Shown here: piece after piece, positions 1 to 64,000 of the stretch | Layout of the letters: every line of letters starts with the position of its first letter | Numbering within the stretch: position 1 is the stretch's first letter | Assembly: GCF_037948395.1 (NCBI RefSeq) | Contig: NZ_CP149940.1 | Span: forward strand, 496,001-560,000 | Reading direction: 5' to 3' | Source: Serratia nevei | Lineage (GTDB): Bacteria; Pseudomonadota; Gammaproteobacteria; Enterobacterales; Enterobacteriaceae | Length of the DNA stretch: 64,000 nucleotides | The notes under the pieces: model-generated | What the model was told of the DNA's origin: nothing | Database searches by the model: none | Seen by the model: the letters and a program-made list of their open reading frames with translations, nothing else | Made by a program: the position numbers and the translations under genes

Positions 1-576
1 GGCGATAAAGAACTCTCCGGCGTGAACATCTACCACTTCAACGATCAGCGTCGCCTCGAGACGGTGCGCTATGCCGCCACCGCCAGCTTCGAGAACGGCC
101 TGTGGCAGCTTTCGCAGGTGGACACCTCGGATCTGACCAACCCGAAACAGGTGACCGGCACCCAGACGCTGACCGGCGAATGGAAAACCAACCTGACCCC
201 GGACAAGCTGGGCGTGGTGGCGCTGGATCCGGATTCGCTCTCCATCAGCGGGCTGCATAACTACGTGAAGTACCTGAAGCAGAGCGGCCAGGAATCCAAC
301 CGTTACCAGCTCAACATGTGGAGCAAAATCTTCTCGCCGCTGTCGGTGGCGGTGATGATGCTGATGGCGCTGTCGTTCATCTTCGGCCCGCTGCGCAGCG
401 TGCCGATGGGTATCCGCGTGGTGACCGGCATCAGCTTCGGCTTCCTGTTCTACGTGCTGGATCAGATCTTCGGCCCGCTGAGCATGGTCTACAGCATGCC
501 GCCGGTGCTGGGCGCGCTGCTGCCGAGCATGCTGTTCCTGCTGATCAGCGTGTATATGCTGCTCAAACGCAAGTAG
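1..576 (+). CDS. lptG: LPS export ABC permease LptG, C-terminal part
   Basis: The open frame runs into the window from the left edge, so only the last 191 residues are present. LptG is one of the two inner-membrane permeases (with LptF) of the LptB2FGC complex that extracts lipopolysaccharide from the inner membrane and passes it to the periplasmic bridge. Visible here are the end of the periplasmic beta-jellyroll region, then hydrophobic helices around SVAVMMLMALSFIFGP, VVTGISFGFLFYVLDQIFGP and LGALLPSMLFLLISVYMLLK, ending in KRK. This matches the C-terminus of enterobacterial LptG. lptF should lie just left of the window. An intrinsic terminator follows closely. Confidence 0.93.
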   Translation, partial: GDKELSGVNIYHFNDQRRLETVRYAATASFENGLWQLSQVDTSDLTNPKQVTGTQTLTGEWKTNLTPDKLGVVALDPDSLSISGLHNYVKYLKQSGQESNRYQLNMWSKIFSPLSVAVMMLMALSFIFGPLRSVPMGIRVVTGISFGFLFYVLDQIFGPLSMVYSMPPVLGALLPSMLFLLISVYMLLKRK

Positions 577-597
577 CGGGGCGATCGGTAGTGAAGA

Positions 598-627
598 AAG
601 GCGTGGCCGTGGGGCCGCGCCTTTTTT
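598..627 (+). terminator. intrinsic terminator of lptG
   Basis: A GC-rich hairpin (AAGGCGtGGCC, loop, GGGCCgCGCCTT) is followed by a run of six T, starting about 20 bases after the lptG stop codon. Confidence 0.8.
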
Positions 628-711
628 GTTGGTGCGGCATGCCCCCGCCTGCGGTTTTTGTCGTGTTATAGTCACTTCAGTGGCAATGCAGGGAGAGGGA
701 GCTGGCAGCCA

Positions 712-1428
712 ATGGAAGACGAATATAATCTCAGCAACATTATCGGCAAGCGCCTGGAAGCGGCACTCGGGGAGTTGGGCGATCTCTTGTGGGCGTATGT
801 GGTGCTATCCAAAAAAGACATTGCCTGCATCTTTGGCGTCACCAACTACCCGAGTGAATGGGTAAAAAAGTATCAAGAGCAGGGGTTGCAGTACATTGAT
901 CCGGTGGTGCTTACCGCCCGCAACCGCCTGACCCCGTTCGCCTGGGACGAGCAAATTATGGCTGACGCAGGGCTGCACTTTCCCGAACTGTTCGAGCAGG
1001 CCCGCGAGTTTGGCGTGACGCACGGCTATACCTTCGTGCTGCACGATTACAACGACAACCTCGTCACGCTTTCTTTTGCCTTCAGCGCGGAACAGAAAAT
1101 GGCAGCCATCCAGGCGCTCACCGAGCGTAAAGGCGACATTTCGGTATTGCTGGCCTCAATCCATGAGTCGTACCTGGCGCTGTCCCCACTGTCAGCAAAA
1201 AACGCCGCATCCCTGGAGCGTAACGCCCGCTTTACCGACAGGGAAAACGAAATCCTCTATTGGGCCAGCGTGGGTAAAACCTACCAGGAAACGGCGATGA
1301 TCCTGGGCATAAAGACCGGCACCATCAAGTTTCATATGTCCAACATTGTCAAAAAGCTGGGGGTCACGAATGCCCGACATGCTGTGCGCTTGGGGATGGA
1401 GCTGCGGCTGATTAAGCCGGTGGAGTGA
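712..1428 (+). CDS. LuxR-family regulator with acyl-homoserine-lactone-binding domain (LuxR solo)
   Basis: A 238-residue quorum-sensing type regulator. The N-terminal autoinducer-binding domain (about residues 15-165) keeps the residues invariant in TraR/LuxR: W50, Y54, D63, P64 and W78, each offset by seven from TraR numbering, plus a glycine near 105. The C-terminal LuxR helix-turn-helix (about 172-235) has FTDRENEIL, a mid-helix glycine and GTIKFHMSNIVKKLGV. The ATG at 712 is chosen because it gives the usual family length; the frame stays open to 658, but that would add 18 poorly conserved residues. No luxI-type synthase is visible in the window, so it is called a solo. Its AHL specificity and targets cannot be read from the sequence. 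Confidence 0.85.
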   Translation: MEDEYNLSNIIGKRLEAALGELGDLLWAYVVLSKKDIACIFGVTNYPSEWVKKYQEQGLQYIDPVVLTARNRLTPFAWDEQIMADAGLHFPELFEQAREFGVTHGYTFVLHDYNDNLVTLSFAFSAEQKMAAIQALTERKGDISVLLASIHESYLALSPLSAKNAASLERNARFTDRENEILYWASVGKTYQETAMILGIKTGTIKFHMSNIVKKLGVTNARHAVRLGMELRLIKPVE

Positions 1429-1445
1429 CGGGCTAGTTAGCCCGT
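1428..1445 (+). terminator. perfect inverted repeat after the luxR-type gene
   Basis: ACGGGCTA-GT-TAGCCCGT overlaps the last base of the stop codon. There is no T-run after it, so it may only be an mRNA 3' stabiliser or a weak terminator. Confidence 0.4.
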
Positions 1446-1741
1446 GGAATACTGAGGCAACGGCTGCGCAGAACTCATCAGCGGGATACGTCTAAAGGGA
1501 GAAAATATCGGCTGGCGAGCAGCGTCTTTCGATTCGGGAAATAGCGAGCGTTAACCGGTATTGATTTGGCGCCGTGGCGATTAACGTGAAGGCCGCAATA
1601 GCGTATCGGCGGCTCCGAACTCTGCAATTTGAAATAATCACCAGGTTGAACTGATAAAGGTCTAGTAAGGGACTGTACTTTAGTCTAACTAGTTTCTCGC
1701 CCCTTAAGGCGATACACTTCCCCGGTAATTTTTTGATAAAA

Positions 1742-1775
1742 ATACAAAAAAAAACCTGACCGCGTAGGGCCAGGT
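1742..1775 (-). terminator. intrinsic terminator of an unidentified minus-strand transcript
   Basis: On the minus strand, AACCTG(gccctacgcggt)CAGGTT is followed by eight T. This is a textbook Rho-independent terminator with no intact gene ending at it. A small RNA reading leftward from about 1900 is possible, but I could not place a convincing promoter. Confidence 0.55.
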
Positions 1776-2124
1776 TGCCAATATTGGCCAACACCAGGGA
1801 AAATTTTCTTGCACCATCTTAAAGCTATTAACTCCGCAGAGGCAAGCGATCTCAGCTGGTTTTTAGGCATTAACTAGCCATTTTGTTATGTATACACGTT
1901 ATTTTCTGGTGATTTCAGATAAAGCCCATCCAACGTGAATAACCTCTACCGTTTGATAGCCTAGATTTCTATTTTTTATTTTTCACCTGACATTCAGCAA
2001 TGAAAAAATAGTGTTCTCGAAATGTTGCGCAACCTCATTCTTTATTGGCTGACACATGAATGTGTAATTATTTGCAGCGTTGTCATTGCGGCTGGGGATT
2101 ATTTTGTTTTTGATAGGCGCTGGG

Positions 2125-2313
2125 TTAGACAGCGGTGATGGGGGAGGCTGGTGCGTCCTTCAGTTTGACGGGTTCCTGAACCTGTTTCGCTAGCTGGGCG
2201 AGCGGTTCTGGCTAGTGGGAGGGAGTGACGTTCGGCACAGGAGTCATCATTGCTCTGTGCAACGATGCTGGAATATGGAATCGGACGGTATCGTGTGAGT
2301 GTGGTGTACCTCA
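2125..2313 (-). pseudogene. degenerate protein-like remnant (unidentified)
   Basis: Read on the minus strand in one frame, this stretch has protein-like composition (segments such as MMTPVPNVTPS and PEPLAQLAKQVQEPVKL), broken by an in-frame stop and ending in TAA at 2125. I do not recognise the parent protein. It may be mobile-element debris beside leuX, or chance. Confidence 0.25.
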
Positions 2314-2447
2314 TCCCCAGATGCTCGTTGCAACAGCCTGCTCATCATCAACGGGGTTGTGAAGGGCGCGCAGAGAGAAGGCGGGGCGGGCAAACGCACG
2401 TTGCGGCGGTTTTTTCGACACTTAACTCATTGAACAACGGATAAGTG

Positions 2448-2475
2448 TTGCGTGCTGGTCGCGGGAAGGTATAAT
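2448..2475 (+). promoter_or_regulatory. leuX promoter
   Basis: TTGCGT (2448-2453), a 16-bp spacer and a perfect TATAAT (2470-2475) end 28 bases before the tRNA, with a GC-containing discriminator, as expected for a stable RNA gene. Confidence 0.75.
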
Positions 2476-2503
2476 TCACCCGTTTTCCGCATACTACTTC
2501 AGT

Positions 2504-2588
2504 GCCGAAGTGGCGAAATCGGTAGACGCAGTTGATTCAAAATCAACCGTAGAGATACGTGCCGGTTCGAGTCCGGCCTTCGGCACCA
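2504..2588 (+). tRNA. leuX: tRNA-Leu (CAA)
   Basis: An 85-nt tRNA with a long variable arm and an encoded CCA end. The anticodon stem-loop GTTGA-TTCAAAA-TCAAC presents CAA, and the acceptor GCCGAAG pairs with CTTCGGC. The sequence matches E. coli leuX nearly throughout. leuX is a classic integration site for P4-type integrases, and a decayed integrase of that type starts 194 bases downstream. Confidence 0.97.
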
Positions 2589-2608
2589 TTAAGTACCGCG
2601 CGAACAAG

Positions 2609-2634
2609 AAGCCACCGAGAGGTGGTTTTTTTGT
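2609..2634 (+). terminator. leuX terminator
   Basis: GCCACC-gaga-GGTGGT with a run of seven T, 20 bases after the CCA end of the tRNA. Confidence 0.85.
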
Positions 2635-2781
2635 GCCTGGAATCCAGTATCTGCAAGGCTTTCTTCGCCTTTTCACTCAACCTAACTCAATTCTGACTCA
2701 ATCTGCATCAACTTACTGGTGCGGGTACAACTGGAGGCATATCCCGGTTCTATAATGTTTGTACCAACGGGGGACATAAGC

Positions 2782-3225
2782 ATGGCGTTAACAGAGATCA
2801 AAGTCTGTATAAGGCCATAGAAATGTCTGAACGTCTTGAAGTTGCAGCCTGGCTTCAACAGCGTGCCACAGCTATTATGCGTTATATAGTGCAGAGCGGA
2901 CTGGTTGATTATAATCCTGCGCAGAAGAGGATAGGGGCAGTTGCTTCTGGAAATAGACAATGTCGTTCGGCTTTGGAGCTAAAGTACATCCCTGAGTTAT
3001 TAAAGAAAATAAATGGTTATACTGGTAGACCACTTACCGCTGGGCTGCGTAACTCACTCTACTTATCTTTATTCGTTCCAGTGAGCTGCGTTTGGCTCGC
3101 TGGTCAGGGATAGATTTTGAAACGTCAATGTGGATGACCCCTTCTGAACGAGAGCCTATATCTGGCGTGAGACATTCTCACCGGGATCAAAAATTCGTAC
3201 ACCTCATCTGGTGCCGCTTTCATAA
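2782..3225 (+). pseudogene. remnant of a P4-family tyrosine integrase
   Basis: The P4-integrase N-terminus is recognisable (ATG at 2782, MALTEIKV, stop at 2818). The next 150-200 codons expected are missing. From about 2823 the core-binding/catalytic part resumes: AIMRYIVQSGLVDYNPAQ, then GAVASGNRQ, then IPELLKKINGYTGRPL. A frameshift near 3050-3090 moves to TLLIFIRSSELRLARWSG and IDFETSMWM, which contains the catalytic Arg region of the family. A second shift near 3190 leads to KIRTPHLVPLS and a stop at 3223. The C-terminal catalytic HxxR...Y part is gone. At least one internal deletion and two frameshifts make it non-functional, so the island can probably no longer excise with its own integrase. 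Its position right after leuX fits a P4-like insertion. Confidence 0.85.
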
Positions 3226-3290
3226 TGCCTTGAATGTACATATAGTTGCGAGCATCATCGCAAACATGTGCTCATGGATTCTTCAATGCA

Positions 3291-4166
3291 ATGACCTCTG
3301 ACAAAACCCTAAAGCAAGCGATATCAAATATTACTATTTGGCGCAAAGGCGAACAGCGTGCGCCACATAAGCCTTTATTGCTGCTGCACGTCCTCTCACA
3401 CTATCGGCAGGATCATGAGCGCCTGTTTAACTATGGCTCTGAAATCTACGAGCCCCTGTTGGATCTCCTGGAACGTTATGGACCGCAGCGTCGTGACCAG
3501 CGCCCGGACATGCCGTTCTGGCGTCTGAAGGGCGATGGCTTCTGGGAACTACAAAACGCGGAACTGTGCTCAACCAATGGTAGCCGCCAGCCTCCCCGAC
3601 GTGAACTCATCGAATATAATGTCGCGGGTGGATTTGATGCCGATAATTTTGCGTTGGTGGCAAAAAACCATAGGTTAATTGATACACTGGCGCAGCAGCT
3701 TCTGGAGGCGCATTTCCCGGCGAGTATTCAGGAAGACATCGCTGACGAAATGGGTTTTGATATTCGCACCTCTCTCCGTCAACGCGACCCGAAGTTCCGC
3801 CAGATGGTGCTACGTGCTTACAATTATCAGTGCACTATCTGCGGCTTTAACATGCGCCACGATAATGCGCCGATTGCTCTGGAAGCTGCCCATATCAGAT
3901 GGAAGCAGCACCATGGGCCTTGTGAAGTACCTAATGGCCTGGCATTGTGCGCAATCCATCATAAAGCGTTTGATCGTGGTTCGATTGGTTTGGATGAAAA
4001 TATGCGTGTGATGGTTTCCGGCGCGGTAAATGGTGGTGGGGTGGTACAGCGGCTGTTCTGGGATTTTGCGGGAAAGGCGATTGCGTTGCCACCGGTTAAA
4101 GAAAATTATCCGGGCGAGCAGTTTGTGGAATGGCACAGGAAAGAGGTGTTCAGAGGAGAGTATTGA
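3291..4166 (+). CDS. SBD-HNH type IV restriction endonuclease (phosphorothioate-dependent type)
   Basis: A 291-residue protein with a sulfur-binding-domain-like N-terminus (about residues 10-150, with WRKGEQRAPHKPLLLLHVL and DMPFWRLKGDGFWEL) joined to a C-terminal HNH nuclease. The HNH part has C181xxC184, LEAAHI with H201, then NGLALC and HH at 223-224 before FDRG. This is the layout of the McrA-like SBD-HNH nucleases that cut phosphorothioate-modified DNA. The start at 3291 is chosen because the N-terminus WRKG... then falls at its usual position; upstream residues lie in integrase debris. The gene is monocistronic and convergent with the nucleotidase gene. No dnd genes are in the window, so it would act only on incoming modified DNA. 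Sensing of phosphorothioate is inferred from family resemblance. Confidence 0.85.
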   Translation: MTSDKTLKQAISNITIWRKGEQRAPHKPLLLLHVLSHYRQDHERLFNYGSEIYEPLLDLLERYGPQRRDQRPDMPFWRLKGDGFWELQNAELCSTNGSRQPPRRELIEYNVAGGFDADNFALVAKNHRLIDTLAQQLLEAHFPASIQEDIADEMGFDIRTSLRQRDPKFRQMVLRAYNYQCTICGFNMRHDNAPIALEAAHIRWKQHHGPCEVPNGLALCAIHHKAFDRGSIGLDENMRVMVSGAVNGGGVVQRLFWDFAGKAIALPPVKENYPGEQFVEWHRKEVFRGEY

Positions 4167-4200
4167 TCTGGGGTAGGGGTGTTATTTTGGCTGTGGCATA

Positions 4201-4232
4201 CAAACCATTCAGCCTTGATGACTAAATGGTTT
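4201..4232. repeat. 9-bp inverted repeat between convergent genes
   Basis: CAAACCATT and AATGGTTTG separated by 14 bases, lying between two convergent genes. No T-run follows on either side, so a terminator role is uncertain. Confidence 0.4.
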
Positions 4233-4243
4233 GTCAGCGATAA

Positions 4244-5209
4244 TTACGATGCTTCACGTTCTGCAAGTTCGGAGTTGCTGGCATAAGGGACTTTTCCAGA
4301 AGGTACAACCTTTGCCGCCGCGATCAAATGCACATCCTGATCGTCAAAGAAAATGTGTGGTTTAAACGCCTTCAGAACTTTTGTTTTCTCTACACCGCCA
4401 AGAAAAAAAGCTTCATCGACATACACCCCCCAGCTTCTCAGTGTTTTAATGACGCGCATTTCCGAAGGGCTGTTTCTGGCTGTCACCAGTGCAATACGGA
4501 CAGGTGAATACTCAACCCTTGTCGGTAGTCGCTCCTGAAGCTTGGCTATTTTTTTTAGCAAAGTTGCATAGGGCCCTTCAGCCATCGGGATATCTTGCTG
4601 CGCATCCTCCAAGGCGTGAAAAGCGGCCATCCCTTGAGTTTTATAAACTAACTCACTTTCATCAGAGAAAAGCACGGCATCACCATCAAACGCGATACGT
4701 ACCTGCCCTTCCGGGATATCGGAGGCGTCGGAGGGAGGATCTTTGAGGATTGCAGCGGCGCAGAATCGAGAATCAATAACCTTTTGCGCGTCCTCGACGT
4801 TGGTCGTTAAAAACAAATCGACATCAAAGGCATCAAGATAATCGGCAACGGTTTCGCCTGCTGTAAAAGCAGAGCGAGTGATATCGAGTTTGTCATGACG
4901 AATTGTATTCAGAACGCGGATACCTGTATCAGGGCTGTTACGCGACATCACAACAACCTCAACCAGCGGCGATTTATCATCCGGCTGGCGGTACCGGTTC
5001 AGACCCAGAAGCGCTTTGACTAAGGGATAACCTGTTCCGGGCTGTAAAGGCTGGTTTTCGTGTTCCAGCATGTAGGCTCGATACTTTTCAATAGCACTGT
5101 CAGGATCGGTTGCATACGTTTCGCGAAACATGCGGTCGGATTCGCTCATGTCGAAAAGCGCAGTTGCGCTGATGCCAATAACTAAAGTGTTACTTAAATC
5201 TAAAGGCAT
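4244..5209 (-). CDS. NT5C1-like cytosolic 5'-nucleotidase
   Basis: A 321-residue protein closely resembling the eukaryotic cytosolic 5'-nucleotidase IA family and its bacterial relatives, which dephosphorylate AMP, IMP or dNMPs. Visible family segments are GISATALFDMSESDRMF near the start, HENQPLQPGTGYPLVKALL, VVVMSRNSPDTGIRV, RHDKLDITRSAFTAG, the DxD-type motif FDGDAVLFSDESE, and near the end FKPHIFFDDQDVH. No signal peptide is seen, so it should be cytosolic. It sits alone between a type IV nuclease and the hsd operon, inside a defence island. It could be nucleotide salvage cargo or a nucleotide-depleting defence component; the sequence does not decide. Confidence 0.82.
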   Translation of the reverse strand: MPLDLSNTLVIGISATALFDMSESDRMFRETYATDPDSAIEKYRAYMLEHENQPLQPGTGYPLVKALLGLNRYRQPDDKSPLVEVVVMSRNSPDTGIRVLNTIRHDKLDITRSAFTAGETVADYLDAFDVDLFLTTNVEDAQKVIDSRFCAAAILKDPPSDASDIPEGQVRIAFDGDAVLFSDESELVYKTQGMAAFHALEDAQQDIPMAEGPYATLLKKIAKLQERLPTRVEYSPVRIALVTARNSPSEMRVIKTLRSWGVYVDEAFFLGGVEKTKVLKAFKPHIFFDDQDVHLIAAAKVVPSGKVPYASNSELAEREAS

Positions 5210-5327
5210 GGTTACTTTCCTGACGTGAAATCACAAGGTTGTAGAAGCAAAGCATCATAACGCAAAGAAAGTATTTCAGCCATTAGAAGAGTTCCACATC
5301 AATAAATTATAGCCACTGGGGTTATTT

Positions 5328-5933
5328 TTACTGATCAACAATATCAAGAATAGATTTACATTTTTCTTTTACATCTAACTTCATGCTTTGGAATTCTTTT
5401 TTACCACTTGCTAATTCACCTTCCAACTTATTAATATTGCTTTCATGCTTGGAAATAATATTATGAAGGCAAAATATATTATCTAGCAATAACATTTCTT
5501 TATTTGCAATATCAAGAAGATATACTTCATCCGCTGCCACATAAGATATTTTAACGATGCTATAGCTTTCTTTTTTTATACCTATCGCGATTCTTCGCTC
5601 ATCTGGAAATATCGTTAGAATAGCAAGATGGATTTCTTTTAATGATAAATATTTTCTGTACTCCTGACGCCTACGCTCGTAGTAAGAATCATTTCCATAG
5701 TACAAATAGCTAATAAAAATATCACCACTATAACTTTCTGATATATGTGGTTGGTAAGGATTTCCTGCATGAAGCTTAAATGAGTACACACTAATCTCAT
5801 AGCCATCCTCGACTTTTTCGATTAAAGAATATTCATCAAAACATGTTTCTGTTTTATCTGAGATATATGTACCCATTTGCCCCTCTATGTGTTTAATAAT
5901 CTCTTGTAATGAATGAGTTATTCTATAAACCAT
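5328..5933 (-). CDS. uncharacterised protein translationally coupled to hsdS
   Basis: A 201-residue protein that I do not recognise. The ATG (5931-5933) overlaps the hsdS stop by one base (TGATG), so it is very likely co-translated with the type I system. There is no signal peptide or membrane helix. The sequence is rich in Tyr, Ile, Glu and Lys, and the last 50 residues (about 150-201) look like a helical or coiled-coil segment with many Glu and Lys. The gene is markedly AT-rich compared with the chromosome, like the adjacent hsdS, which points to recent acquisition. A role linked to HsdS (anti-restriction control, assembly, or a second defence activity) is inferred from position only. Confidence 0.7.
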   Translation of the reverse strand: MVYRITHSLQEIIKHIEGQMGTYISDKTETCFDEYSLIEKVEDGYEISVYSFKLHAGNPYQPHISESYSGDIFISYLYYGNDSYYERRRQEYRKYLSLKEIHLAILTIFPDERRIAIGIKKESYSIVKISYVAADEVYLLDIANKEMLLLDNIFCLHNIISKHESNINKLEGELASGKKEFQSMKLDVKEKCKSILDIVDQ

Positions 5934-7054
5934 CACTCATTAAATATGAAAAAATCGCCAGTCAAAGCATCGAAGAGTTTTTCAGATTCAGACATTTTAT
6001 CATATTGTTTTTTCAAAATAGATGCACGGAAATCAACCAATTTGGCAAAAGCAAGTTGTTTATCCAATGGAGGTACAGGTATCCTGAGTGCAGATAAGGT
6101 ACCTTGGCTAATATTCTGAATATTAGCTCCCTGGCCCCCGCTCAACATTTGCTGTTTCATTGAAGGTGTACGGAAGAGAAAGTTAAGATACTCTGCCGTT
6201 ATTGCAGATTTTTCTATTCTGTATCGAATGCAAAATCCACTAAATGTGACTTTCTCTTTATTTGGATAAATAGTAAGACATCTTCCGACCAAGGCTTTAT
6301 TACCATTAGAGCGGACAAAGACGATATCACCATCTTTCAAAAGATAATCATCGGAAGGAAGAGTATTTAATTCAATTTCATCGATATTGTCCATACAGGT
6401 AATAGTTGCTAGTGATTTGAAATTGCCAACTCCCAGGCACTTCAGTACCGAGCCTGACTCACCTTTCGTAAAATTCATTCCATTTTTAAATGAACCATAT
6501 TCTAACAAAGAAGCCACATCCCATTTCTTCGGATTTGCAACAGGATCACCAAACATCTCCAAAAACGTGGCACGCAAAAAATCATCAGCGAGTTTGACAG
6601 CTTGCTCACGTTTTTGGCGTATATCATTGGCTTTATCAAGAATAGCTGCAATTCGTTTTTGTTCTAATAACGGAGGGAGAGGAATCTCTACTTTAGTTAA
6701 ACCCTGGCCAGTAATTTGTGGTTGTGCTGAGCCAGAAATCACATCGTCAAATCCCCGTTTTAGAAAAAAATAGTACAAATACTTGATGTCAACCTTACTT
6801 CGGTCTATATCGTCCAATGCCATGGCATTCCCATTAATATATGCCATGGGCTCAGAAATGTGCACATTACCGCAAGTAGCTCCACGGCAAGTAATCATCA
6901 ACGTTGGGAATTCATGCGTGAATTTAGAATAAAACCCTATTTTCCCATTTGCACCATAAACTGGGTAACCAGATGCAATTAAACTACTGGCAGCTATAGT
7001 TTTCCACTGTTTTGGTCTACAAATATCATGAAGTTTCACCATCGGCCAACTCAT
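5933..7054 (-). CDS. hsdS: type I restriction-modification specificity subunit HsdS
   Basis: A 373-residue DNA specificity subunit. Two target-recognition domains are each followed by a conserved helical region. The first ends in IPLPPLLEQKRIAAILDKA followed by a long spacer helix through RATFLEMFGDP. The second ends in RIPVPPLDKQLAFAKLVD. HsdS places the M2S methylase and R2M2S nuclease on a bipartite target, which cannot be predicted here. The start overlaps the hsdM stop (ATGA), so the two are coupled. The recognition domains are AT-rich, typical of swapped specificity modules. Confidence 0.95.
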   Translation of the reverse strand: MSWPMVKLHDICRPKQWKTIAASSLIASGYPVYGANGKIGFYSKFTHEFPTLMITCRGATCGNVHISEPMAYINGNAMALDDIDRSKVDIKYLYYFFLKRGFDDVISGSAQPQITGQGLTKVEIPLPPLLEQKRIAAILDKANDIRQKREQAVKLADDFLRATFLEMFGDPVANPKKWDVASLLEYGSFKNGMNFTKGESGSVLKCLGVGNFKSLATITCMDNIDEIELNTLPSDDYLLKDGDIVFVRSNGNKALVGRCLTIYPNKEKVTFSGFCIRYRIEKSAITAEYLNFLFRTPSMKQQMLSGGQGANIQNISQGTLSALRIPVPPLDKQLAFAKLVDFRASILKKQYDKMSESEKLFDALTGDFFIFNE

Positions 7055-8685
7055 AGCATCCCCTCCAGCTCATCTAAATCCGCGAGAATTTCTTTCTCCA
7101 AGTCCTTCAGCCGCTTCAGTATCACCTTTGGATCTTCATACTCTTCAGCCTGATACACCACTTCTTTATAACGATTAATAGAGAGGTCGTATTTCTGCGC
7201 TGCAATATCCTCTTTCGACACCACAAATGCCGCCTGCGTTCGATCTTTAAAATCAACACCAGCAGCAATCCCTTCCGGGTACTGCTGTTTCAGCAACGAG
7301 GCAAATTTCTCGCCCATAAAGTTATCTACTGGCAAACCACGCAGAGCACGGTAGTGCTTCCAGCTTGCCAGCAGATGCGGCAGATCGTTGTCTTTTATCG
7401 GGTTACGCTTGTCATCCAGGCTGTAGCCATCATTTTGCAGATCGTAGAACCAGACCTCGTCCGTCTGACCGCCTTTGGTAAAGATCAGGATCGCCGTCGC
7501 CACACCAGCGTAAGGTTTAAATACGCCGGAAGGCAGATTGATCACCGCTTCTAACTGGTTATCTTCTACCAGCGTTTTACGCAGTGATTGGTGCGCCTTA
7601 CTGGAGCCAAACAGCACGCCCTGCGGCACGATAGTGGCGCTGCGTCCACCTACTTTCAGCATTTGCAGAATTCGCGCCAGGAACAGCAGCTCAGTTTTCT
7701 TGGTTTTCACCATCGCCGACAGCGTGGCGTCGATATCTTCCTCATCTAGTGAACCGGTAAAGGGTGGGTTCGCCAATATCAGGTTGAAAGCATTTTTGCT
7801 GGCCTGTGGGAAGTTGGTGCTGAAACTCTGGCTCATGGTGTCCTGATAGTGGATATCCGGCTCTTCCACGCCGTGCATAATCAGGTTCATAGCGGCGATA
7901 CGCAGCATAGTAGTATCAAAGTCGTAGCCGTGGAACATGTTGTTATCCACATGGTCACGCCACGGCGTCAGCAGATCACCAGTAAAGATTTTTTGCTCTT
8001 CCAGCTCACCGCGTTCGTTGCTGCCAATCTCGGTATGAATGGACTCCAGCGAGCTGTATTTTTCCAACAGGTACTCATAGCTGGTCGCCAGAAAACCACC
8101 AGTGCCACAGGCCGGATCGCAAATCGTCTCACCACGTGCTGGATTCGGCTCCATCATTTCAACCATTGTGCGGATAATGTGGCGCGGCGTACGGAACTGA
8201 CCGTTGATCCCGGCGGTGGTTAGCTTGCTTAATAGGTATTCGTAGAGATCGCCTTTGGTGTCGCCACGATCCAGCGGCAGGTTTTTGATCACCTCCACGG
8301 CTTTGGTCAGCAGTGACGGTTTAACAATCTCCAGGCGAGCATCTTTCATAAAGTTGCCCAGCAGCGTCACTTTCGTATCTTCAGCTTGCCCAAGCTGACG
8401 GAAATGCTGGAATACGCCGTCGCGCACTACTTCCATCATTTCGTCTGAGCCAAGGTTGCTGTAGTGGCTGAAGCGGAACTCCTGCTGCTCAGGCGCAAAG
8501 CGTGGTTTAAAATCAACGCCCGCGATTTGTTTACGCTTCTCGTCGCGTTGTTCCTGGGTATCCAGCATCCGGGAGTACATCAGGTAGGTGATCTGTTCGA
8601 TAACGGTCAGCGGGTTAGTTATGCCGCCTACCCAGAAATCTTCCCACAGGCCGTCGATTTTACTTTTTAAGTCACCGGTGATCAT
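7051..8685 (-). CDS. hsdM: type I restriction-modification methyltransferase subunit HsdM
   Basis: A 544-residue N6-adenine methyltransferase subunit. An N-terminal helical domain (about residues 8-140) precedes the Rossmann domain. SAM motif I is [10 protein letters not shown] (190-199) and the catalytic motif IV is NPPF (306-309). The C-terminus is helical and Glu-rich, suited to contact with HsdS. The gene is downstream of hsdR, separated by a hairpin, and overlaps hsdS by 4 bases. With HsdS it forms the protective methylase, and with HsdR the complete restriction complex. Confidence 0.96.
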
Positions 8686-8710
8686 TGTTAACGTCTATAC
8701 CTTGTTATAA

Positions 8711-8738
8711 ATACAAAAGCCCCGCTGCCGGGGCTTGT
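8711..8738 (-). terminator. terminator-like hairpin between hsdR and hsdM
   Basis: On the minus strand, AAGCCCC-ggcagc-GGGGCTT is followed by TTTGTATTT. It lies in the 63-base hsdR-hsdM gap and could limit read-through from hsdR, implying a separate hsdMS promoter as in E. coli K-12. Confidence 0.65.
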
Positions 8739-8748
8739 CATGTGCGTA

Positions 8749-11700
8749 TTATACCGTCGCTGCGTCGGTCACAACACCCAGCTCTTCGACTATCTTTTGC
8801 AGCCGGGCGATCTGCTCTATATCCGGGAACACGCCAGTAACGCCTTCGTTGTGGATATGCGTAAACGGCTGTTCAAAGAGCTGTCGCATTTCAATGGTGC
8901 CGTAATCGCGAATGTGGTTTTTCAGCAATGACAGGAAGCGCAGTTGTTGGCTGGTCAAACTGTTGTCAGCGGCGAACTGGGCAAAGCGCACTTCCACCGC
9001 GTCGCTGTCCATCCCGATGATGGTACGCAACAGTTTATCCAGGCTGGCGGTTGCCTGCGGATAGAACTCTTTCAACGCACGAATATCAACGTTGGGGTTC
9101 TGGATCAGCACCAGCTTTGCCAGCTCATCCAGCTCGCTTTGCGTCACCGGCTCGCCGTTGCGGATTTTCTTCAGCACCGGGTTTTGCTGGAACAGCGGCT
9201 CCAGCGCTCCTTGAACCTGCTGACGATAGAGTTTGAAATCAATTGAGCGGATGTTGGTTTTGCGGGTCTCCGTCTGGATCAGGTTCGCATCTTCGGTAAT
9301 ATCCACCTGTATCGAACCAAATTGCGGCGTCGCATCTTTTTCCATCAGGTGCATAATGCCGCGCAAATGAATGCGGATATCCTCCAGCTCTTCCAGGCTA
9401 GCTTGCTTCCACCAGCCTAAATCACGAAGCTGATTAATTCGCTCCCCTTGCTGCTGAACCTGTGCCAGATGTGGCGGCAGGCGCTCCACTTTCTCCACGA
9501 TGACCGGCCAGAGCACATCCAGTTCTTCCGGGTTGGTATAGCGTGCAGTTTGCGCCGCCAGAATATCCATATCAAAGCGCATGGCATCACTTTGCCCGCG
9601 CACGTCCAGCCACTGCATCAGTGGGGCCAGGACAGATAGCAGATCCTGCTGTGTCTTCGGGGAAAGCTGGCGCAGCACTTTTTCATCGCTGTACTGCGCT
9701 TTTTGCTGCCACTTCTCCTGCACGGCAATCGACTTTTCATCCAGTGCGTTGATCTGCTCACGAAGCTGGTGAGCGACTAAATCCACCGCCTGTTTATCGA
9801 ACTTACGCTGCGCTGCGGCCCCTAGAGTGATCCATGCCTCGAAACGTTTTTGCGCCAGCGATTTTGTTGCTGTGACTTCGGCCTCTTCGGTATGCAGCTC
9901 GTGATACTCAAAATTGCCCCAGTGATCGAAGATACGGAATTTTTGTTTATCCAGCGGTTTGCCGTTGTCATCATAGCCGTACAACCCTGAACAAAGACGC
10001 GTACCACGGCCAATCATCTGCCAGAACTTCACTTTCGATTTGACTGGTTTGGCAAAGACCAGATTCACAATCTCCGGGACATCAATACCGGTATCGAGCA
10101 TGTCAACAGAGATAGCAATGGTCAGCTCTTTGTTGGTGCTTTCATCCAGCCCTTTAAAATCGTCAATCAGTTGCTCGGCACGAGGATCGTAGTTGTCGAT
10201 AACCTGGCAGAAGCGTCCAGCAAACTGCGGGTACATATCGTCGAACAATTCATTCAACAGCAGCGCGTGTTTGTGGTTACGGGCGAAAATGATGGTTTTA
10301 CCGGGCAACTGGCCGTCCTGATCTTTCAGGCCATTTTCCATCAGGTTACGCAGAATATAGCGGTTGGTGTCTTTGTTATAAATTGCTTCATCAAGCGCCT
10401 TGCCGTCAAATTCCAGCGTATTGGGATCGATACCCTGTTCTTCCAGCTCGCGGATTTGAGCGTCACTTAATCTCTCCCGTTTTATGCCTTCGCGCAGGAA
10501 TTCTGTGGTATGCGTGACAACCTCATAGGGAACCAGATTGTTATCGGCGATGGCATCTTCCAGGCTGTAGTTGGCGGTAGGGATACGTCCTTCACAACCA
10601 AACAGGCCGAAAGTAGTTTTACTCACCATGTCGATCGGCGTGGCCGTCAGGCCAATCTGGAGGGCATCAAAATACTTAAACAGATCGCCGTAGACGTTGT
10701 AGATAGAGCGGTGGGATTCATCGGCGATGATCAGATCGAAATAACCGACATCGAAATGGTCCATGATTTTCATCATGCCCGGATAGGTAGCGATGTAGAT
10801 TCTGGCATTCTGTCTGTCTGCTTTCTTTGATTTCCCGACCACATACAGCGGCTCATTGGTGAACTGATTGAAGGCATTCGCCGCCTGTTTACGCAGCTCT
10901 TTACGGTCGCAAAGAAACAGGACGCGTTTTACCCAGCGAGCATCAATCATCAGTTTACTTAGTGCAATTGCCACGCGGGTTTTGCCTGTACCAGTGGCCT
11001 GTACAATTAACGATTGTCGGTACTTGTTGGTAAACCGTTCGCTGACGCGGGCAATAGTTTCAAGCTGATACAAACGTCCGGCAACGGCCTTACCTTCGTT
11101 GTCTTTGACATGCGGCACACTATTCAGCGGCAGACGGGTTTCACGCTGCTGAATAAGATATTGCAGGCTTTCCTTACAATAGAAGCCAAATACCCGGCGC
11201 GGAGGATAGCCATGAGTTTTATGATCGTCCCATAGCCAGACATCGTAGCCGTTGGTGTAGAAAATGACCGGACGCTGACCGTATTCTTTTTCCAGCCAGT
11301 CTGCATACAGTCGGGCCTGAATTCGTCCTTGTTCGGCATTGACGCTGGTTTTTTTTGCTTCCACCACTGCCAGCGGTTTATGCGCCTCATCCCACAAGAC
11401 ATAATCCGCATAACCGTCGCCGGTTGCAGTAGGTTGTTCTTTAACCGGGTGTTCCTGCGTAACCTGATCGGTATTCTTAAGTTCTTCACCTACATTCCAG
11501 TCAGCAGCAAGCAGACGAGAATCAATCAGGCGGCGGCGGGTTTCCGCTTCATCAATAGAGAGGATATCGGCAACATGCTGGTTACGCGCCCTGGCTTCAT
11601 TCAGGCGCTGAGTGAGGTGTTCGGCCTTTTCCTGCTCCTGTTGTAATGCGCGTTGTAATGCCAATTCGCGCTCACGGCTTTCATCTTGAGCCCTGATTGC

Positions 11701-12162
11701 ATCTTCCAGACGTTTTTCATCTGCACGACCTGAAGATTGCGTTAACGGAGGGAGAGAAAATTTGGGGCAGTTATCAACATTACCGTGGGCGTAACGAACA
11801 TATAGCCAGACACCTAATAAATACGCTTCCTTAAGCAGCCAGTAGGTATCTTTGGCCTTGATACGTCCACCGTGCGCGGCGCGGTTGCCGTGTATACGTA
11901 GCGCATCCATTTTCATGATGATGGCTTCCGGCATCATGCTGGTAAAGACATCGGCGTTCATTAAATCATACAGATTTGCTTTGATGCCTTCAGGCAGCCG
12001 TTCCTGACGATATAACCAACGCACCATCAATTCGGTGTAGTTGCGCAGCTTCACCAGACTGCTTTCCGGGTCGGTGTGAACGTAACGTTCTGCCATACAC
12101 GCGAGTTCCGCCAGTTCCGGCCACTGGCTGCGCAACATTTCAAAATTGAGAGACTGCTCCAT
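8749..12162 (-). CDS. hsdR: type I restriction endonuclease subunit HsdR
   Basis: A 1137-residue motor/nuclease subunit. The N-terminus (1-130) looks like a DUF4145-type domain, followed by a coiled coil (about 150-195, rich in QE and R). The HSDR_N PD-(D/E)xK nuclease has GYADYVLWDE and VVEAKK. A superfamily 2 helicase follows with Walker A ATGTGKTRVAIAL, DEAD-box variant ADESHRS and a later QMIGRGTRL motif. The last 250 residues are the EcoEI-type C-terminal domain. The ATG at 12162 is chosen over an in-frame TTG one codon earlier. It is upstream of hsdM on the same strand. Full length and undamaged motifs suggest an active enzyme. Confidence 0.95.
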   Translation of the reverse strand: MEQSLNFEMLRSQWPELAELACMAERYVHTDPESSLVKLRNYTELMVRWLYRQERLPEGIKANLYDLMNADVFTSMMPEAIIMKMDALRIHGNRAAHGGRIKAKDTYWLLKEAYLLGVWLYVRYAHGNVDNCPKFSLPPLTQSSGRADEKRLEDAIRAQDESRERELALQRALQQEQEKAEHLTQRLNEARARNQHVADILSIDEAETRRRLIDSRLLAADWNVGEELKNTDQVTQEHPVKEQPTATGDGYADYVLWDEAHKPLAVVEAKKTSVNAEQGRIQARLYADWLEKEYGQRPVIFYTNGYDVWLWDDHKTHGYPPRRVFGFYCKESLQYLIQQRETRLPLNSVPHVKDNEGKAVAGRLYQLETIARVSERFTNKYRQSLIVQATGTGKTRVAIALSKLMIDARWVKRVLFLCDRKELRKQAANAFNQFTNEPLYVVGKSKKADRQNARIYIATYPGMMKIMDHFDVGYFDLIIADESHRSIYNVYGDLFKYFDALQIGLTATPIDMVSKTTFGLFGCEGRIPTANYSLEDAIADNNLVPYEVVTHTTEFLREGIKRERLSDAQIRELEEQGIDPNTLEFDGKALDEAIYNKDTNRYILRNLMENGLKDQDGQLPGKTIIFARNHKHALLLNELFDDMYPQFAGRFCQVIDNYDPRAEQLIDDFKGLDESTNKELTIAISVDMLDTGIDVPEIVNLVFAKPVKSKVKFWQMIGRGTRLCSGLYGYDDNGKPLDKQKFRIFDHWGNFEYHELHTEEAEVTATKSLAQKRFEAWITLGAAAQRKFDKQAVDLVAHQLREQINALDEKSIAVQEKWQQKAQYSDEKVLRQLSPKTQQDLLSVLAPLMQWLDVRGQSDAMRFDMDILAAQTARYTNPEELDVLWPVIVEKVERLPPHLAQVQQQGERINQLRDLGWWKQASLEELEDIRIHLRGIMHLMEKDATPQFGSIQVDITEDANLIQTETRKTNIRSIDFKLYRQQVQGALEPLFQQNPVLKKIRNGEPVTQSELDELAKLVLIQNPNVDIRALKEFYPQATASLDKLLRTIIGMDSDAVEVRFAQFAADNSLTSQQLRFLSLLKNHIRDYGTIEMRQLFEQPFTHIHNEGVTGVFPDIEQIARLQKIVEELGVVTDAATV

Positions 12163-12334
12163 CAATCATCGCCTTATATCGTGGATACAACAGCATTTCT
12201 GGAAAGGATATCACATTACTTTTGGCAGCAAAGCGAGAGGGAGTCATAGCTGATTCATCCTAAGACAAATCGATGACTGCTGATCATTTTATTAGTCTCC
12301 AAAGCAATTCTTTATTTGAGATTGGACGCACTTA

Positions 12335-13252
12335 TTACTGATCAAAATAATCACTATCCAACTTTGGCACTTTAAGCAACGTCGAACTGACACCCACCTC
12401 GTTATCCATCATCAGGTGCACCAATCGGTTACCGTCGATAAGTACCATGCCCTCTACCGATTGCGCGTAGGCAACGGCATGTTTGGTAAAGCCAGACGTC
12501 GTGATAAATACCCCTCGTTTGGCCTTTTGTCCCACAAGTGCACCGTAGAAGGCATGCAACTCAGGGCGGCCTACGGTGTTTTGCCAGCGTTTGGCTTGCA
12601 CATACACTTTTTCTAAGCCGAGCTTGTCTAAAGAAATTACGCCATCAATCCCCGCATCACCGCTGCCTCCGACTCGTTTTAAATCATCGCGGTGGCCGCC
12701 GTAGCCTAAACGGTGCAGCACATCCAACACGATAACTTCGAAGCGACCTGGGGATACCTGGCTCAGGTTCTCCAGGAGTTCTGTTGCAACAGCCTCGCGG
12801 ATCTCTTTGATTGATTGTTCCAGGCGATCGTCTGGGCTGTTTGTTAACATCGCTTCGGTGAGAAGAGGTTCTGTAACCGGGTCCAAATCCACCGCATCAC
12901 TATTTTGTTGAAGTTTGACGTTGGTATAAGCCAAAGCGAGATGCTCTACTTCTGCTGCAGTGAGCGGGTTTGGATGCTGCTTTAACCAGTCGATGCCTTT
13001 GGCGGTTAAGCACCATTTTCCTCTGGATAAGCTGTGCGAGAGCCCTGCACGTTTCAAACGATCGTGAGCCCAGCCGGTACGGTTCTTATAAACCAGTTGG
13101 CCGCTGGCAATGGTCTCTGCCCGTTGTTCTTCGTTTAGGCTGAGTATGTCTGCTGCTGCATCTTGCACATCTCGAGCAAGTGCGCCTTCGGGCTTGGTTG
13201 CCAAAAAGCGAAGCACTGGCTCGATGAATTGGTCGTAGGTTGGTACTGACAT
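12335..13252 (-). CDS. mrr: type IV methylated-DNA restriction endonuclease Mrr
   Basis: A 305-residue close homologue of E. coli Mrr along its whole length. The N-terminal winged-helix part has VPTYDQFIEPVLRFLATKPEG and QLVYKNRTGWAHDRLKRAGL. The C-terminal PD-(D/E)xK nuclease has GDAGIDGVI then VYVQAKRW, and RGVFITTSGF. Mrr cuts DNA carrying methylated adenine or cytosine and is known to be triggered by foreign methylases or pressure in E. coli. The mrr-hsdR-hsdM-hsdS neighbourhood is the same as in E. coli K-12. Confidence 0.95.
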   Translation of the reverse strand: MSVPTYDQFIEPVLRFLATKPEGALARDVQDAAADILSLNEEQRAETIASGQLVYKNRTGWAHDRLKRAGLSHSLSRGKWCLTAKGIDWLKQHPNPLTAAEVEHLALAYTNVKLQQNSDAVDLDPVTEPLLTEAMLTNSPDDRLEQSIKEIREAVATELLENLSQVSPGRFEVIVLDVLHRLGYGGHRDDLKRVGGSGDAGIDGVISLDKLGLEKVYVQAKRWQNTVGRPELHAFYGALVGQKAKRGVFITTSGFTKHAVAYAQSVEGMVLIDGNRLVHLMMDNEVGVSSTLLKVPKLDSDYFDQ

Positions 13253-13343
13253 GCTGAGGTTCCCTGTTATTCTTTATTATTCCTATGATACTGCACAAAC
13301 CTGGTTTTGAAGTTGACAGGTAGCACGCTGTTGCAGGCAACTT

Positions 13344-14462
13344 TTAACCGATAGCTGCCTCTTTCAACTCCAACTTCACCATCAGCTTCTTGTTCACCTC
13401 TTTACCATCCACCCCACTATGAATCCGGCGATGGCAAGTTGGGCAGATGGCGCCCACCCACTGCGGGTGATCGGGGCCTTCGTCGGCTAGGCGCTTGGTG
13501 TGGTGAGGTTCGAGGTAGGGCTCGCCGTTCCTTTTCTTGAACGGTGCCGGCTGGTCGCAGGCTTCGCAGATGCCATTGGCGCGCTTGAGCACGTATTTTT
13601 TTACGTCTTCGCTGCGTTTGAACCAGGATTTTTTGCTGTCGCTCTGTTGGCGCTGGCCAGATTGCTGTGAGGACTGCAATGCCTTCTTGCGTAACTGTTC
13701 GAGCGTCTCTGTCTGCGTATCGGCTTCATCGGTTTCTGGTTCTTCTTCAACCGCATGCAGTGATGAGACTTTGAACAGGTTAAAGGTAATGCCTTGGCGC
13801 ATGTTATTTTCGAAGTCTAAGCACTGAATGTGATCCCAAGAGTCGCACTCAAACATGCCAAGATAGCGGACGCCTTTTTCTTTCTTGTTGTCTTCGAATA
13901 GGAAGATGTCTTTACCGTCTTTTTTATGGTCGCGGATGGATTTATTACCCCGAATAAATTCCATAGGGCCTTTTTGGCCTTCACCCGTATAAGAGAAGCT
14001 GCCTTCGGCTGTCCATCCATCTTTGTAGCCGTAGGTTTCGCCGCTTTCTCCGGTGAAGATAAAGATCACCGGGAATTCCCGCGGGGTCCAGATACCGCCT
14101 TGCAGCTGCCCGCCGTAAAGCTCGATAAGCGCTTTGCGTGTGTACAGCTTGCCTTCGGTTAAATAGTCAAAAGGATGCGGCGTTTCGACGATCTCAAAAT
14201 CGAGGTCTTTGAGAAACTGAATGGCTTTTTCCGTTCCGCTATCGGCATTGATTCCTTTAAACGGATAGCAATGCTGCTCACTGTATGCTCTAGCGGCAAT
14301 GCCTCGGATGTCGTACTTCTCGCCATTATAATGAAGGGTGTATTTTTTAAATCGTTTTATTTCATGTTGTTTTAAGAATTCATCTCGGCCAATTTTTTTA
14401 TATTCTTCGATGGCTTTTAAAACGGATTCTTTTGAAGATAACGCCTCTATTGCAGTTGCCAA
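13344..14462 (-). CDS. modification-dependent HNH endonuclease with SRA-like domain (McrA-type)
   Basis: A 372-residue protein, predicted type IV restriction enzyme. The N-terminal head (about 1-95) contains IGRDEFLKQH and HYNGEKYDIRGIAARAY. The middle (about 105-240) carries a conserved block, GGIWTPREFPVIFIFTG, YGYKDGW, FSYTGEGQKGPMEF, GNKSIRDH, resembling the SRA-like base-flipping domain of ScoMcrA-type enzymes. A Gln/Ser-rich linker (about 255-300) leads to a C-terminal HNH with CEAC, EPHHTKRLADEG and ICPTCHRRIHSG. The TTG at 14462 is preferred because GAGGGAG lies five bases upstream; the GTG at 14468 would abut the SD. Binding of 5-methyl- or hydroxymethylcytosine is inferred from the family. 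Confidence 0.78.
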   Translation of the reverse strand: MATAIEALSSKESVLKAIEEYKKIGRDEFLKQHEIKRFKKYTLHYNGEKYDIRGIAARAYSEQHCYPFKGINADSGTEKAIQFLKDLDFEIVETPHPFDYLTEGKLYTRKALIELYGGQLQGGIWTPREFPVIFIFTGESGETYGYKDGWTAEGSFSYTGEGQKGPMEFIRGNKSIRDHKKDGKDIFLFEDNKKEKGVRYLGMFECDSWDHIQCLDFENNMRQGITFNLFKVSSLHAVEEEPETDEADTQTETLEQLRKKALQSSQQSGQRQQSDSKKSWFKRSEDVKKYVLKRANGICEACDQPAPFKKRNGEPYLEPHHTKRLADEGPDHPQWVGAICPTCHRRIHSGVDGKEVNKKLMVKLELKEAAIG

Positions 14463-14468
14463 AACCAC

Positions 14469-14692
14469 TCCCTCATATTACCGAGTAGGCTCTGGGCAAT
14501 GTGCTTGCTGACGAGAGCAGTATGCATCAATACCCAGCAGTTAACTCATCGATTTACCGAATGCGTTAACTATGCCAGGTAGGGGAAGAAATGCCTACCT
14601 TGATGAATGCTTTTGTTGTGATATGTCAGTCAGATCTATTGGAAAAACGTGGTTGGGAAGGGCGATGAGCATCGCCCTGATTGCCATTTACG
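14469..14692. other. intergenic region
   Basis: No coding frame is convincing here. It contains a 7-bp hairpin GGGCGAT-gagc-ATCGCCC (14660-14677), which could end the minus-strand gene starting to its right, though without a T-run. Confidence 0.5.
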
Positions 14693-15010
14693 TTAGCCGC
14701 AGGTTTCCATCTCTCGCAGTGCCCGCCCATAAAGATTACACAACGCAGGAACCAGATGTGCCGTGGCGTTGAGATAACGATTCAACTGTTCCCAGCCTTC
14801 GGCATCTAGCTGTGGGGTCTTTTGCAGTAAATGGCCAAACAGCATCAGGCCGTGGCAAAGCCCTTCCGCCTGCTCGGCAGAGAGTGCGGCCAGGTCTAAA
14901 AGTTCTGAAGGGTTAAAAGCGCTGAGATCGAGGTGGTTAAACAGTTGGCGATAAAAGGTGAGGGTGTTGGGGATGGTTTCAGAAGCGTTGGGTAAGTTTG
15001 TGTTTTCCAT
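14693..15010 (-). CDS. small uncharacterised helical protein
   Basis: About 105 residues from the ATG at 15010 (MENTNLPNASE), a start with a weak GGAA nine bases upstream. The frame stays open for 52 more codons, but that extension is Pro/Gly/Ser-rich and looks non-coding. The protein is Leu/Ala-rich and predicted helical, with no membrane segment. I do not recognise the family. It points away from the lipoprotein-toxin cassette and may be island cargo. Confidence 0.5.
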   Translation of the reverse strand: MENTNLPNASETIPNTLTFYRQLFNHLDLSAFNPSELLDLAALSAEQAEGLCHGLMLFGHLLQKTPQLDAEGWEQLNRYLNATAHLVPALCNLYGRALREMETCG

Positions 15011-15417
15011 ATCGGCTATTTCCATTGGGAGAGAAATACCGCTACCAGAAGAGACGCTAAACTCGGGTGGTAGCTCGAACGGCGTTAGCGTACCGGCCCC
15101 AACGGATACCGGCCTTCCCGGAGGAAGCACCGTCCGAGCCACCATTGTTTGGGTGCGCATCGGCATGCTCGAATTTATACCATATTCGAACAGGGTTGGG
15201 GGATTCGGAACGCTAACTCCGGCTGTGGATTTTGCCGCAGCGGAAAAACTATAACGTTATCAGTAAAAGGAAAAAATAAGCTGTATGGAATTACAGTTTA
15301 TTTACTTTTAGGATTGGAATGTACCTCGCAATTCGGCATATCATCTTTGCGTTGAACTATCAGTTATCCATTCATGGATAATATTTCCTCATTAAGATTT
15401 ATAAATAATGGAATATG

Positions 15418-15831
15418 ATGAAAGCTAATTTCTTGCTGGCCATTGCAGGATCGATATTGTTAAGTGCCTGCACCGGCGATTGTCTCGATCAGCGCTATGC
15501 ACCGGACATCCCTATCGCCGCCCATGCTAAAGCGAATGGCGACATCTGCATCTATCCGTCACCAAAGGAAAACGAAAGGCAAGGTACGCTCTATCTCAGT
15601 GGTGATACGGATGATAAATTGATTGAGGTGGTGAATCAGGATCTGAAAAAGGGCATTTGCGTTACGCAGAACGATTACCCGTTTCAGGAAAATCATATCT
15701 ACAGCATGAGGCTAAATTTCGTACCGATTGAGAAGCGCAGAAATCTGCAGGATGTCTCCGGCAGGGCCTTTATCGCTCACTTCAAAGTGAAAAGAGTCAA
15801 TAATCACTTTGCTATCGAAAACATCCAATAA
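15418..15831 (+). CDS. periplasmic lipoprotein of the putative T6SS-immunity type
   Basis: A 137-residue lipoprotein. The signal peptide ends in the lipobox LLSAC with the acylated Cys at 18. The mature part has a pattern I associate with proteins annotated as putative T6SS immunity periplasmic lipoproteins: NGDICIYP, ERQGTLYL, a later ICVTQNDYPF, and a C-terminal SGRAFIAHFKVK. ATG 15418 is chosen over 15415 because GGA is then five bases upstream. It precedes the RNase A-like toxin gene by 150 bases on the same strand. As a periplasmic protein it is unlikely to be the direct immunity protein to a cytoplasmic RNase; it may protect against a different effector. Confidence 0.68.
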   Translation: MKANFLLAIAGSILLSACTGDCLDQRYAPDIPIAAHAKANGDICIYPSPKENERQGTLYLSGDTDDKLIEVVNQDLKKGICVTQNDYPFQENHIYSMRLNFVPIEKRRNLQDVSGRAFIAHFKVKRVNNHFAIENIQ

Positions 15832-15980
15832 CGAGGCGCTCTATTGAAATAACAGTGCTTCAGTATTGACTGAACCTTGCAGATAAGGTGCCGGTTAATT
15901 CGGCGTTAACCGTTCCAGTATTTATCCTTTCTAGAGCTTATGTTAATCATACGGCCTTGCTAATTCACGGATGAACGAAC

Positions 15981-16808
15981 ATGGCGAATGAAGATGAGTT
16001 GCGCATTGCCCTGTCGCCGGTGCAACTTGCGGCGGTGCTGTCTGATGAAAGCGTCACTGAAGGTGAAACGCTCAGTAACCGTCTGCTTGGCGGTTTGGGG
16101 CTTGCCGGTGGTGTCGTTGAGCTGATGGGAGCGGGGGTGTTGTGCTATGCGCCGGATCCGACGTTTATCACCAAAGTTGGGTGTGTGGTGGTGGGAACGC
16201 ATAGCCTGGACAGCATCAAAGCCGCTTCCAATCAGATGATTACCGGGCATCCAACAACGACCGATACTTATCAGTCTGCCGTTTTATTGGCGCAAACATT
16301 GGGTGCCGATAGGGAAACGGCCTATAACGTCGGTTTAACGGTCGATATTGCCGTGCCTTTTGTCTTTGCCGGAGTGGTTGGCGCTGCCAGAGTCGCATCC
16401 GTGCGCATGGGGCGGGTTAAGCTGATTGAGCACGAGTCCGTTAGCGGTAAATATCCGGGCGGGCACACATTGGCTCGGCATATAAGCATAGCTCCGGAAG
16501 CGCTTATTGCCAGGCTAGCCAGGCGCCCGAAACTGATCGCGGCAAGTACCTTCAGATCGGTAAAGGAGGCCGAAAAGTATGTATCTGTCACGGTAAAGGC
16601 GAACCGTGCAGATATTGTGAATTGGATGAAGTACGCGTCTCCCGGCAGCCGTTTGAGTGTGTATCACAATTTCACAGAATCAGTAGGTTATGGCGTGTTA
16701 CGCGGCAGCACTGACGTCTATCAATGTCATCGGGTTGGCGTCGTGATTGAGTTTACCCGCTATAATGGCAAACCTTACTTTATCCTTAGCGCTTTCCCTG
16801 CGAGATAA
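15981..16808 (+). CDS. RNase A-like CDI-type toxin protein
   Basis: A 275-residue protein. The first 150 residues include hydrophobic Gly/Val-rich stretches (LLGGLGLAGGVVELMGAGVL; DIAVPFVFAGVVGAA), like the translocation regions before delivered toxins. The C-terminal 120 residues match the bacterial RNase A-like domain known from the Yersinia kristensenii CdiA C-terminal toxin: GGHTLARH, LIARLARRP, IAASTF, GKPYFILSAFP. Conserved His (167) and Arg (178) are present with the expected 11-residue spacing. The terminal T-x-Y pair expected in ILTAYP is S270-x-F272 here, so activity may be altered. No secretion gene (VgrG, CdiB, Rhs core) is adjacent; it may be an orphan or captured effector. Two immunity-like genes follow after four bases. 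Confidence 0.75.
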   Translation: MANEDELRIALSPVQLAAVLSDESVTEGETLSNRLLGGLGLAGGVVELMGAGVLCYAPDPTFITKVGCVVVGTHSLDSIKAASNQMITGHPTTTDTYQSAVLLAQTLGADRETAYNVGLTVDIAVPFVFAGVVGAARVASVRMGRVKLIEHESVSGKYPGGHTLARHISIAPEALIARLARRPKLIAASTFRSVKEAEKYVSVTVKANRADIVNWMKYASPGSRLSVYHNFTESVGYGVLRGSTDVYQCHRVGVVIEFTRYNGKPYFILSAFPAR

Positions 16809-16812
16809 GCCG

Positions 16813-17100
16813 ATGAAAACCAGTGAACTCGATAACCTGATCGTCGTTTATTTTGGTCAAGATTATGACCTGATAAATGCAGAGGGCGATATTACTGCGC
16901 TGATCGCAGAGTACATTCGTCTGGCGACTCATCAGCAGCGCGAGGCTTTGGTCAATGAGCTCGATGAGCTACTGGCGCAGGATAATGTGGAGTCCTTATT
17001 CAACCAACGTTTCGGTTTTACCTTCAGCCCGGAGCTATGGGGAACCACGGTTTTCGCATTCCTGCAACAGGCCAGAAGTGCTGCGGTGAAAGCGCTTTGA
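16813..17100 (+). CDS. CdiI-like immunity protein, copy 1
   Basis: A 95-residue small acidic protein starting 4 bases after the toxin stop (ATG 16813; the frame opens further upstream inside the toxin gene but a coupled start is more likely). The N-terminal VVYFGQDYDL and C-terminal PELWGTTVFAF motifs are shared with the next gene and with the CdiI-type immunity proteins paired with RNase A-like CdiA toxins. It probably binds and blocks the toxin in the cytoplasm. Confidence 0.72.
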   Translation: MKTSELDNLIVVYFGQDYDLINAEGDITALIAEYIRLATHQQREALVNELDELLAQDNVESLFNQRFGFTFSPELWGTTVFAFLQQARSAAVKAL

Positions 17101-17108
17101 GCACCATC

Positions 17109-17429
17109 ATGATTCGCAATCACTTTAGCGAGCTCAGTAGCTTATTCAGTATTTACTTCGGTCAGGATTATGATCTGTTTACTGATGCCGAAACGGCCGA
17201 GGATGTGATTGACGGCTTCCTTGAGCAAAACGGCAGCCAAGTCATCCGCGATATCCTCGAGGAGACTAAAGAGTTTCAGGCCACCTATGCGGGGCGTATA
17301 AACGAGGGCATGGCGGAGCATTTTACAGATGAGTTTGTTCCGGAGAGCTGGGGCACTACAGCGGTAGCGTTCTTTACCATGCTGCAATGGAAAACAGAAC
17401 ACAAGCTGGAACAGCTCAAACGAACTTAG
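17109..17429 (+). CDS. CdiI-like immunity protein, copy 2
   Basis: A 106-residue paralogue of the preceding gene, from the ATG at 17109 eight bases after its stop. Shared motifs are FSIYFGQDYDLF at the start and VPESWGTTAVAFF near the end, but the middle has diverged strongly. Two different immunity genes behind one toxin suggest that one is an orphan immunity kept against a related toxin variant. It ends 39 bases before the convergent yjiA. Confidence 0.72.
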   Translation: MIRNHFSELSSLFSIYFGQDYDLFTDAETAEDVIDGFLEQNGSQVIRDILEETKEFQATYAGRINEGMAEHFTDEFVPESWGTTAVAFFTMLQWKTEHKLEQLKRT

Positions 17430-17468
17430 GAGTTGGAGCCCTCACAGGCCCCCATATCCCAACCCCGC

Positions 17469-18431
17469 TTACCCCAACCCTCCAATCCTGCCCCGAATCT
17501 CCTCCTCCGGCAGGTTCACACCAATAAATACCAAGGTGCTCCGGCGTTCCTCATCAGGCAGCCATTCCCGATCCCAGTCGGCGTTATACAGCCGCTGTAC
17601 GCCCTGGAACAGCAGGCGGCGCGGCTCGTCTTCGATAGACAGAATGCCTTTGTAGCGCAGCAGGTTGTCGGCGTATTCCAGCAGCAGGCCTTCCATCACT
17701 TCCGATATTTGCATCAGCGGCTGCGGGCGCTCCAGCGTCACGACAATTGAGCGGATGTCGCTCTGCGGCTGCGGGATGCGGCGGAACAGCGGGGCGGGCG
17801 GCGTCAGGTTGAGCTTGTCGTTCAGCGTAAAGCCTTCGATGTCGAACAGCACGCTCAGATCGATGTCGCCGTGCGTCACCTTGTAGACCGGCGCGCGGGC
17901 GTTCATCCGCTGCAGCCGCTGCATCAGCGCTTCGCAGTCCGGCGCCACGTCGGTTTTGGTCAGCAGGATGCGGTCGGCGTAGCCCACCTGCGCCTGGGCG
18001 ATGCTGAACTGGCTCAGTTGCTGCTCGGCGTGCGCCGCGTCCACCAGGGTGATGATGCCGTCCAGCAGGAAGCGCTCGCACAGGATCTCGTGCGAGAAAA
18101 AGGTCTGGGTAATCGGGCCGGGATCGGCCATGCCGGTGCATTCGATGATCAGCCGGTCGAACGCCAGCTGGCCGCTGTCGACGCCGTCCAGCAGATCCAG
18201 CAGCGCGTCTGCCAGTTCGTTGGATTTGCTACAGCAGATGCAGCCGTTGCTCAACGTGGTGATGCGGCTGGCGCGATCGCCGATCAGCGCGTCGTCGATC
18301 GGCACTTCGCCGAACTCGTTCTCGATGACCGCGATTTTATAGCCGTGTTCGGCGTTCAGGATATGGCGCAGCAGGGTGGTTTTGCCGGCGCCCAAAAAGC
18401 CGGTCAGGATGGTGACTGCGATGGGTTTCAT
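17469..18431 (-). CDS. yjiA: COG0523-family GTPase YjiA
   Basis: A 320-residue G3E P-loop GTPase (CobW/YjiA/HypB class), implicated in metal handling. It shows Walker A GFLGAGKTT (residues 11-19), IENEFGEVPID, the metal-binding CxCC motif (CICC) in NGCICCS, the ECTGMADP switch region and the NKxD-like LLTKTDV. The C-terminal CobW_C domain includes RYKGILSIEDEPRRLLFQGVQ. It is the third gene of the btsT-yjiX-yjiA array, as in E. coli. Confidence 0.95.
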   Translation of the reverse strand: MKPIAVTILTGFLGAGKTTLLRHILNAEHGYKIAVIENEFGEVPIDDALIGDRASRITTLSNGCICCSKSNELADALLDLLDGVDSGQLAFDRLIIECTGMADPGPITQTFFSHEILCERFLLDGIITLVDAAHAEQQLSQFSIAQAQVGYADRILLTKTDVAPDCEALMQRLQRMNARAPVYKVTHGDIDLSVLFDIEGFTLNDKLNLTPPAPLFRRIPQPQSDIRSIVVTLERPQPLMQISEVMEGLLLEYADNLLRYKGILSIEDEPRRLLFQGVQRLYNADWDREWLPDEERRSTLVFIGVNLPEEEIRGRIGGLG

Positions 18432-18452
18432 ACAGGTCCTTGTGACTGCGGG

Positions 18453-18656
18453 TTAACAGCAGCGCATGCCGCCTTTGCCGTCGCCGCCGTAGCGCGCTTG
18501 CTGGCGCTCGCGGAAAAATTCTTTATAGGTCATCACCGGCTTGTCCGGGTGGTTGTCTTTCATGTGCTGGACGTAGGTATCATAGTCAGGCACGCCCACC
18601 AACATGCGCGCCGCCTGCCCGAGATACTTCCCCGCCTGGCCGAGATTTCCGAACAT
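18453..18656 (-). CDS. yjiX: YjiX, YbdD/YjiX family small protein
   Basis: A 67-residue protein with the typical [10 protein letters not shown]...HP-type core (here [18 protein letters not shown]), the [16 protein letters not shown] stretch and a terminal MRCC. It always accompanies CstA/BtsT peptide or pyruvate transporters and is thought to assist them; the biochemical role is not settled. It lies between btsT and yjiA on the same strand. Confidence 0.95.
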
Positions 18657-18874
18657 AAGCCTTCTCCAACTTTACCCTGCATCACTACAGCGCTTGTTTA
18701 AGCCTGATATTAGGGGAAGCCGGGGGATGGGGTTCCCGCAGGGATGCCCCACCTCCGGGTCGCCCCGGGTATCTCGATTGCATCGCGCCGCACGCCTAGC
18801 ATCTTGCGATACGCAGGCCGTGCGGCTTTGGGTACTACTTAACGTTTATTATGCAGGGTATCCGTTAAATCACA
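18657..18874 (-). repeat. hairpin-rich intercistronic region between btsT and yjiX
   Basis: This 218-base gap holds imperfect palindromes, the clearest being GCCGCACGCCT...AGGCCGTGCGGC at 18787-18826, plus a CCGGGTCGCCCCGGG element around 18756-18772. They resemble REP-like or mRNA-stabilising hairpins that would separate the expression of the large transporter gene from that of yjiX-yjiA. Confidence 0.55.
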
Positions 18875-21055
18875 TCAATGCTGGGTCGAAACTTTGACCT
18901 CCCCCTCAGTTACGCCGTCGGCGGGCGCGGCCTGCGGCACCGGCACGTAAGGCGTTTCCTGGTCGGTGCGTTTCGGGTTTTTGTGCGCCGCCATCGCGGT
19001 TTTCACCCCATAGAAGATGATGCTGTACACCACCAGCAGGAACAGAATGCTCAGCCCGGCGTTGGTGTAGTTGTTCACCACGATGTGGTTCATGTTGGCG
19101 ATCTGCTGGGCGCTCAGCTCGGCGCCGCCTTCGGCGATCTTGCGCTTGTACTCGCCGGCCAGGAAGAAGAAGCCTTCCAGCTGCGGGTTGTCGCTGAACA
19201 GCTTCAGCCCCAGCGCGTAGGTGGTGCAGATCAGCAGCCACACCGCCGGCAGTACGGTCACCCAGATGTATTGGGTGCGCTTCATCTTAATCAGTACCAC
19301 GGTGCCCAGCACCAGCGCCACGGCGGCCAGCATCTGGTTGGAGATGCCGAACAGCGGCCACAGGCTCTTCACGCCGCCGAGCGGATCCACCACGCCCTGA
19401 TACAGCAGGTAGCCCCACAGCCCGACGCAGCCGGCGGTGCCGACGATGCCGGCCACCAGCGAGTCGGTTTTCTTCAGGAACGGCACGAAGTTGCCCAGCA
19501 GATCCTGCAGCATAAAGCGGCCGGAGCGGGTGCCGGCGTCCAGCGCGGTCAGGATGAACAGCGCCTCGAACAGAATGCCGAAGTGGTACCAGAAGCCCAT
19601 GTTGGCGCCCGGAATGATCTGGTGGAACACGTGGGCGATGCCCACCGCCAGCGTTGGCGCGCCGCCGGCGCGGTTCAGCACCGAAGGTTCGCCGATGTCG
19701 GTGGCGGTCTGCAGGATCTGTTCCGGGCTGATGACGAAGCCCCAGGAGCTGACCGCCGCTGCCGCGTGCACGGTGACGTCCTTCAGCGAAGCCATGATCA
19801 TCGGCGCGTCTTCGGTGCCCAGGCGGTGCAGATCCGGCATGGTGATGCCCAGCGCCGCCGGCGGGGTGTTCATGGCGAAGTACAGGCCCGGCTCGATGAT
19901 GGACGCCGCCACCAGCGCCATGATGGCGACGAAGGACTCCATCAGCATCGCGCCGTAGCCGATAAAGCGCGCGTCGGTCTCATTGGCCAGCAGCTTCGGC
20001 GTGGTGCCGGAGGCGATCAGCGCATGGAAGCCGGAGACCGCGCCGCAGGCGATGGTGATGAACAGGAACGGGAACAGGGTACCTTTCCACACCGGGCCGG
20101 TGCCGTCGACGAACTGGGTGACCGCCGGCATTTTCAGCTCAGGGTTGAGGATCACGATGCCGATCGCCAGCCCGACGATCACGCCGATTTTCAGGAAGGT
20201 CGCCAGGTAGTCGCGCGGCGCCAGGATCAGCCACACCGGCAGCAGGGCGGAGACGAACGCGTAGCCGATCAGCGTGAAGGTGATGGTGGTGTCTTTAAAG
20301 GTCAGCGCCGGGCCCCAGTACGGGTCGTGCGCCACCACGCCGCCGAACCAGATGGCGGCCACCAGCAGCACGATGCCGATGATTGACACTTCACCCACGC
20401 GGCCGGGGCGCAGATAGCGCATGTAGATGCCCATAAACAGCGCGATCGGTACGGTGGAGCAGACGGTGAACACCCCCCACGGGCTTTCCGCCAGCGCTTT
20501 CACCACGATCAGCGCCAGCACCGCCAGGATGATGATCATGATCAGGAAGCAGCCAAACAGCGCGATGGTGCCCGGTATCGGCCCCATCTCTTTTTTGATG
20601 ATCTCACCGAGCGAGGCGCCGTTGCGGCGCGAGGAGATGAACAGCACCATAAAGTCCTGCACCGCCCCCGCCAGCACCACGCCGCCCAGCAGCCACAGCG
20701 TGCCGGGCAGGTAGCCGACCTGCGCGGCCAGCACCGGCCCCACCAGCGGCCCGGCGCCGGCGATGGCGGCGAAGTGGTGGCCGAACAGCACGTTCTTGTT
20801 GGTCGGCACGTAGTTCAGGCCGTCGTTGTTGACCACCGCCGGGGTGGCGCGGCCGGCGTCCAGCTTCATCACCTTGGTGGCGATGTACAGGCTGTAGTAG
20901 CGGTAGGCCACCAGATACACCGCCACCGAAGCGACGACGATCCACAGCGCGCTGATGTGTTCGCCGCGGCGCAGCGCCACCACGCCGAGGCAGGCTGCGC
21001 CGAGTATCCCCAGCAGCATCCACGGAATGTGCTTTAAAATCCCCTCTCGTTTCAT
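18875..21055 (-). CDS. btsT: pyruvate/H+ symporter BtsT (CstA family)
   Basis: A 726-residue CstA-family inner-membrane transporter; E. coli BtsT (YjiY) imports pyruvate with protons. Many transmembrane helices span the protein, and the family signature FGHHFAAIAGAGPLVGPVLAAQ is present near residue 90, with SGFHALIASGTTPKLL and LFEALFILTALDAGTRSGRF later. AAGGA lies six bases before the ATG. The yjiX partner is downstream. Upstream, three direct repeats with 13-bp spacing fit BtsR (YehT) control. Confidence 0.95.
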   Translation of the reverse strand: MKREGILKHIPWMLLGILGAACLGVVALRRGEHISALWIVVASVAVYLVAYRYYSLYIATKVMKLDAGRATPAVVNNDGLNYVPTNKNVLFGHHFAAIAGAGPLVGPVLAAQVGYLPGTLWLLGGVVLAGAVQDFMVLFISSRRNGASLGEIIKKEMGPIPGTIALFGCFLIMIIILAVLALIVVKALAESPWGVFTVCSTVPIALFMGIYMRYLRPGRVGEVSIIGIVLLVAAIWFGGVVAHDPYWGPALTFKDTTITFTLIGYAFVSALLPVWLILAPRDYLATFLKIGVIVGLAIGIVILNPELKMPAVTQFVDGTGPVWKGTLFPFLFITIACGAVSGFHALIASGTTPKLLANETDARFIGYGAMLMESFVAIMALVAASIIEPGLYFAMNTPPAALGITMPDLHRLGTEDAPMIMASLKDVTVHAAAAVSSWGFVISPEQILQTATDIGEPSVLNRAGGAPTLAVGIAHVFHQIIPGANMGFWYHFGILFEALFILTALDAGTRSGRFMLQDLLGNFVPFLKKTDSLVAGIVGTAGCVGLWGYLLYQGVVDPLGGVKSLWPLFGISNQMLAAVALVLGTVVLIKMKRTQYIWVTVLPAVWLLICTTYALGLKLFSDNPQLEGFFFLAGEYKRKIAEGGAELSAQQIANMNHIVVNNYTNAGLSILFLLVVYSIIFYGVKTAMAAHKNPKRTDQETPYVPVPQAAPADGVTEGEVKVSTQH

Positions 21056-21216
21056 GAGGTATCCTTAATTCCAGTCTGCAAAATATGAATGAACTCATCC
21101 GCTTGTAAGAGATGTCAGAGTGGCGCGGTGAGCCGTAGCGTCTTTCCCGAGGTAAGGCGGGTTTAGGAACAGCTCATCATCGCCGGGGGTAAGGGGGGAA
21201 GACAGGCGTATTTCGG

Positions 21217-21266
21217 TCAGCGGTCAGATTCGCCGGGTGAACGGTTGGATTGGCGGGGTGAGCGGT
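21217..21266 (-). promoter_or_regulatory. triple direct repeat fitting BtsR binding sites, upstream of btsT
   Basis: On the minus strand, ACCGCTCA (21259-21266), ACCGTTCA (21238-21245) and ACCGCTGA (21217-21224) are each separated by exactly 13 bases. The site known for E. coli BtsR upstream of btsT (yjiY) is a direct repeat of ACC(G/A)CT(C/T)A with a 13-bp spacer. The array lies 160-210 bases before the btsT start, in the right orientation. Confidence 0.8.
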
Positions 21267-21316
21267 TGGCGGCCTGAACCAGAGAATCGGCCGCCGGCGG
21301 GCGGCAGCCTGTCTCC

Positions 21317-22201
21317 TCAAACCGTTTGCATGGCCTGCAGCAGGTGGATAAACGCGGCGCTGAGCGGCGGCGTGGCCGGCTCATGGCGGGTAAAGACGTA
21401 AAAGCGCGCGCTGATGTCGATCTCGTGCGTCGGGATTTTCTGCAGGTGCAGCTGCGGGGCGTAGTGTGCGACCACCCGATCGCTCAGCAGTGCGATATAG
21501 CCTTGCTGCCTGACCAGGCACCAGGTCGCCAGAAAGGAGTCGGTCTCGACGATCTGGCCGTGCGGCGTATAGCGTTCGGCGATCTCGCGGATGGCGGCAT
21601 GCCCCACCGAGCAGGAGCGCGGCACCACCCATTTGGCCTCGGCCGGCGGCTGCCCGGCTGCGGTAAGATCGCCTCCCTGATAGAGCGAGAAGCGCTCGCT
21701 CTTCAGCGCCTGCATGGCCAGATCGGCGCCGCCCGCCGCGCCGTTCAGGCTGCTGACCGCCAAATCCAGCTCGCAGTTTCGCAGCCGGGCCAGCAGGCCT
21801 TCCGGGCCGTCTTCCACCACCGTCACCCGGGTATGCGGGTAGCGGCGGTTGAAGCCTTCGAGCACCTGAGGCAGGTAGCACAGCAGCGGATCGACGCTCA
21901 TCCCCACCCGCAGGCGCTTCTCGCCGTCAGCGCTCAGGCCGCGCAGCTCGTCAAACGCGTTGAGCAACTGATTGGTGGCGGCGTCTATCCGCCGGTAAAA
22001 CAGCTCGCCGACCGCCGTCAGGCGCACGCCGCGGTTGCTGCGCTCCAGCAGCCGCGCGCCGATGGTCATTTCCAGCTCTTTCAGCACCCGGCTGAGCGTC
22101 GGCTGCGAGATGGCCAGCTTTTTCGCGGCCTCGTGCAAGCTTCCACAGTGGACAATGTCTTTGAACATCGTCAGATGCGCCAGCTTTGGCATAGTTTTCA
22201 T
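21317..22201 (-). CDS. LysR-type transcriptional regulator
   Basis: A 294-residue LTTR. The N-terminal winged HTH has GSLHEAAKKLAISQPTLSRVLKELE followed by GARLLERSNRGVRLT. The substrate-binding domain spans about 95-290. GGGAGATC lies before the ATG. It is downstream of the mgtC-like gene on the same strand with a 27-base gap, so they may be cotranscribed. Target and ligand are not evident. Confidence 0.9.
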   Translation of the reverse strand: MKTMPKLAHLTMFKDIVHCGSLHEAAKKLAISQPTLSRVLKELEMTIGARLLERSNRGVRLTAVGELFYRRIDAATNQLLNAFDELRGLSADGEKRLRVGMSVDPLLCYLPQVLEGFNRRYPHTRVTVVEDGPEGLLARLRNCELDLAVSSLNGAAGGADLAMQALKSERFSLYQGGDLTAAGQPPAEAKWVVPRSCSVGHAAIREIAERYTPHGQIVETDSFLATWCLVRQQGYIALLSDRVVAHYAPQLHLQKIPTHEIDISARFYVFTRHEPATPPLSAAFIHLLQAMQTV

Positions 22202-22228
22202 GGTTGATCTCCCTGGAAGTGAAAGGCA

Positions 22229-22921
22229 TCAGCCGGAGCCGGCGATGCGGCTGTAATAGGCCTGTTTCATCATGCTGTCGTTCAGCAATTTATTGATGGT
22301 CTGGTCGAGCACCGGCGTGGTGACGGAGGCCGGCATCAGCGTGGCGGTGATCTCCACGTCGTCGTCGCCAAAGGGTTCGATATCCAGATGCGAGATAAAG
22401 CAGTTTTCCCCTTGCAGCACCTGTTTGAATTTGGCCAGCGCCTCACGCTGCTCATGCTCGAAGGCAATGACGCAAATCTGGTAGGTAGACTCGCCGTTAA
22501 CGTCATTGAAGGGCTGTTTGTTGACCATATTGACCAGCGGGCGCAACAGGGTGTTGGCGGCGAGCACGAACAGCGTGGCGGCCAGCGCGTCACCGTACAG
22601 GCCGCAGCCGGCGCAGGCGCCGACCGCCGCGGAGCCCCAGAGCGTGGCGGCGGTGTTCAGGCCGCGGATGTTCATCCCTTCCTTCATGATGGCCCCGGCA
22701 CCGAGAAAGCCGACGCCGGAGACCACGTAGGAAATGACGCGCACCGCGCCGCCGCTGCCGTCGATGGTCATGGCCAGATGGACGAAGATCGCCGCGCTGG
22801 TGGCCACCAGCGTGTTGGTGCGCAGCACGGCGGTGCGCTGGCGGAACTGTCTTTCGTAGCCGATGGCCGCGCCCAGGATGGACGCGGTCAGCAGCGTCAG
22901 CAGTGTATGAATGAAATGCAT
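22229..22921 (-). CDS. MgtC/SapB family membrane protein
   Basis: A 230-residue protein (start at ATG 22921, MHFIHTLL; an upstream in-frame extension of 13 residues lacks support). The N-terminal membrane domain carries family motifs: AAIGYERQFRQRTAVLRTNTLV, then VVSGVGFLGAGAIMKEG and IRGLNTAATLW. The C-terminal about 90 residues form a soluble ACT-like domain. Salmonella MgtC affects growth in low Mg2+ and inhibits the F-type ATPase; other members have unclear roles. It is located between a nitrate/taurine-type ATPase gene and a LysR gene, which is not the usual mgtCB context. Confidence 0.88.
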   Translation of the reverse strand: MHFIHTLLTLLTASILGAAIGYERQFRQRTAVLRTNTLVATSAAIFVHLAMTIDGSGGAVRVISYVVSGVGFLGAGAIMKEGMNIRGLNTAATLWGSAAVGACAGCGLYGDALAATLFVLAANTLLRPLVNMVNKQPFNDVNGESTYQICVIAFEHEQREALAKFKQVLQGENCFISHLDIEPFGDDDVEITATLMPASVTTPVLDQTINKLLNDSMMKQAYYSRIAGSG

Positions 22922-23033
22922 GATAATAACTCGATGTATTATCCGCTTATCATGAGCCACCCGTGGTGGGGTAACTCTTGATAAACAGGTAGTTAAGTTG
23001 GCGGGGTTCCGTCCCGCCAGTCCAGGGCGGCGC

Positions 23034-23813
23034 TCAGTGCGCGGCGGCGATCTGCCGGCTGAGCGTCTCGCTGATTTTGTCCGTCAGCGGCTGCATCCCC
23101 TCGCGGGTGCGCGCCTCGCGGCGCTGCGTGATGTGATAGCAGCCGTCGAGGGTACCGGCGCCCAGCAGGAGGATGCGGTCAGACATCATCACCGCCTCCT
23201 CTACGCTGTGGGTCACCAGCACGATGGAGCGGGTTTTGATCTGGCGCGTGCTCCAGATACGCAGCAGGTCGCTGCGCAGGTGTTCGCCGGTATAGACGTC
23301 CAGCGCGGAAAACGGCTCGTCCAGCAACAGCAGCATCGGTTCTACCGCCAGCGCGCGCGCGAAGCCGACCCGCTGGCGCATGCCGCCGGAAAGCTCGCGC
23401 GGGTAAGCGTCGCGGTAGGGCGTGAGCCCGACCAGATCGAGCATTTTCAGCGTCTGGGCTTCGACCACCTGAGGCGGCAGATCCTGCGCCTGCAGCCCGA
23501 AGGCGATATTTTGGTAAACGTTCAGCCACGGGAAAATGGCGAAGGTCTGGAACACCATGTTGATCTGTGGATTCGGCCCCGAGACTTTTTTATCCCCCAG
23601 CATCACGCTGCCCAGATCCGGCGCGATCAGGCCGGAAAGCATGCGCAGCAGGGTGGATTTGCCCGAGCCGGACTGCCCCAAAATGCTGACGACCTCGTTG
23701 TCGTAAAGGCGCAAATTGATTTCATTCAGCACCAGACGTTTTTCTTTACCGGTAGGCTGAACGCTTTTGCTGACGTTATTCACCGTCAGCAGCGTGGTTT
23801 TTTTTACCATCAT
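23034..23813 (-). CDS. ABC transporter ATPase, nitrate/sulfonate/taurine type (unit A, no permease)
   Basis: A 259-residue ATPase with Walker A GQSGSGKST, signature LSGGMRQR and Walker B LLLLDEPFSALD, then TH for the switch His. It is of the SsuB/TauB/NrtD group. The C-terminal 30 residues beyond the core resemble those of the second ATPase gene at 25513-26304, and the two are clear paralogues. No permease or binding protein is adjacent; the nearest permease belongs to the unit upstream. It has its own leader with a small ORF and hairpin (24030-24123), so it is probably expressed separately. Confidence 0.88.
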   Translation of the reverse strand: MMVKKTTLLTVNNVSKSVQPTGKEKRLVLNEINLRLYDNEVVSILGQSGSGKSTLLRMLSGLIAPDLGSVMLGDKKVSGPNPQINMVFQTFAIFPWLNVYQNIAFGLQAQDLPPQVVEAQTLKMLDLVGLTPYRDAYPRELSGGMRQRVGFARALAVEPMLLLLDEPFSALDVYTGEHLRSDLLRIWSTRQIKTRSIVLVTHSVEEAVMMSDRILLLGAGTLDGCYHITQRREARTREGMQPLTDKISETLSRQIAAAH

Positions 23814-24029
23814 GATCCGTATCCACCCAATTAAAATATGAGCATGGAAAAAGGGCCGATATTTATCGCCGGGCAGGCGTAAAATAAATGCGGGTGCAAA
23901 TAAGCCTGACCGTTATCGGACTGTTAATACGTTTATGCTGGAGGGGTTAGCCCATCGGGCGTGCCGGTGCGGCATGCGCGCAGGCCAGAGGCTGAAGGGT
24001 AAAGCGAAGGGATGCTATAACTGACTCAT

Positions 24030-24048
24030 ATCCTGACACTTTCAGGAT
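24030..24048 (-). promoter_or_regulatory. hairpin in leader A
   Basis: On the minus strand ATCCTGA-aagtg-TCAGGAT lies 12 bases after the leader ORF stop. The surrounding TTGCATyCTGAAAG string recurs in leader B (28202-28235). A further stem (GCAAT/ATTGC, 24049-24067) overlaps the ORF end. Confidence 0.55.
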
Positions 24049-24060
24049 GCAATGGGATGA

Positions 24061-24123
24061 CTATTGCTCCTGTGACCTCAGCGATTCCAACAATAAAATA
24101 AACAACCAACTGTCGCCGTCCAT
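24061..24123 (-). CDS. putative 20-residue leader peptide A
   Basis: ATG at 24123 with GGGAG six bases upstream; 20 codons ending in TAG. The peptide starts MDGDSWLF and has a Leu/Ile-rich centre. It resembles leader peptide B (MGDESFSF...) in size, acidic N-terminus, aromatic-hydrophobic centre and the hairpin that follows. Too short for family assignment; a regulatory upstream ORF is inferred. Confidence 0.5.
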   Translation of the reverse strand: MDGDSWLFILLLESLRSQEQ

Positions 24124-24397
24124 ATCATTCTCCCGTTATTTTTCGTGTGGCCATAATACGCGTGCCATAGCCTGTTATTCAATGTGGTTACGCCGAATTA
24201 TGGCGGCAAAATGTAATTTAATATGAATGCGGGAAAGATTTTCTTTATTCATTAAACGGGGCGTAAACAGAAAGTGCCAGAATGAATATAGGCATCATTT
24301 TATGGAAATATAAACCTGAGTTAAACGAGAGAATAAGGGGGCGGACGAAAGTTAAATCATGAACCGGCCGGAGAGCGCCCTCCGGCCGGGATGGGGA

Positions 24398-25480
24398 TCA
24401 GAACTGATACATGATGCCGGTTTCGACGATGTCGTCGGCGCCGGCGCCGACGGCGTTCTGCCGTTGCAGCAGGTTGAGTTTGTACTCTACGTAGGTCGAC
24501 ATGTTGGCGTTGAAGCAGTAATTCAGTGCCAGATCCAGGTATTTGACCAGATCGGCGTCGCCAATGCCGGGCAGGTTGCGACCGCGCGTTTGCAGGTAGG
24601 CCAGCGAGGGCGTGACGCCGGAATCGAAGTGATACTGCGCGACCGCCTCAATAGCGTCCGCGCGGGGGGCGAAGCCGGCGTAGCGATCGCCGTCGACGTA
24701 GGTCATGTTCTCGGTGCGCGCGTAGCTTGCCGCCAGGTAGAGGTTGTCCTGGTCGTATTTCAGCCCCAGCGTCCAGGCCCGGGCGCGATCGCCGTCAGCC
24801 AGGCCGAAGCGCTGTTGCGCCAGCGTGCGCGCAGAGTTGGCGTAGGCGGCGCCAACGTTGAGCCCCACGCCGGTGTCGTAGGTGGCGGAAAAGGCGTAGC
24901 CATCGCCGTTTTGCGTCTGGATATCCTTCGCCCGTTGAGCGTCGTCCCCCCGATTCTTCCCCTGATATTGCAGGCCGAGATCCAGGCCGTCGACCAGGCC
25001 GCCCAGGCTGCGGTTGTGGTAGGTCAGCAGGCCGTTGGCGCGGCCGGTCATAAAGTTGTCGGCCGCTTCGTAGCTGTCGTTGCCGAATTCAGGCAGCACG
25101 TCCGTCCAGCCGGCCACGTCATACAGCAGGCCATAGTTGCGGCCGTAATCCAGGCTGCCCCAGTGGCCGAACGTCAATCCGGCGAAGCCCAGGCGGGTAT
25201 AGCTGTCGCCCGGCCCGGCGCTTTCCGGCTGATCGAGCCCTGCCTGATATTCCCACTGCCCATATCCCGTCAGCGCGTCGCCGATCTGCGTCTCGCCTTT
25301 GAAACCGAAGCGGGTATAGGAGCGGTCGCCGTTATTGTCGGCGTCGCTGCTGAAGTAATGCACGCCGTTCAGCTGGCCGTACAGATCCAGTTTATTGCCG
25401 TCTTTATTGACGATTTCCGCGCCGCTGGCGGCGGCCGGCAGCAGGATGAGCAGCGTCATCAGCACGCTTTTATGGTTCAT
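24398..25480 (-). CDS. general trimeric porin (OmpC/OmpF/PhoE type)
   Basis: A 360-residue outer-membrane porin. The signal peptide (MNHKSVLMTLLILLPAAASG) is followed by EIVNKDGNKLDLYGQLNGVHY, the usual first strand of enterobacterial porins, then YTRFGFKGETQIGDALTGYG, SYTRLGFAGLTFGHWGSLDYGRNYG and a terminal Phe (YQF) for BAM recognition. The start at 25480 is set by the signal peptide; the frame is open far upstream into the ATPase gene, which is an artefact. It is the third gene of the permease-ATPase operon, so it may feed that transporter's substrate. Confidence 0.88.
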   Translation of the reverse strand: MNHKSVLMTLLILLPAAASGAEIVNKDGNKLDLYGQLNGVHYFSSDADNNGDRSYTRFGFKGETQIGDALTGYGQWEYQAGLDQPESAGPGDSYTRLGFAGLTFGHWGSLDYGRNYGLLYDVAGWTDVLPEFGNDSYEAADNFMTGRANGLLTYHNRSLGGLVDGLDLGLQYQGKNRGDDAQRAKDIQTQNGDGYAFSATYDTGVGLNVGAAYANSARTLAQQRFGLADGDRARAWTLGLKYDQDNLYLAASYARTENMTYVDGDRYAGFAPRADAIEAVAQYHFDSGVTPSLAYLQTRGRNLPGIGDADLVKYLDLALNYCFNANMSTYVEYKLNLLQRQNAVGAGADDIVETGIMYQF

Positions 25481-25512
25481 TTCAGTTCCCCAAGTGGATG
25501 AAAACAGGGCCG

Positions 25513-26304
25513 TTAACCGGCCGATTGCGCTTGCGCGATTTTTTTGTACAGACAGCTGCGGATCCGATCGGTGAGGTGCCGCAGGCTTTCCCGGTTGCGC
25601 GCCGCACGCGGGAGGTTGACGCTGAATTCGTCGTCGATCCGTTTGCTGGTTGCGTCCAGGATCAGCACCCGATCGGACATCAGCACCGCTTCTTCGACGT
25701 CGTGCGTCACCATCACCATGGCGCGCGTGCGCAGCCGGTTGTCTCCCCACAGCGCCAGCAGGTCGCCCCGCAGTTTTTGCGCGGTAAAGATATCGAGGGC
25801 GGAGAAGGGTTCGTCCAGCAGCAAGAGGTCGGGCTCTACCGCCAGCGCCCGGGCGAAGCCCACCCGTTGACGCATGCCGCCCGAGAGCTCGCGCGGCCAG
25901 GCGTGCTCATAGCCGGTCAGGCCCACCAGGCGCAGCAGCGCTCCCAGCCGCTCGGCGATCGTCTGCGGCGGCAGCCGTTGCGCCAGCAGCCCGAAGGCGA
26001 TGTTGTCGTACACCGTTAGCCAGGGATAGAGCGCGTAGGACTGAAACACCATGCCGACGTTGGTGCTCGGGCCGTCGACCGGTTTGCCCGCCAGCGTGAG
26101 CGTGCCGCTGTCCGCTGGGATCAGCCCGGCCAGCATGCGCAGCAGCGTGGACTTGCCCGAGCCGGATTGCCCCAGAATGGTGACGAACTCGCCGGCGTGC
26201 ACGGTCAGCGTCACGTCGCGCAGCACGGGTTTGGGGCGCTTGTTTTCGCCGATAAACGTCTTGTTCAGCCGGCGGGCGCTGATAATCACGTCTTGAGTCA
26301 CCAT
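25513..26304 (-). CDS. ABC transporter ATPase, nitrate/sulfonate/taurine type (unit B)
   Basis: A 263-residue ATPase with Walker A GQSGSGKST, LSGGMRQR signature, Walker B LLLLDEPFSALD and THD. The C-terminal tail (VNLPRAARNRESLRHL...) goes beyond the core. It lies 15 bases downstream of the permease gene and 32 bases upstream of the porin gene, one operon. It is a paralogue of the ATPase at 23034-23813. Confidence 0.9.
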   Translation of the reverse strand: MVTQDVIISARRLNKTFIGENKRPKPVLRDVTLTVHAGEFVTILGQSGSGKSTLLRMLAGLIPADSGTLTLAGKPVDGPSTNVGMVFQSYALYPWLTVYDNIAFGLLAQRLPPQTIAERLGALLRLVGLTGYEHAWPRELSGGMRQRVGFARALAVEPDLLLLDEPFSALDIFTAQKLRGDLLALWGDNRLRTRAMVMVTHDVEEAVLMSDRVLILDATSKRIDDEFSVNLPRAARNRESLRHLTDRIRSCLYKKIAQAQSAG

Positions 26305-26319
26305 GTGGTTCCCCCTTGA

Positions 26320-28065
26320 TCAGTCATATTTGAATTTGGTTTCCGCGATGCGATACAGCGGTTGCCAGACGAAGATGATGCACAGCGCCACCAGCGCGCA
26401 CATGGCGGCGCAGCCCAGCGCGGACTCCGGGTTCTTGCCGGCGTCGGTGACGACGGAAATGAACGCGCCCAGCCCGGTGGCGCTGAGGGTGGTGCTGCCC
26501 CACTGGATCACCTCGGCGGCGATGGCGCTGTTCCAGGCGCCGCCGGCGGCGGAGATGATGCCCGTCACGATGTAGGGGAAGATCGCCGGCAGCATGTAGT
26601 AGCGCCACCAGCGGAAGCGGCGCAGGCCGAAGGTTTCGCTGACTTCGGTGATCTGCGTCGGAATGGCGGAAACGCCGGCGATCACGTTAAACAACACGTA
26701 CCACTGGGTACCCAGCATGATCATCGGGATGGCCCACCAGCCGAGATCCTGATGATAAATGGCGATGAAGGCGGCGATCAGCGGGTAGAAAATGTTGGGC
26801 GGAATGGCCGCCAGGATCTGGATGATCGGCTGGAAGATCTTCACCAGCCGCGGATTCATGCCGATCCACACCCCCAACGGCGTGAAGATCGCCACGCTGA
26901 GCAGCATGGCCGCGGCCACGCGCGCGGTGGTGAGCAGCATCCATTCCGGCAGCATGGCGAAGTACTGTTTGGGGAAGTATTCCCACAGCCGGTAACCGAA
27001 CCAGACGCAGGCCAGCACCACGCCGAGATACCACAGGCTGCGCCACAGCCAGTTTCCCTTGGCGGCGAGTCTGAACAGGCGGTGCAGGCCGAGGGCGTAC
27101 CACAGCCGCGGCAGCTTGAACAGCCACAGGTCAGCCAGCGCGCGCAGCGTGCGGCCGAGCGCCGTGCCGACGTGCGAGAAGGCCAGGCTGTTGTAGAACC
27201 ACGGATTGCCGAGCGGCCGGCTGGCGGTGACGTCTTCGTATTTGAAGCGCGCGGTATAGCGCACCAGCGGGCGGAAAACCAGCTGATCGAGCAGCACGAT
27301 GTTGGCGGCCAGCGCGACGATCGCATACAGGATCGCCGGCACGTTCTGCTGCGCCAGCGCTTCGGCGATGTAGGAGCCAACGCCGGGCAGTTCGACCGAG
27401 CGATCGCCGACCGGAATGGCTTCAGAGGCCACCAGGGCGAACCAGGCGGCGGATTGCGACACCATGGCGTTCCACAGCAGGCCCGGCACCGAATAGATGA
27501 ACTCCAGCCGCCAGAAGCGTTGCCACGGGTTGTAATTGAAGCTGCGGGCGGCTTCATCCAGCTCCTTGGGCACGATGCGCAGCGTCTGATACAGCGTCAG
27601 CATCATGTTCCAGGCTTGGCCGGTAAACACCGCGAAGATGGCGGTGCACTCCAGCCCCATCACGCTGTGCGGGTAGAGGTTGAGAAAATACACGGTCGTG
27701 AAGGTCAGGAACCCCACCAGCGGCACCGACTCCATAAAGTTGACGAAGGGCAGGATCACCCGGCGCAGCGGCGTATAGCGCGCGGCCAGCACGGCGAATA
27801 CCACAGAAAACAGCAGCGACCAGGCCATGCCGAGGAGAAAGCGCATGCTGGTTCTGAGCGAATAATAAAGCAGGTTCCAGGCATCAAGACTGATGGCAGA
27901 GACGTTTTGTTCATTGAAGTCACCGTGCATGTCACCCCAGGCACGAATAAAAAAGGCAATGAAAAAAACACCGATGGCGATAACGATAAAGTCGTTTAAA
28001 TAAGACTTTCTGAAAATAGATGTACCCCGGTTATTTTGCATAACGCAATACCTTATTTTTCCCAT
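26320..28065 (-). CDS. ABC transporter permease with two fused permease domains
   Basis: A 581-residue inner-membrane protein with two BPD-type permease domains in tandem. The first has about six helices after an N-terminal anchor, with the EAA-like loop ELDEAARSFNYNPWQRFWRLEF (about residues 175-200). The second has TQITEVSETFGLRRFRWWRYYMLP in the corresponding place (about 490-515). It therefore forms a complete translocation pore in one chain. No periplasmic binding protein gene is in the operon. The start at 28065 (MGKIRY) could instead be 24 bases downstream (MQNNRG). Substrate unknown; the ATPase type suggests a small anion or organic sulfur/nitrogen compound. Confidence 0.87.
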   Translation of the reverse strand: MGKIRYCVMQNNRGTSIFRKSYLNDFIVIAIGVFFIAFFIRAWGDMHGDFNEQNVSAISLDAWNLLYYSLRTSMRFLLGMAWSLLFSVVFAVLAARYTPLRRVILPFVNFMESVPLVGFLTFTTVYFLNLYPHSVMGLECTAIFAVFTGQAWNMMLTLYQTLRIVPKELDEAARSFNYNPWQRFWRLEFIYSVPGLLWNAMVSQSAAWFALVASEAIPVGDRSVELPGVGSYIAEALAQQNVPAILYAIVALAANIVLLDQLVFRPLVRYTARFKYEDVTASRPLGNPWFYNSLAFSHVGTALGRTLRALADLWLFKLPRLWYALGLHRLFRLAAKGNWLWRSLWYLGVVLACVWFGYRLWEYFPKQYFAMLPEWMLLTTARVAAAMLLSVAIFTPLGVWIGMNPRLVKIFQPIIQILAAIPPNIFYPLIAAFIAIYHQDLGWWAIPMIMLGTQWYVLFNVIAGVSAIPTQITEVSETFGLRRFRWWRYYMLPAIFPYIVTGIISAAGGAWNSAIAAEVIQWGSTTLSATGLGAFISVVTDAGKNPESALGCAAMCALVALCIIFVWQPLYRIAETKFKYD

Positions 28066-28201
28066 AAGAAATCCGTCGGCGCTCGGGGAATATGCCCGGC
28101 GACACCAGATAAATACCGCCGTAGCGGTTGAGACAGACGTTGTTTTCGCAGCGGGGCGATGGGTGGGCCGGCAGAGCGGGAAAGGCCGTCAGAAGGGGAG
28201 C

Positions 28202-28235
28202 GGTTGCCGCATTCCGTGTCTTTCAGAATGCAACC
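28202..28235 (-). promoter_or_regulatory. hairpin in leader B
   Basis: On the minus strand GGTT-GCATTC-(loop)-GAATGC-gcc-AACC forms an interrupted stem just after the leader ORF. It contains the TTGCATyCTGAAAG string also found in leader A. Confidence 0.55.
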
Positions 28236-28244
28236 TGGATGGCA

Positions 28245-28298
28245 TTACTGAAAGACGCCCAATAGCATTAGCGTAAAACTAAAACTTTCATCGCCCAT
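28245..28298 (-). CDS. putative 17-residue leader peptide B
   Basis: ATG at 28298 with a strong GAGGAGG six bases upstream; 17 codons (MGDESFSFTLMLLG...) ending in TAA. It lies about 180 bases before the permease start. Similar in size and character to leader peptide A, which also precedes an ABC gene. Confidence 0.55.
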   Translation of the reverse strand: MGDESFSFTLMLLGVFQ

Positions 28299-28486
28299 GG
28301 GGCCCTCCTCGGTTTAAATATGGCAGGGAGAGGGTAATGTGTTTCACTAATAAAAAGCAATTGGTGGAATAGGGTTTTTACGGTTGATATGTAACAGGAT
28401 GAATATTCATTTTTTAATCGCTATATCCGGAAAATGAAATAACGCATGGTGATGGCAATAAAGGCGGTAAAAATAAATCGCGGCGA

Positions 28487-28519
28487 AATAAAACGGCGCG
28501 CCTGAAGGGGGCGCGCCGC
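28487..28519 (-). terminator. terminator of the PuuA-like/GNAT/GT20 operon
   Basis: On the minus strand GGCGCGCC-cccttca-GGCGCGCC is followed by GTTTTATTT, nine bases after the stop of the GT20-like gene. Confidence 0.75.
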
Positions 28520-28525
28520 CGTAAA

Positions 28526-29215
28526 TCAATAAACCTGCCTGCCGTTGATGCCGGCGGGGAAAATGCCGGTGGCGAACAGATGCCCGTTGGCCTGGATCTG
28601 ATCGTCGGGCAGCATCTCCAGCGGGAACTCGGCCGCCAGGCAGCTGAGAAAGGCGTTGCGATCGTCCGTGGTGGTAAAGCCGATCAGATCGTAGAACAGC
28701 AGCGAAGCGATCAGCTGGCGATGTTCCGGGATGCGCCGCAGCAGCGCCGCCGACGGGAACGGCAGGTGGAAGAAGAACGCGCAGGCGTTCAGCAGCCCTT
28801 GCTCCTTCAGCGCCTGGGCGCAGGGCAGCAGCTGATAGTCGTCGATGCAGACGATGTCGCCGGGGCACAGGTGCTCGCAGGCGATATCGGCAAAACGGCG
28901 GTTCAGCTGCCGGTAGGCGCGGTAGTTTTCCGGCGTGAAATGCGCCTTCTCCGGCTGGTTGTGGAACACCGGCCACAGGCCGTCGTGGTAATAGCCCTGA
29001 TAGTGGCGGCGGAACTCCTCGATCGACAGCGGAAAGGTCACCTGATCGTAACCGGCGCGCTGCCGGCAGCTGATCGGGCGCTGCGCGAAATTCTGCACGT
29101 CGCCGTTCCAGCCGAGCCACAGCCCCGGCTCGGCGTCGGCCGCCAGCGTCTGGCCGGCGCAGGCCAGATCCTTACCGTCGCACTGCTTGTTGGAAATCAG
29201 CACCAAACGAGACAT
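28526..29215 (-). CDS. half-length GT20 (trehalose-6-phosphate synthase N-domain) protein
   Basis: A 229-residue protein matching only the N-terminal Rossmann domain of OtsA (normally about 470 residues). It has SRLVLISNK at the start, LWLGWNGD, LWPVFHNQ, a DDYQLLP where OtsA has HDYHLLP (the acceptor-site Asp is kept) and FFFHLPFPSAALL. The UDP-glucose-binding C-terminal domain is absent. The stop is followed directly by a terminator, and the reading frame is clean, so this looks like a fixed short form rather than decay. GGAGG precedes the ATG at 29215. It is the last gene of an operon with a GNAT and a PuuA-like ligase. Without the C-domain it should not make trehalose-6-phosphate by the usual mechanism. 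Confidence 0.78.
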   Translation of the reverse strand: MSRLVLISNKQCDGKDLACAGQTLAADAEPGLWLGWNGDVQNFAQRPISCRQRAGYDQVTFPLSIEEFRRHYQGYYHDGLWPVFHNQPEKAHFTPENYRAYRQLNRRFADIACEHLCPGDIVCIDDYQLLPCAQALKEQGLLNACAFFFHLPFPSAALLRRIPEHRQLIASLLFYDLIGFTTTDDRNAFLSCLAAEFPLEMLPDDQIQANGHLFATGIFPAGINGRQVY

Positions 29216-29228
29216 GGGGGCCTCCTTA

Positions 29229-29639
29229 TCAGTGAAGGGCGCGCAGGGCGTGCGCCGAACCATCGGCGCGCCAGGGCGCCTGCAGCGCGGGCAGCGTGAC
29301 GCGCAGGCCGCGCAAGGCCGGATGCGCCAGGCAGCAGCGCGTCAGCCAGCTTCCCAGCCCGACGCCGCGGTATTCGGCGCTGACGAACAGTTCGCTCACC
29401 GACGCGAAGGTGGCGTAATCGGTCACCATGCGGGCGAAGCCGAGCAGGTGGCGCTTGCGGTACAGCCCGAAGCACAGGCCGTGGTGCACCAGGCGCTCGG
29501 CCGCCGCCCGATCCGGCAGGCTGAGGAAACGTTGGATCGCCTCGATATCCAACAGCTGCCGATCGGTGCTGATATGAAAAACGCCTTTGCGCCAGCAGAG
29601 CAGCGGCTGCACGGGCGTCCGTTGCGGTTGCATATTCAT
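29229..29639 (-). CDS. GNAT-family N-acetyltransferase
   Basis: A 136-residue acetyltransferase with the GNAT core: LVHHGLCFGLYRKRHLLGFARMVTD then ELFVSAEYRGVGLGSWLTRCCL, which carries the acetyl-CoA-binding R/Q-x-x-G-x-G/A (YRGVGLG). AAGGA lies upstream of the ATG at 29639. The frame extends into the ligase gene upstream and was trimmed. It lies between the PuuA-like ligase and the half-GT20 gene; substrate unknown, possibly a product of the ligase. Confidence 0.85.
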   Translation of the reverse strand: MNMQPQRTPVQPLLCWRKGVFHISTDRQLLDIEAIQRFLSLPDRAAAERLVHHGLCFGLYRKRHLLGFARMVTDYATFASVSELFVSAEYRGVGLGSWLTRCCLAHPALRGLRVTLPALQAPWRADGSAHALRALH

Positions 29640-29668
29640 GATTATCCTTAGGTTAATGAACCGGGTGG

Positions 29669-31039
29669 TTACAGCATCCAGCCGAGTTCGGCGGCGGTGA
29701 CCTGTTCCTCGAAGCGGCGCAGTTCGGCGCTTTTGCAGGTGTGCCACAGGGTGCAAAACGCCGGGCCGAGCAGCTCACGCAGCGGATCGCTGTGGCGGAA
29801 CAGCGCCAGCGCCTCCTGTTGGCCGAGCGGCAAGGGCGCGGCGTTGTCGCTCTCGCAGCCGTTGGCTGCGGGCGGCAGTGGCAGCGGGTTTGCCAGCCCG
29901 TGCAGCAGGCCGCCGAGCATCACCGCCAGCGCCAGGTAGGGGTTGGCGTCGGCGCCGGCCAGGCGATATTCGATGCGCTGGTTGGCGCTGTCGGCGCAGG
30001 GCAGGCGCAGCGCCACCGTGCGGTTGTTGTGGCCCCAGGAGGCGCGCAGCGGCACGTGCATGCCAGGGCGGAAGCGGCGGAACGCGTTGATGTTGGGCGC
30101 CAGGATCGCCATCGACGCCGGCATCAGCGCTAGCATGCCTGCCATCGCCTGCTGCATGTTGTCGCTCAGTTCGCCCGGCGCGCCGGTCAGCAGGTTCTCG
30201 CCGTGCTCGTCCTGCAAACTGATGTGGAAATGCAGCCCGCTGCCGGCGGCGTGGGCGCAGGGCTTGGCCATAAAGCAGGCATGCTGGTGATGTTGCTCGG
30301 CAATCTGCCGCGTCAGGCGTTTCAGCGCCATGATCTGGTCGCAGGCTTCCAGCACACGCCGGCTGTGATGCAGATTCAGCTCGTATTGGCCAGAGGCGGC
30401 TTCGGCCACCACGCCGGTCAACGGCAGGTTTTGCAGGCGGGCGTGCCGTTCGATGTCGCTCAGCAGCGCATGGTGACGTTCCGGCGCATCCACCGCGAAG
30501 CTCTGCGTTGGGCAGGTTTCCGCCTCGGCGGGGTGCTGCGGATCCTGCAGGTAGAACTCCAGTTCGGCCGCCACCACCGGGAAGCAGTTGCGCTCGTGCA
30601 GGTGCTTCAGCACCCGTTGCAGCACCACGCGCGGCTCCAGCTCGCAGGCGCCGCCGTCGGCGTTTTGCATCGTCAGCAGCAGTTGGGCGTGGCGTTCGGG
30701 ATCGCGCGCGCAGGGGCGCAGCGTGCCGGGCACCGGCAGGCACAGACGGTCCGGCTCGCCCGCCCGTTGCCCCAGCCCGCTTTCTTCAATCACCCGGCCG
30801 TGCAGATCCAGGGCGTAGATCGACAGCGGAAAGTAGCAGCCTTTCTCCAGCCCAAAGGCTTCGGCGATCGGCAGCCGCTTGCCGCGCAGCTGGCCGTTCA
30901 GATCGTGCAGATAAATATCCAGCTGTTCGGTCTGCGGATAGCGCTGCAGGTAGTGTTCCAGCTCTTTGTGGAAGGCGCGCGTTGGCGAAGCGGGCAGCTC
31001 CGCCAGCAGCGGATTGAAGCCGATGATATTAGAATGCAT
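29669..31039 (-). CDS. gamma-glutamylputrescine synthetase-like ligase (PuuA family)
   Basis: A 456-residue glutamine-synthetase-fold enzyme resembling E. coli PuuA along its length: RYPQTEQLDIYLHDLNGQLRGKR, EKGCYFPLSIYALDL, VVAAELEFYLQDP, EAASGQYELNLHHS, HACFMAKPCAHAAGSGLHFHIS, NAFRRFRPGMHVPLRASWGHNNRTVALR and VEYR-like IEYRLAGADANPYLALA. These include the metal-binding Glu/His and ATP-binding Arg blocks. PuuA joins glutamate to putrescine. No other puu genes are near; it starts an operon with a GNAT and a half-GT20. The amine substrate is therefore open. Confidence 0.87.
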   Translation of the reverse strand: MHSNIIGFNPLLAELPASPTRAFHKELEHYLQRYPQTEQLDIYLHDLNGQLRGKRLPIAEAFGLEKGCYFPLSIYALDLHGRVIEESGLGQRAGEPDRLCLPVPGTLRPCARDPERHAQLLLTMQNADGGACELEPRVVLQRVLKHLHERNCFPVVAAELEFYLQDPQHPAEAETCPTQSFAVDAPERHHALLSDIERHARLQNLPLTGVVAEAASGQYELNLHHSRRVLEACDQIMALKRLTRQIAEQHHQHACFMAKPCAHAAGSGLHFHISLQDEHGENLLTGAPGELSDNMQQAMAGMLALMPASMAILAPNINAFRRFRPGMHVPLRASWGHNNRTVALRLPCADSANQRIEYRLAGADANPYLALAVMLGGLLHGLANPLPLPPAANGCESDNAAPLPLGQQEALALFRHSDPLRELLGPAFCTLWHTCKSAELRRFEEQVTAAELGWML

Positions 31040-31284
31040 GGCGCGCTCCAGAACGACGGCCGGTCACGGCCAGAGGCAGGGATAAACGCATGGGACAACT
31101 CTCTTGTAAGGCCATAGCGGCGATGTGAAAAGGGTATCTGCGGCGGCAAAAACTGTCTGTAAAAACGCCGTAACGTTAACGGGGCGCGGAATAAAAATGC
31201 CGTAAAGAGTACGGCGGCGTTGGCGGGTTGGCCGCGCCGGCACGGTCTATACTGGCGAAACGGGCCGTTGAAGGAGAGATAACG
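31040..31284. other. divergent intergenic region
   Basis: Promoter space for the ligase operon (minus) and the small exported protein (plus). I see no clear operator or coding frame. Confidence 0.4.
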
Positions 31285-31584
31285 ATGAAGAGAATAGGGC
31301 TGCTTATCGCCGCGCTGGCCGCGTTCAACGCCACCGCGTCTTCCCCACAGGCGTGGGCCGAGAGCGAAAGGGCGATGCGCGCCGCCTGCCTGAAAGCCAG
31401 CGGGCTAAAAAACGCCAGGGTGGAAGGGGCGATCGTTCACTACGGCGATGACGTCGGCTATTCGGCGCTGTTTATCGGCGGGCGCTACCCGCAGCCGTTT
31501 ATGAAAAACAAGCCGGGCAGGGAGCTGTGCTTATATCAGCGCGCCACGCAGAAGGCGGCGGTGCAGGCGGTGGAGGGGGATTAG
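31285..31584 (+). CDS. small exported protein, function unknown
   Basis: A 99-residue protein with a signal peptide (MKRIGLLIAALAAFNATASSPQAWA, cleavage after AWA). AAGGAGAG lies before the ATG at 31285. Mature part about 74 residues with two Cys (in AACLKASG and ELCLYQR) that may form a disulfide. I do not recognise the family. Its stop overlaps the stop of the convergent membrane protein gene. Confidence 0.7.
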   Translation: MKRIGLLIAALAAFNATASSPQAWAESERAMRAACLKASGLKNARVEGAIVHYGDDVGYSALFIGGRYPQPFMKNKPGRELCLYQRATQKAAVQAVEGD

Positions 31585-32006
31585 ACCGACTTCAGGAGAT
31601 AGCTCAGGAGACACATGATGATTAAGAGTGCTCCTTGTAGCATTAATAGTCTGAAATCATTACGGATCCAACTTTGTAGCCTTGGTGATGAAGCAGTTCG
31701 AACGAAGTCGTAGGTTTTGGGGCTTAGCCAAACGTTGCGAGTCAGTTTTAATTTCCGGTTGTTCAAAATCCAACGAAACCACTGGGCTTTTAGTGAAACA
31801 CCGATGAAGTTAAGGTTGTCCGCTATCACGACAAAAAGTGGAACAGGGTGTTTACTCACCACATAGTGTTGATAAAAGAGATCAAACTCTTTTTTATGAA
31901 GTCGATAGTAAATAAATTGGATAATAGCGATAAGAAGGCAAAGAAAGAATAGTAATACCACTAAGAGTTTTATCTCTTTTATGTAAGACTCAATATAATT
32001 GATCAT
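31581..32006 (-). CDS. membrane protein, immunity-like, copy 2
   Basis: A 141-residue protein with an N-terminal helix (LVVLLFFLCLLIAIIQFIYY), a cytoplasmic-type middle and a C-terminal helix (LMLQGALLIIMCLLSYLL). It is a paralogue of the preceding gene: shared RxHKKEFDxFYQ, SLKAQWF.WIL and KTYDFV.TASS. It starts two bases after that gene's stop. Chosen start ATG 32006; a longer frame would overlap the neighbour. A tandem pair of two-helix proteins behind a glycine-zipper ORF suggests immunity to a membrane-active toxin (inference). Confidence 0.7.
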   Translation of the reverse strand: MINYIESYIKEIKLLVVLLFFLCLLIAIIQFIYYRLHKKEFDLFYQHYVVSKHPVPLFVVIADNLNFIGVSLKAQWFRWILNNRKLKLTRNVWLSPKTYDFVRTASSPRLQSWIRNDFRLLMLQGALLIIMCLLSYLLKSV

Positions 32007-32008
32007 TT

Positions 32009-32407
32009 TTATACGTTGATTTTGATGAAATAAATAAAAATACAGCCCACGGTGGTAATAATGGCCTCTACGAGCAAAAGTATAAAATCCATCGCCAGCC
32101 ACTTCTGTAGCTCAGGAGAGGCAGTTTTTTGCACGAAATCGTAGGTTTTCGCATCGAGCAAAACTTGATCCTTTATTTTTATTTTTTTCCTTTTCAGAAT
32201 CCAAAGAAACCACTGTGCTTTCAATGAGGTTCCAAGCATGCCGAGGCTATCGGCAAAGGCGACGTAGGGCGGAATAAAATGTCCGCTGCCGGCGTAACGT
32301 TGATAGAAAGCGTCAAACTCTTTTTTATGGCGACGGTAACCAATGAACTGGATGAAGGCGCTTAAAACCAGCAATATCAAACACGATATGACGATAAATT
32401 TCATCAT
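32009..32407 (-). CDS. membrane protein, immunity-like, copy 1
   Basis: A 132-residue protein with helices at about 5-24 and 108-128. It shares with its downstream paralogue RRHKKEFDAFYQRY, GTSLKAQWFLWILK and DAKTYDFVQKTASPELQ. Its ATG overlaps the stop of the glycine-zipper gene (ATGA), showing translational coupling. No database family is known to me; the role as immunity is inferred from position and from the analogous tandem pair at 16813-17429. Confidence 0.72.
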   Translation of the reverse strand: MMKFIVISCLILLVLSAFIQFIGYRRHKKEFDAFYQRYAGSGHFIPPYVAFADSLGMLGTSLKAQWFLWILKRKKIKIKDQVLLDAKTYDFVQKTASPELQKWLAMDFILLLVEAIITTVGCIFIYFIKINV

Positions 32408-32631
32408 TCACCTACCACTAACGTCGTCAAATAATCGGAACCCATGCCACCGAGTGTGGATCCTGCTGCGCCTCCTATAGCGGCTCCAGCGATACCACAA
32501 ACGATCACACCTGTTCCTGCTGTTGCTGCACCCAACACAATTGAACAGGCTGCAATCGCAAGACCTGCACCTGCATTCCCTGCCCAAATCCCCGCCGCAG
32601 TACTTGCCGCAAAATGACTGTATCCCTTCAC
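32404..32631 (-). CDS. glycine-zipper membrane-active protein or toxin fragment
   Basis: A 75-residue protein that is almost entirely Gly/Ala/Ser-rich and hydrophobic: HFAASTAAGIWAGNAGAGLA, VLGAATAGTGVIVCGIAGAA and GGAAGSTLGGMGSDYL. This is typical of glycine zippers in pore-forming toxins and some bacteriocins. The start is GTG at 32631 with AGGAGG thirteen bases upstream, which is far. The frame is open for 12 more codons (YFGREQEGAKIA) with no other canonical start, so it could be the C-terminal remnant of a longer effector. It is coupled to the two membrane proteins downstream. Confidence 0.55.
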   Translation of the reverse strand: MKGYSHFAASTAAGIWAGNAGAGLAIAACSIVLGAATAGTGVIVCGIAGAAIGGAAGSTLGGMGSDYLTTLVVGE

Positions 32632-32694
32632 CGCGATCTTGGCGCCCTCCTGTTCGCGGCCGAAGTATCATCTGAAAATACAATGATGGGTAGC

Positions 32695-33147
32695 TTAATG
32701 ATCGCTACGTAATAGTGTCTTTCCATTATGCTCGATGCTCAAAGTAAAGGTTCTCATGTATTTACGCCTTTCCGTATCGTTATTCATCGAGACGCCGAGC
32801 AAGACCGAGTATTCTCCCGCAGCCCAGTTTACTTGCGGATAAGTGACGCATTGCCCTGGTTTCAGTTCAGGCAACGGAGTGACTTCTGGTGAGGTCCAGA
32901 CGATATGCCATTGCCGTTGTTCCTGTCGTGAGACGATCATTCCCCGGTTTTGCAGGCTGTCGCCGCTGCGAACACTGTTGATGGGCACGGCAAAGCAAGG
33001 TTGGTTGTCTTTTAGCGAGACATCCAACGGATGGTACCAGGGGGGAGTGGATTGACAGCCATTCAGTAGCAGTGCGCATAGCAAAGAGAGATAAAATCGG
33101 TGTTCACCGGCCGTAAGTTTTCTGGCGTTTCCGTGAGTTGTGGCCAT
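32695..33147 (-). CDS. periplasmic lipoprotein of the putative T6SS-immunity type
   Basis: A 150-residue lipoprotein with a long N-terminal signal (MATTHGNARKLTAGEHRFYL then a hydrophobic stretch) and lipobox LLNGC, acyl Cys at about 31. The mature part carries NQPCFAVP, GQCVTYP and MRTFTLS in the order seen in enterobacterial lipoproteins annotated as putative T6SS immunity proteins. It also resembles the lipoprotein at 15418-15831 in layout. It heads the cassette with the glycine-zipper and paired membrane genes on the same strand. Confidence 0.68.
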   Translation of the reverse strand: MATTHGNARKLTAGEHRFYLSLLCALLLNGCQSTPPWYHPLDVSLKDNQPCFAVPINSVRSGDSLQNRGMIVSRQEQRQWHIVWTSPEVTPLPELKPGQCVTYPQVNWAAGEYSVLLGVSMNNDTERRKYMRTFTLSIEHNGKTLLRSDH

Positions 33148-33552
33148 GGTTTTAATCCGTTAAAACATGAAAAAACACCATAGCGAAAGTTCAGACATGA
33201 TTAACCCACTTTGTCGCAATCTTTTGCGTTCGCTCACAAGACGGAAAGGCAAAGGCGTGTTGGGTGCAATCTATTGATTGATATGAAAAATGATTTTATT
33301 TCTTTTATATATATTCAAAAATAAAAACGCCGGGTTGCGTGCTTTATTGCCTCGCCAAATCCGCATGTTTTCTTCTCTGGCCGATACTGATCTCGCTGTT
33401 CCCGTATCTCGTCGCATTCCATGCTCAAGCCGCAAGACAATCACCACTGTTTTTTCGAGCTGCCAGGCAAAACGCCAATGGCGGTCTGGAGAAAATTATA
33501 TATTCTGGTCTATCGTCTTGTCATAGATTGTACTATATAATCAGGAGATGCC
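33148..33552. other. 405-base region without a recognised gene
   Basis: Divergent promoter space between the lipoprotein and the toxin-antitoxin pair, AT-rich at 33270-33330. A hydrophobic frame (33339-33584 plus) exists but has no recognisable motif and runs into the toxin gene; I do not call it. TATAAT at 33536-33541 is a likely -10 for the TA operon. Confidence 0.45.
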
Positions 33553-33903
33553 ATGTGGATGGTAATGACAACGGAAGAGTTTGATCGGTGGCTCTGTGAA
33601 CAGGATGAATCGACGCAGGAAAAGGTGTTGGCCGCGCTGGTGATGCTCGAGCGTGCAGGGCCTTCTCTTCGGCGGCCTTTTGTCGACGTGCTGAAAGGCT
33701 CGCTGCATTCCAACATGAAAGAGCTGCGTATTCAGCACAAAGGGCGGCCGATTCGCGCTTTTTTCGCCTTTGATCCGGCGCGGCAGGCGATTGTGCTGTG
33801 TGCGGGCGACAAAACGGGTAATGAGAAGCGGTTTTATAAAGTGATGCTGCCCATCGCGGATGCGCAGTTCACCCAATATTTGATGTGTTATTTCAAGGAG
33901 TAA
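33553..33903 (+). CDS. HigB-type toxin of a type II toxin-antitoxin pair
   Basis: A 116-residue RelE/ParE-superfamily protein of the Gp49-like HigB group: LKGSLHSNMKELRIQHKGRPIRAFFAFDP and AIVLCAGDKTGNEKRFYKVMLPIAD carry the typical basic and Arg residues. Such toxins cut mRNA on the ribosome. AGGAG precedes the ATG. The antitoxin gene follows after 3 bases; toxin-first order is usual for HigBA. Confidence 0.88.
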   Translation: MWMVMTTEEFDRWLCEQDESTQEKVLAALVMLERAGPSLRRPFVDVLKGSLHSNMKELRIQHKGRPIRAFFAFDPARQAIVLCAGDKTGNEKRFYKVMLPIADAQFTQYLMCYFKE

Positions 33904-33906
33904 CCC

Positions 33907-34206
33907 ATGAGCACCTTAAAGCAACTGCTGGCCTCCCGCACCCCGGAGAGCCGCCGGCGCATCGAGGAAATGGCCGAAGAGATGCTGTTTGAAGCGCACC
34001 TGCACCAGCTGCGGGAAGCGCTGAATATTTCCCAACAGGAGCTGGCGAAAACGCTGGGCATTTCCCAGCCTTCTGTCGCGGCCATCGAAGGGCGCGGCAA
34101 TGAGCTGAAGATTTCGACCCTGAAACGCTACGTGGAAGCGATGGGCGGCACGCTGCGCCTGGACGTTGAGCTGCCGGGCGGCAAGCACGTCGGGTTTACG
34201 GTTTAA
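33907..34206 (+). CDS. HigA-type antitoxin (XRE family)
   Basis: A 99-residue protein with an HTH_3/XRE DNA-binding domain (about residues 35-85): LREALNISQQELAKTLGISQPSVAAIEGRGNELKISTLKRYVEAMGG. It should neutralise the preceding toxin and repress the operon. Its 3' end overlaps the 3' end of the convergent LysR gene by 11 bases. Confidence 0.9.
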   Translation: MSTLKQLLASRTPESRRRIEEMAEEMLFEAHLHQLREALNISQQELAKTLGISQPSVAAIEGRGNELKISTLKRYVEAMGGTLRLDVELPGGKHVGFTV

Positions 34207-35113
34207 GCGCAGGCTGCCCGCCACTCCCCGCCATTTCCCGTTCGATCACCGTCGCCAGCGCCTGCGCGGCGGAAGAGAGTTGGTGCTGCGCCAGGCGGAT
34301 CAGGCCCACGCGCCGTTCGATAATCGGGCCGATCAGCGGCACGCAGACTGCCCCCAGCTCATCCATCTGTTTCTCGCACAGCGCCGGTACCGCGCTGGCG
34401 CCGAGGCCGTTGGCCACCATGCGGCCGACCGTCACCAGTTGGTGGCTTTCAAACGCCACCTCCAGCGTTCGCCCGCTGCGGGCCAGCTCCTGCTCCAGCA
34501 GCAGCCGCACCGCCGATGGCCGCTGCAGGGTGATGAAATCCAGCGTCAGCAGCTCCTTCCAGCTCACCTGCGCCTTGCGCGCCAGCGCCGAATCCTTCGG
34601 CACCACCGCCAGAAAGCGATCGCGGCACAGCGGGGTGAAGTGCAGGGTGTCGCTCGGCTCCGGCTCGAAGGCGATGCCCATCTCCACCCGCCCTTCGCGG
34701 ATCATTTCAAATACCTGCTCGTTGATGACGTCGTGCACCGCCACGTTGATGCCGGCGTAACGATCGCGAAACGCCTTGAGGATCGGCGGCAGCGGGTTGC
34801 CGGCGAACGATGGCATGGCGGCGATCGCCACCTTGCCCATCTGCAGGGTGAAGCGCTGGCGCATTGCCTCTTCCGCGTTATCCCAATCCGCCAGCAGCTG
34901 GCGCGCCATCGGGAAGAAGGTTTCCCCCTCCGGCGTCAGCGTCACCCGGCGGGTGGTGCGCAGCAGCAGCGGCCCGCCCAGCGCGTCTTCCAGCCCACGG
35001 ATCGCCAGGCTGAGCGCCGGCTGAGAAATATTCAGCCGCTCGCTGGCCTGGGCGAAGTTCAGAGTGTGAGCTACCGCTAAAAACGCGCGTAACTGTTTGA
35101 TGCTCATTTTCAT
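34196..35113 (-). CDS. LysR-type regulator, divergent to the ketone-body operon
   Basis: A 305-residue LTTR. The HTH has LNFAQASERLNISQPALSLAIRGLE, and the effector domain runs from about 92 to 295. It is divergent from the CoA-transferase operon with a 168-base intergenic region, the classic layout for a regulator of the adjacent catabolic genes. The ligand may be acetoacetate or 3-hydroxybutyrate (inference). Confidence 0.88.
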   Translation of the reverse strand: MKMSIKQLRAFLAVAHTLNFAQASERLNISQPALSLAIRGLEDALGGPLLLRTTRRVTLTPEGETFFPMARQLLADWDNAEEAMRQRFTLQMGKVAIAAMPSFAGNPLPPILKAFRDRYAGINVAVHDVINEQVFEMIREGRVEMGIAFEPEPSDTLHFTPLCRDRFLAVVPKDSALARKAQVSWKELLTLDFITLQRPSAVRLLLEQELARSGRTLEVAFESHQLVTVGRMVANGLGASAVPALCEKQMDELGAVCVPLIGPIIERRVGLIRLAQHQLSSAAQALATVIEREMAGSGGQPALKP

Positions 35114-35281
35114 TTTGGCTGGCGTTAACTCTTTGTTAATTGTCGGTTAACGAATAATTAATAAAAATTCTAAATGAATGCGGCATAAAAACAAAATTAA
35201 CAAATCATTTTTGTGACCTGAAGATGCCCTCACGCAAGCCAGGGCATTTCGCCCTGCGCCGCAACATGCAGGGGCAACGAT
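35114..35281. promoter_or_regulatory. divergent promoter region, LysR gene / ketone-body operon
   Basis: AT-rich at 35130-35210, between divergent genes. No single unambiguous LTTR box could be fixed by eye. Confidence 0.45.
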
Positions 35282-35980
35282 ATGGCAGGGCTCGACAAAC
35301 GCGTCGGCAGCTACCAGGAAGCGCTGGCAGGCCTGACGGACAACATGACGGTGCTGGCGGGCGGCTTTGGCCTGTGCGGCATCCCGGAAAACCTGATCGA
35401 AGAGATCCGCCGGCGCGGCGTGCGCGGGTTGACGGTGGTCTCCAACAACTGCGGCGTCGACGGGTTCGGCCTCGGGCGGCTGCTGGAAACCCAGCAGATC
35501 CGCAAGGTGGTGGGATCTTACGTCGGCGAAAACGCGCTGTTCGAGCAGCAGGCGCTCAGCGGCGAGCTGGAGGTGGATCTCACGCCGCAGGGCACGTTGG
35601 CGGAGAAGATCCGCGCCGGCGGCGCCGGTATCCCGGCGTTCTTCACCGCCACCGGTTACGGCACGCCGATCGCCGAAGGCAAAGAGGTGCGCGAGTTCAA
35701 CGGCCGCCCTTACATCATGGAAACCGCCATCACCGGCGATTTCGCCATCGTTAAAGGCTGGAAGGCCGATCACTTCGGCAACGTCATCTACCGCCACACC
35801 GCACAGAACTTCAATCCGCTGATGGCGACCGCCGGGCGCATCACGGTGGTGGAAGTGGAAGAGATCGTCGCGCCGGGCGAGCTGGATCCGGCGGCGATCC
35901 ACACCCCCGGCATCTACGTCGATCGGCTGATCCAGGGCACCTTCGAGAAGCGTATCGAACAACGCACCCTGCGGGCATAA
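35282..35980 (+). CDS. scoA: 3-oxoacid CoA-transferase subunit A
   Basis: A 232-residue alpha subunit of succinyl-CoA:3-ketoacid (or acetate:acetoacetate) CoA-transferase. Family motifs are [59 protein letters not shown] and [26 protein letters not shown]. It activates acetoacetate to acetoacetyl-CoA. First gene of the operon, 11 bases before subunit B. Confidence 0.92.
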
Positions 35981-35991
35981 GGAGAATTTGC

Positions 35992-36645
35992 ATGCTTACC
36001 CGTGAACAAATGGCGCAGCGCGTGGCGCAAGAGCTGCGGGACGGTTACTACGTCAACCTGGGCATCGGCATCCCGACGCTGGTGGCCAACTATGTGCCGG
36101 CGGGCATGGACGTGATGCTGCAGTCGGAAAACGGCCTGCTGGGGATGGGCGAGTTCCCGACCGAGCAGCAGCTGGACGCCGACATGATCAATGCCGGCAA
36201 GCAGACGGTCACCGCGCGCCTCGGCGCGTCGATCTTCGATTCGGCGCAGTCGTTCGCCATGATCCGCGGTGGCCACGTCGATCTGACCGTGCTGGGGGCG
36301 TTTGAAGTGGACGTCGAGGGCAACATCGCTTCGTGGATGATCCCCGGCAAGATGGTCAAGGGCATGGGCGGTGCGATGGATCTGGTGGCGGGGGCGGAGA
36401 ACATCATCGTGGTGATGACCCACGCCGCGAAGGGCGGCGAGTCCAAGCTGCTGCCGCGCTGCACGCTGCCGCTGACCGGCGCCAACTGCATCCGCAAAGT
36501 ATTGACCGATCTGGCCTATCTGGAAATTGAAGACGGCGCCTTCGTGCTGCGCGAGCGCGCGCCGGGCGTCAGCGTGGCGGAGATTGTCGCCAAAACCGCC
36601 GGCCGGCTGATCGTGCCGGAGCAAGTGCCGGAAATGCGTTTCTGA
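35992..36645 (+). CDS. scoB: 3-oxoacid CoA-transferase subunit B
   Basis: A 217-residue beta subunit. It carries the catalytic glutamate motif in SENGLLGMG, preceded by YVNLGIGIPTLVANYVP, and later DLTVLGAFEVDVEGNIASWMIPGKMVKGMGGAMDL. AAGGAG is seven bases before the ATG. It forms the active enzyme with subunit A. Confidence 0.93.
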   Translation: MLTREQMAQRVAQELRDGYYVNLGIGIPTLVANYVPAGMDVMLQSENGLLGMGEFPTEQQLDADMINAGKQTVTARLGASIFDSAQSFAMIRGGHVDLTVLGAFEVDVEGNIASWMIPGKMVKGMGGAMDLVAGAENIIVVMTHAAKGGESKLLPRCTLPLTGANCIRKVLTDLAYLEIEDGAFVLRERAPGVSVAEIVAKTAGRLIVPEQVPEMRF

Positions 36646-36659
36646 ATCGGGAGGTGAAT

Positions 36660-37844
36660 GTGCAACAACGTGAAGTGGTGATCGTGGCGGCAACGCGCAC
36701 GCCGGTCGGCAGTTTTCACGGCGCGCTGGCGCCGTTGACGGCGGTGGAACTGGGCACGGCGGCGGTGCAGGGGCTGCTGGCGCAAAGCGGGGTGGCGCCG
36801 CAGCAGATTGATGAAGTGATCCTCGGCCAGGTGCTGACCGCCGGCTGCGGGCAGAACCCGGCGCGCCAGACCGCGCTGAATGCCGGGCTGCCCGTTACGA
36901 CGCCGGCGCTGACCATCAACAAGGTGTGCGGCTCCGGTTTGAAGGCGGTGCATCTGGCGGTGCAGGCGATCCGCAGCGGCGACGCCGAGGCGGTGATTGC
37001 CGGCGGCCAGGAGAGCATGAGCCAGTCGCCTTACCTGATGGCCGGCGCGCGCGCCGGCCTGCGCCTCGGTCACGCGCAGATGGTGGACAGCGTGATCCAC
37101 GATGGCCTGTGGGACGCCTTCAACGACTATCACATGGGCATCACCGCCGAGAACCTGGCGGAGAAATACGCCATCAGTAGAGAAGAACAAGACAGGTTCG
37201 CGCTGCGCTCGCAGCAGAAGGCGCAGGCGGCGCAGCAGGCCGGGCGTTTCGCGCAGGAGATCACGTCGGTGACGGTGCCGAAGCCGAAGGGTGAGGCGCT
37301 GAGTGTGGGGCACGACGAACAGCCGCGCGACACCAGCCTGGAGGCGCTGGCGCGGCTGCGCCCGGCGTTTCGCAAGGAAGGCACGGTGACTGCCGGCAAC
37401 GCTTCGTCGCTCAACGACGGCGCCGCCGTGGTGCTGCTGATGAGCGCGGAAAAAGCCGCCACGCTGCGCTTGCCGGTGCTGGCGCGCATCGCCGGTTACG
37501 CTTCGTCGGGCGTCGATCCGGCGATCATGGGCATCGGCCCGGCGCCGGCCGCGCGGCGCTGCCTGGAGAAAGCCGGCTGGCGGCTGGAGGAGGTCGATCT
37601 GATCGAAGCCAATGAAGCCTTCGCCGCGCAGGCGCTGGCGGTGGGCAAAGAACTGGGCTGGGAGGCGGAGCGGGTCAACGTCAACGGCGGGGCGATCGCG
37701 CTGGGGCATCCGATCGGCGCGTCCGGCTGTCGCATTTTGGTGTCGCTGCTGTACGAAATGCAGCGCCGCGGGGTGAACAAGGGGCTGGCGATGCTGTGCA
37801 TCGGCGGCGGGCAGGGCGTGGCGCTGGCGGTAGAGCGCCCGTAA
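36660..37844 (+). CDS. atoB: acetyl-CoA acetyltransferase (thiolase)
   Basis: A 394-residue degradative thiolase, the same length as E. coli AtoB. The nucleophile Cys is at about 90 in NKVCGSGLK; the other active-site blocks are NGGAIALGHPIGASG and MLCIGGGQG. It splits acetoacetyl-CoA to two acetyl-CoA. The GTG at 36660 is chosen because GGGAGG lies five bases upstream; an earlier in-frame GTG (36654) overlaps that SD. Confidence 0.93.
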   Translation: MQQREVVIVAATRTPVGSFHGALAPLTAVELGTAAVQGLLAQSGVAPQQIDEVILGQVLTAGCGQNPARQTALNAGLPVTTPALTINKVCGSGLKAVHLAVQAIRSGDAEAVIAGGQESMSQSPYLMAGARAGLRLGHAQMVDSVIHDGLWDAFNDYHMGITAENLAEKYAISREEQDRFALRSQQKAQAAQQAGRFAQEITSVTVPKPKGEALSVGHDEQPRDTSLEALARLRPAFRKEGTVTAGNASSLNDGAAVVLLMSAEKAATLRLPVLARIAGYASSGVDPAIMGIGPAPAARRCLEKAGWRLEEVDLIEANEAFAAQALAVGKELGWEAERVNVNGGAIALGHPIGASGCRILVSLLYEMQRRGVNKGLAMLCIGGGQGVALAVERP

Positions 37845-37862
37845 ACAACCGAGGAGGGCACG

Positions 37863-38786
37863 ATGCAGTCATCTGATTATGCGGTACTGGGCGCCGGATT
37901 GATGGGGGTGGGCATCGCCACCCACTTTATTCGCCACGGCCATGAGGTGCTGCTGTATGACCCGGATCCGCAGCGGCGGGTGGAGGCGCCGGCGGTGGCG
38001 AGCGGCATTCTGGCCGAGCTGAGCGACGTCGGGCAGTTTGATAACGCTGAGCGCGACGCGGCGCTGGCGCGCCTGCGCGTGACCGGCGAGCTGAACGACG
38101 TGGCGCGCGCCCGGCTGCTTATTGAGGCGATCCCGGAACGGCTCGAGCTGAAGCACGCGCTGTATGAGCAGTTGGAAGGGCTGATCGCCGACGACGCGGT
38201 GATTGCCAGCAACACCAGCGGCCTGCCGCCGGACGAGCTGGCGGCGCGCATGACCCACCCGCAGCGCCTGCTGATCGCCCACTTCTGGCACCCGCCGCAC
38301 CTGATCCCGCTGGTGGAGATCGTGCCCGGCCGCGCCACCGATCCGCGCCATCTGGCGGCGGTGCAGGCGCTGCTCGGCGGGATGGCGCTGGAGGCGGTGC
38401 TGCTGGAGCGCGCCGCGCCGGGGTTTGTCGGCAACCGGCTGCAGTTTGCGGTGCTGCGCGAGGCGCTGCACATCGTCCACAGCGGCATCGCCAGCGCCGA
38501 GGTGGTGGATCAGGTGATGCGCGCCTCGCTGGGGCGGCGCTACGCCATGGTCGGCCCGCTGGAGGCCGCTGACATGACCGGGCTGCCGACGGTGGCGGAC
38601 ATCGCTCGCCACCTGTTCCCTGAACTGGCGACCGGCGACGAGATGATGGCGTTGGTGGAACAGCGGCTGCAGCGCGGCGATACCGGCCAGCGCAGCGGCC
38701 GGGGATTTTATCTTTGGGATGACGCACGCAGGGAACGCATTCAACGGCGACGGGCGCATCAGCTGCGCTTTGCGCTGAAACCGTAA
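37863..38786 (+). CDS. 3-hydroxyacyl-CoA dehydrogenase
   Basis: A 307-residue NAD-dependent dehydrogenase with the Rossmann GAGLMGVGIA near the N-terminus, then LIEAIPERLELK, NTSGLPPDEL and the catalytic His in LIAHFWHPPHLIPLVEI with the paired Glu. The C-terminal 3HCDH domain includes APGFVGNRLQFAVLREALHI. It would oxidise 3-hydroxybutyryl-CoA to acetoacetyl-CoA, or a related substrate. Nineteen bases after the thiolase gene. Confidence 0.88.
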   Translation: MQSSDYAVLGAGLMGVGIATHFIRHGHEVLLYDPDPQRRVEAPAVASGILAELSDVGQFDNAERDAALARLRVTGELNDVARARLLIEAIPERLELKHALYEQLEGLIADDAVIASNTSGLPPDELAARMTHPQRLLIAHFWHPPHLIPLVEIVPGRATDPRHLAAVQALLGGMALEAVLLERAAPGFVGNRLQFAVLREALHIVHSGIASAEVVDQVMRASLGRRYAMVGPLEAADMTGLPTVADIARHLFPELATGDEMMALVEQRLQRGDTGQRSGRGFYLWDDARRERIQRRRAHQLRFALKP

Positions 38787-38831
38787 TTTCGCACTCCGTA
38801 CCTGACAATAACAACGATACTGAGGTGACCG

Positions 38832-40223
38832 ATGAGCGTTTTGATTGCCCTGGCAGCACTGGGATTACTGATGCTGGCCGCCTATCGCGGCTACAGCGTG
38901 ATTTTGTTCGCCCCGATCGCCGCGCTGGGCGCGGTGCTGTTGACCGATCCCGGCGCGGTGGCGCCGACTTTCACCGGGCTGTTTATGGAGAAGATGGTCG
39001 GCTTCGTGAAGCTCTACTTCCCGGTGTTCCTGCTGGGGGCGGTGTTCGGCAAGCTGATCGAGCTGTCCGGCTTTTCCCGTTCGATCGTCGCGGCGGCGAT
39101 CCGCATTCTCGGCCGGCGTCACGCCATTCCGGTGATCGTGCTGGTGTGCGCGCTGCTGACCTACGGCGGGGTGTCGCTGTTCGTGGTGGCGTTCGCGGTC
39201 TATCCGTTTGCCGCCGAGCTGTTCCGCCAGAGCGGTATCCCCAAGCGGCTGATCCCGGCCACCGTGGCGCTCGGCGCCTTCTCCTTCACCATGGACGCCT
39301 TGCCCGGCACGCCGCAGATCCAAAACATCATCCCGACCAGCTTCTTCGGCACCAATGCCTGGGCCGCGCCCTGGCTGGGGCTGATCGGCTCGCTGTTCAT
39401 CATCGCGGTCGGTCTGCTGTATCTTGAACGCCAGCGGCGCAAGGCGCAGCTGAAGGGAGAAGGGTACGGTACCGATCTGCTGAACGAGCCGGAAACCCCG
39501 GACGACATCAACCTGCCGAACCCGCTGATCGCTATCCTGCCGTTGATTTTGGTCGGGGTATTCAACCTTGGCTTCACCCATTGGATCCCGCAGTGGTACG
39601 GCGCCAACCACGAGCTGACGCTGCCGGGGCTGGCCAAGCCGATCACCACCGACGTGGCGAAGATCACCGCCATCTGGGCGGTGGAAGCGGCGCTGGTGTC
39701 GGGTATTCTGCTGGTGGTGGTGTTCGGCTTTCGCAATATTCGCGGCCGGCTGGCGGAAGGCAGCAAGACGGCGGTCGGCGGCGCGATCCTGGCGGCGATG
39801 AACACCGCCTCCGAATACGGCTTCGGCGCGGTGATCGCCGCGCTGCCGGGCTTTTTGGTACTGTCGCAGGCGCTGTCGGCGATCCCCAACCCGCTGCTGA
39901 ACGAAGCGATCAGCGTCACCCTGTTGGCCGGCATCACCGGATCGGCTTCCGGCGGCATGAGCATCGCGCTGGCGGCGATGTCCGACAGCTTTATCGCCGC
40001 CGCCCATGCGGCACAGATTCCGCTGGAGGTGCTGCACCGGGTGGCCTCGATGGCCAGCGGCGGCATGGACACCTTGCCGCACAACGGCGCGGTGATCACC
40101 CTGCTGGCGATCACCGGCCTCAGCCACCGGCAGGCCTATGGCGGCATCTTCGCCATCACCCTGATCAAGAGCGCCGCGGTGCTGTTCGTGATCGGCGTGT
40201 TCTACCTGACCGGCATTGTTTAA
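38832..40223 (+). CDS. GntP-family permease, likely for 3-hydroxybutyrate or acetoacetate
   Basis: A 463-residue inner-membrane transporter with about 12 helices, related to gluconate:H+ symporters. Visible segments include LTYGGVSLFVVAFAVYPFAAELFR, SFTMDALPGTPQIQNIIPTSFFGTN and SGGMDTLPHNGAVITLLAITGLSH, the last being a conserved block of GntP-type 3-hydroxybutyrate permeases. Operon position directly before bdhA supports uptake of 3-hydroxybutyrate, as in Pseudomonas. Confidence 0.88.
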   Translation: MSVLIALAALGLLMLAAYRGYSVILFAPIAALGAVLLTDPGAVAPTFTGLFMEKMVGFVKLYFPVFLLGAVFGKLIELSGFSRSIVAAAIRILGRRHAIPVIVLVCALLTYGGVSLFVVAFAVYPFAAELFRQSGIPKRLIPATVALGAFSFTMDALPGTPQIQNIIPTSFFGTNAWAAPWLGLIGSLFIIAVGLLYLERQRRKAQLKGEGYGTDLLNEPETPDDINLPNPLIAILPLILVGVFNLGFTHWIPQWYGANHELTLPGLAKPITTDVAKITAIWAVEAALVSGILLVVVFGFRNIRGRLAEGSKTAVGGAILAAMNTASEYGFGAVIAALPGFLVLSQALSAIPNPLLNEAISVTLLAGITGSASGGMSIALAAMSDSFIAAAHAAQIPLEVLHRVASMASGGMDTLPHNGAVITLLAITGLSHRQAYGGIFAITLIKSAAVLFVIGVFYLTGIV

Positions 40224-40235
40224 AGGAGCGATACC

Positions 40236-41006
40236 ATGAGTGTACAAGGCAAAACCGCGCTGGTGACCGGCTCGACCAGCGGCATCGGCCTCGGGATAGC
40301 GTCTGTGTTGGCCGCAGCCGGCGCGCGCGTGATCCTCAACGGCTTCGGCGACGTGGAGCAGGCGCAAGCGCAGGTCGCGCGGCTGGGTGCCGCGCCGGGG
40401 TATCACGGCGCCGATCTCGGCGATGCGGGCCAGATAGCGGACATGATGCAGTATGCCGAACGCGAGTTCGGCGGCGTGGACATTTTGGTGAACAACGCCG
40501 GCATTCAGCACGTGGCGCCGCTGGATCAGTTCCCGGTGGAGAAATGGAACGCCATCCTCGCCATCAACCTGTCGGCGGTGTTCCACACCTGCCGATTGGC
40601 GCTGCCGGGGATGCGCGAACGCAACTGGGGGCGTATCATCAACGTGGCGTCGGTGCACGGGCTGGTGGCGTCGAAAGACAAGTCGGCCTATGTGGCGGCC
40701 AAGCACGGCGTGGTGGGGCTGACCAAGACGCTGGCGCTGGAGACCGCGCGCACGCCCGTCACCTGCAACGCCATTTGCCCCGGCTGGGTGCTGACGCCGC
40801 TGGTGCAGCAGCAGATCGACAAACGTATTGCCGCCGGGACCGACCCGCAGCGGGCGCGCGATGAGCTGTTGGCGGAGAAGCAGCCTTCGCAAGCGTTCGT
40901 CACGCCAGAGCAGCTCGGCGAGCTGGCGCTGTTCCTGTGCAGCGATGCGGCGGCGCAGGTGCGCGGCGCCGCCTGGAACATGGACGGCGGTTGGCTGGCA
41001 CAGTAG
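40236..41006 (+). CDS. bdhA: D-3-hydroxybutyrate dehydrogenase
   Basis: A 256-residue SDR enzyme. It has TGSTSGIGLGIA (cofactor), NNAGIQHVAPL, the catalytic Ser in INVASVHGLVASKDKSAYVAAKHG with YxxxK, and PGWVLTPLVQQQI followed by LAEKQPSQAFV, a block typical of 3-hydroxybutyrate dehydrogenases. It oxidises 3-hydroxybutyrate to acetoacetate for the CoA-transferase encoded at the start of the operon. Confidence 0.94.
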   Translation: MSVQGKTALVTGSTSGIGLGIASVLAAAGARVILNGFGDVEQAQAQVARLGAAPGYHGADLGDAGQIADMMQYAEREFGGVDILVNNAGIQHVAPLDQFPVEKWNAILAINLSAVFHTCRLALPGMRERNWGRIINVASVHGLVASKDKSAYVAAKHGVVGLTKTLALETARTPVTCNAICPGWVLTPLVQQQIDKRIAAGTDPQRARDELLAEKQPSQAFVTPEQLGELALFLCSDAAAQVRGAAWNMDGGWLAQ

Positions 41007-41021
41007 TGAATTCTCTCTCTC

Positions 41022-41040
41022 GGAGCGCGCAACGCGCTCC
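41022..41040 (+). terminator. hairpin at the end of the ketone-body operon
   Basis: GGAGCGCG-caa-CGCGCTCC, 16 bases after the bdhA stop, followed by GTCGTTATTTCC (a weak T-rich tail). Confidence 0.6.
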
Positions 41041-41377
41041 GTCGTTATTTCCCGCCATCAGTTAATTCCCCTGCGTGACGGTTTACCTGCGGCAATAATA
41101 TTTATTTGTTATTTGCTATTTTTATTCCCGGATAATCACGCCGGTTTATTTTGGGTGAAACGTGCGGATTGGTTTATTTCGTGCTGCGGTTATTACATTA
41201 TTTTTCTTCGCGTTACAGATGAACACGTTTTTGCTGAAATTAAATCCAACCTGAAATAATGACAGGTTATGGCGTGAATTTTTATATCTTGCGTGCGCTG
41301 TTCACATCGGTTAATTATTTCTGCGTGGCTTAAGACCACCGTGTTTATAACAATAATTTTTTCGGGCAGGGGTAATA
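41041..41377. other. promoter region of the porin gene
   Basis: AT-rich 337-base gap without a coding frame. It ends with AGGGG before the porin ATG. A half-conserved CRP-like TGCGTGCGCTGTTCACA (41285-41301) is visible but not convincing. Confidence 0.4.
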
Positions 41378-42514
41378 ATGAGAAAAAATACAACGCCAAT
41401 ATTCATTGGCGGCGTCTTGCTGTCGGCGTTATCCGCCGGCGCACAGGCCGAGATCACCATTCTGGATAAAAACCCGCAGAGCAATGTGTTGCTGGCGCCG
41501 CTCAGTATAAAAGTGGGCGGCAGCATTCGCCCCGAGTGGATCTTCAATAACGGCCCGGAGCCGGGCTATGACAAAAACGGCCACGACGGCGGCACGCGTT
41601 TTCGCTTCAGCGGCGACTATGCGCTGACGCAGGACACTTCGATCATCGGCTATTACGAGTGGGGCGTCGATCTGGCGCACGCGCTCAGCTGGGACGGGCA
41701 CTATAACGAAGACGGCAAGCGCGACTATCAGCGCCAGCTGTACGCCGGTTTCAAAGACGATCGTTACGGCACCCTGACCTACGGCCATCAATACGGCATC
41801 TATTATTCGGTGGTCGGCATCAAAAGCGACGTCTGGGATAACGATGGCCATGCGGGCGGCACCGGCATCGGTATTTCCGGCGATTATGACGGCGGCAATA
41901 AACCGAAAAACAGCATCAAGTACACCAATGATTTTGGGCCGGTAACGCTGTATGCCAACTATTTATTGCCGGAAGACGATCTGCACACCGCGGATAACCT
42001 GATTTATCGCCGCAAGGGCGGGGGCGGGTTGGGCTTCGATTACAAGGTGACGAAAGATTTCACCTTCAGCGCGGCCTACAGTTATACCGATGCGAAGATC
42101 AAAGACAATCTGTACAGCGAAAAGGATTATCACCAGCAGCTGTCCGGCACCGCGTTGACCTGGCAGCCGAACAACTGGTACATCGTCGGCACCGCCAGCT
42201 ACTACAAAGACTATGTGCCAAGCACCCGCCAGCGCACGCTGTCGCACTTCTTCGCCGGTGACGGCTACGGGCTGGAAGGCTTCGTCGGTTACACCTTCAA
42301 TATCGACAAGCCATTCCTCAAATCGATCCAGCCTTACGTGGCGGCGGACTCGCTGCGGCTGAAAGGTGACGAGGCGTATCACGCCAACCACGTTTACCTC
42401 GGCGCGGGCACCACCATCGGTTACGGACTGTCGGTGTATGTGGAGCGCACGCTGGCCAACAGCAGCGACAACGAGCCGGACTCCACCTGGATTACGGTGT
42501 TCTACGACTTCTGA
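41378..42514 (+). CDS. outer-membrane porin
   Basis: A 378-residue porin with a signal peptide (MRKNTTPIFIGGVLLSALSAGAQA) and a beta-barrel of alternating strands: GTRFRFSGDYALTQDTSIIGYYEWG, RQLYAGFKDDRYGTLTYGHQYGIYY, IGYGLSVYVERTLA and a terminal Phe (VFYDF). It resembles Gram-negative general porins but is divergent. It follows the ketone-body operon and precedes a strong terminator. It may admit organic acids; substrate not evident. Confidence 0.85.
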   Translation: MRKNTTPIFIGGVLLSALSAGAQAEITILDKNPQSNVLLAPLSIKVGGSIRPEWIFNNGPEPGYDKNGHDGGTRFRFSGDYALTQDTSIIGYYEWGVDLAHALSWDGHYNEDGKRDYQRQLYAGFKDDRYGTLTYGHQYGIYYSVVGIKSDVWDNDGHAGGTGIGISGDYDGGNKPKNSIKYTNDFGPVTLYANYLLPEDDLHTADNLIYRRKGGGGLGFDYKVTKDFTFSAAYSYTDAKIKDNLYSEKDYHQQLSGTALTWQPNNWYIVGTASYYKDYVPSTRQRTLSHFFAGDGYGLEGFVGYTFNIDKPFLKSIQPYVAADSLRLKGDEAYHANHVYLGAGTTIGYGLSVYVERTLANSSDNEPDSTWITVFYDF

Positions 42515-42530
42515 TTCTCACCTGCTTCAA

Positions 42531-42553
42531 GCCGGCGCCTGCGCCGGCTTTTT
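42531..42553. terminator. terminator shared by the porin and the convergent AraC gene
   Basis: Perfect GCCGGCGC-ct-GCGCCGGC stem with five T on the plus strand, 16 bases after the porin stop. Its T-run touches the AraC stop codon. Confidence 0.88.
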
Positions 42554-43374
42554 CACATGGTAATTGCGCCGCCCAGGGTCTCTCCAGAGGCGTTTCGCTC
42601 CGCCAGGTAGCGCGCCGGCGGTTTGCCTACCGCCTTTCTGAACATGGTGACGAAGCCGCTGGCGCTCTCGTAGCCCAGATCCAGCGCCACCGTCTGTACG
42701 CTCTCGCCCTGCGTCAGGCGCTGCAGCGCCAGCATCACGTGCAGCTGGCGCCGCCAGTGGCCGAAACTCATGCCCATCTGCTGTTGCAAGGTGCGGCTGA
42801 GGGAGCGCTCGCTCATGCCGATGCGCTGCGCCCACTGCCCGAGGGTGGATTTGTCCGCCGGGCTGCTCAGCATGCCTTCGGTCAACTGCCGAATGCGTGC
42901 GTCGTCGGACACCGGCAGATGCAGGTTCTCGATCGGCGCGGCCGCCAGCTGGTCCAGCAATACCGCCGTCAGGCGCCCCTCGGCGCCCTGTTCGTCGTAG
43001 AGCGGCTCGAAGGTGCTGGCCTGCAGCAGCAGCTCGCGCAGCAGCGGCGAGACCGACAGCGTGCAGCAGTTCTGCGGCAGACCGGCGGCGGCATGTTGAT
43101 CGACGAACAGGCAGTAGGCCTCGGTGGAGCCGGCGCCCTGAGCGTTGTGCAACACGTTGCCCGGCATCCACAGCGCGCACTGCGGCGGCACCAGCCACAG
43201 CCCGTTTTCCACTTCGCAGCGGATCATGCCGCGTACCGTGTAGATCAGCTGCGCCTTCTGATGGCGGTGCGGCTCGACTTCCCAGTCCTGCTCGAGGGTC
43301 GAACCTTGCAGGGCAAACAGCGGGCGCGGCACCTGATCGATATCCAGACAGTGGCGGGGGATCTGTACTTTCAT
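42553..43374 (-). CDS. AraC-family regulator with cupin sensor
   Basis: A 273-residue protein from ATG 43374 (MKVQIPRHC). The N-terminal cupin (about 25-95) has PHRHQKAQLIYTVRG. The C-terminal two-HTH AraC domain (about 170-265) has LGQWAQRIGMSERSLSRTLQQQMGMSFGHWRRQL and VALDLGYESASGFVTMFRKAVGKPPARYL. It is divergent from the small gene at 43495, so it probably regulates that gene and the Rob-like gene behind it. Confidence 0.9.
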   Translation of the reverse strand: MKVQIPRHCLDIDQVPRPLFALQGSTLEQDWEVEPHRHQKAQLIYTVRGMIRCEVENGLWLVPPQCALWMPGNVLHNAQGAGSTEAYCLFVDQHAAAGLPQNCCTLSVSPLLRELLLQASTFEPLYDEQGAEGRLTAVLLDQLAAAPIENLHLPVSDDARIRQLTEGMLSSPADKSTLGQWAQRIGMSERSLSRTLQQQMGMSFGHWRRQLHVMLALQRLTQGESVQTVALDLGYESASGFVTMFRKAVGKPPARYLAERNASGETLGGAITM

Positions 43375-43494
43375 GAGAACAATTCTCAATTTGGCGGAAT
43401 TGAAAAGTATTATGTCCTGATTGCGCAATGTGGTCTAGCGCCGGTGCCGATAAAGTAAGCGCCAGTCCTAAACCATTTCCTGAGGAAACTGATT

Positions 43495-43872
43495 ATGTCA
43501 TTGGATACCGCCGATTTTCCGCTGGTATGGATGCGCCAAAACGGGCGCGATACCCAGGCCGAACTGGCCGAATTCAGCGCGCTGCTGGCGCGCGCCGAAC
43601 CCTTTGTCCTGATGACCGACCGCAGCGTCGGCGATGAAGAACAAGAACATGACCGCGATGCCCGCACCCAGGTCGCGCTGTGGAAGCGCGATAACCGTGA
43701 GGCGCTGAAGCTGTGGGTGAAAGGCATGATCATGCTGGAACCGGACGACGCCAAACGCGCGGCGGCGGAAGAATTCGCCGAATACGGCGCCAAGTTCTGG
43801 GGCTATCCGGTGCTGGTGGCCGCCGATGAAGCCGCAGGGCGGGTATTGGCGCAGACATTATTGTTAAAATAA
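43495..43872 (+). CDS. small conserved-looking protein, function unknown
   Basis: A 125-residue soluble acidic/helical protein. GAGGAAA lies seven bases before the ATG. Contains VWMRQNGRDTQAELAEFSALL and KLWVKGMIMLEPDDAKRAAAEEFA. No motif I recognise. It is divergent from an AraC regulator and 10 bases upstream of a Rob-like gene, so part of one regulated operon. Confidence 0.72.
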   Translation: MSLDTADFPLVWMRQNGRDTQAELAEFSALLARAEPFVLMTDRSVGDEEQEHDRDARTQVALWKRDNREALKLWVKGMIMLEPDDAKRAAAEEFAEYGAKFWGYPVLVAADEAAGRVLAQTLLLK

Positions 43873-43882
43873 GGGGAATACC

Positions 43883-44758
43883 ATGCACCAGCAACAGGTG
43901 ATTGAACAGCTGCTGGCCTGGATCGAGCAGAGCCTGGATCAGCCGCTGACGCTGGACGACATTGCCGCCAAGTCCGGCTACTCCAAGTGGCATTTGCAGC
44001 GGATGTTCAAGCAACATACCGGCCATATTCTCGGCACTTACGCCCGCCGCAGAAGGCTGACCGCCGCCGCGCGCGAACTGCGCCTGACCGGCACCAGCGT
44101 GGCCTGCATCGCTGATACTTACCAGTTTGATTCGCAGCAGACCTTCACCCGTTGCTTCCGCAAACAGTTCGGTCTGCCGCCGGCCAGCTATCGCCGCAGC
44201 CAGGATTGGTCGAGCTACGGCCTGCAGCCGCCGCTGCGGCTGACCGAAACGCCGTTGCCGCAGGCCGACATCGTGACGCTGCCCGCCATGCAGCTGGTGG
44301 GCAACACCCAGCGCCGCAGCTTTACGCTGGGGCAGCTGGCGGCCTCCAAGTGCGAGCTGCGCCGCCACGCCTGGCGGCAACTGCTGCAGCCGCAGGCGCT
44401 GCCGGAGGTGGTATACGGCCTCACCAGTCTGGAGGTCGACAGGCAACGCCGGGGTAATCCGCGCATGGCCTATACCGCCGCTCTGCCGGACGAAGGGGCG
44501 ATGGGGGAGCGGGTGATTATCGAACAGGGGGAGTATGCCCGTTTCACCTATCAAGGGCAGGCGGAAGGGTTACAAAACTTTATCGTGCGGCTGTACGACA
44601 CCGCGATGCCGCAGATGAACGCCGTCCGCCGGCCGGGGCAGGATATTGAGCGTTTCTACCCGGCGCAGGAGGGCAGCTGCCCGCTCGGCGGCGCGGCGAT
44701 CCGCTGCGAATATCTGATCCCTATTCGGCGGGTGGAAGCGTTGGCCGCCGCCGGTTAG
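43883..44758 (+). CDS. Rob-like AraC-family regulator with GyrI-like C-domain
   Basis: A 291-residue homologue of E. coli Rob. The N-terminal MarA/SoxS/Rob DNA-binding domain (about 5-105) has SLDQPLTLDDIAAKSGYSKWHLQRMFK and YQFDSQQTFTRCFRKQFGLPPASYRRS. The C-terminal GyrI-like effector domain (about 120-285) ends CEYLIPIRRVE. It is diverged from Rob and the usual rob neighbours are missing, so it is called a paralogue. It could control stress or efflux genes. Confidence 0.85.
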   Translation: MHQQQVIEQLLAWIEQSLDQPLTLDDIAAKSGYSKWHLQRMFKQHTGHILGTYARRRRLTAAARELRLTGTSVACIADTYQFDSQQTFTRCFRKQFGLPPASYRRSQDWSSYGLQPPLRLTETPLPQADIVTLPAMQLVGNTQRRSFTLGQLAASKCELRRHAWRQLLQPQALPEVVYGLTSLEVDRQRRGNPRMAYTAALPDEGAMGERVIIEQGEYARFTYQGQAEGLQNFIVRLYDTAMPQMNAVRRPGQDIERFYPAQEGSCPLGGAAIRCEYLIPIRRVEALAAAG

Positions 44759-44832
44759 GCGGCGGTTCTCGCAAAAAATCGCCTTCGTGGCGCGTCAGGT
44801 TACAAAAAATTGCGATATTACATCGGTAATGG

Positions 44833-44862
44833 TTCACACTTTGATTGATGTGCACATATAAT
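44833..44862 (+). promoter_or_regulatory. candidate ldtB promoter
   Basis: TTCACA (44833-44838), 18-bp spacer, perfect TATAAT (44857-44862), giving a 5' untranslated region of about 120 bases. Confidence 0.6.
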
Positions 44863-44991
44863 GCGCATCCGGTCAAATCCCCCCTGGTTTTTCAGGCCGC
44901 AGCGCCGTTGGCTGCCGGCTGAAATGCAATGGGGTAAAGTGGCCGTAGAAACCGATACCCATAATCGCCAGTGGCCTTGACCAACACGAAG

Positions 44992-45912
44992 ATGAAAATG
45001 AGCATTCGCGCGTTATTAACCCTGTTTACGGCACTGGTTGCATTCAGCCAGGCTGCCTTCGCCGTCGTCTACCCGCTGCCGCCAAAAGACAGCCGTTTGG
45101 TGGGCGAGAATATCCAAATCACCGTACCGGAAGACAGCAAACTGCCGCTGGAAAGCTTCGCCGCCCAGTATCAGATGGGGCTGAGCAACATGCTGGAGGC
45201 CAACCCGGGCGTGGATCCGTTCCTGCCGAAGGCCGGCAGCACCCTGACCATCCCGCAGCAGCTGATCCTGCCGGACGCGCCGCGTGAAGGCATCATCATC
45301 AACAGCGCCGAGATGCGTCTGTACTACTACCCGAAAGGATCTAACACCGTGGTGGTGCTGCCGATCGGTATCGGCCAGCTGGGTAAAGACACCCCGCTGA
45401 ACTGGACCACTACCGTACAGCGCAAGAAAGACGGCCCGACCTGGACGCCGACCGCCAAGATGCGCGCCGAATATGCGGCCGACGGTGAAATCCTGCCTGC
45501 GGTGTTCCCGGCCGGCCCGGATAACCCGATGGGGCTGTATGCGCTGTATGTTGGCCGCCTGTATGCCATTCACGGCACCAACGCCAACTTCGGCATCGGC
45601 CTGCGCGTGAGCCACGGCTGCGTGCGTCTGCGCGCCGACGACATCAAGTACCTGTTCGAGAAAGTGCCGGTCGGCACCCGCGTGCAGTTCATCAACGAAC
45701 CGATGAAAGCCACCGTCGAGCCGGACGGCTCGCGCTACGTGGAAGTGCACAACCCGCTGTCGGCCAACGAAGAGCAGCTGCAATCGAAAGATCCGGTGCC
45801 GCTGACCATTTCCGCGCCGGTCGGCAAAGTGCTGATGGACGCCGGCGTCAACCAGAGCGAAGTGGACGCGGCGATCAAGGCCCGTTCCGGTATGCCGGTG
45901 AAAGTGAACTGA
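44992..45912 (+). CDS. ldtB: L,D-transpeptidase LdtB (YbiS)
   Basis: A 306-residue periplasmic L,D-transpeptidase that attaches Braun lipoprotein to peptidoglycan. A signal peptide ([24 protein letters not shown]) is followed by a LysM-like region ([24 protein letters not shown]). The YkuD domain has [17 protein letters not shown] DNPMGLYAL and the catalytic [21 protein letters not shown] with the nucleophile Cys. It is much closer to E. coli YbiS than to ErfK or YcfS. The start is ambiguous among 44971, 44992 and 44998; 44992 best matches YbiS. Confidence 0.93.
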
Positions 45913-45940
45913 TTGCCTCGGGCTTCAGTGAACGCGATAA

Positions 45941-45966
45941 AAAGACGCCTGCGGGCGTCTTTTTTT
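45941..45966 (+). terminator. ldtB terminator
   Basis: AGACGCC-tgc-GGGCGTCT followed by seven T, 30 bases after the ldtB stop. Confidence 0.9.
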
Positions 45967-46004
45967 ATGGCTGTTGAATCTTTATCTCTGCCGAGAGGGT
46001 TAAT

Positions 46005-46421
46005 TTATTTTTTTCCCACCATCGTCTGTAAAGCGAAAAGCGCCGACTCATATTGCTCTTTATTGACCCGTTCAAGGTACCTGTTATCAATCGCGTCGGC
46101 GATTGGGCGGCTGGCTTCGAACAGCGCCTGTCCCGCAGGCGTCAGGTAAATAAATCGGCGGCGCTTGTCCTGCTCGCCTGCTTCACGCTTTAACAGACCT
46201 TTCCCTTCCATTCGGCTGAGTAATTCAGCCAGCGCGGCTTTACTGCTGATTGCCGCCTCCATTAACTCGACTTGCTCAATACCCGGAGTTTCTGAAACGG
46301 TGGCCAGAATGGAATATTGCTGTTTACTGAGTTCAGGGAGCGATTTCTGCCATTGAGAACTATGATCCTGAAGCAACTCGCGGATGAGATGGAAAAAAGT
46401 ATTGGCCAGCGTTCTGTTCAT
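46005..46421 (-). CDS. MarR-family regulator of the hydroxyarylic acid decarboxylase operon
   Basis: A 138-residue protein from ATG 46421 (MNRTLANTFF; AAGGAA upstream). The winged HTH has VELMEAAISSKAALAELLSRMEGKGLLKREAGEQDKRRRFIYLTPAG. It is divergent from vdcBCD, and two TTCGT-TACGAA palindromes lie in the shared promoter region. It probably represses the operon until a phenolic acid binds. Confidence 0.9.
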   Translation of the reverse strand: MNRTLANTFFHLIRELLQDHSSQWQKSLPELSKQQYSILATVSETPGIEQVELMEAAISSKAALAELLSRMEGKGLLKREAGEQDKRRRFIYLTPAGQALFEASRPIADAIDNRYLERVNKEQYESALFALQTMVGKK

Positions 46422-46505
46422 ACGTTTATTCCTTAAGAGGAAAAAAGCGAGCAATAATATCAATATAACAAAACTGACCGCTAAGAGATACTTGCCCTGG
46501 CAGGT

Positions 46506-46521
46506 CGTTCGTTTACGAACG
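46506..46521. promoter_or_regulatory. MarR-type operator 1
   Basis: CGTTCGTTTACGAACG, near-perfect palindrome, about 85 bases before the MarR gene start on its own side of the divergent region. Confidence 0.75.
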
Positions 46522-46575
46522 GTTACATCTTGCCCGCTTGTTTTATCCCGATCCCAGGGCTAGATTTGACATATT

Positions 46576-46589
46576 GTTCGTATACGAAC
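46576..46589. promoter_or_regulatory. MarR-type operator 2
   Basis: GTTCGTATACGAAC, a perfect 14-bp palindrome, 16 bases before the vdcB ATG and just after TTGACA (46566-46571). Same half-site as operator 1. Confidence 0.8.
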
Positions 46590-46604
46590 TTTGTCGAGGT
46601 AGGC

Positions 46605-47192
46605 ATGAGATTAACGATCGCGATGACGGGTGCTACCGGGGCACCGCTCGGTACGGCGCTTCTCCAGGCCCTGAAAGATATCGAAGGTATAGAGACGCAT
46701 TTGATCTTGAGCCGGTGGGCCAAAAAGACCATTGAACTTGAAACAAAGCACAGCCTACGTGACGTGATGGCGATGGCTGATGTCACACACAGTGCGGCCG
46801 ACCAGGCCGCCACGATCTCCTCGGGTTCATTTCGCATGGATGGCATGATCATTATTCCCTGCAGCATGAAAACGTTGGCGGGAATTCGCGCGGGTTATGC
46901 CGAGGGGCTTATTGGCCGAGCGGCGGATGTCATGATTAAAGAAGGGCGGAAGCTGGTGTTGGTTCCAAGGGAAACGCCGCTGAGCGCCATCCACCTGGAA
47001 AATATGCTGGCGCTCTCGAAGCTGGGCGTTTCATTGGTCCCCCCGATGCCCGCTTATTATAACCATCCCACTCATATTGATGACGTCACCGATCATATTG
47101 TCGCACGGGTTCTGGACCAGTTTGGCCTTGATTACAGCCGGGCAAAACGCTGGGCTGGATTAAAAAAAGAGGTTTACAGTCAGGAGGGTTAA
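46605..47192 (+). CDS. vdcB: hydroxyarylic acid decarboxylase subunit B (UbiX-like flavin prenyltransferase)
   Basis: A 195-residue flavoprotein of the UbiX/Pad1 family: RLTIAMTGATGAPLGTALLQAL, SSGSFRMDGMIIIPCSMKTLAGIRAGYAEGL, RKLVLVPRETPLSAIHLENML. It makes prenylated FMN for the UbiD-type subunit C. The ATG at 46605 follows GAGGTAGG. It overlaps nothing; subunit C starts two bases after its stop. Confidence 0.93.
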   Translation: MRLTIAMTGATGAPLGTALLQALKDIEGIETHLILSRWAKKTIELETKHSLRDVMAMADVTHSAADQAATISSGSFRMDGMIIIPCSMKTLAGIRAGYAEGLIGRAADVMIKEGRKLVLVPRETPLSAIHLENMLALSKLGVSLVPPMPAYYNHPTHIDDVTDHIVARVLDQFGLDYSRAKRWAGLKKEVYSQEG

Positions 47193-47194
47193 AT

Positions 47195-48622
47195 ATGGCT
47201 TATGACGATCTTCGAAGTTATTTGGCGGCATTGGATAAGGCCGGGCAATTACTCGACATTGCCGAGGAGGTGCAGGCGGAACCGGATATCGCCGCGGCGG
47301 CCAACGCCACCGGAAGAATCGGTGAGGGCGCCCCCGCCATTGCATTCAGGAACATTAAAGGCTTTGAACATGCGCATGTGGTGATGAACACCCTCGGCTC
47401 ATGGCAGAATCACGCCATCGCGCTGGGCCTGCCGCCGACCACGCCGGTGAAACAGCAAATCGATGAGTATATTCGCCGCTGGGATCATTTCCCTGTCTCT
47501 GCAGAGCGCCGCGATAATCCTCCCTGGGCGCAAAATGAGGTCAACGGCGAGGAGATTAATCTGTTTGAAATCCTGCCGTTGTTTCGCCTAAACGACGGCG
47601 ACGGCGGTTTTTATCTGGATAAGGCCTGCATCGTTTCCCGTGATCCTGAAGATCCCGCTCATTTCGGCAAGCAAAACGTCGGCATTTACCGTATGGAGGT
47701 GAAGGGCAAACGCAAGCTGGGTTTGCAACCGGTGCCGATGCACGACATCGCGCTGCATCTGCATAAAGCCGAAGAGCGCGGAGAGGATCTGCCGATTGCC
47801 ATTACGCTGGGCAACGATCCCATCATTACGCTGATGGGGGCGACGCCGTTGAAATACGATCAGTCGGAGTATGAGATGGCCGGCGCCCTGCGCGAAAGCC
47901 CCTATCCGATAGCGACGGCCCCTTTGACCGGCTTCGATGTGCCGTGGGGGTCTGAAGTGATCATCGAAGGGGTGATTGAAGGCCGCAAGCGCGAGATTGA
48001 AGGCCCGTTCGGCGAATTTACGGGCCATTATTCCGGTGGCCGCAACATGACGGTGGTGCGTATCGATAAGGTTTCTTACCGAACACGGCCGATTTTTGAA
48101 TCCCTGTATCTGGGCATGCCCTGGACAGAAATCGACTATCTGATGGGGCCGGCCACCTGCGTGCCGTTGTATCAGCAGCTGAAAGCCGAGTTTCCGGAAG
48201 TGCAGGCGGTCAATGCGATGTATACCCACGGGCTGCTCGTCATCATTTCCACCAAAAAGCGTTACGGCGGCTTCGCGCGCGCGGTGGGGATGCGGGCAAT
48301 GACCACGCCGCACGGATTGGGCTATGTGAAAATGGTGATCATGGTCGATGAGGATGTCGATCCCTTCAATCTGCCGCAGGTCATGTGGGCGCTGTCCGCC
48401 AAGGTCAATCCGGCCGGCGATCTGGTGCAATTGCCGAACATGTCCGTGCTGGAACTGGATCCCGGCTCCAGCCCCGCGGGGATTACCGACAAGTTGATCA
48501 TCGACGCGACAACGCCGGTGGCTCCGGATGCGCGTGGCCACTACAGTCAGCCGGTCAAGGATTTACCTGAGACCGCCCTGTGGGTGGATAAATTAACCGC
48601 CATGTTGGCTAACCGTCCTTAA
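47195..48622 (+). CDS. vdcC: hydroxyarylic acid decarboxylase subunit C (UbiD family)
   Basis: A 475-residue UbiD-family decarboxylase acting on 4-hydroxybenzoate, vanillate or similar. Family blocks include PGEFTGHYSGG-type GPFGEFTGHYSGGRNMTVVRI, LGNDPIITLMGATPLKY and the ERD-motif region EYEMAGALRESPYPIATAPLTG, plus VDEDVDPFNLPQVMWAL. It uses the prenyl-FMN cofactor supplied by subunit B. Genes B, C and D are contiguous, as in Bacillus bsdBCD and Klebsiella. Confidence 0.94.
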   Translation: MAYDDLRSYLAALDKAGQLLDIAEEVQAEPDIAAAANATGRIGEGAPAIAFRNIKGFEHAHVVMNTLGSWQNHAIALGLPPTTPVKQQIDEYIRRWDHFPVSAERRDNPPWAQNEVNGEEINLFEILPLFRLNDGDGGFYLDKACIVSRDPEDPAHFGKQNVGIYRMEVKGKRKLGLQPVPMHDIALHLHKAEERGEDLPIAITLGNDPIITLMGATPLKYDQSEYEMAGALRESPYPIATAPLTGFDVPWGSEVIIEGVIEGRKREIEGPFGEFTGHYSGGRNMTVVRIDKVSYRTRPIFESLYLGMPWTEIDYLMGPATCVPLYQQLKAEFPEVQAVNAMYTHGLLVIISTKKRYGGFARAVGMRAMTTPHGLGYVKMVIMVDEDVDPFNLPQVMWALSAKVNPAGDLVQLPNMSVLELDPGSSPAGITDKLIIDATTPVAPDARGHYSQPVKDLPETALWVDKLTAMLANRP

Positions 48623-48631
48623 GGAGCTCCT

Positions 48632-48859
48632 ATGATTTGTCCTCGTTGTGCCGATAAACAGATAGACGTCATGGCGCATTCACCGGTCAAGGGCGTATGG
48701 ACGGTATACCAGTGCCAGCACTGTCTTTATACCTGGCGGAATACCGAACCCGCCCGCAGAACGGAACGGGAGCATTATCCGCCTGAGTTTCGCATGACTC
48801 AGCAGGATATCGATAATGCGCCGGAAGTGCCGGCCATTCCTCCTCTTTTGACGAAATGA
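48632..48859 (+). CDS. vdcD: hydroxyarylic acid decarboxylase subunit D
   Basis: A 75-residue small subunit with two CxxC-type pairs (MICPRCADK; YQCQHCLYTWRN), likely a zinc ribbon, and the conserved YPPEFRMTQQDIDNAP tail. Needed for full decarboxylase activity in bsd/vdc systems. An intrinsic terminator follows. Confidence 0.93.
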   Translation: MICPRCADKQIDVMAHSPVKGVWTVYQCQHCLYTWRNTEPARRTEREHYPPEFRMTQQDIDNAPEVPAIPPLLTK

Positions 48860-48863
48860 ACCC

Positions 48864-48888
48864 AAAGACGGGCAAGAGCCCGTCTTTT
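48864..48888 (+). terminator. vdcBCD terminator
   Basis: AAAGACGGGC-aaga-GCCCGTCTTTT, five bases after the vdcD stop; separates the operon from idi. Confidence 0.85.
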
Positions 48889-48901
48889 GATGGAAATCGC
48901 T

Positions 48902-49507
48902 ATGATGAATAACGAAGACGTCGTTTTGCTCGATGCCGCCTGGCAGCCTTGCGGAACGATGCCGAAAAATCAGGTGCACACGCATCATACGCCGCTGCAT
49001 TTGGCCTTTTCATGCTACCTCTTTACCCCAGAGGGCAACGTGCTGGCCACAAGACGTGCGTTGAGTAAAACCGCCTGGCCGGGGGTTTGGACCAATTCCT
49101 TTTGCGGCCATCCCCTGCCGCAAGAGGCGCTGGCACAGGCGGTGATGCGCCGTGCCCAGGTTGAACTGGGCACGGAGGTGGAGCAGATAATGTTGCTGAG
49201 CGAAGCTTTCAGCTATCAGGCTACCGATGCGTCCGGTGTAATGGAAAATGAAGTTTGCCCGGTATTTGCCGCGCAAATAAAAGGCGCGCTCCATCGCAAT
49301 CCGGATGAGGTCGCGGATTATGCCTGGGTCGAGCTCAATCATTTAATGGCGGCGGTAAAATTAACGCCTTTTGGTTTCAGCCCGTGGATGGTTTCGCAAT
49401 TAAATACCGACGCGATAGCCGCAGGTTTGAAAGAATACCGGGATGCGATAATGGTCAAGCGTTCAGCGTTCAGCGGGCGGCGTAGGGGGAGGGCGGCAAT
49501 AAAATAA
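48902..49507 (+). CDS. idi: isopentenyl-diphosphate delta-isomerase, type I
   Basis: A 201-residue Nudix-fold isomerase that converts IPP and DMAPP. Metal and catalytic blocks: HTHHTPLHLAFSCYLF, KTAWPGVWTNSFCGHP with the catalytic Cys, ALAQAVMRRAQVELG (Nudix box) and GVMENEVCPVF with the catalytic Glu. The start is one of two adjacent ATGs (48902 or 48905). It lies downstream of the vdc terminator, so it probably has its own promoter. Confidence 0.93.
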   Translation: MMNNEDVVLLDAAWQPCGTMPKNQVHTHHTPLHLAFSCYLFTPEGNVLATRRALSKTAWPGVWTNSFCGHPLPQEALAQAVMRRAQVELGTEVEQIMLLSEAFSYQATDASGVMENEVCPVFAAQIKGALHRNPDEVADYAWVELNHLMAAVKLTPFGFSPWMVSQLNTDAIAAGLKEYRDAIMVKRSAFSGRRRGRAAIK

Positions 49508-49540
49508 ATAGCCACCGCGGGGGTGACTATCTATTCGTGC

Positions 49541-49849
49541 TTACAGGCTGCCGCCGACCGAGGTCGAGGTGGAGCCGATAGTTTCGCGGAAATGTTTTGC
49601 GTAGTCCGCCACTTCCTGCTGCGTATGGGTCAGGCCATATAGCCCCAGCCCCACACCGCCTGCGACGCCGCCGATGATGGTACCGACCAGTTGGCCGACG
49701 GCGCCGGCAATAAAGCCGCCGGCCCCTGCGGATTTGCCTGCAATCAGCGCGCCGGTCATGGCGCCGTCCAGCAACCCATCCCAGGCCGCGTTCAGATCGC
49801 CACCGCTAACGTACTGCTCTTCATATTGACTAAGTACTTTCATATACAA
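49541..49849 (-). CDS. class II microcin-like precursor with double-glycine leader
   Basis: A 102-residue precursor. The first 17 residues (MYMKVLSQYEEQYVSGG) have the double-glycine leader pattern of colicin V-type peptides, with Leu/Glu spacing and VSGG. The mature part of about 85 residues is Gly/Ala-rich, with glycine-zipper stretches (GGFIAGAVGQLVGTIIGGVAGGVGLGLYG) and a Ser/Gly tail (STSTSVGGSL). AAGGA lies upstream. No PCAT exporter, accessory protein or immunity gene is adjacent, so export would need a system elsewhere. It could also be a non-bacteriocin glycine-zipper peptide. Confidence 0.68.
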   Translation of the reverse strand: MYMKVLSQYEEQYVSGGDLNAAWDGLLDGAMTGALIAGKSAGAGGFIAGAVGQLVGTIIGGVAGGVGLGLYGLTHTQQEVADYAKHFRETIGSTSTSVGGSL

Positions 49850-50372
49850 TCCTTATAAATAAAAGGGTGACTTAGTGGGGTTAATTAATACCGAGAATAA
49901 CGCTGTGGCGCTATTCCACTTTAAAAATATAACAGCTGATAATCTGTTGGCAATAATATATCCAATGAGGAATATTGTTTGGTTATATATGCGACTATTT
50001 ATTTTCTGTCGATATTTTTATGACAGGGGTTGAGAATGTTCTTGGTTAAAAAAGGCGATATCACTGGAAACCCCATCATGCCCTTATTGCGGACGGGCTG
50101 CGGCGATTTCTTCTTGTCGTTGCCGTGGGCCCGCCGTGGCTGTCACTATTTTCACATTTCAGGCCCTGTCACCGGTGAGGAGAGTACGTCCGCCCTGTGA
50201 TTATTCCATTAAAAACTATAGCTAATTAATGGGTTATATCTCCGCGCTCGCCTCCCGTCATTGAAAGAATTCTCGCAAAAAATCCACACTGTGAAAATAA
50301 GATCACACAAGCGTAACAAAAGGTAAACAAACCCCTCCTATATTGGCTGCTTCGCTTTTGGGAGGGAGTGTC
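49850..50372. other. 523-base intergenic region
   Basis: Divergent promoter space for the microcin-like gene (AT-rich 49860-50030) and the exbD operon. It contains a 54-codon ORF (50036-50200 plus) of uncertain status and an inverted TGTGA-N8-TCACA (50289-50306). Confidence 0.5.
50036..50200 (+). CDS. doubtful 54-residue ORF
   Basis: ATG at 50036 with a GGGG nearby; encodes MFLVKKGDITGNPIM... ending TSAL. Contains two Cys and no membrane segment. No recognisable family, so it may be chance. Confidence 0.2.
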   Translation: MFLVKKGDITGNPIMPLLRTGCGDFFLSLPWARRGCHYFHISGPVTGEESTSAL

Positions 50373-50780
50373 ATGCGTAACTGGAACGAACCGAAAAAGA
50401 ATAAAGCGCACATCGAGCTGATCCCGATGATCGACGTGATGATGTTTTTATTGGTGTTTTTCGTCTTGATCAGCCTGAACGTCATTCCGGCGCTCGGGCT
50501 GAAAACGCAGCTGCCGTCTGCCGGCAGCGCGCAGCAGCTGAAACCGCAGAAAAAAGCGATCGTCACGCTGGGGGCTGACGAGCAGCTGCAGCTGGATGGC
50601 CAGCCGATTGCGCTCGACGCGTTGGTCAACACGCTGAAGCAACAGCAGCAGGCCAACCAGACCACCACCATCATCGTCAACAGCGACAAGGGCGTGGCGG
50701 TCGAGCGGCTGGTGGCGGTCATGGACAACCTGCGCCAGGGCGGTTTCCTCTCCGTCTCCATCGCGACACGGAAGCTGTGA
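50373..50780 (+). CDS. exbD: ExbD-like energiser subunit
   Basis: A 135-residue inner-membrane protein with one N-terminal helix containing the proton-path Asp in AHIELIPMIDVMMFLLVFFVLI, and a periplasmic domain ending LRQGGFLSVSIATRKL. GGGAGGGAG lies before the ATG. First gene of a dedicated TonB operon; probably a second copy in addition to the chromosomal housekeeping ExbBD. Confidence 0.9.
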   Translation: MRNWNEPKKNKAHIELIPMIDVMMFLLVFFVLISLNVIPALGLKTQLPSAGSAQQLKPQKKAIVTLGADEQLQLDGQPIALDALVNTLKQQQQANQTTTIIVNSDKGVAVERLVAVMDNLRQGGFLSVSIATRKL

Positions 50781-50781
50781 C

Positions 50782-51528
50782 ATGTATCTGCTCTATCGCT
50801 CACGTCATCTTTTCAGCTGGCTGCCGGCGCTGATTGTCGCCGGTTGCCTGCTGTTCGCCAGCCAGCAGGCGGCGCTGAAGATCCAGCCGCGCTACGACGA
50901 AACCGCCATCGAACTGGCGCTGGTGGAGCCTGAACCGGCGCCGGAACCCCAACCGGAAACGCCGCCGGAACCCCAGCCCGAACCGCCGCCGCCCGAGCCG
51001 GAGCCGATCCCCGAACCGGTCGTGCCGGCGCCGGAACCGATCGTGGAAGCCAAGCCGGTGCCGAAACCGCAGCCGAAGCCCAAACCCAAACCGGTGAAGG
51101 AGAAAGCCAAACCGGTAGAGAAGCCTAAAGCGACGCCGGCGCCTGCCGCCCCGCGCGCGCTGGTGAGCAAACCGGCGGCGCAGCCCGCACCGGCCGCCCC
51201 GGCGGCGCCGAAGGTGAACGCGCAGGCGATTGAAAACGGCTATCTGCTGGCCTTGCGCCGCGAGCTGGAACAGCGCAAGCGCTACCCGAGCGGGCGCCAG
51301 GCCTCGCTCGAGCGCCCGCAGGGCAACGTCGAAGTGTGGCTGGAGGTCGATCGCAGCGGGCGGGTGCTCTCTTCCGGCATCGCCAACAAAGCCGCCAGCA
51401 TGCTGCTGAACCGCGCGGCGATGAGCAGCCTGCAAAGCATCAGTTCAGTGAAGCCGTTCCCGAGCGAGGCGTTCGCCGGGCAAACAACCAAAAGATTTAC
51501 CGCAACGTTCAATTATCAGGCGCCTTAG
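50782..51528 (+). CDS. tonB: TonB-like protein
   Basis: A 248-residue protein: N-terminal anchor (LFSWLPALIVAGCLLFASQQAALK), a long Pro-Glu then Pro-Lys repeat region (about residues 45-150) that spans the periplasm, and a C-terminal TonB domain (about 165-248) with LLALRRELEQRKRYPSGRQASLE and NVEVWLEVDRSGRVL. It starts one base after the exbD stop. It probably serves the receptor encoded next. Confidence 0.9.
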   Translation: MYLLYRSRHLFSWLPALIVAGCLLFASQQAALKIQPRYDETAIELALVEPEPAPEPQPETPPEPQPEPPPPEPEPIPEPVVPAPEPIVEAKPVPKPQPKPKPKPVKEKAKPVEKPKATPAPAAPRALVSKPAAQPAPAAPAAPKVNAQAIENGYLLALRRELEQRKRYPSGRQASLERPQGNVEVWLEVDRSGRVLSSGIANKAASMLLNRAAMSSLQSISSVKPFPSEAFAGQTTKRFTATFNYQAP

Positions 51529-51567
51529 CGCAAGGGTTAATCGTTTGATTTTTATGGGATGCACACA

Positions 51568-53811
51568 ATGAAATCGTTTAATCGTTCTGGGATCTATCTG
51601 GCGGTGATGTCGGCGATGCTGCCGGGTGCCGCGCTGGCGGCCGACGCCACCGATGTTGGCACCATCAGCGTCAAGGGGCAGTCGCTCGGCGGCGGCATGA
51701 TGGTGCAGGATGACAGCGCCAAGGCGCGCTCCACCGTCACCAAAGAGGCGATGGACAAAATGCCGTCGGCGGCCAACGCCATCGACAAGCTGAAATACAC
51801 GCCGGGCCTGAACGTCAACAGCAACGACGCCAGCGGCCTGAGCGGCGTGGACTACACCATGCGCGGCATGAACTCGGATCAGATCGGCCTGTCGATGGAC
51901 GGCATTCCGATCAACGACTCCGGCAACTACGCGGTATACCCGAACCTGCTGGGCGATGCGGAAAACCTGGAGGAGGTGTTCGTCACCCAGGGGTCTTCCG
52001 AAGCGGACGGCCCGCACATCGGCTCCAGCGGCGGCAACATCGGCCTGGTGACGCGCCGCCCGGCGAAAGACTTCGGCGGTTTCGTCAAGCAGACGCTGGG
52101 CAGCAACAGCCTGAGCAAAACCTTCGCCCGCCTGGACACCGGCGAGTACAACGGCTTCAGTAACTGGCTCTCCTATTCGCACACCGAAGCGAAGAAGTGG
52201 CGCGGCGAAGGGCGACTGTACTCCGACAAGTTCGAGATGAACTCGCTGTATGAAGACGGCAACGGCAACAGCAGCAATCTGGTGATGAAGTACAACCGCC
52301 AGAACAACACCAACTACAACACTCTGAGCAAGGCGCAGTTCCAAAACGACGGCCGTGACACCGACTACGTCACCACGCCGGAGTACAACAACAAAGGGCA
52401 GTTGAACAAGTATTACAAGATTGAACGCAACCCGTTCGAAAACTTCACGCTGTCGTTCACCCAGAAGCTGCAGCTGCGCGATAACCTGTCGCTGACCCTG
52501 CAGCCGTATTACTACTGGGGCAACGGCGGCAGCTTCAACGGCCAGACGGCGTCGGTGTTGTCCAACACCTCCAGCAAGGCCGGGCAGTACGATCTCAGCA
52601 ACCTGAAATCCAACACCTACTACCGCCCGTCGTGGACCCAAACCTGGCGGCCGGGCATCACCACCAAGCTGAAGTGGGACATCAACGAGCAGCACAGCCT
52701 GGACGTCGGCTACTGGTATGAGCGCGCGCGCCAGCTGCAGACTCAGCCGTTCATCAGCATCAAGGGCGACGGCAACCCGTCGCAGATTTGGGGCCAGCCG
52801 GGCGGATCCGATCAGGTGAAGGACGCCAACGGCAACACCGTTCAGGGGCGCAACCAGTACACCATCACCCCGGCGCAGAAGGTGTGGCTGCAGGACACCT
52901 GGTTCGCCACGCCGGACTGGACCTTCGTCGGCGGCCTGGCCTATCAGTACGTGGAGCGCAAAGGGGACAACCGCGGCAGCCTGTACAACGTGCCGGAGAA
53001 GCGCAAAGCCACCTATCATGAATTCCTGCCGAACTTCAGCGCCAGTTACAAGGTGAACCAGGAAAACCAGGTGTTCTACAACCTGACGCGCAACATGCGC
53101 ACGCCGCCAAACTACGTGCTGTACAACGTCGGCGACTCGCTCAGCACCAAGCCGGAACTGAGCTGGAACCACGAACTGGGCTGGCGTTTCCAGCAGGAAG
53201 ACATGCTGCTGAGCGCCACGCTGTTCTACATGCGTTACAGCGATCGCCAAATCTCCACCACCAACTCGGCCGGCGACTACGAGATGATGAACATCGGCAA
53301 CGTGGAGAACAAAGGGCTGGAGCTGGAGTGGAGCGGCCAACTGCCGCATAACTTCAACTACTACACCTCTTATACCTACACCGAGTCGAAGCAGAAGAGC
53401 GACATTGTCAGCAACGGCGGGCTGCCGCTGCCGACCTCCGGCAAAGAGGTGCCGAACGTGCCGAAAAATCTGCTGAACATGACGCTGGGTTATGACGACG
53501 GGCTGTATTACGGCAGCGTCAGCGGCAAGTACGTCAGTTCGTTCTACGGCGATCTGACCAACGACGAGAAGATCGGCGGCCGCACGGTGTTCGATCTGGC
53601 GGCGGGGGTGCATCTGCCGGTGGACAAGAAAATCGTCAAAAGCGCTGCGCTGCGCTTTGGCATCAGCAACCTGTTTGACAAGGAATACCTGACCTCGGTG
53701 CGCACCACCACCTTCAACGCGGCACCTTACGGCGGCGTGAAAGCCAGCACGCCGTATTACAACGTCGGCGAAGAACGCACCTTCAGCGTCTCGCTGGAAG
53801 CCACCTTTTAA
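51568..53811 (+). CDS. TonB-dependent outer-membrane receptor
   Basis: A 747-residue receptor. Signal peptide (MKSFNRSGIYLAVMSAMLPGAALA), then a possible TonB box near DVGTISVKGQ. The plug domain has VTKEAMDKMP, YTPGLNVNSNDASGLSGVDYTMRGMNSDQIGLSMDGIPI and GSSGGNIGLVTRRP. The 22-strand barrel ends in SLEATF with terminal Phe. ATG 51568 is chosen over 51559 because a GGGA lies eight bases upstream. The substrate is not evident; the operon partners are its own ExbBD-TonB and a phospholipase D-like protein. Confidence 0.9.
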   Translation: MKSFNRSGIYLAVMSAMLPGAALAADATDVGTISVKGQSLGGGMMVQDDSAKARSTVTKEAMDKMPSAANAIDKLKYTPGLNVNSNDASGLSGVDYTMRGMNSDQIGLSMDGIPINDSGNYAVYPNLLGDAENLEEVFVTQGSSEADGPHIGSSGGNIGLVTRRPAKDFGGFVKQTLGSNSLSKTFARLDTGEYNGFSNWLSYSHTEAKKWRGEGRLYSDKFEMNSLYEDGNGNSSNLVMKYNRQNNTNYNTLSKAQFQNDGRDTDYVTTPEYNNKGQLNKYYKIERNPFENFTLSFTQKLQLRDNLSLTLQPYYYWGNGGSFNGQTASVLSNTSSKAGQYDLSNLKSNTYYRPSWTQTWRPGITTKLKWDINEQHSLDVGYWYERARQLQTQPFISIKGDGNPSQIWGQPGGSDQVKDANGNTVQGRNQYTITPAQKVWLQDTWFATPDWTFVGGLAYQYVERKGDNRGSLYNVPEKRKATYHEFLPNFSASYKVNQENQVFYNLTRNMRTPPNYVLYNVGDSLSTKPELSWNHELGWRFQQEDMLLSATLFYMRYSDRQISTTNSAGDYEMMNIGNVENKGLELEWSGQLPHNFNYYTSYTYTESKQKSDIVSNGGLPLPTSGKEVPNVPKNLLNMTLGYDDGLYYGSVSGKYVSSFYGDLTNDEKIGGRTVFDLAAGVHLPVDKKIVKSAALRFGISNLFDKEYLTSVRTTTFNAAPYGGVKASTPYYNVGEERTFSVSLEATF

Positions 53812-53819
53812 CTGAATAC

Positions 53820-53842
53820 CCCGCCGCCTGCCGGGCGGCGGG
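53820..53842 (+). other. intercistronic hairpin between receptor and exbB
   Basis: CCCGCCGCC-tgcc-GGGCGGCGGG, right after the receptor stop and before the exbB SD. No T-run, so likely an mRNA stabiliser or processing site. Confidence 0.5.
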
Positions 53843-53857
53843 AAAGAGGAGCCCTGT

Positions 53858-54508
53858 ATGGACGCCAATCTGTTGCACGACATTATTTTCTACGTGATGT
53901 ACGCCGCGCTGGCGATCGCGCTGGTGATCATCATCGAACGCACGCTGTACTTCGCCTATACCCAGCGCCAGGCGCGCCGGCTGGAGCAGGCGCTGACGCC
54001 GGACGTACGCCGCGCCGCCGATCTGCCGGACGAGCTGACCCAGCGTAACAGCCTGCCGATGGCGGTGATCGCGCCGGTATTGGCGCAGAAGCACCGCGCC
54101 GGCGACCGCGAGGCGATCGGCGATCTGATCGACGCCCAGTACCTGCTGAGCAAGCCACCGATGGCGCGCGGCCTGTGGCTGCTGGAAACCGTGGTCACCG
54201 CCGCGCCGCTGCTGGGGCTGCTGGGCACGGTGATGGGGATCATCGAAACCTTCAAGGCGCTGGCCGCCTCGGGGGTGTCCGAGCCGAGCCTGGTGTCGGC
54301 CGGGATGGGCACCGCGCTGTACGCCACCGGCCTCGGCATCGCCATCGCGCTGCTGTGCCTGGTGGCCAACAACTTCCTGCAGAGCCGCATGGAGCGCATC
54401 AACGAACTGCTGAAGGTGCTGTTGATCCGCGCCGGCCAACCGGCCAGCCGCCCGGAGAGCGGCAGCGGCGAACAATGGGTTGACAGCGGAGCGCCGCGCT
54501 ATGCCTAA
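53858..54508 (+). CDS. exbB: ExbB-like energiser subunit
   Basis: A 216-residue MotA/TolQ/ExbB family membrane protein. Helices at about 10-28 and around 100-190, with the conserved block LLETVVTAAPLLGLLGTVMGIIETFKAL and SLVSAGMGTALYATGLGIAIALLCLVANN. It pairs with the ExbD encoded at the operon start. The genes are split by tonB and the receptor gene, an unusual order. Confidence 0.92.
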   Translation: MDANLLHDIIFYVMYAALAIALVIIIERTLYFAYTQRQARRLEQALTPDVRRAADLPDELTQRNSLPMAVIAPVLAQKHRAGDREAIGDLIDAQYLLSKPPMARGLWLLETVVTAAPLLGLLGTVMGIIETFKALAASGVSEPSLVSAGMGTALYATGLGIAIALLCLVANNFLQSRMERINELLKVLLIRAGQPASRPESGSGEQWVDSGAPRYA

Positions 54509-55751
54509 TGGCTATCCAGTACGGCGGCCGCTCGGCCGCCTTTATACGGCATTGTGGGGCGGTTGTTTGTTGATGTTGAGCCAGAGCGCTGCGGCGCGTT
54601 TTGCGATTCCCGGCTATGAGCTGGTGTACACCGCACCGGTGGAAACCGCGCTGCAGGCCGACGACCTGCGCAACACCGCCGAGGTGTGGCGCGAGATGTT
54701 CGACGCGGCGAAAACCCGCATCGATTTGGGGCAGTTCTACGTGGCGAATCAGGACGGTTCGCTGCTGGATGGCGTGCTGCAGCACCTGAAGGCGGCCGGC
54801 GAACGCGGGGTGAAAATCCGCTTTTTGGTGGAAGATAAGGGCATTCGCATTTCTACCGCCGAGACGCTGGAACAGCTGAAGGCGATCCCCAATCTGGAGC
54901 TGCGCATTATTCCTTACCAGAAGCTGAGCGGCGGCATCCTGCACGCCAAGTATCTGCTGGTGGACGGCGAGCAGGCGTTCGTCGGCAGCCAGAACTTCGA
55001 CTGGCGCGCGCTGGAGCATATTCACGAAACCGGGCTGCGCATCAGCGACGCCAAGGTGGTGGGGCAGATCCAGGCGATCTTCGAGCAAGATTGGCAGGCG
55101 CAGGCGCTGCTGGCGCAGGATAAACCGGTGCCGCCGCTGCCCGATTCGCCGATGACGGCGCCGACGCAGGGCAACTATCTGGTGGCCAGCCCGCGCGCCT
55201 ACAACCCGGCGGGGGTGATTGATTCGCAGGCCGAGCTGCCGCGCTTGCTGGCCGGCGCCAAGCGGCGGGTGCGGGTGCAGGTGATGGATTACGCGCCGCT
55301 GTCGTTCGGCCCCGAACGCAGCCGCCCCTTCTACGCGGTGATCGACAACGCGCTGCGCAGCGCGGCGGCGCGCGGGGTGCAGATCGAGCTGATGGTGGCC
55401 AACTGGAACACCAAAAAGCCGGATATCGCCTGGCTGAAGAGCCTGGCGCTGGTGCCGAACGTGCAGATCAAAGTGGTGACCATACCACCGGCCAGCAGCG
55501 GCTTCATTCCGTTTGCCCGCGTGATCCACAGCAAGCTGATGACCATCGACGATGAGATTGCCTGGGTGGGCACCAGCAACTGGACCGGCGGCTATCTGGA
55601 CAACTCGCGCAATCTGGAGCTGGTGATGCACAGTGCGGCGATGAGCGGGCGGTTGGACCAGCTGTACCAACAGCTGTGGAATAGCGTCTACGCCGAACCG
55701 CTGCGGCTGGATTACGACTACCCGCCGCCCAAGCCGGGCGGCGAATCCTGA
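54501..55751 (+). CDS. exported phospholipase D-like protein
   Basis: A 416-residue protein with an N-terminal signal-like segment (LYTALWGGCLLMLSQSAAARFA). Two HKD motifs are present, HAKYLLVDGEQAFVGSQNFD (about 152-171) and HSKLMTIDDEIAWVGTSNW (about 345-363), so it is a complete two-motif PLD-superfamily phosphodiesterase. It probably acts in the periplasm or outside. The ATG at 54501 overlaps the exbB stop by 8 bases, so it belongs to the TonB operon. It may cleave a phosphodiester nutrient or ligand taken up by the receptor (inference). Confidence 0.86.
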   Translation: MPNGYPVRRPLGRLYTALWGGCLLMLSQSAAARFAIPGYELVYTAPVETALQADDLRNTAEVWREMFDAAKTRIDLGQFYVANQDGSLLDGVLQHLKAAGERGVKIRFLVEDKGIRISTAETLEQLKAIPNLELRIIPYQKLSGGILHAKYLLVDGEQAFVGSQNFDWRALEHIHETGLRISDAKVVGQIQAIFEQDWQAQALLAQDKPVPPLPDSPMTAPTQGNYLVASPRAYNPAGVIDSQAELPRLLAGAKRRVRVQVMDYAPLSFGPERSRPFYAVIDNALRSAAARGVQIELMVANWNTKKPDIAWLKSLALVPNVQIKVVTIPPASSGFIPFARVIHSKLMTIDDEIAWVGTSNWTGGYLDNSRNLELVMHSAAMSGRLDQLYQQLWNSVYAEPLRLDYDYPPPKPGGES

Positions 55752-55755
55752 TAAG

Positions 55756-55789
55756 CAGGGCGCGGTTAATCCCCGCGCCCTGTGTTTTT
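55756..55789 (+). terminator. terminator of the exbD-tonB-receptor-exbB-PLD operon
   Basis: CAGGGCGCGG-ttaatc-CCCGCGCCCTG followed by TGTTTTT, five bases after the PLD gene stop; the T-run abuts the stop codon of the convergent peptidase gene. Confidence 0.88.
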
Positions 55790-56897
55790 ACCGTCGCCAG
55801 CCAGCCTTCTCCAGCGCCGTCACCAGCTGCTTGGCGCTCAACCCTTCCGCCCGGTGGCCGTTGCCGCTGACGGTATTGGCCGCCAGCAGCGCATTCACGA
55901 TCGCTTCCTCCACCGCTTCCGCTGCTGCGGCGAACAGCGCCGAAATGTAGTCGTTGTTCACCATGCGTAGCGGCGTGGTGAAGGCGCCTTTATTGGCGTA
56001 GTCGGCGGGCGGCAGGCCGTCATTGCCGGTGGCGAAGGCGATGAAAATGTCGCCGCTCGAGTCCTCGGTGCCGCCGCCGGTGCGGGCGATGCCGATGCTG
56101 GCGCGCTGCGCCAGCCGCGCACACTGGTGCGGCAGCAGCGGCGCGTCGGTCGCCAGCGCCACCACGATGGAGCCCATGCCGGGATGCGGCAACTGCGGCG
56201 TGAACGGCGAGGGGAGATGCCCCAGATGCCGGCCTACCGGGTAACCGCCGACCAGCAATGATTCGCGCTTGCCGTGGTTGGCCTGCACGATGGCGCCCAC
56301 CGTCCAGCCGCCCTGAACGGCGGGCAAGCGGCGCGACGCGGTGCCGCTGCCGCCTTTGAATTCATGGCAGATCATGCCGCTGCCGCCGCCGATCGCGCCT
56401 TCCTGCGGCAAGCCGCCCCGGGCCGCCTGCTGCGCCTGGCGCACGTGCTCGGCCTTGACGTGAAAGCCGTTGATGTCGTTGAGCAGGCCGTCGAAGGTTT
56501 CCATCACCACCGGCATATTCCAATACACCGCGTTGTCGCCCGTGGGCAGCGTTTCACGCTCCAGCGCGATCAACGCATCGCGCACCACGCCCACGCTGTG
56601 GGTGTTGGTGAAGGCGATCGGGCTGGTCAGCAGGCCCGCTTCGCGCACCCATTCCAGGCCGGTGGCGTCGCCGTTGCCGTTCAGCACGTGCACGCCGGCA
56701 AAGCAGGGGGCGTGGCGGGCGGAGCCGGGGCGCGGTTCGATCACCGTCACGCCGGTGCGCACGCTGCGCCCGTCCGCCAAATCGGCATGAATGCTGGCAT
56801 GGCCAACGCGCACGCCGGGCACGTCGGTGATGGCGTTCAGCGGGCCGGGCGTGCCCTGTCCGATGATAATGCCCAGATCCTGAGCGCGCTGCGTCAT
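55788..56897 (-). CDS. P1-family (DmpA/BapA) aminopeptidase
   Basis: A 369-residue N-terminal-nucleophile peptidase of the DmpA/BapA family, whose members remove N-terminal D- or beta-amino acids (for example beta-alanine from carnosine or beta-peptides) and self-cleave. Family blocks: PGPLNAITDVPGVRVGHASI, TGVTVIEPRPGS, VHVLNGNGDATGLEWV, GAIGGGSGMICHEFKGGSGT, RTGGGTEDSSGDIFIAFATGN. AAGGAGAA precedes the ATG at 56897. It is coupled (2-base gap) to the APC permease. With the transaminase and dehydrogenase upstream it suggests degradation of beta-alanyl peptides. Confidence 0.88.
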   Translation of the reverse strand: MTQRAQDLGIIIGQGTPGPLNAITDVPGVRVGHASIHADLADGRSVRTGVTVIEPRPGSARHAPCFAGVHVLNGNGDATGLEWVREAGLLTSPIAFTNTHSVGVVRDALIALERETLPTGDNAVYWNMPVVMETFDGLLNDINGFHVKAEHVRQAQQAARGGLPQEGAIGGGSGMICHEFKGGSGTASRRLPAVQGGWTVGAIVQANHGKRESLLVGGYPVGRHLGHLPSPFTPQLPHPGMGSIVVALATDAPLLPHQCARLAQRASIGIARTGGGTEDSSGDIFIAFATGNDGLPPADYANKGAFTTPLRMVNNDYISALFAAAAEAVEEAIVNALLAANTVSGNGHRAEGLSAKQLVTALEKAGWRR

Positions 56898-56899
56898 GG

Positions 56900-58276
56900 T
56901 TATTCTCCTTCTATTGAGGGGGCGGCGAGGGGCGCCGTCTGGCGGCCGCGCAGATGGTTCAGCGCCAGCCCGAAGCCGATAATGCCGGCAATGATAATAA
57001 AGTCTTTCAGGCTGCTGGCGATCAAAATCGTCCACAGCACGTACAGGCAGCACAGCAGCGCCACCACCACCGGCAGCGGCCACAGCGGCATCAGGTACGG
57101 GTGGTGGAAGTGGCGGCGACGGCGGCTGATCAGCGCCGCCACCGCCATGATGATGTACACCAGCAGCAGCAGGATCACGGTGAACGAGGTCAGCGATTCG
57201 AGATCGGAGCAAAACGCCAGCAGCGCCGACGGCACGCCGAACAGCAGGGTGGCGATCCAGGGGGTGCCGAAGCGCGGGTGGATGATTTTCAGCGCCCGGT
57301 TAAACGTCGGCAGCCAGAAGCCGTCGCGCCCGCTGGCGAACATCATGCGGCTGAACTGCGCCACGATGGCGATGATGGCGTTGAACACCGACAGATAAAT
57401 CGCGCCGCTTACCACCCGAGCCAGCGTCGGGCCGCCGAGCTGGGTGACCACATAGCCGACCGGATCGGCCTGTTTGGCCATCTCGGTCAGCGACGGCGAA
57501 CCGATCAGCAGGGCGGTGAACGGCACCAGTTCCACCAGCACCACGATGACCAGCGTCAGCATGATCGCGATCGCCATCGGCCTGCCCTGTTCGCGCATGT
57601 CTTCCGCCATGTACACCGCCGCACCGTAGCCGTTGTAGGAGAACAGCGCGACCCCGACCATGGCGACGATCAGCGGCAGCGACACCGGGGCCAGGCTGCC
57701 CTGCGCGTCCAGCATCACCGGCGCGGTGAGGATCTCCGTGCTCTGATGCGGGTGGCTGAAGCCGAGCCAGGCGATCAGCGCCAGCACCGCCACTTCCACC
57801 ACCAGAAAGGCGCCGGTCAGCAGGGCGTTGGCCTTGATGTTGAAAATGGCGCAGATGCCGCCGACCAGCACGGTGAGCATGCCGGCGGTCGAGGCGTCGA
57901 ACTGGGTGCCCAGCGCGGTGTTCAGGTAGGGCACCGCGCCGGTGGCCAGCACCGCCGGCACGAACAGTGAGGCGCTGAGGATAAACAGGTAGGTCTGCAA
58001 CCCGCACAGGGTGCCGAACAGGCGCTTGATGATGCTGTACTCACCGCCGGCGCTGGGGTGTGCGGCGCCGAGCTCGGCATAGCACAGCGCGATGGCGGCG
58101 GCGACGCAGGCGGCGATCAGAAACGACAGAAAGGCGCCGCTGCCGGCGCTGGCGATCGCCAGCGGGGCGATGACGAAAATCGAACTGGCCGGCGTCACGC
58201 CGGACGCGGTGATCATCACCACGTCGAGGACGCTGAGATTGCCTTTGAAGGTGTGTTCAGGGGCGGACTCTTTCAT
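56900..58276 (-). CDS. APC-superfamily amino acid permease
   Basis: A 458-residue transporter with about 12 helices. APC motifs include [51 protein letters not shown] and [19 protein letters not shown]. It lies between the peptidase gene and the dehydrogenase gene on the same strand. It probably imports the amino acid or dipeptide used by the pathway, perhaps beta-alanine or a beta-alanyl peptide (inference). Confidence 0.86.
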
Positions 58277-58362
58277 GGGATAACGACTCCATTAACGTGT
58301 GAGTGAATTATTGTTTTGCTGCACAGGCTGTACGCAGGAATCAAATGGAGCGCGCGGAAATG

Positions 58363-58383
58363 CCGGGGAGCGTTGCTCCCCGG
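58363..58383 (-). other. intercistronic hairpin between the dehydrogenase and permease genes
   Basis: CCGGGGAGC-gtt-GCTCCCCGG, a perfect 9-bp stem in the 127-base gap between mmsA and the permease gene. It lacks a T-run on the minus strand, so it may attenuate or stabilise rather than fully terminate. Confidence 0.6.
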
Positions 58384-58403
58384 AAGTTTATTGTTCTTAT
58401 GTG

Positions 58404-59912
58404 TTACCCCTGTCCCGACGGGAAGCTGAAGCTGGTGCGCCGGGCATCGCCGGAGGCCGGCCAGCGCTGGGTCACGGTCTTGCGTTTGGTGTAGAACCTG
58501 ACGGCATCCGGGCCGTAGGCGTGCAGATCGCCGAACAGCGAGCGCTTCCAGCCGCCGAACGAGTGGTAGGCCACCGGTACCGGCAGCGCCACGTTGATCC
58601 CCACCATGCCGACCTGAATGCGGCTGGAGAAGTAGCGCGCCGCTTCTCCGTCGCGGGTGAACAGACAGGTGCCGTTGCCGTATTCGTGGGCGTCGATCAA
58701 GGCCATCGCCTCCGGCAGCGAAGCCGCGCGCACCACGCCGAGCACCGGGCCGAAGATCTCTTCCTGATAGATGCGCATGCCGGGCGTCACGCGATCGAAC
58801 AGCGTCGGGCCGAGGAAATACCCTTGGCTGGGGCGGCCGTCTGCGCCGATCACGCTCAGCTCGCGGCCGTCCACCAGCAGCTCGGCGCCTTCGGCTACGC
58901 CCTGATCGATATAGCCTTTTACCTTCTGATAATGCTGTTGGGTCACCAGCGGCCCCATGTCGTTGCGGTTGTCGCTGCCGGGGCCGACGCGCATGGCGGC
59001 CATCTGTTGCCGCAACCCGGCGATCAGCGCTTCGGCGGTGCCGTTGCCCACCGCCACCACCAGCGGGATGGCCATGCAACGCTGGCCGCAGGAGCCGAAG
59101 GCGGCGCCCATCAGCGCGCCGACCGCGCCGGGGATATCGGCGTCCGGCAGCACCACCGCGTGGTTCTTGGCGCCGCCCAACGCCTGCACCCGTTTGTTCT
59201 GCCCACAGCCGGTGTGATAGATGTGTTCTGCCACCGGCGTCGAACCGACGAAGCTGATCGCTTTGACGCGCCCGTCATGCAGCAGCGTCTCCACCGCTTC
59301 GCGATCGCCGTTGACCACGTTGAGCACCCCCGGCGGCAGCCCGGCTTCCGCCGCCAGCCGCGCGATATACAGCGCGGCGGAAGGCACGCGCTCGGAAGGC
59401 TTCAGCACGAAAGTGTTGCCGCACGCCACCGCCATCGGCCACATCCACAGCGGCACCATCGCCGGGAAGTTGAACGGCGTGATGCCCGCCACCACCCCCA
59501 GCGGCTGAAACTCGCTCCAGCTGTCGATGCCCGGGCCGGCCTCTTTGCTGTGTTCGCCCTTCAGCAGTTCCGGCACATAGCCGGCATATTCGATATTCTC
59601 GATGCCGCGCTGCAGTTCGCCCAGGGCGTCGCTGAGCACCTTGCCGTGCTCGGCGGTGATCAGTTGGCAGATGGCGTCGGCGTGCTGCTCCAGCAGATCC
59701 TTGAGCTTCATCATGATGCGCGCGCGCTTCAGCGGCGGGGTGTCGCGCCAGGCGGGATAGGCCTGTTCGGCGGCGGCGATGGCGCGCTCCACCGTGGCGC
59801 GGTCGGCCAGCTGCACCTCCTGCGCCGATTGGCCGGTGGCCGGGTCGTAAACCGGCTGGCTGCGTTCGCCGCCGGCGGCGGGCTCGCCGTTGATCCAATG
59901 GGTAATGGTCAT
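58404..59912 (-). CDS. mmsA: CoA-acylating (methyl)malonate-semialdehyde dehydrogenase
   Basis: A 502-residue ALDH of the MmsA/IolA group. It has HWINGEPAA near the start, [39 protein letters not shown] and the catalytic Cys in [11 protein letters not shown], with [13 protein letters not shown]. It would convert malonate semialdehyde, the transamination product of beta-alanine, to acetyl-CoA. AAGGAGAG precedes the ATG and the transaminase gene ends 10 bases upstream. Confidence 0.92.
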
Positions 59913-59922
59913 GGTTCTCTCC

Positions 59923-61263
59923 TTATTCGGTGGCGTTGAGGGCGTCGCCCACGGCGTTGATCAGCGCATCGATCTGCGCTTCGCTGCTGATGAACGGCGG
60001 CGCCAGCTGCAGGGTGTCGCCGCCGTAGCGCACGTAAAATCCGCTTTCCCAGCAGCGCATCGCCGCCTCGAAGGGGCGCCGCGCCGGTTCGCCCGGCCGT
60101 GCCGCCAGCGTAATGCCGGCCGCCAGGCCGATGTTGCGAATGTCGGCGACGTGTTTGGCTCCTTGCAGGCTGTGTACCGCGCGCTCGAAGTAGGGCGCCA
60201 GCGCCTGTACGCGCTCCACCATCTGTTCGCGCTGCAGGATGTCCAGCGTCGCCAGCGCGACCGCGCAGCTGACCGGGTGGGCGGAGTAGGTGTAGCCGTG
60301 CGGGAATTCGAGCTGGTAGTCCGGCTCGCCGCCGTTCATGAAGGTGTGGTAGATCTCCGGCCGCACCACCACCGCGCCCATCGGCTGCGCGCCGTTGGTC
60401 ACCTGTTTGGCGATGTTCATGATGTCCGGCGTGACGCCGAACGCCTCGGCGCCGGTCATCGCGCCGCAGCGGCCGAAGGCGGTGATCACTTCGTCGAAGA
60501 TCAGCAGGATGTCATGCTGGGTGCAGATTTCGCGCAGGCGCTGCAGGTAGCCGACCGGCGGCACGATCACCCCGGCGGAGCCGGAGAAGGGTTCGACGAT
60601 CACCGCGGCGATCGTTGAGGCGTCGCGCAGCGCGATGATGCGGTTGAGCTCTTCCGCCAGCTCTGCCCCCTGTTGCGGCATGCCGCGCGAAAAGGCGTTG
60701 CCGGCCAGCAGGGTGTGCGGCAGGTGGTCCGCTTCGGCGCCGGCGCCGAACGTCTTGCGGTTGCCGGCAATGCCGCCGACCGAGATACCGCCGAAGTTAA
60801 CGCCGTGATAGCCCTTTTCCCGGCCGATAAAGCAGGTTTTGCCCGCCTGGCCTTTGGCGCGCCAGTAAGCGCGCGCCATTTTCAGCGAGGTGTCCGCCGC
60901 TTCCGATCCGGAGCCGGTGAAGAACACGTAATCCAGCCCCGCCGGCGTCAGTGCCTTGATCTTGTTGGCCAGTTCGAACGACAGCGGGTGGCCGAACTGA
61001 AACGCCGGCGAGTAATCCAGCGTCGCCAGCTGGCGCTGGGCGGCGTCGGTGATTTCCTGCCGGCCGTGCCCCAATCCGCAACACCATAATCCGGACAGGC
61101 CGTCGAAAATCTTTCTGCCGTCATGGCTGGTGTAATACGCCCCCGCGGCTTGAGTAATGATGCGCGGCTGCGCTTTAAAATTACGGTTACCGGTAAAAGG
61201 CATCCAATGGGCCTCTAACCCTTCGGCATCGAGACTATTTAGCGGGTGATTTTCAGCGGCCAT
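59923..61263 (-). CDS. omega-amino acid--pyruvate (beta-alanine) transaminase
   Basis: A 446-residue class III PLP aminotransferase. It has LNSLDAEGLEAHWMPFTGNRNFK, a conserved N-terminus of beta-alanine:pyruvate transaminases, FTGSGSEAADTSLKMARAYW, EPFSGSAGVIVPPVGYLQRLREIC, LIFDEVITAFGR and the PLP lysine in MNIAKQVTNGAQPMG. GGAGGAAA precedes the ATG. First gene of the operon, divergent from a LysR regulator. Converts beta-alanine plus pyruvate to malonate semialdehyde plus alanine. Confidence 0.9.
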   Translation of the reverse strand: MAAENHPLNSLDAEGLEAHWMPFTGNRNFKAQPRIITQAAGAYYTSHDGRKIFDGLSGLWCCGLGHGRQEITDAAQRQLATLDYSPAFQFGHPLSFELANKIKALTPAGLDYVFFTGSGSEAADTSLKMARAYWRAKGQAGKTCFIGREKGYHGVNFGGISVGGIAGNRKTFGAGAEADHLPHTLLAGNAFSRGMPQQGAELAEELNRIIALRDASTIAAVIVEPFSGSAGVIVPPVGYLQRLREICTQHDILLIFDEVITAFGRCGAMTGAEAFGVTPDIMNIAKQVTNGAQPMGAVVVRPEIYHTFMNGGEPDYQLEFPHGYTYSAHPVSCAVALATLDILQREQMVERVQALAPYFERAVHSLQGAKHVADIRNIGLAAGITLAARPGEPARRPFEAAMRCWESGFYVRYGGDTLQLAPPFISSEAQIDALINAVGDALNATE

Positions 61264-61398
61264 GTTTTCCTCCGAACAGGAAAATAAGAGCGATTAATGA
61301 AATAAACCGAGTTGTTAACGGATTGTTGTGCGAAATTGACTATGTACCGCTTGTTCTCTACTGTGAATAATCATATGTCGAAACTTACTTAAGGTTTT
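61264..61398. promoter_or_regulatory. divergent promoter region of the beta-alanine operon and its LysR gene
   Basis: AT-rich 135-base region between divergent genes. It contains TTGTTCTCTACTGTGAATAATCATA-type sequence on the plus strand, but no single operator is certain. Confidence 0.45.
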
Positions 61399-62328
61399 AT
61401 GCAAGTAAAAAAGCGCGCGCTGTTAGGGCAATTGTCGGATATGGATCTGCGTTTGCTGCGGGTATTCAAGGCCGTGGTCGACTGCGGCGGCATGAGCGCC
61501 GCCGAACTGGAGCTGAACATCAGCCTGTCGACCATCAGCAAGCACATCAAGGATCTGGAGCAGCGGCTGGGCCTGACGCTGTGCCAGCGCGGGCGCGAGG
61601 GCTTTGCGGTCACCGACGAGGGGCTGCTTATCTACCAGGAAACGGTCAACCTGCTGGCGGCCACCGAGGCGTTCCGGCGCGGGGTGGACGAGGTGCACCA
61701 GCGCATGGGCGGGCAGCTGCACGTGGCAATATTCGATCATACGGTCAGCAATCCGCAGGCGCAGATCGGCCGGGCCATCGCGTTATTCAGCGAGCGTGCG
61801 CCGGAGGTTTCTTTGCAAATGTACGTGGAGCCGATTAATACCATTGAACGCGGCGTCATTGACGGGCAATTTCAGGTTGGCGTTATTCCCATGCACCGCA
61901 GCGCGGAAAGTTTATCTTATCATTCGTTATTCAGTGAGAGGATGTTCTTATATTGCGGCGCGCAGCATGAATTATTTTCCGCCCCCCATGAAACATTAAA
62001 TTGGGATCTGCTGCACAATTATGCCTTCGCCGGATTAGGCTACCATTCGCCGAATATGGAACTGAGCCTGCAGCAACATTTGCATCGCAAAGCGACGGGG
62101 TTCGCGCAGGAGTCGATCGCCACGCTGATCCTGTCCGGCAAATACGTCGGCTTTTTGCCGGATCACTACGCGGCGTTTTTCGTGGCGCAGAATATGATGC
62201 GGGCGATCAAACCGGCGCTGTTCCGCTATCACTGCGAATACTCCAGCGTGCTGCGCCGCTCGCCGGTGCCGCAGCGGGTGGTGAAGCTGTTCCATGAGTG
62301 CCTGCTGGCGGCCCACGGAATGGAATGA
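61399..62328 (+). CDS. LysR-type regulator, divergent to the beta-alanine operon
   Basis: A 309-residue LTTR with a slightly long N-terminus (MQVKKRALLGQLSDMDLRLL) and an HTH with GGMSAAELELNISLSTISKHIKDLEQRLGLTLCQRGREGFAVT. The effector domain runs from about 105 to 305. It is divergent from the transaminase gene, so the likely activator of that pathway. Ligand perhaps beta-alanine (inference). Confidence 0.88.
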   Translation: MQVKKRALLGQLSDMDLRLLRVFKAVVDCGGMSAAELELNISLSTISKHIKDLEQRLGLTLCQRGREGFAVTDEGLLIYQETVNLLAATEAFRRGVDEVHQRMGGQLHVAIFDHTVSNPQAQIGRAIALFSERAPEVSLQMYVEPINTIERGVIDGQFQVGVIPMHRSAESLSYHSLFSERMFLYCGAQHELFSAPHETLNWDLLHNYAFAGLGYHSPNMELSLQQHLHRKATGFAQESIATLILSGKYVGFLPDHYAAFFVAQNMMRAIKPALFRYHCEYSSVLRRSPVPQRVVKLFHECLLAAHGME

Positions 62329-62331
62329 GGA

Positions 62332-63156
62332 TTATTCTCTGAACGCGATGCCGCGCCAAAAATCCTCGACCAGTTGTTCAATGCGATCTGGGGTTTCCCG
62401 GGTATTTGAGGAGACAATCGCATCGACAATTTTATGGCTTTGCAGCGACAATAATTGAGCGGCAGTAATGCCGTGTGAACTTTGTTGCAGAAGTGCGGCA
62501 ATATCGAGACCAAGCAGAAATGCACCCATTCTCTCCAGATCCGCGTCCAGGTCATCCTCTTCAAGCGGGGCGTCCCAAATGCGTTCTTCTTCAATGTTGC
62601 CATATTCGCTAATGATGGTGAAAAGGTCGATGGCGTCCTTCCCGTTCCCATGTCCGCGGGCTTGCCAGGCGAAAATTTTTAGCATGGCTAATCCCGGTAA
62701 AGAGCAAAACGGCAGTTCAGCACCGTTAAACAAGCGCACGACGACCGTATGCTCAAAGGCTTCCCGGAAGCCGTCGACATTCATGACTATCGCTCGGTCG
62801 GGAGGCCAGGCGATTTTATTCTCTTCCGCTACGCCGCCGAACGGAATGATATCCAAGTGGTTTTCCGCCCAGATCAAATGGTGCGGGTTGCCTTTTGTGG
62901 TTGTTGCGCCTTCGGCGATGAAAGCCGCCTGCAGTTCCGTAAACGACGACCAATCATCGACAAAGATGGCGATATCAATGTCGCTGGTTCTGCGCCCGGG
63001 CCTTCGGCCATGGATATGGTGTATTAGCACTTCGCGTGCCGTTGCGCCCGCAACGAAGAAAGCCACATTTTGCTGCGCGCAAACGGTGACAATTTGCGTG
63101 AGCAGCTTTTCAGTCTCTGAAGAGAGCGCTATCTGTAAGACCAAGGTATTTGTCAT
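62332..63156 (-). CDS. AbiEii-like nucleotidyltransferase toxin
   Basis: A 274-residue nucleotidyltransferase. The active-site block is FFVAGATAREVLIHHIHGRRPGRRTSDIDIAIFVDDW, with the DxD of NTases. A later Lys/Glu region LAMLKIFAWQARGHGNGKDAIDLFTI completes the AbiEii pattern. AbiEii-type toxins modify tRNA ends or bind GTP and arrest growth. It overlaps the 3' end of the upstream antitoxin gene by 47 bases; an AGGA precedes the ATG. Confidence 0.85.
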   Translation of the reverse strand: MTNTLVLQIALSSETEKLLTQIVTVCAQQNVAFFVAGATAREVLIHHIHGRRPGRRTSDIDIAIFVDDWSSFTELQAAFIAEGATTTKGNPHHLIWAENHLDIIPFGGVAEENKIAWPPDRAIVMNVDGFREAFEHTVVVRLFNGAELPFCSLPGLAMLKIFAWQARGHGNGKDAIDLFTIISEYGNIEEERIWDAPLEEDDLDADLERMGAFLLGLDIAALLQQSSHGITAAQLLSLQSHKIVDAIVSSNTRETPDRIEQLVEDFWRGIAFRE

Positions 63157-64000
63157 TTATCATCCTGGCGACTTCGAGATTACGGCTATCTCGGCTGGCG
63201 AGTAATTCAGCGATGCTGAGCATGGCCTGAGAACGTAGGGTGAGTTTCAGCGTCTCACCCCAGAATGCACCGGTCATTTGCAGCCCGCCATGTTGCTGAG
63301 GAAGCATACCCAGCTCTTTTCTACGTTGCTGCAATGGGGTGTGGGTAAACAGCATCAAGGTCTCGGGGTAAAGATAACCTTCGGTTAGCAGCGCCGCGGC
63401 CGCTTCTCCTCCCCAAATCTCGTTTGGCTTCAACGTCAGGTCTTGCCAGTTTGTTGGCGCGACCAGATTGAGCCTTTTTAACTTTGGTCGGATCATGACT
63501 GCATATTCACGCAGCCAAAGTGCTGTCAGCGATTCAGGTGACAATAATCTGCGTCCGCTTTTCGATTTGCGGTAATAGCGCTGACTTTCCAGATACTCGA
63601 ACGCCTTACTGACCATCCCCAGTGAGATGCCCGCAGCGGCGGAGAGCTCGCGATAGGTTGCATTGATCGCCTGTTCGTCGTTTAACAACACCAGCAGTAG
63701 TTTTAGTGTTCCTTCACTGATCCTGGCTACACTATTATCACTATTAGTGAGGGATTTAACCGGCTTTTTGCCGGAAATACGCAGAAACAGCCCTTTAGTA
63801 ACGATGCTGGCATTACCGGCGGCATCAATGAAATTGAGACGCAGTTCTTCACAAATCTCGGCTTGAGCGGCGGTCAGGTGAGGGCAGATAAGCAGACGTT
63901 GGTCTGTTGCATCGTCGTGCCATGCTTTTTTCAGCAAAAAGAGATTTTCTTTCCGGTGGATCGATTTTATCTCTATCTTGAAGTCAAAGGTTTGATCGCG
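63110..64000 (-). CDS. AbiEi-like antitoxin/regulator, N-terminus cut by the window edge
   Basis: The frame has no stop up to the right edge, so it is partial (297 codons shown; an in-frame TTG at 63937 would be only an internal codon). The centre has a winged HTH (INATYRELSAAAGISLGMVSKAFEYLESQRYYRK), and the C-terminal part has EIWGGEAAAALLTEGYLYPETLMLF, as in AbiEi family proteins. It probably binds the promoter and counteracts the nucleotidyltransferase. Confidence 0.8.
   Translation of the reverse strand, partial: RDQTFDFKIEIKSIHRKENLFLLKKAWHDDATDQRLLICPHLTAAQAEICEELRLNFIDAAGNASIVTKGLFLRISGKKPVKSLTNSDNSVARISEGTLKLLLVLLNDEQAINATYRELSAAAGISLGMVSKAFEYLESQRYYRKSKSGRRLLSPESLTALWLREYAVMIRPKLKRLNLVAPTNWQDLTLKPNEIWGGEAAAALLTEGYLYPETLMLFTHTPLQQRRKELGMLPQQHGGLQMTGAFWGETLKLTLRSQAMLSIAELLASRDSRNLEVARMINDKYLGLTDSALFRD

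Follow-up and report, generated by a model that had tools for sequence, protein, structure and literature searches.

Transporter units and their leaders

The window analyzed here, a 64,000-nt stretch of the 5.46-Mb Serratia nevei genome (assembly GCF_037948395.1, contig NZ_CP149940.1, positions 496,001–560,000 of the forward strand), contains two ABC transporter units (Table 1). Unit 1 consists of a duplicated permease, ATPase 1, and a porin, and unit 2 of ATPase 2 and an MgtC-family gene, a division that revises the gene grouping of the first-pass annotation. The MgtC-family gene scored 160 bits against NF011912, below the cut-off of 255. Neighboring genes were dropped as a clue to the substrate, because the ORF lists, compared by eye, differ among orthologous loci. 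Each unit is preceded by a short ORF with a Shine–Dalgarno (SD) sequence, as first annotated, followed by overlapping hairpins. In unit 1 approximately 170 nt separate hairpin B from the likely start of the gene; the corresponding spacer of unit 2 measures 216 nt.

Table 1. Features of the two transporter units and their leaders (window coordinates).
Feature	Position	Strand	Details
ABC permease, duplicated (unit 1, first gene)	26320..28065	minus	likely start 28041
ABC ATPase 1 (unit 1)	25513..26304	minus	
Porin (unit 1)	24398..25480	minus	PF00267
ABC ATPase 2 (unit 2, first gene)	23034..23813	minus	
MgtC-family gene (unit 2)	22229..22960	minus	3' of ATPase 2 on the same strand; PF02308
Mini-ORF 1	28245..28298	minus	MGDESFSFTLMLLGVFQ, then stop; SD GAGGAGGG just 5'; kept in 11/11 Serratia loci and G634
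Mini-ORF 2	24061..24123	minus	MDGDSWLFILLLESLRSQEQ, then stop; SD GGGAG; kept in 11/11 Serratia loci, shorter in G634
Hairpin A, leader 1	28218..28256	minus	end of mini-ORF 1 (final codons and stop) pairs with GCATTCTGAAAGAC; -16.0 kcal/mol
Hairpin B, leader 1	28209..28231	minus	GCATTCTG pairs with CGGAATGC, 5' arm common to A; predicted fold with ORF end masked
Hairpin A, leader 2	24043..24072	minus	CAGGAGCAAT, the final codons with the stop, pairs with ATTGCATCCTG; -9.8 kcal/mol
Hairpin B, leader 2	24030..24048	minus	ATCCTGA pairs with TCAGGAT; -8.3 kcal/mol
C-rich, G-poor stretch 3' of hairpin B, leader 1	28126..28203	minus	candidate Rho loading site; 24 more C than G in 78 nt
C-rich, G-poor stretch 3' of hairpin B, leader 2	23937..24014	minus	19 more C than G in 78 nt
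PhoP box, upstream copy	24311..24327	minus	CGTTTA-N5-GGTTTA; exact BGTTTA-N5-BGTTTA; same place in L014
PhoP box, downstream copy	24253..24269	minus	TGTTTA-N5-CGTTTA; exact BGTTTA-N5-BGTTTA; 129 nt before mini-ORF 2

Conservation of the leaders and their peptides

The element TTGCATYCTGAAAG, already noticed in the first-pass annotation, was found in both leaders, and these are the only two perfect copies in the genome. It was present in 7 of 295 genomes of the order, and the single copies inspected in the other six of these (L005–L010) lacked a comparable leader. Both leaders were present in all 11 Serratia genomes carrying a permease orthologue of at least 88% identity (30 genomes searched), and also in G634, a divergent relative from another genus with a permease of 84% identity. 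A covariance model built with G634 leader 2 left out matched that leader with an E-value of 2e-8. Scanning of 198 genomes of the family with the model gave strong matches in the window's own genome only (two), while 10 weaker matches in nine other family genomes (E 0.009–0.09) were taken as chance. A wider regulon for this leader was rejected, as the host genome has just the two perfect copies of the motif and strong model matches are restricted to it. The mini-ORF and the stem are both conserved upstream of orthologous genes in Serratia and G634, one of the checks that the first-pass annotation had asked for, and the conservation of the leaders exceeds chance.

The peptides begin with MGDE, MDDD, MDDG, MDGD, MEGD, or MDTD, and at least two acidic residues occupy positions 2–4 in all seven leaders compared. 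Among 25 ORFs of 10–25 codons with an SD and ATG in the window, this feature was found in two, namely both mini-ORFs. The start and SD are kept across species, as are the acidic residues, including one Asp-to-Glu change, and the length differences are in frame; mini-ORF 2 of G634 is truncated by an earlier stop. Changes in the middle of peptide 1 are mostly non-synonymous between species. Neither mini-ORF contains a run of codons for one amino acid, and the Serratia peptides examined contain no PPS and no two consecutive prolines.

Peptide 2 includes a hydrophobic stretch, SWLFILLLESL, as might be expected if the peptides acted on their own, for example at the membrane, with the RNA hairpins being secondary. 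We consider this very improbable: neither L014 (GSLFNGLLNLL) nor G634 has retained the stretch, the peptides, at 15–20 residues, are on the short side for spanning a membrane, and the 3' codons that are identical in unit 1 fall inside hairpin A.

Two competing hairpins

The stem element described in the first-pass annotation is real, but it belongs to two competing hairpins rather than one. The TTGCATYCTGAAAG arm is common to both: in hairpin A it pairs with the end of the mini-ORF, final codons and stop included, and in hairpin B with a downstream arm. For hairpin A of leader 1, 94.6% of cells were paired, with three pairs changed on both sides, compared with 30–47% of cells in slid controls. 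Hairpin B of leader 1 was paired in 100% of cells with one pair changed on both sides, a score reached by 64 of 500 column shuffles. In leader 2, 96.7% of cells were paired for hairpin A and 87.5% for hairpin B extended by one further outer pair, and covariation within unit 2 was absent for both. Comparison of hairpin B between the two units revealed a compensated U-A to C-G difference, and in G634 the shared arm carries one change for which its partners in both A and B compensate. Hairpin B of G634 unit 2 has been lost. When the ORF end was masked, L013 and G634 unit 2 failed to fold B. Free folds of L014 and of G634 unit 1 favored B over A, suggesting that the balance between A and B varies between species. 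The 5' arm of B begins 12–13 nt past the stop in five of seven leaders, roughly as far as a terminating ribosome extends. Taken together, alternative stems overlapping the ORF are predicted in both leaders, by covariation for unit 1 and by folding alone for unit 2.

An unbiased thermodynamic switch scan was applied to 19 leaders with 150 shuffles each. At most one shuffle scored as high as the native sequence for leaders 1 and 2 of L014, leader 1 of G634, L026, and L024, and six did so for L019. For the other 13 leaders at least 16 shuffles scored as high, the window's two included (39 and 38 of 150, not significant). The latter result, together with the variation of free folds between species, would fit hairpins that only stabilize or process the mRNA, the mini-ORFs being by-products lacking regulatory function, and such a role would also yield sequence conservation. 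Against this explanation, which we regard as improbable, the mini-ORFs change length in frame, retaining their start, SD, and acidic residues (Asp-to-Glu change included), and the stop-codon region itself takes part in hairpin A, where compensatory changes are seen. The conservation of mini-ORF and stem, together with the covariation, instead supports control by a leader peptide or RNA element, as first proposed.

Termination and known RNA families

The C-rich, G-poor stretches 3' of hairpin B rank within the top 0.11% (leader 1) and 0.45% (leader 2) of window positions; the counterparts in G634 unit 1 and in L021 are weak. There is no terminator-like site at either hairpin B, and attenuation by an intrinsic terminator was rejected on this ground; the codon run expected of an amino-acid attenuator with such a terminator is lacking as well. 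No covariance model of Rfam 15 reached its gathering score in the vicinity of the leaders. Six sub-threshold matches between 23800 and 28600 (best E 0.17), none of them a Mg2+ leader, were taken as chance. A riboswitch reading was rejected because the Rfam matches, taken up to E 10, did not rise above chance level, and the initial remark that the leaders could not be matched to a known riboswitch class holds for the Rfam families.

PhoP boxes ahead of unit 2

The window contains two exact PhoP boxes, compared with 0.02 expected, and both lie ahead of leader 2. The whole genome has 15, and the sole other close same-strand pair precedes phoP. Unit 2 of L014 likewise has two boxes, with the same distance of 129 nt from the downstream box to the mini-ORF. 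In G634, unit 2 has one box, with two mismatches to the KGTTTA form, a count not above chance, but the distance is kept (128 nt). In a PhoP promoter, the box is expected 11–12 nt (or 21–23 nt) ahead of the -10 hexamer; two candidate hexamers follow the upstream box, AATGAT 11 nt past it, picked by eye, and TAAAAT 8 nt past it, given by a promoter scan. Upstream of unit 1 no PhoP box was found in three species, the best site having 3–4 mismatches. Unit 2 is likely to be under PhoP control, and its MgtC-family gene and PhoP boxes point to Mg2+.

Distant orthologues

More distant enterobacterial orthologues carry other leader ORFs in place of these mini-ORFs. The leader peptides found ahead of distant orthologues are built around PPS (DEPPS, QPPSC), with synonymous variation in the codons; the acidic-proline cores among them speak for the switch proposed below. 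Pfam searches of the long second leader ORFs of relatives gave nothing above cut-off in four proteins. Neither a PPS ORF nor an acidic mini-ORF was found at eight less related duplicated-permease loci sampled at the phylum level (L093–L100; approximately 570–590 bits, versus approximately 1000 for orthologues), or at the second permease copy of the host genome (L066), ruling out a leader ahead of every duplicated permease.

The PPS cores would point to proline-dependent pausing, and raise the question of whether the same hairpin switch answers to a signal other than Mg2+, such as general ribosome stability, elongation factors such as EttA or EF-P, or a specific nascent-chain arrest. EttA is reported to act on early acidic residues generally, beyond MgtL (PMC11282234), and unit 1 is without PhoP boxes. 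Nevertheless, the MgtC-family gene and PhoP boxes of unit 2 point to Mg2+, and the Serratia peptides examined lack PPS and consecutive prolines; we rate a non-Mg2+ signal as the less likely option, though one to be taken seriously.

Proposed mechanism

We propose that the leaders are translation-controlled and probably Mg2+-responsive, like those of mgtL and mgtCBR; that they are translated, what they sense, which conformer is ON, and the step through Rho are all inferred. That they are cis-acting translated switches is highly likely, translation itself being predicted. Whether each unit's leader senses low Mg2+ through ribosome progress along the acidic codons is an even call, and the odds are similarly balanced for Mg2+ or ribosome destabilization being the signal, while an output through Rho is a more tentative proposal. 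Which of the mutually exclusive hairpins forms would depend on how the ribosome advances along the predicted peptide, and the early acidic residues (M-D-x-D type) may make that advance Mg2+-sensitive, as reported for MgtL. With sufficient Mg2+, ribosomes would get to the stop codon and cover the first arm, so that B forms and transcription mostly stops in the C-rich spacer, probably by Rho. With low Mg2+, ribosomes would fall off past the acidic codons, A would form, and transcription would run on into the ABC genes and, for unit 2, MgtC. Unit 2 would first require PhoP-driven transcription, and unit 1 would use another promoter.

A broader reading, which we put forward as somewhat speculative, is that the duplicated permease and ATPase represent an undescribed ABC clade that has nascent-peptide sensors of its own in both beta- and gammaproteobacteria, with a different ribosome-weakening start or core in each lineage (MDxD, DEPPS, QPPSC). 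Serratia would have duplicated the sensor and ATPase and put one copy with mgtC under PhoP, and the transporter would be a Mg2+-stress system run by ribosome stability and not by a ligand-binding RNA. Leader peptides thought to sense Mg2+ by ribosome destabilization are already known from a small number of genes (mgtA, mgtB, and corA). If the proposal is correct, it adds an ABC transporter clade to the Mg2+-sensing leaders and suggests a Mg2+-stress role for it. Orthologous operons would also offer three types of leader peptide for comparison (acidic, acidic-proline, and proline-serine), with which the nascent-chain features that make the ribosome a sensor could be directly tested.

Comparison with known leaders

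In attenuators of the trp/his type, the position of the ribosome chooses between 1:2 and 2:3 pairing. The Serratia leaders resemble them in this proposed selection between pairings, but have no single amino-acid codon run and no terminator-like site at hairpin B. Among the titles and abstract beginnings listed in searches of an open-access library, none described these leaders.

The mgtL leader of mgtA in E. coli and Salmonella shares with the Serratia leaders a short ORF and early acidic residues, Glu2 and Asp4 in MgtL, for which ribosome drop-off at low Mg2+, alternative RNA folds, and Rho-dependent termination are reported (PMC11282234). For E. coli mgtA, Rho-dependent termination was not detected in work cited by PMC11552253. 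In contrast to mgtL, the Serratia peptides and RNA are unrelated in sequence and have no prolines between the acidic residues, the leaders stand ahead of an ABC system and an MgtC-family gene, there is no Rfam match, and the Rho and Mg2+ responses are putative. The leader mgtQ, between mgtC and mgtB in Salmonella, is similar in its early acidic residues (Asp2 and Glu5) and in alternative stems that overlap the ORF and share an arm (PMC8092293). However, MgtQ acts on translation by freeing the mgtB ribosome-binding site, whereas the Serratia hairpins lie 170–216 nt from the gene.

The leader of Salmonella mgtCBR contains the small ORFs mgtM and mgtP, with attenuation before mgtC, a gene that has two PhoP boxes (PMC3641672; PMC3335776). 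The signals reported for mgtM and mgtP are ATP and proline. By comparison, the Serratia mgtC follows an ABC ATPase, and the Serratia peptides are acidic rather than proline-rich. In the corL leader of corA, translation of the small ORF opposes the downstream gene, with involvement of Rho and Mg2+, and CorL has few acidic or proline residues (PMC11552253). A PhoP promoter is absent from corL, whereas Serratia unit 2 has PhoP boxes.

Conservation of the paired leaders

The first-pass annotation had proposed that each of two ABC transporter units (unit 1 and unit 2; see table) begins with a mini-ORF leader followed by a hairpin. This proposal held: the pair of predicted leader-peptide switches is real and conserved. 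A permease orthologue of at least 88% identity was found in 11 of the 30 genomes of the genus, and both leaders were present in all 11, a presence check rather than a blind one, as the search strings were drawn from those sequences. In G634, a genome of another genus in the same family, gene order is as in the window, the permease is 84% identical, and both leaders are present. In the locus L014, the porin is absent between the units. The unit 1 peptides were MGDESFSFTLMLLGVFQ and close variants, MDDDIFNVSLTLLSIFQ in L014 and MDDGSFSLVLLDKFQ in G634; those of unit 2 were MDGDSWLFILLLESLRSQEQ and variants including MEGDSW, MDGDGSLFNGLLNLLKDQEQ in L014 and MDTDGSLFIGLLSLLEA in G634, the last shortened by an earlier stop. 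A similarly laid-out leader, MDSDCSSRQQNIALQSVSSH plus a hairpin, lies upstream of the more distant permease (63%) of L021, labelled as a Rickettsiella MAG. A covariance model based on 12 leaders recovered leader 2 of G634, which was not among them, with E=2e-8; across 198 genomes of the family, its strong matches were two, both in the window's own genome. The TTGCATYCTGAAAG element has exactly two perfect copies genome-wide (5.46 Mb, two contigs).

Features of the two units and their surroundings (window coordinates unless a genome and contig are named)
Feature	Position	Strand	Remarks
Unit 1		minus	Duplicated ABC permease, ATPase 1, porin
Unit 2		minus	ATPase 2, MgtC-family gene, then LysR gene
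Mini-ORF 1	28298-28245	minus	Good SD
Mini-ORF 2	24123-24061	minus	Good SD
CCCTCTCCC	28299-28345		Upstream of mini-ORF 1
Block TTCATCCTGTTACATAT	about 28385-28412		~90 nt upstream of mini-ORF 1
Glutamine-synthetase-like, GNAT and 245-aa trehalose-phosphate-synthase-like (glycosyltransferase family 20, GT20) genes	28526-31039		Just upstream of unit 1
C4 antisense RNA (RF01695)	15063-15149	minus	76.9 bits
PhoP box pair before phoP (L131)	G000:C1:2150650-2150698		Two exact boxes 32 bp apart

The MgtC-family gene scored 160 bits with the NF011912 model (below the cut-off of 255), against 74 bits with the SapB-type model. It follows ATPase 2 after 73-112 nt, depending on the start codon chosen, and by eye the gap contains a hairpin without a U-tract. 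Glutamine-synthetase-like and GT20 genes also lie next to the operon in L014. The C4 antisense RNA in the window is presumably a phage P1/P7-type immunity RNA.

Predicted competing hairpins

Hairpins A and B are predicted to be mutually exclusive. The shared arm of unit 1, GCATTCTGAAAG, can pair either upstream with the mini-ORF end including its stop codon (A) or downstream (B), and the upstream arm CAGUAAUGC and downstream arm CAGAAUGC are near repeats. Among 10 leaders folded without constraint, 8 gave A, and unit 1 of both L014 and G634 gave B. When the ORF end was masked, mimicking a ribosome at the stop codon, B was predicted in 8 of 10, the exceptions being L013 and G634 unit 2. Across 8 distinct rows of unit 1, the paired fraction was 94.6% for hairpin A, against 30-47% in slid controls, and three of its pairs had changes on both sides. 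For B it was 100%, against 17-59% in slid controls, and one pair had changes on both sides; 64 of 500 shuffles reached the score of B. The shared arm of G634 differs at one base, and both of its partners are changed along with it; between the units, B carries a compensated U-A to C-G pair. The pairing counts for A and B of unit 2 say little, because that unit has no doubly changed pair. Isolated hairpins, from segments preselected for pairing, gave shuffle z-scores of -3.3 to -8.3. An unbiased switch scan reached significance for leaders 1 and 2 of L014 and for leader 1 of G634, and was not significant for the window's own two (39/150 and 38/150 shuffles as high). The distance from the stop to the 5' arm of B is 13 nt in unit 1 (three species) and 12 nt in unit 2 (two species), with exceptions of 20 nt in G634 unit 2 and 9 nt in L021.

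A C-rich, G-poor stretch comes right after B. Its C minus G per 78 nt is 24 in unit 1 and 19 in unit 2, which ranks in the top 0.11% and the top 0.45%, respectively, of all positions in the window; about 5% of random 300-nt stretches reach 19, and about 1% reach 24. The corresponding values are 16 and 12 in L014, 9 and 17 in units 1 and 2 of G634, and 7 in L021. No terminator-like sites were found at hairpin B of either leader, and the C-rich stretch, judged by composition, would fit a candidate Rho loading site.

Upstream sites

PhoP boxes were searched in the form (C/T/G)GTTTA (PMC3335776). The window contains two exact boxes versus 0.02 expected, both upstream of leader 2 and oriented toward it. 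The genome contains 15 exact boxes (reversed-pattern control, 6), and its sole other close same-strand pair, which served as the positive control for the scan, lies upstream of a gene that matches the PhoP model at 464 bits, above the cut-off of 336. Both boxes occupy the same place in L014; in G634 the nearer one is kept at the same distance with two mismatches, and two-mismatch matches over that locus as a whole were not above chance (8 found, 5.4 expected). No PhoP box was found upstream of unit 1, where the best site has 3-4 mismatches.

The block TTCATCCTGTTACATAT shows no difference among the window, L014 and G634, and might serve unit 1 as promoter or operator. Separately, CCCTCTCCC can pair with the SD GAGGAGGG, the two being CCCTCTCCC and GGGAGGG in L014; the start of mini-ORF 1 may therefore itself be gated.

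Origin of the units and leaders of related permeases

The single ATPase of Rahnella/Erwinia/Izhakiella-type operons is 56-58% identical to ATPase 2 and 50-52% to ATPase 1; in three betaproteobacterial loci the reverse holds (ATPase 1, 50-52%; ATPase 2, 45-48%). We infer that leader, permease and ATPase were likely duplicated and that the second permease was then lost.

The comparison of orthologous permease loci beyond Serratia covered 15, with L021 and the duplicates L058-L061 set aside; in 14 of the 15, the permease has a short upstream ORF with a PPS core. The core was DEPPS in 8/8 loci of Rahnella, Izhakiella, Erwinia, Pantoea and genus g236 (some near-identical), QPPSC in 4/4 loci of families f76 and f130, and MPPS and IPPS, without a clear SD, in two Neisseriales loci; the Burkholderia locus L023 had no PPS-core ORF before its permease. 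All 12 f76/f130 loci with an intact permease, including the four already counted, had a PPSC leader (one KPPSC), two f76 loci with broken permeases being left unscored. The leader ORF in these families (L062-L065, L138-L149) has 12-15 codons and a strongly conserved core, LQPPSC (LKPPSC once). Because core codons vary synonymously (GAT/GAC, GAA/GAG, CCC/CCT, CCG/CCA; CTA/TTA/CTT/CTG, CAA/CAG, TGT/TGC), the comparison points to a selected, translated peptide in the DEPPS and QPPSC loci; the pattern is less clear in the Serratia peptides. Eight less related duplicated permeases from a phylum-level search had no such leaders.

Pairing between the DEPPS ORF end and an arm further on, GGATAATC or GAGATAATC, is possible in Rahnella, Erwinia ErVv1 and Pantoea, and that arm has a further GATTATC as alternative partner; this alternative pairing was significant in L026 only (L019, 6/150). 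In 8/8 loci the DEPPS ORF is followed by another ORF, 67-77 codons long. L016, L019, L022 and L026 each have a PhoP-box-like site with two mismatches, at 53-55 nt from the ORF and 12 nt ahead of a -10-like hexamer, for which the chance expectation per locus is 0.014-0.026; L018 and L020 have sites with three mismatches and L057 has none. Upstream of the QPPSC ORF in L064 and L065 is GCAATCATTATCATTTTTTATTG, which we take to resemble the Fur box consensus; control by another metal is therefore possible in this family.

Comparison with known Mg2+ leaders

At least two acidic residues occupy positions 2-4 in 7/7 leaders (both units of the window, L014 and G634; L021), and in 2 of the 25 window ORFs of 10-25 codons with SD and ATG, both being mini-ORFs 1 and 2. 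MgtL has Glu2 and Asp4, and PMC11282234 reports that acidic residues cause ribosome drop-off, relieved by EttA, and that translation of mgtL leads to Rho-dependent termination. MgtQ requires Asp2 and Glu5, with alternative 1:2 and 2:3 stems and translation of mgtB as the target (PMC8092293). Expression of corA is opposed by a leader ORF with involvement of Rho (PMC11552253, which also mentions that no Rho-dependent termination had been detected at E. coli mgtA), and the mgtCBR leader contains two small ORFs and attenuators (PMC3641672). The window leaders are best explained as relatives of the mgtA, mgtCBR and corA Mg2+ leaders, alike in kind but unlike in sequence.
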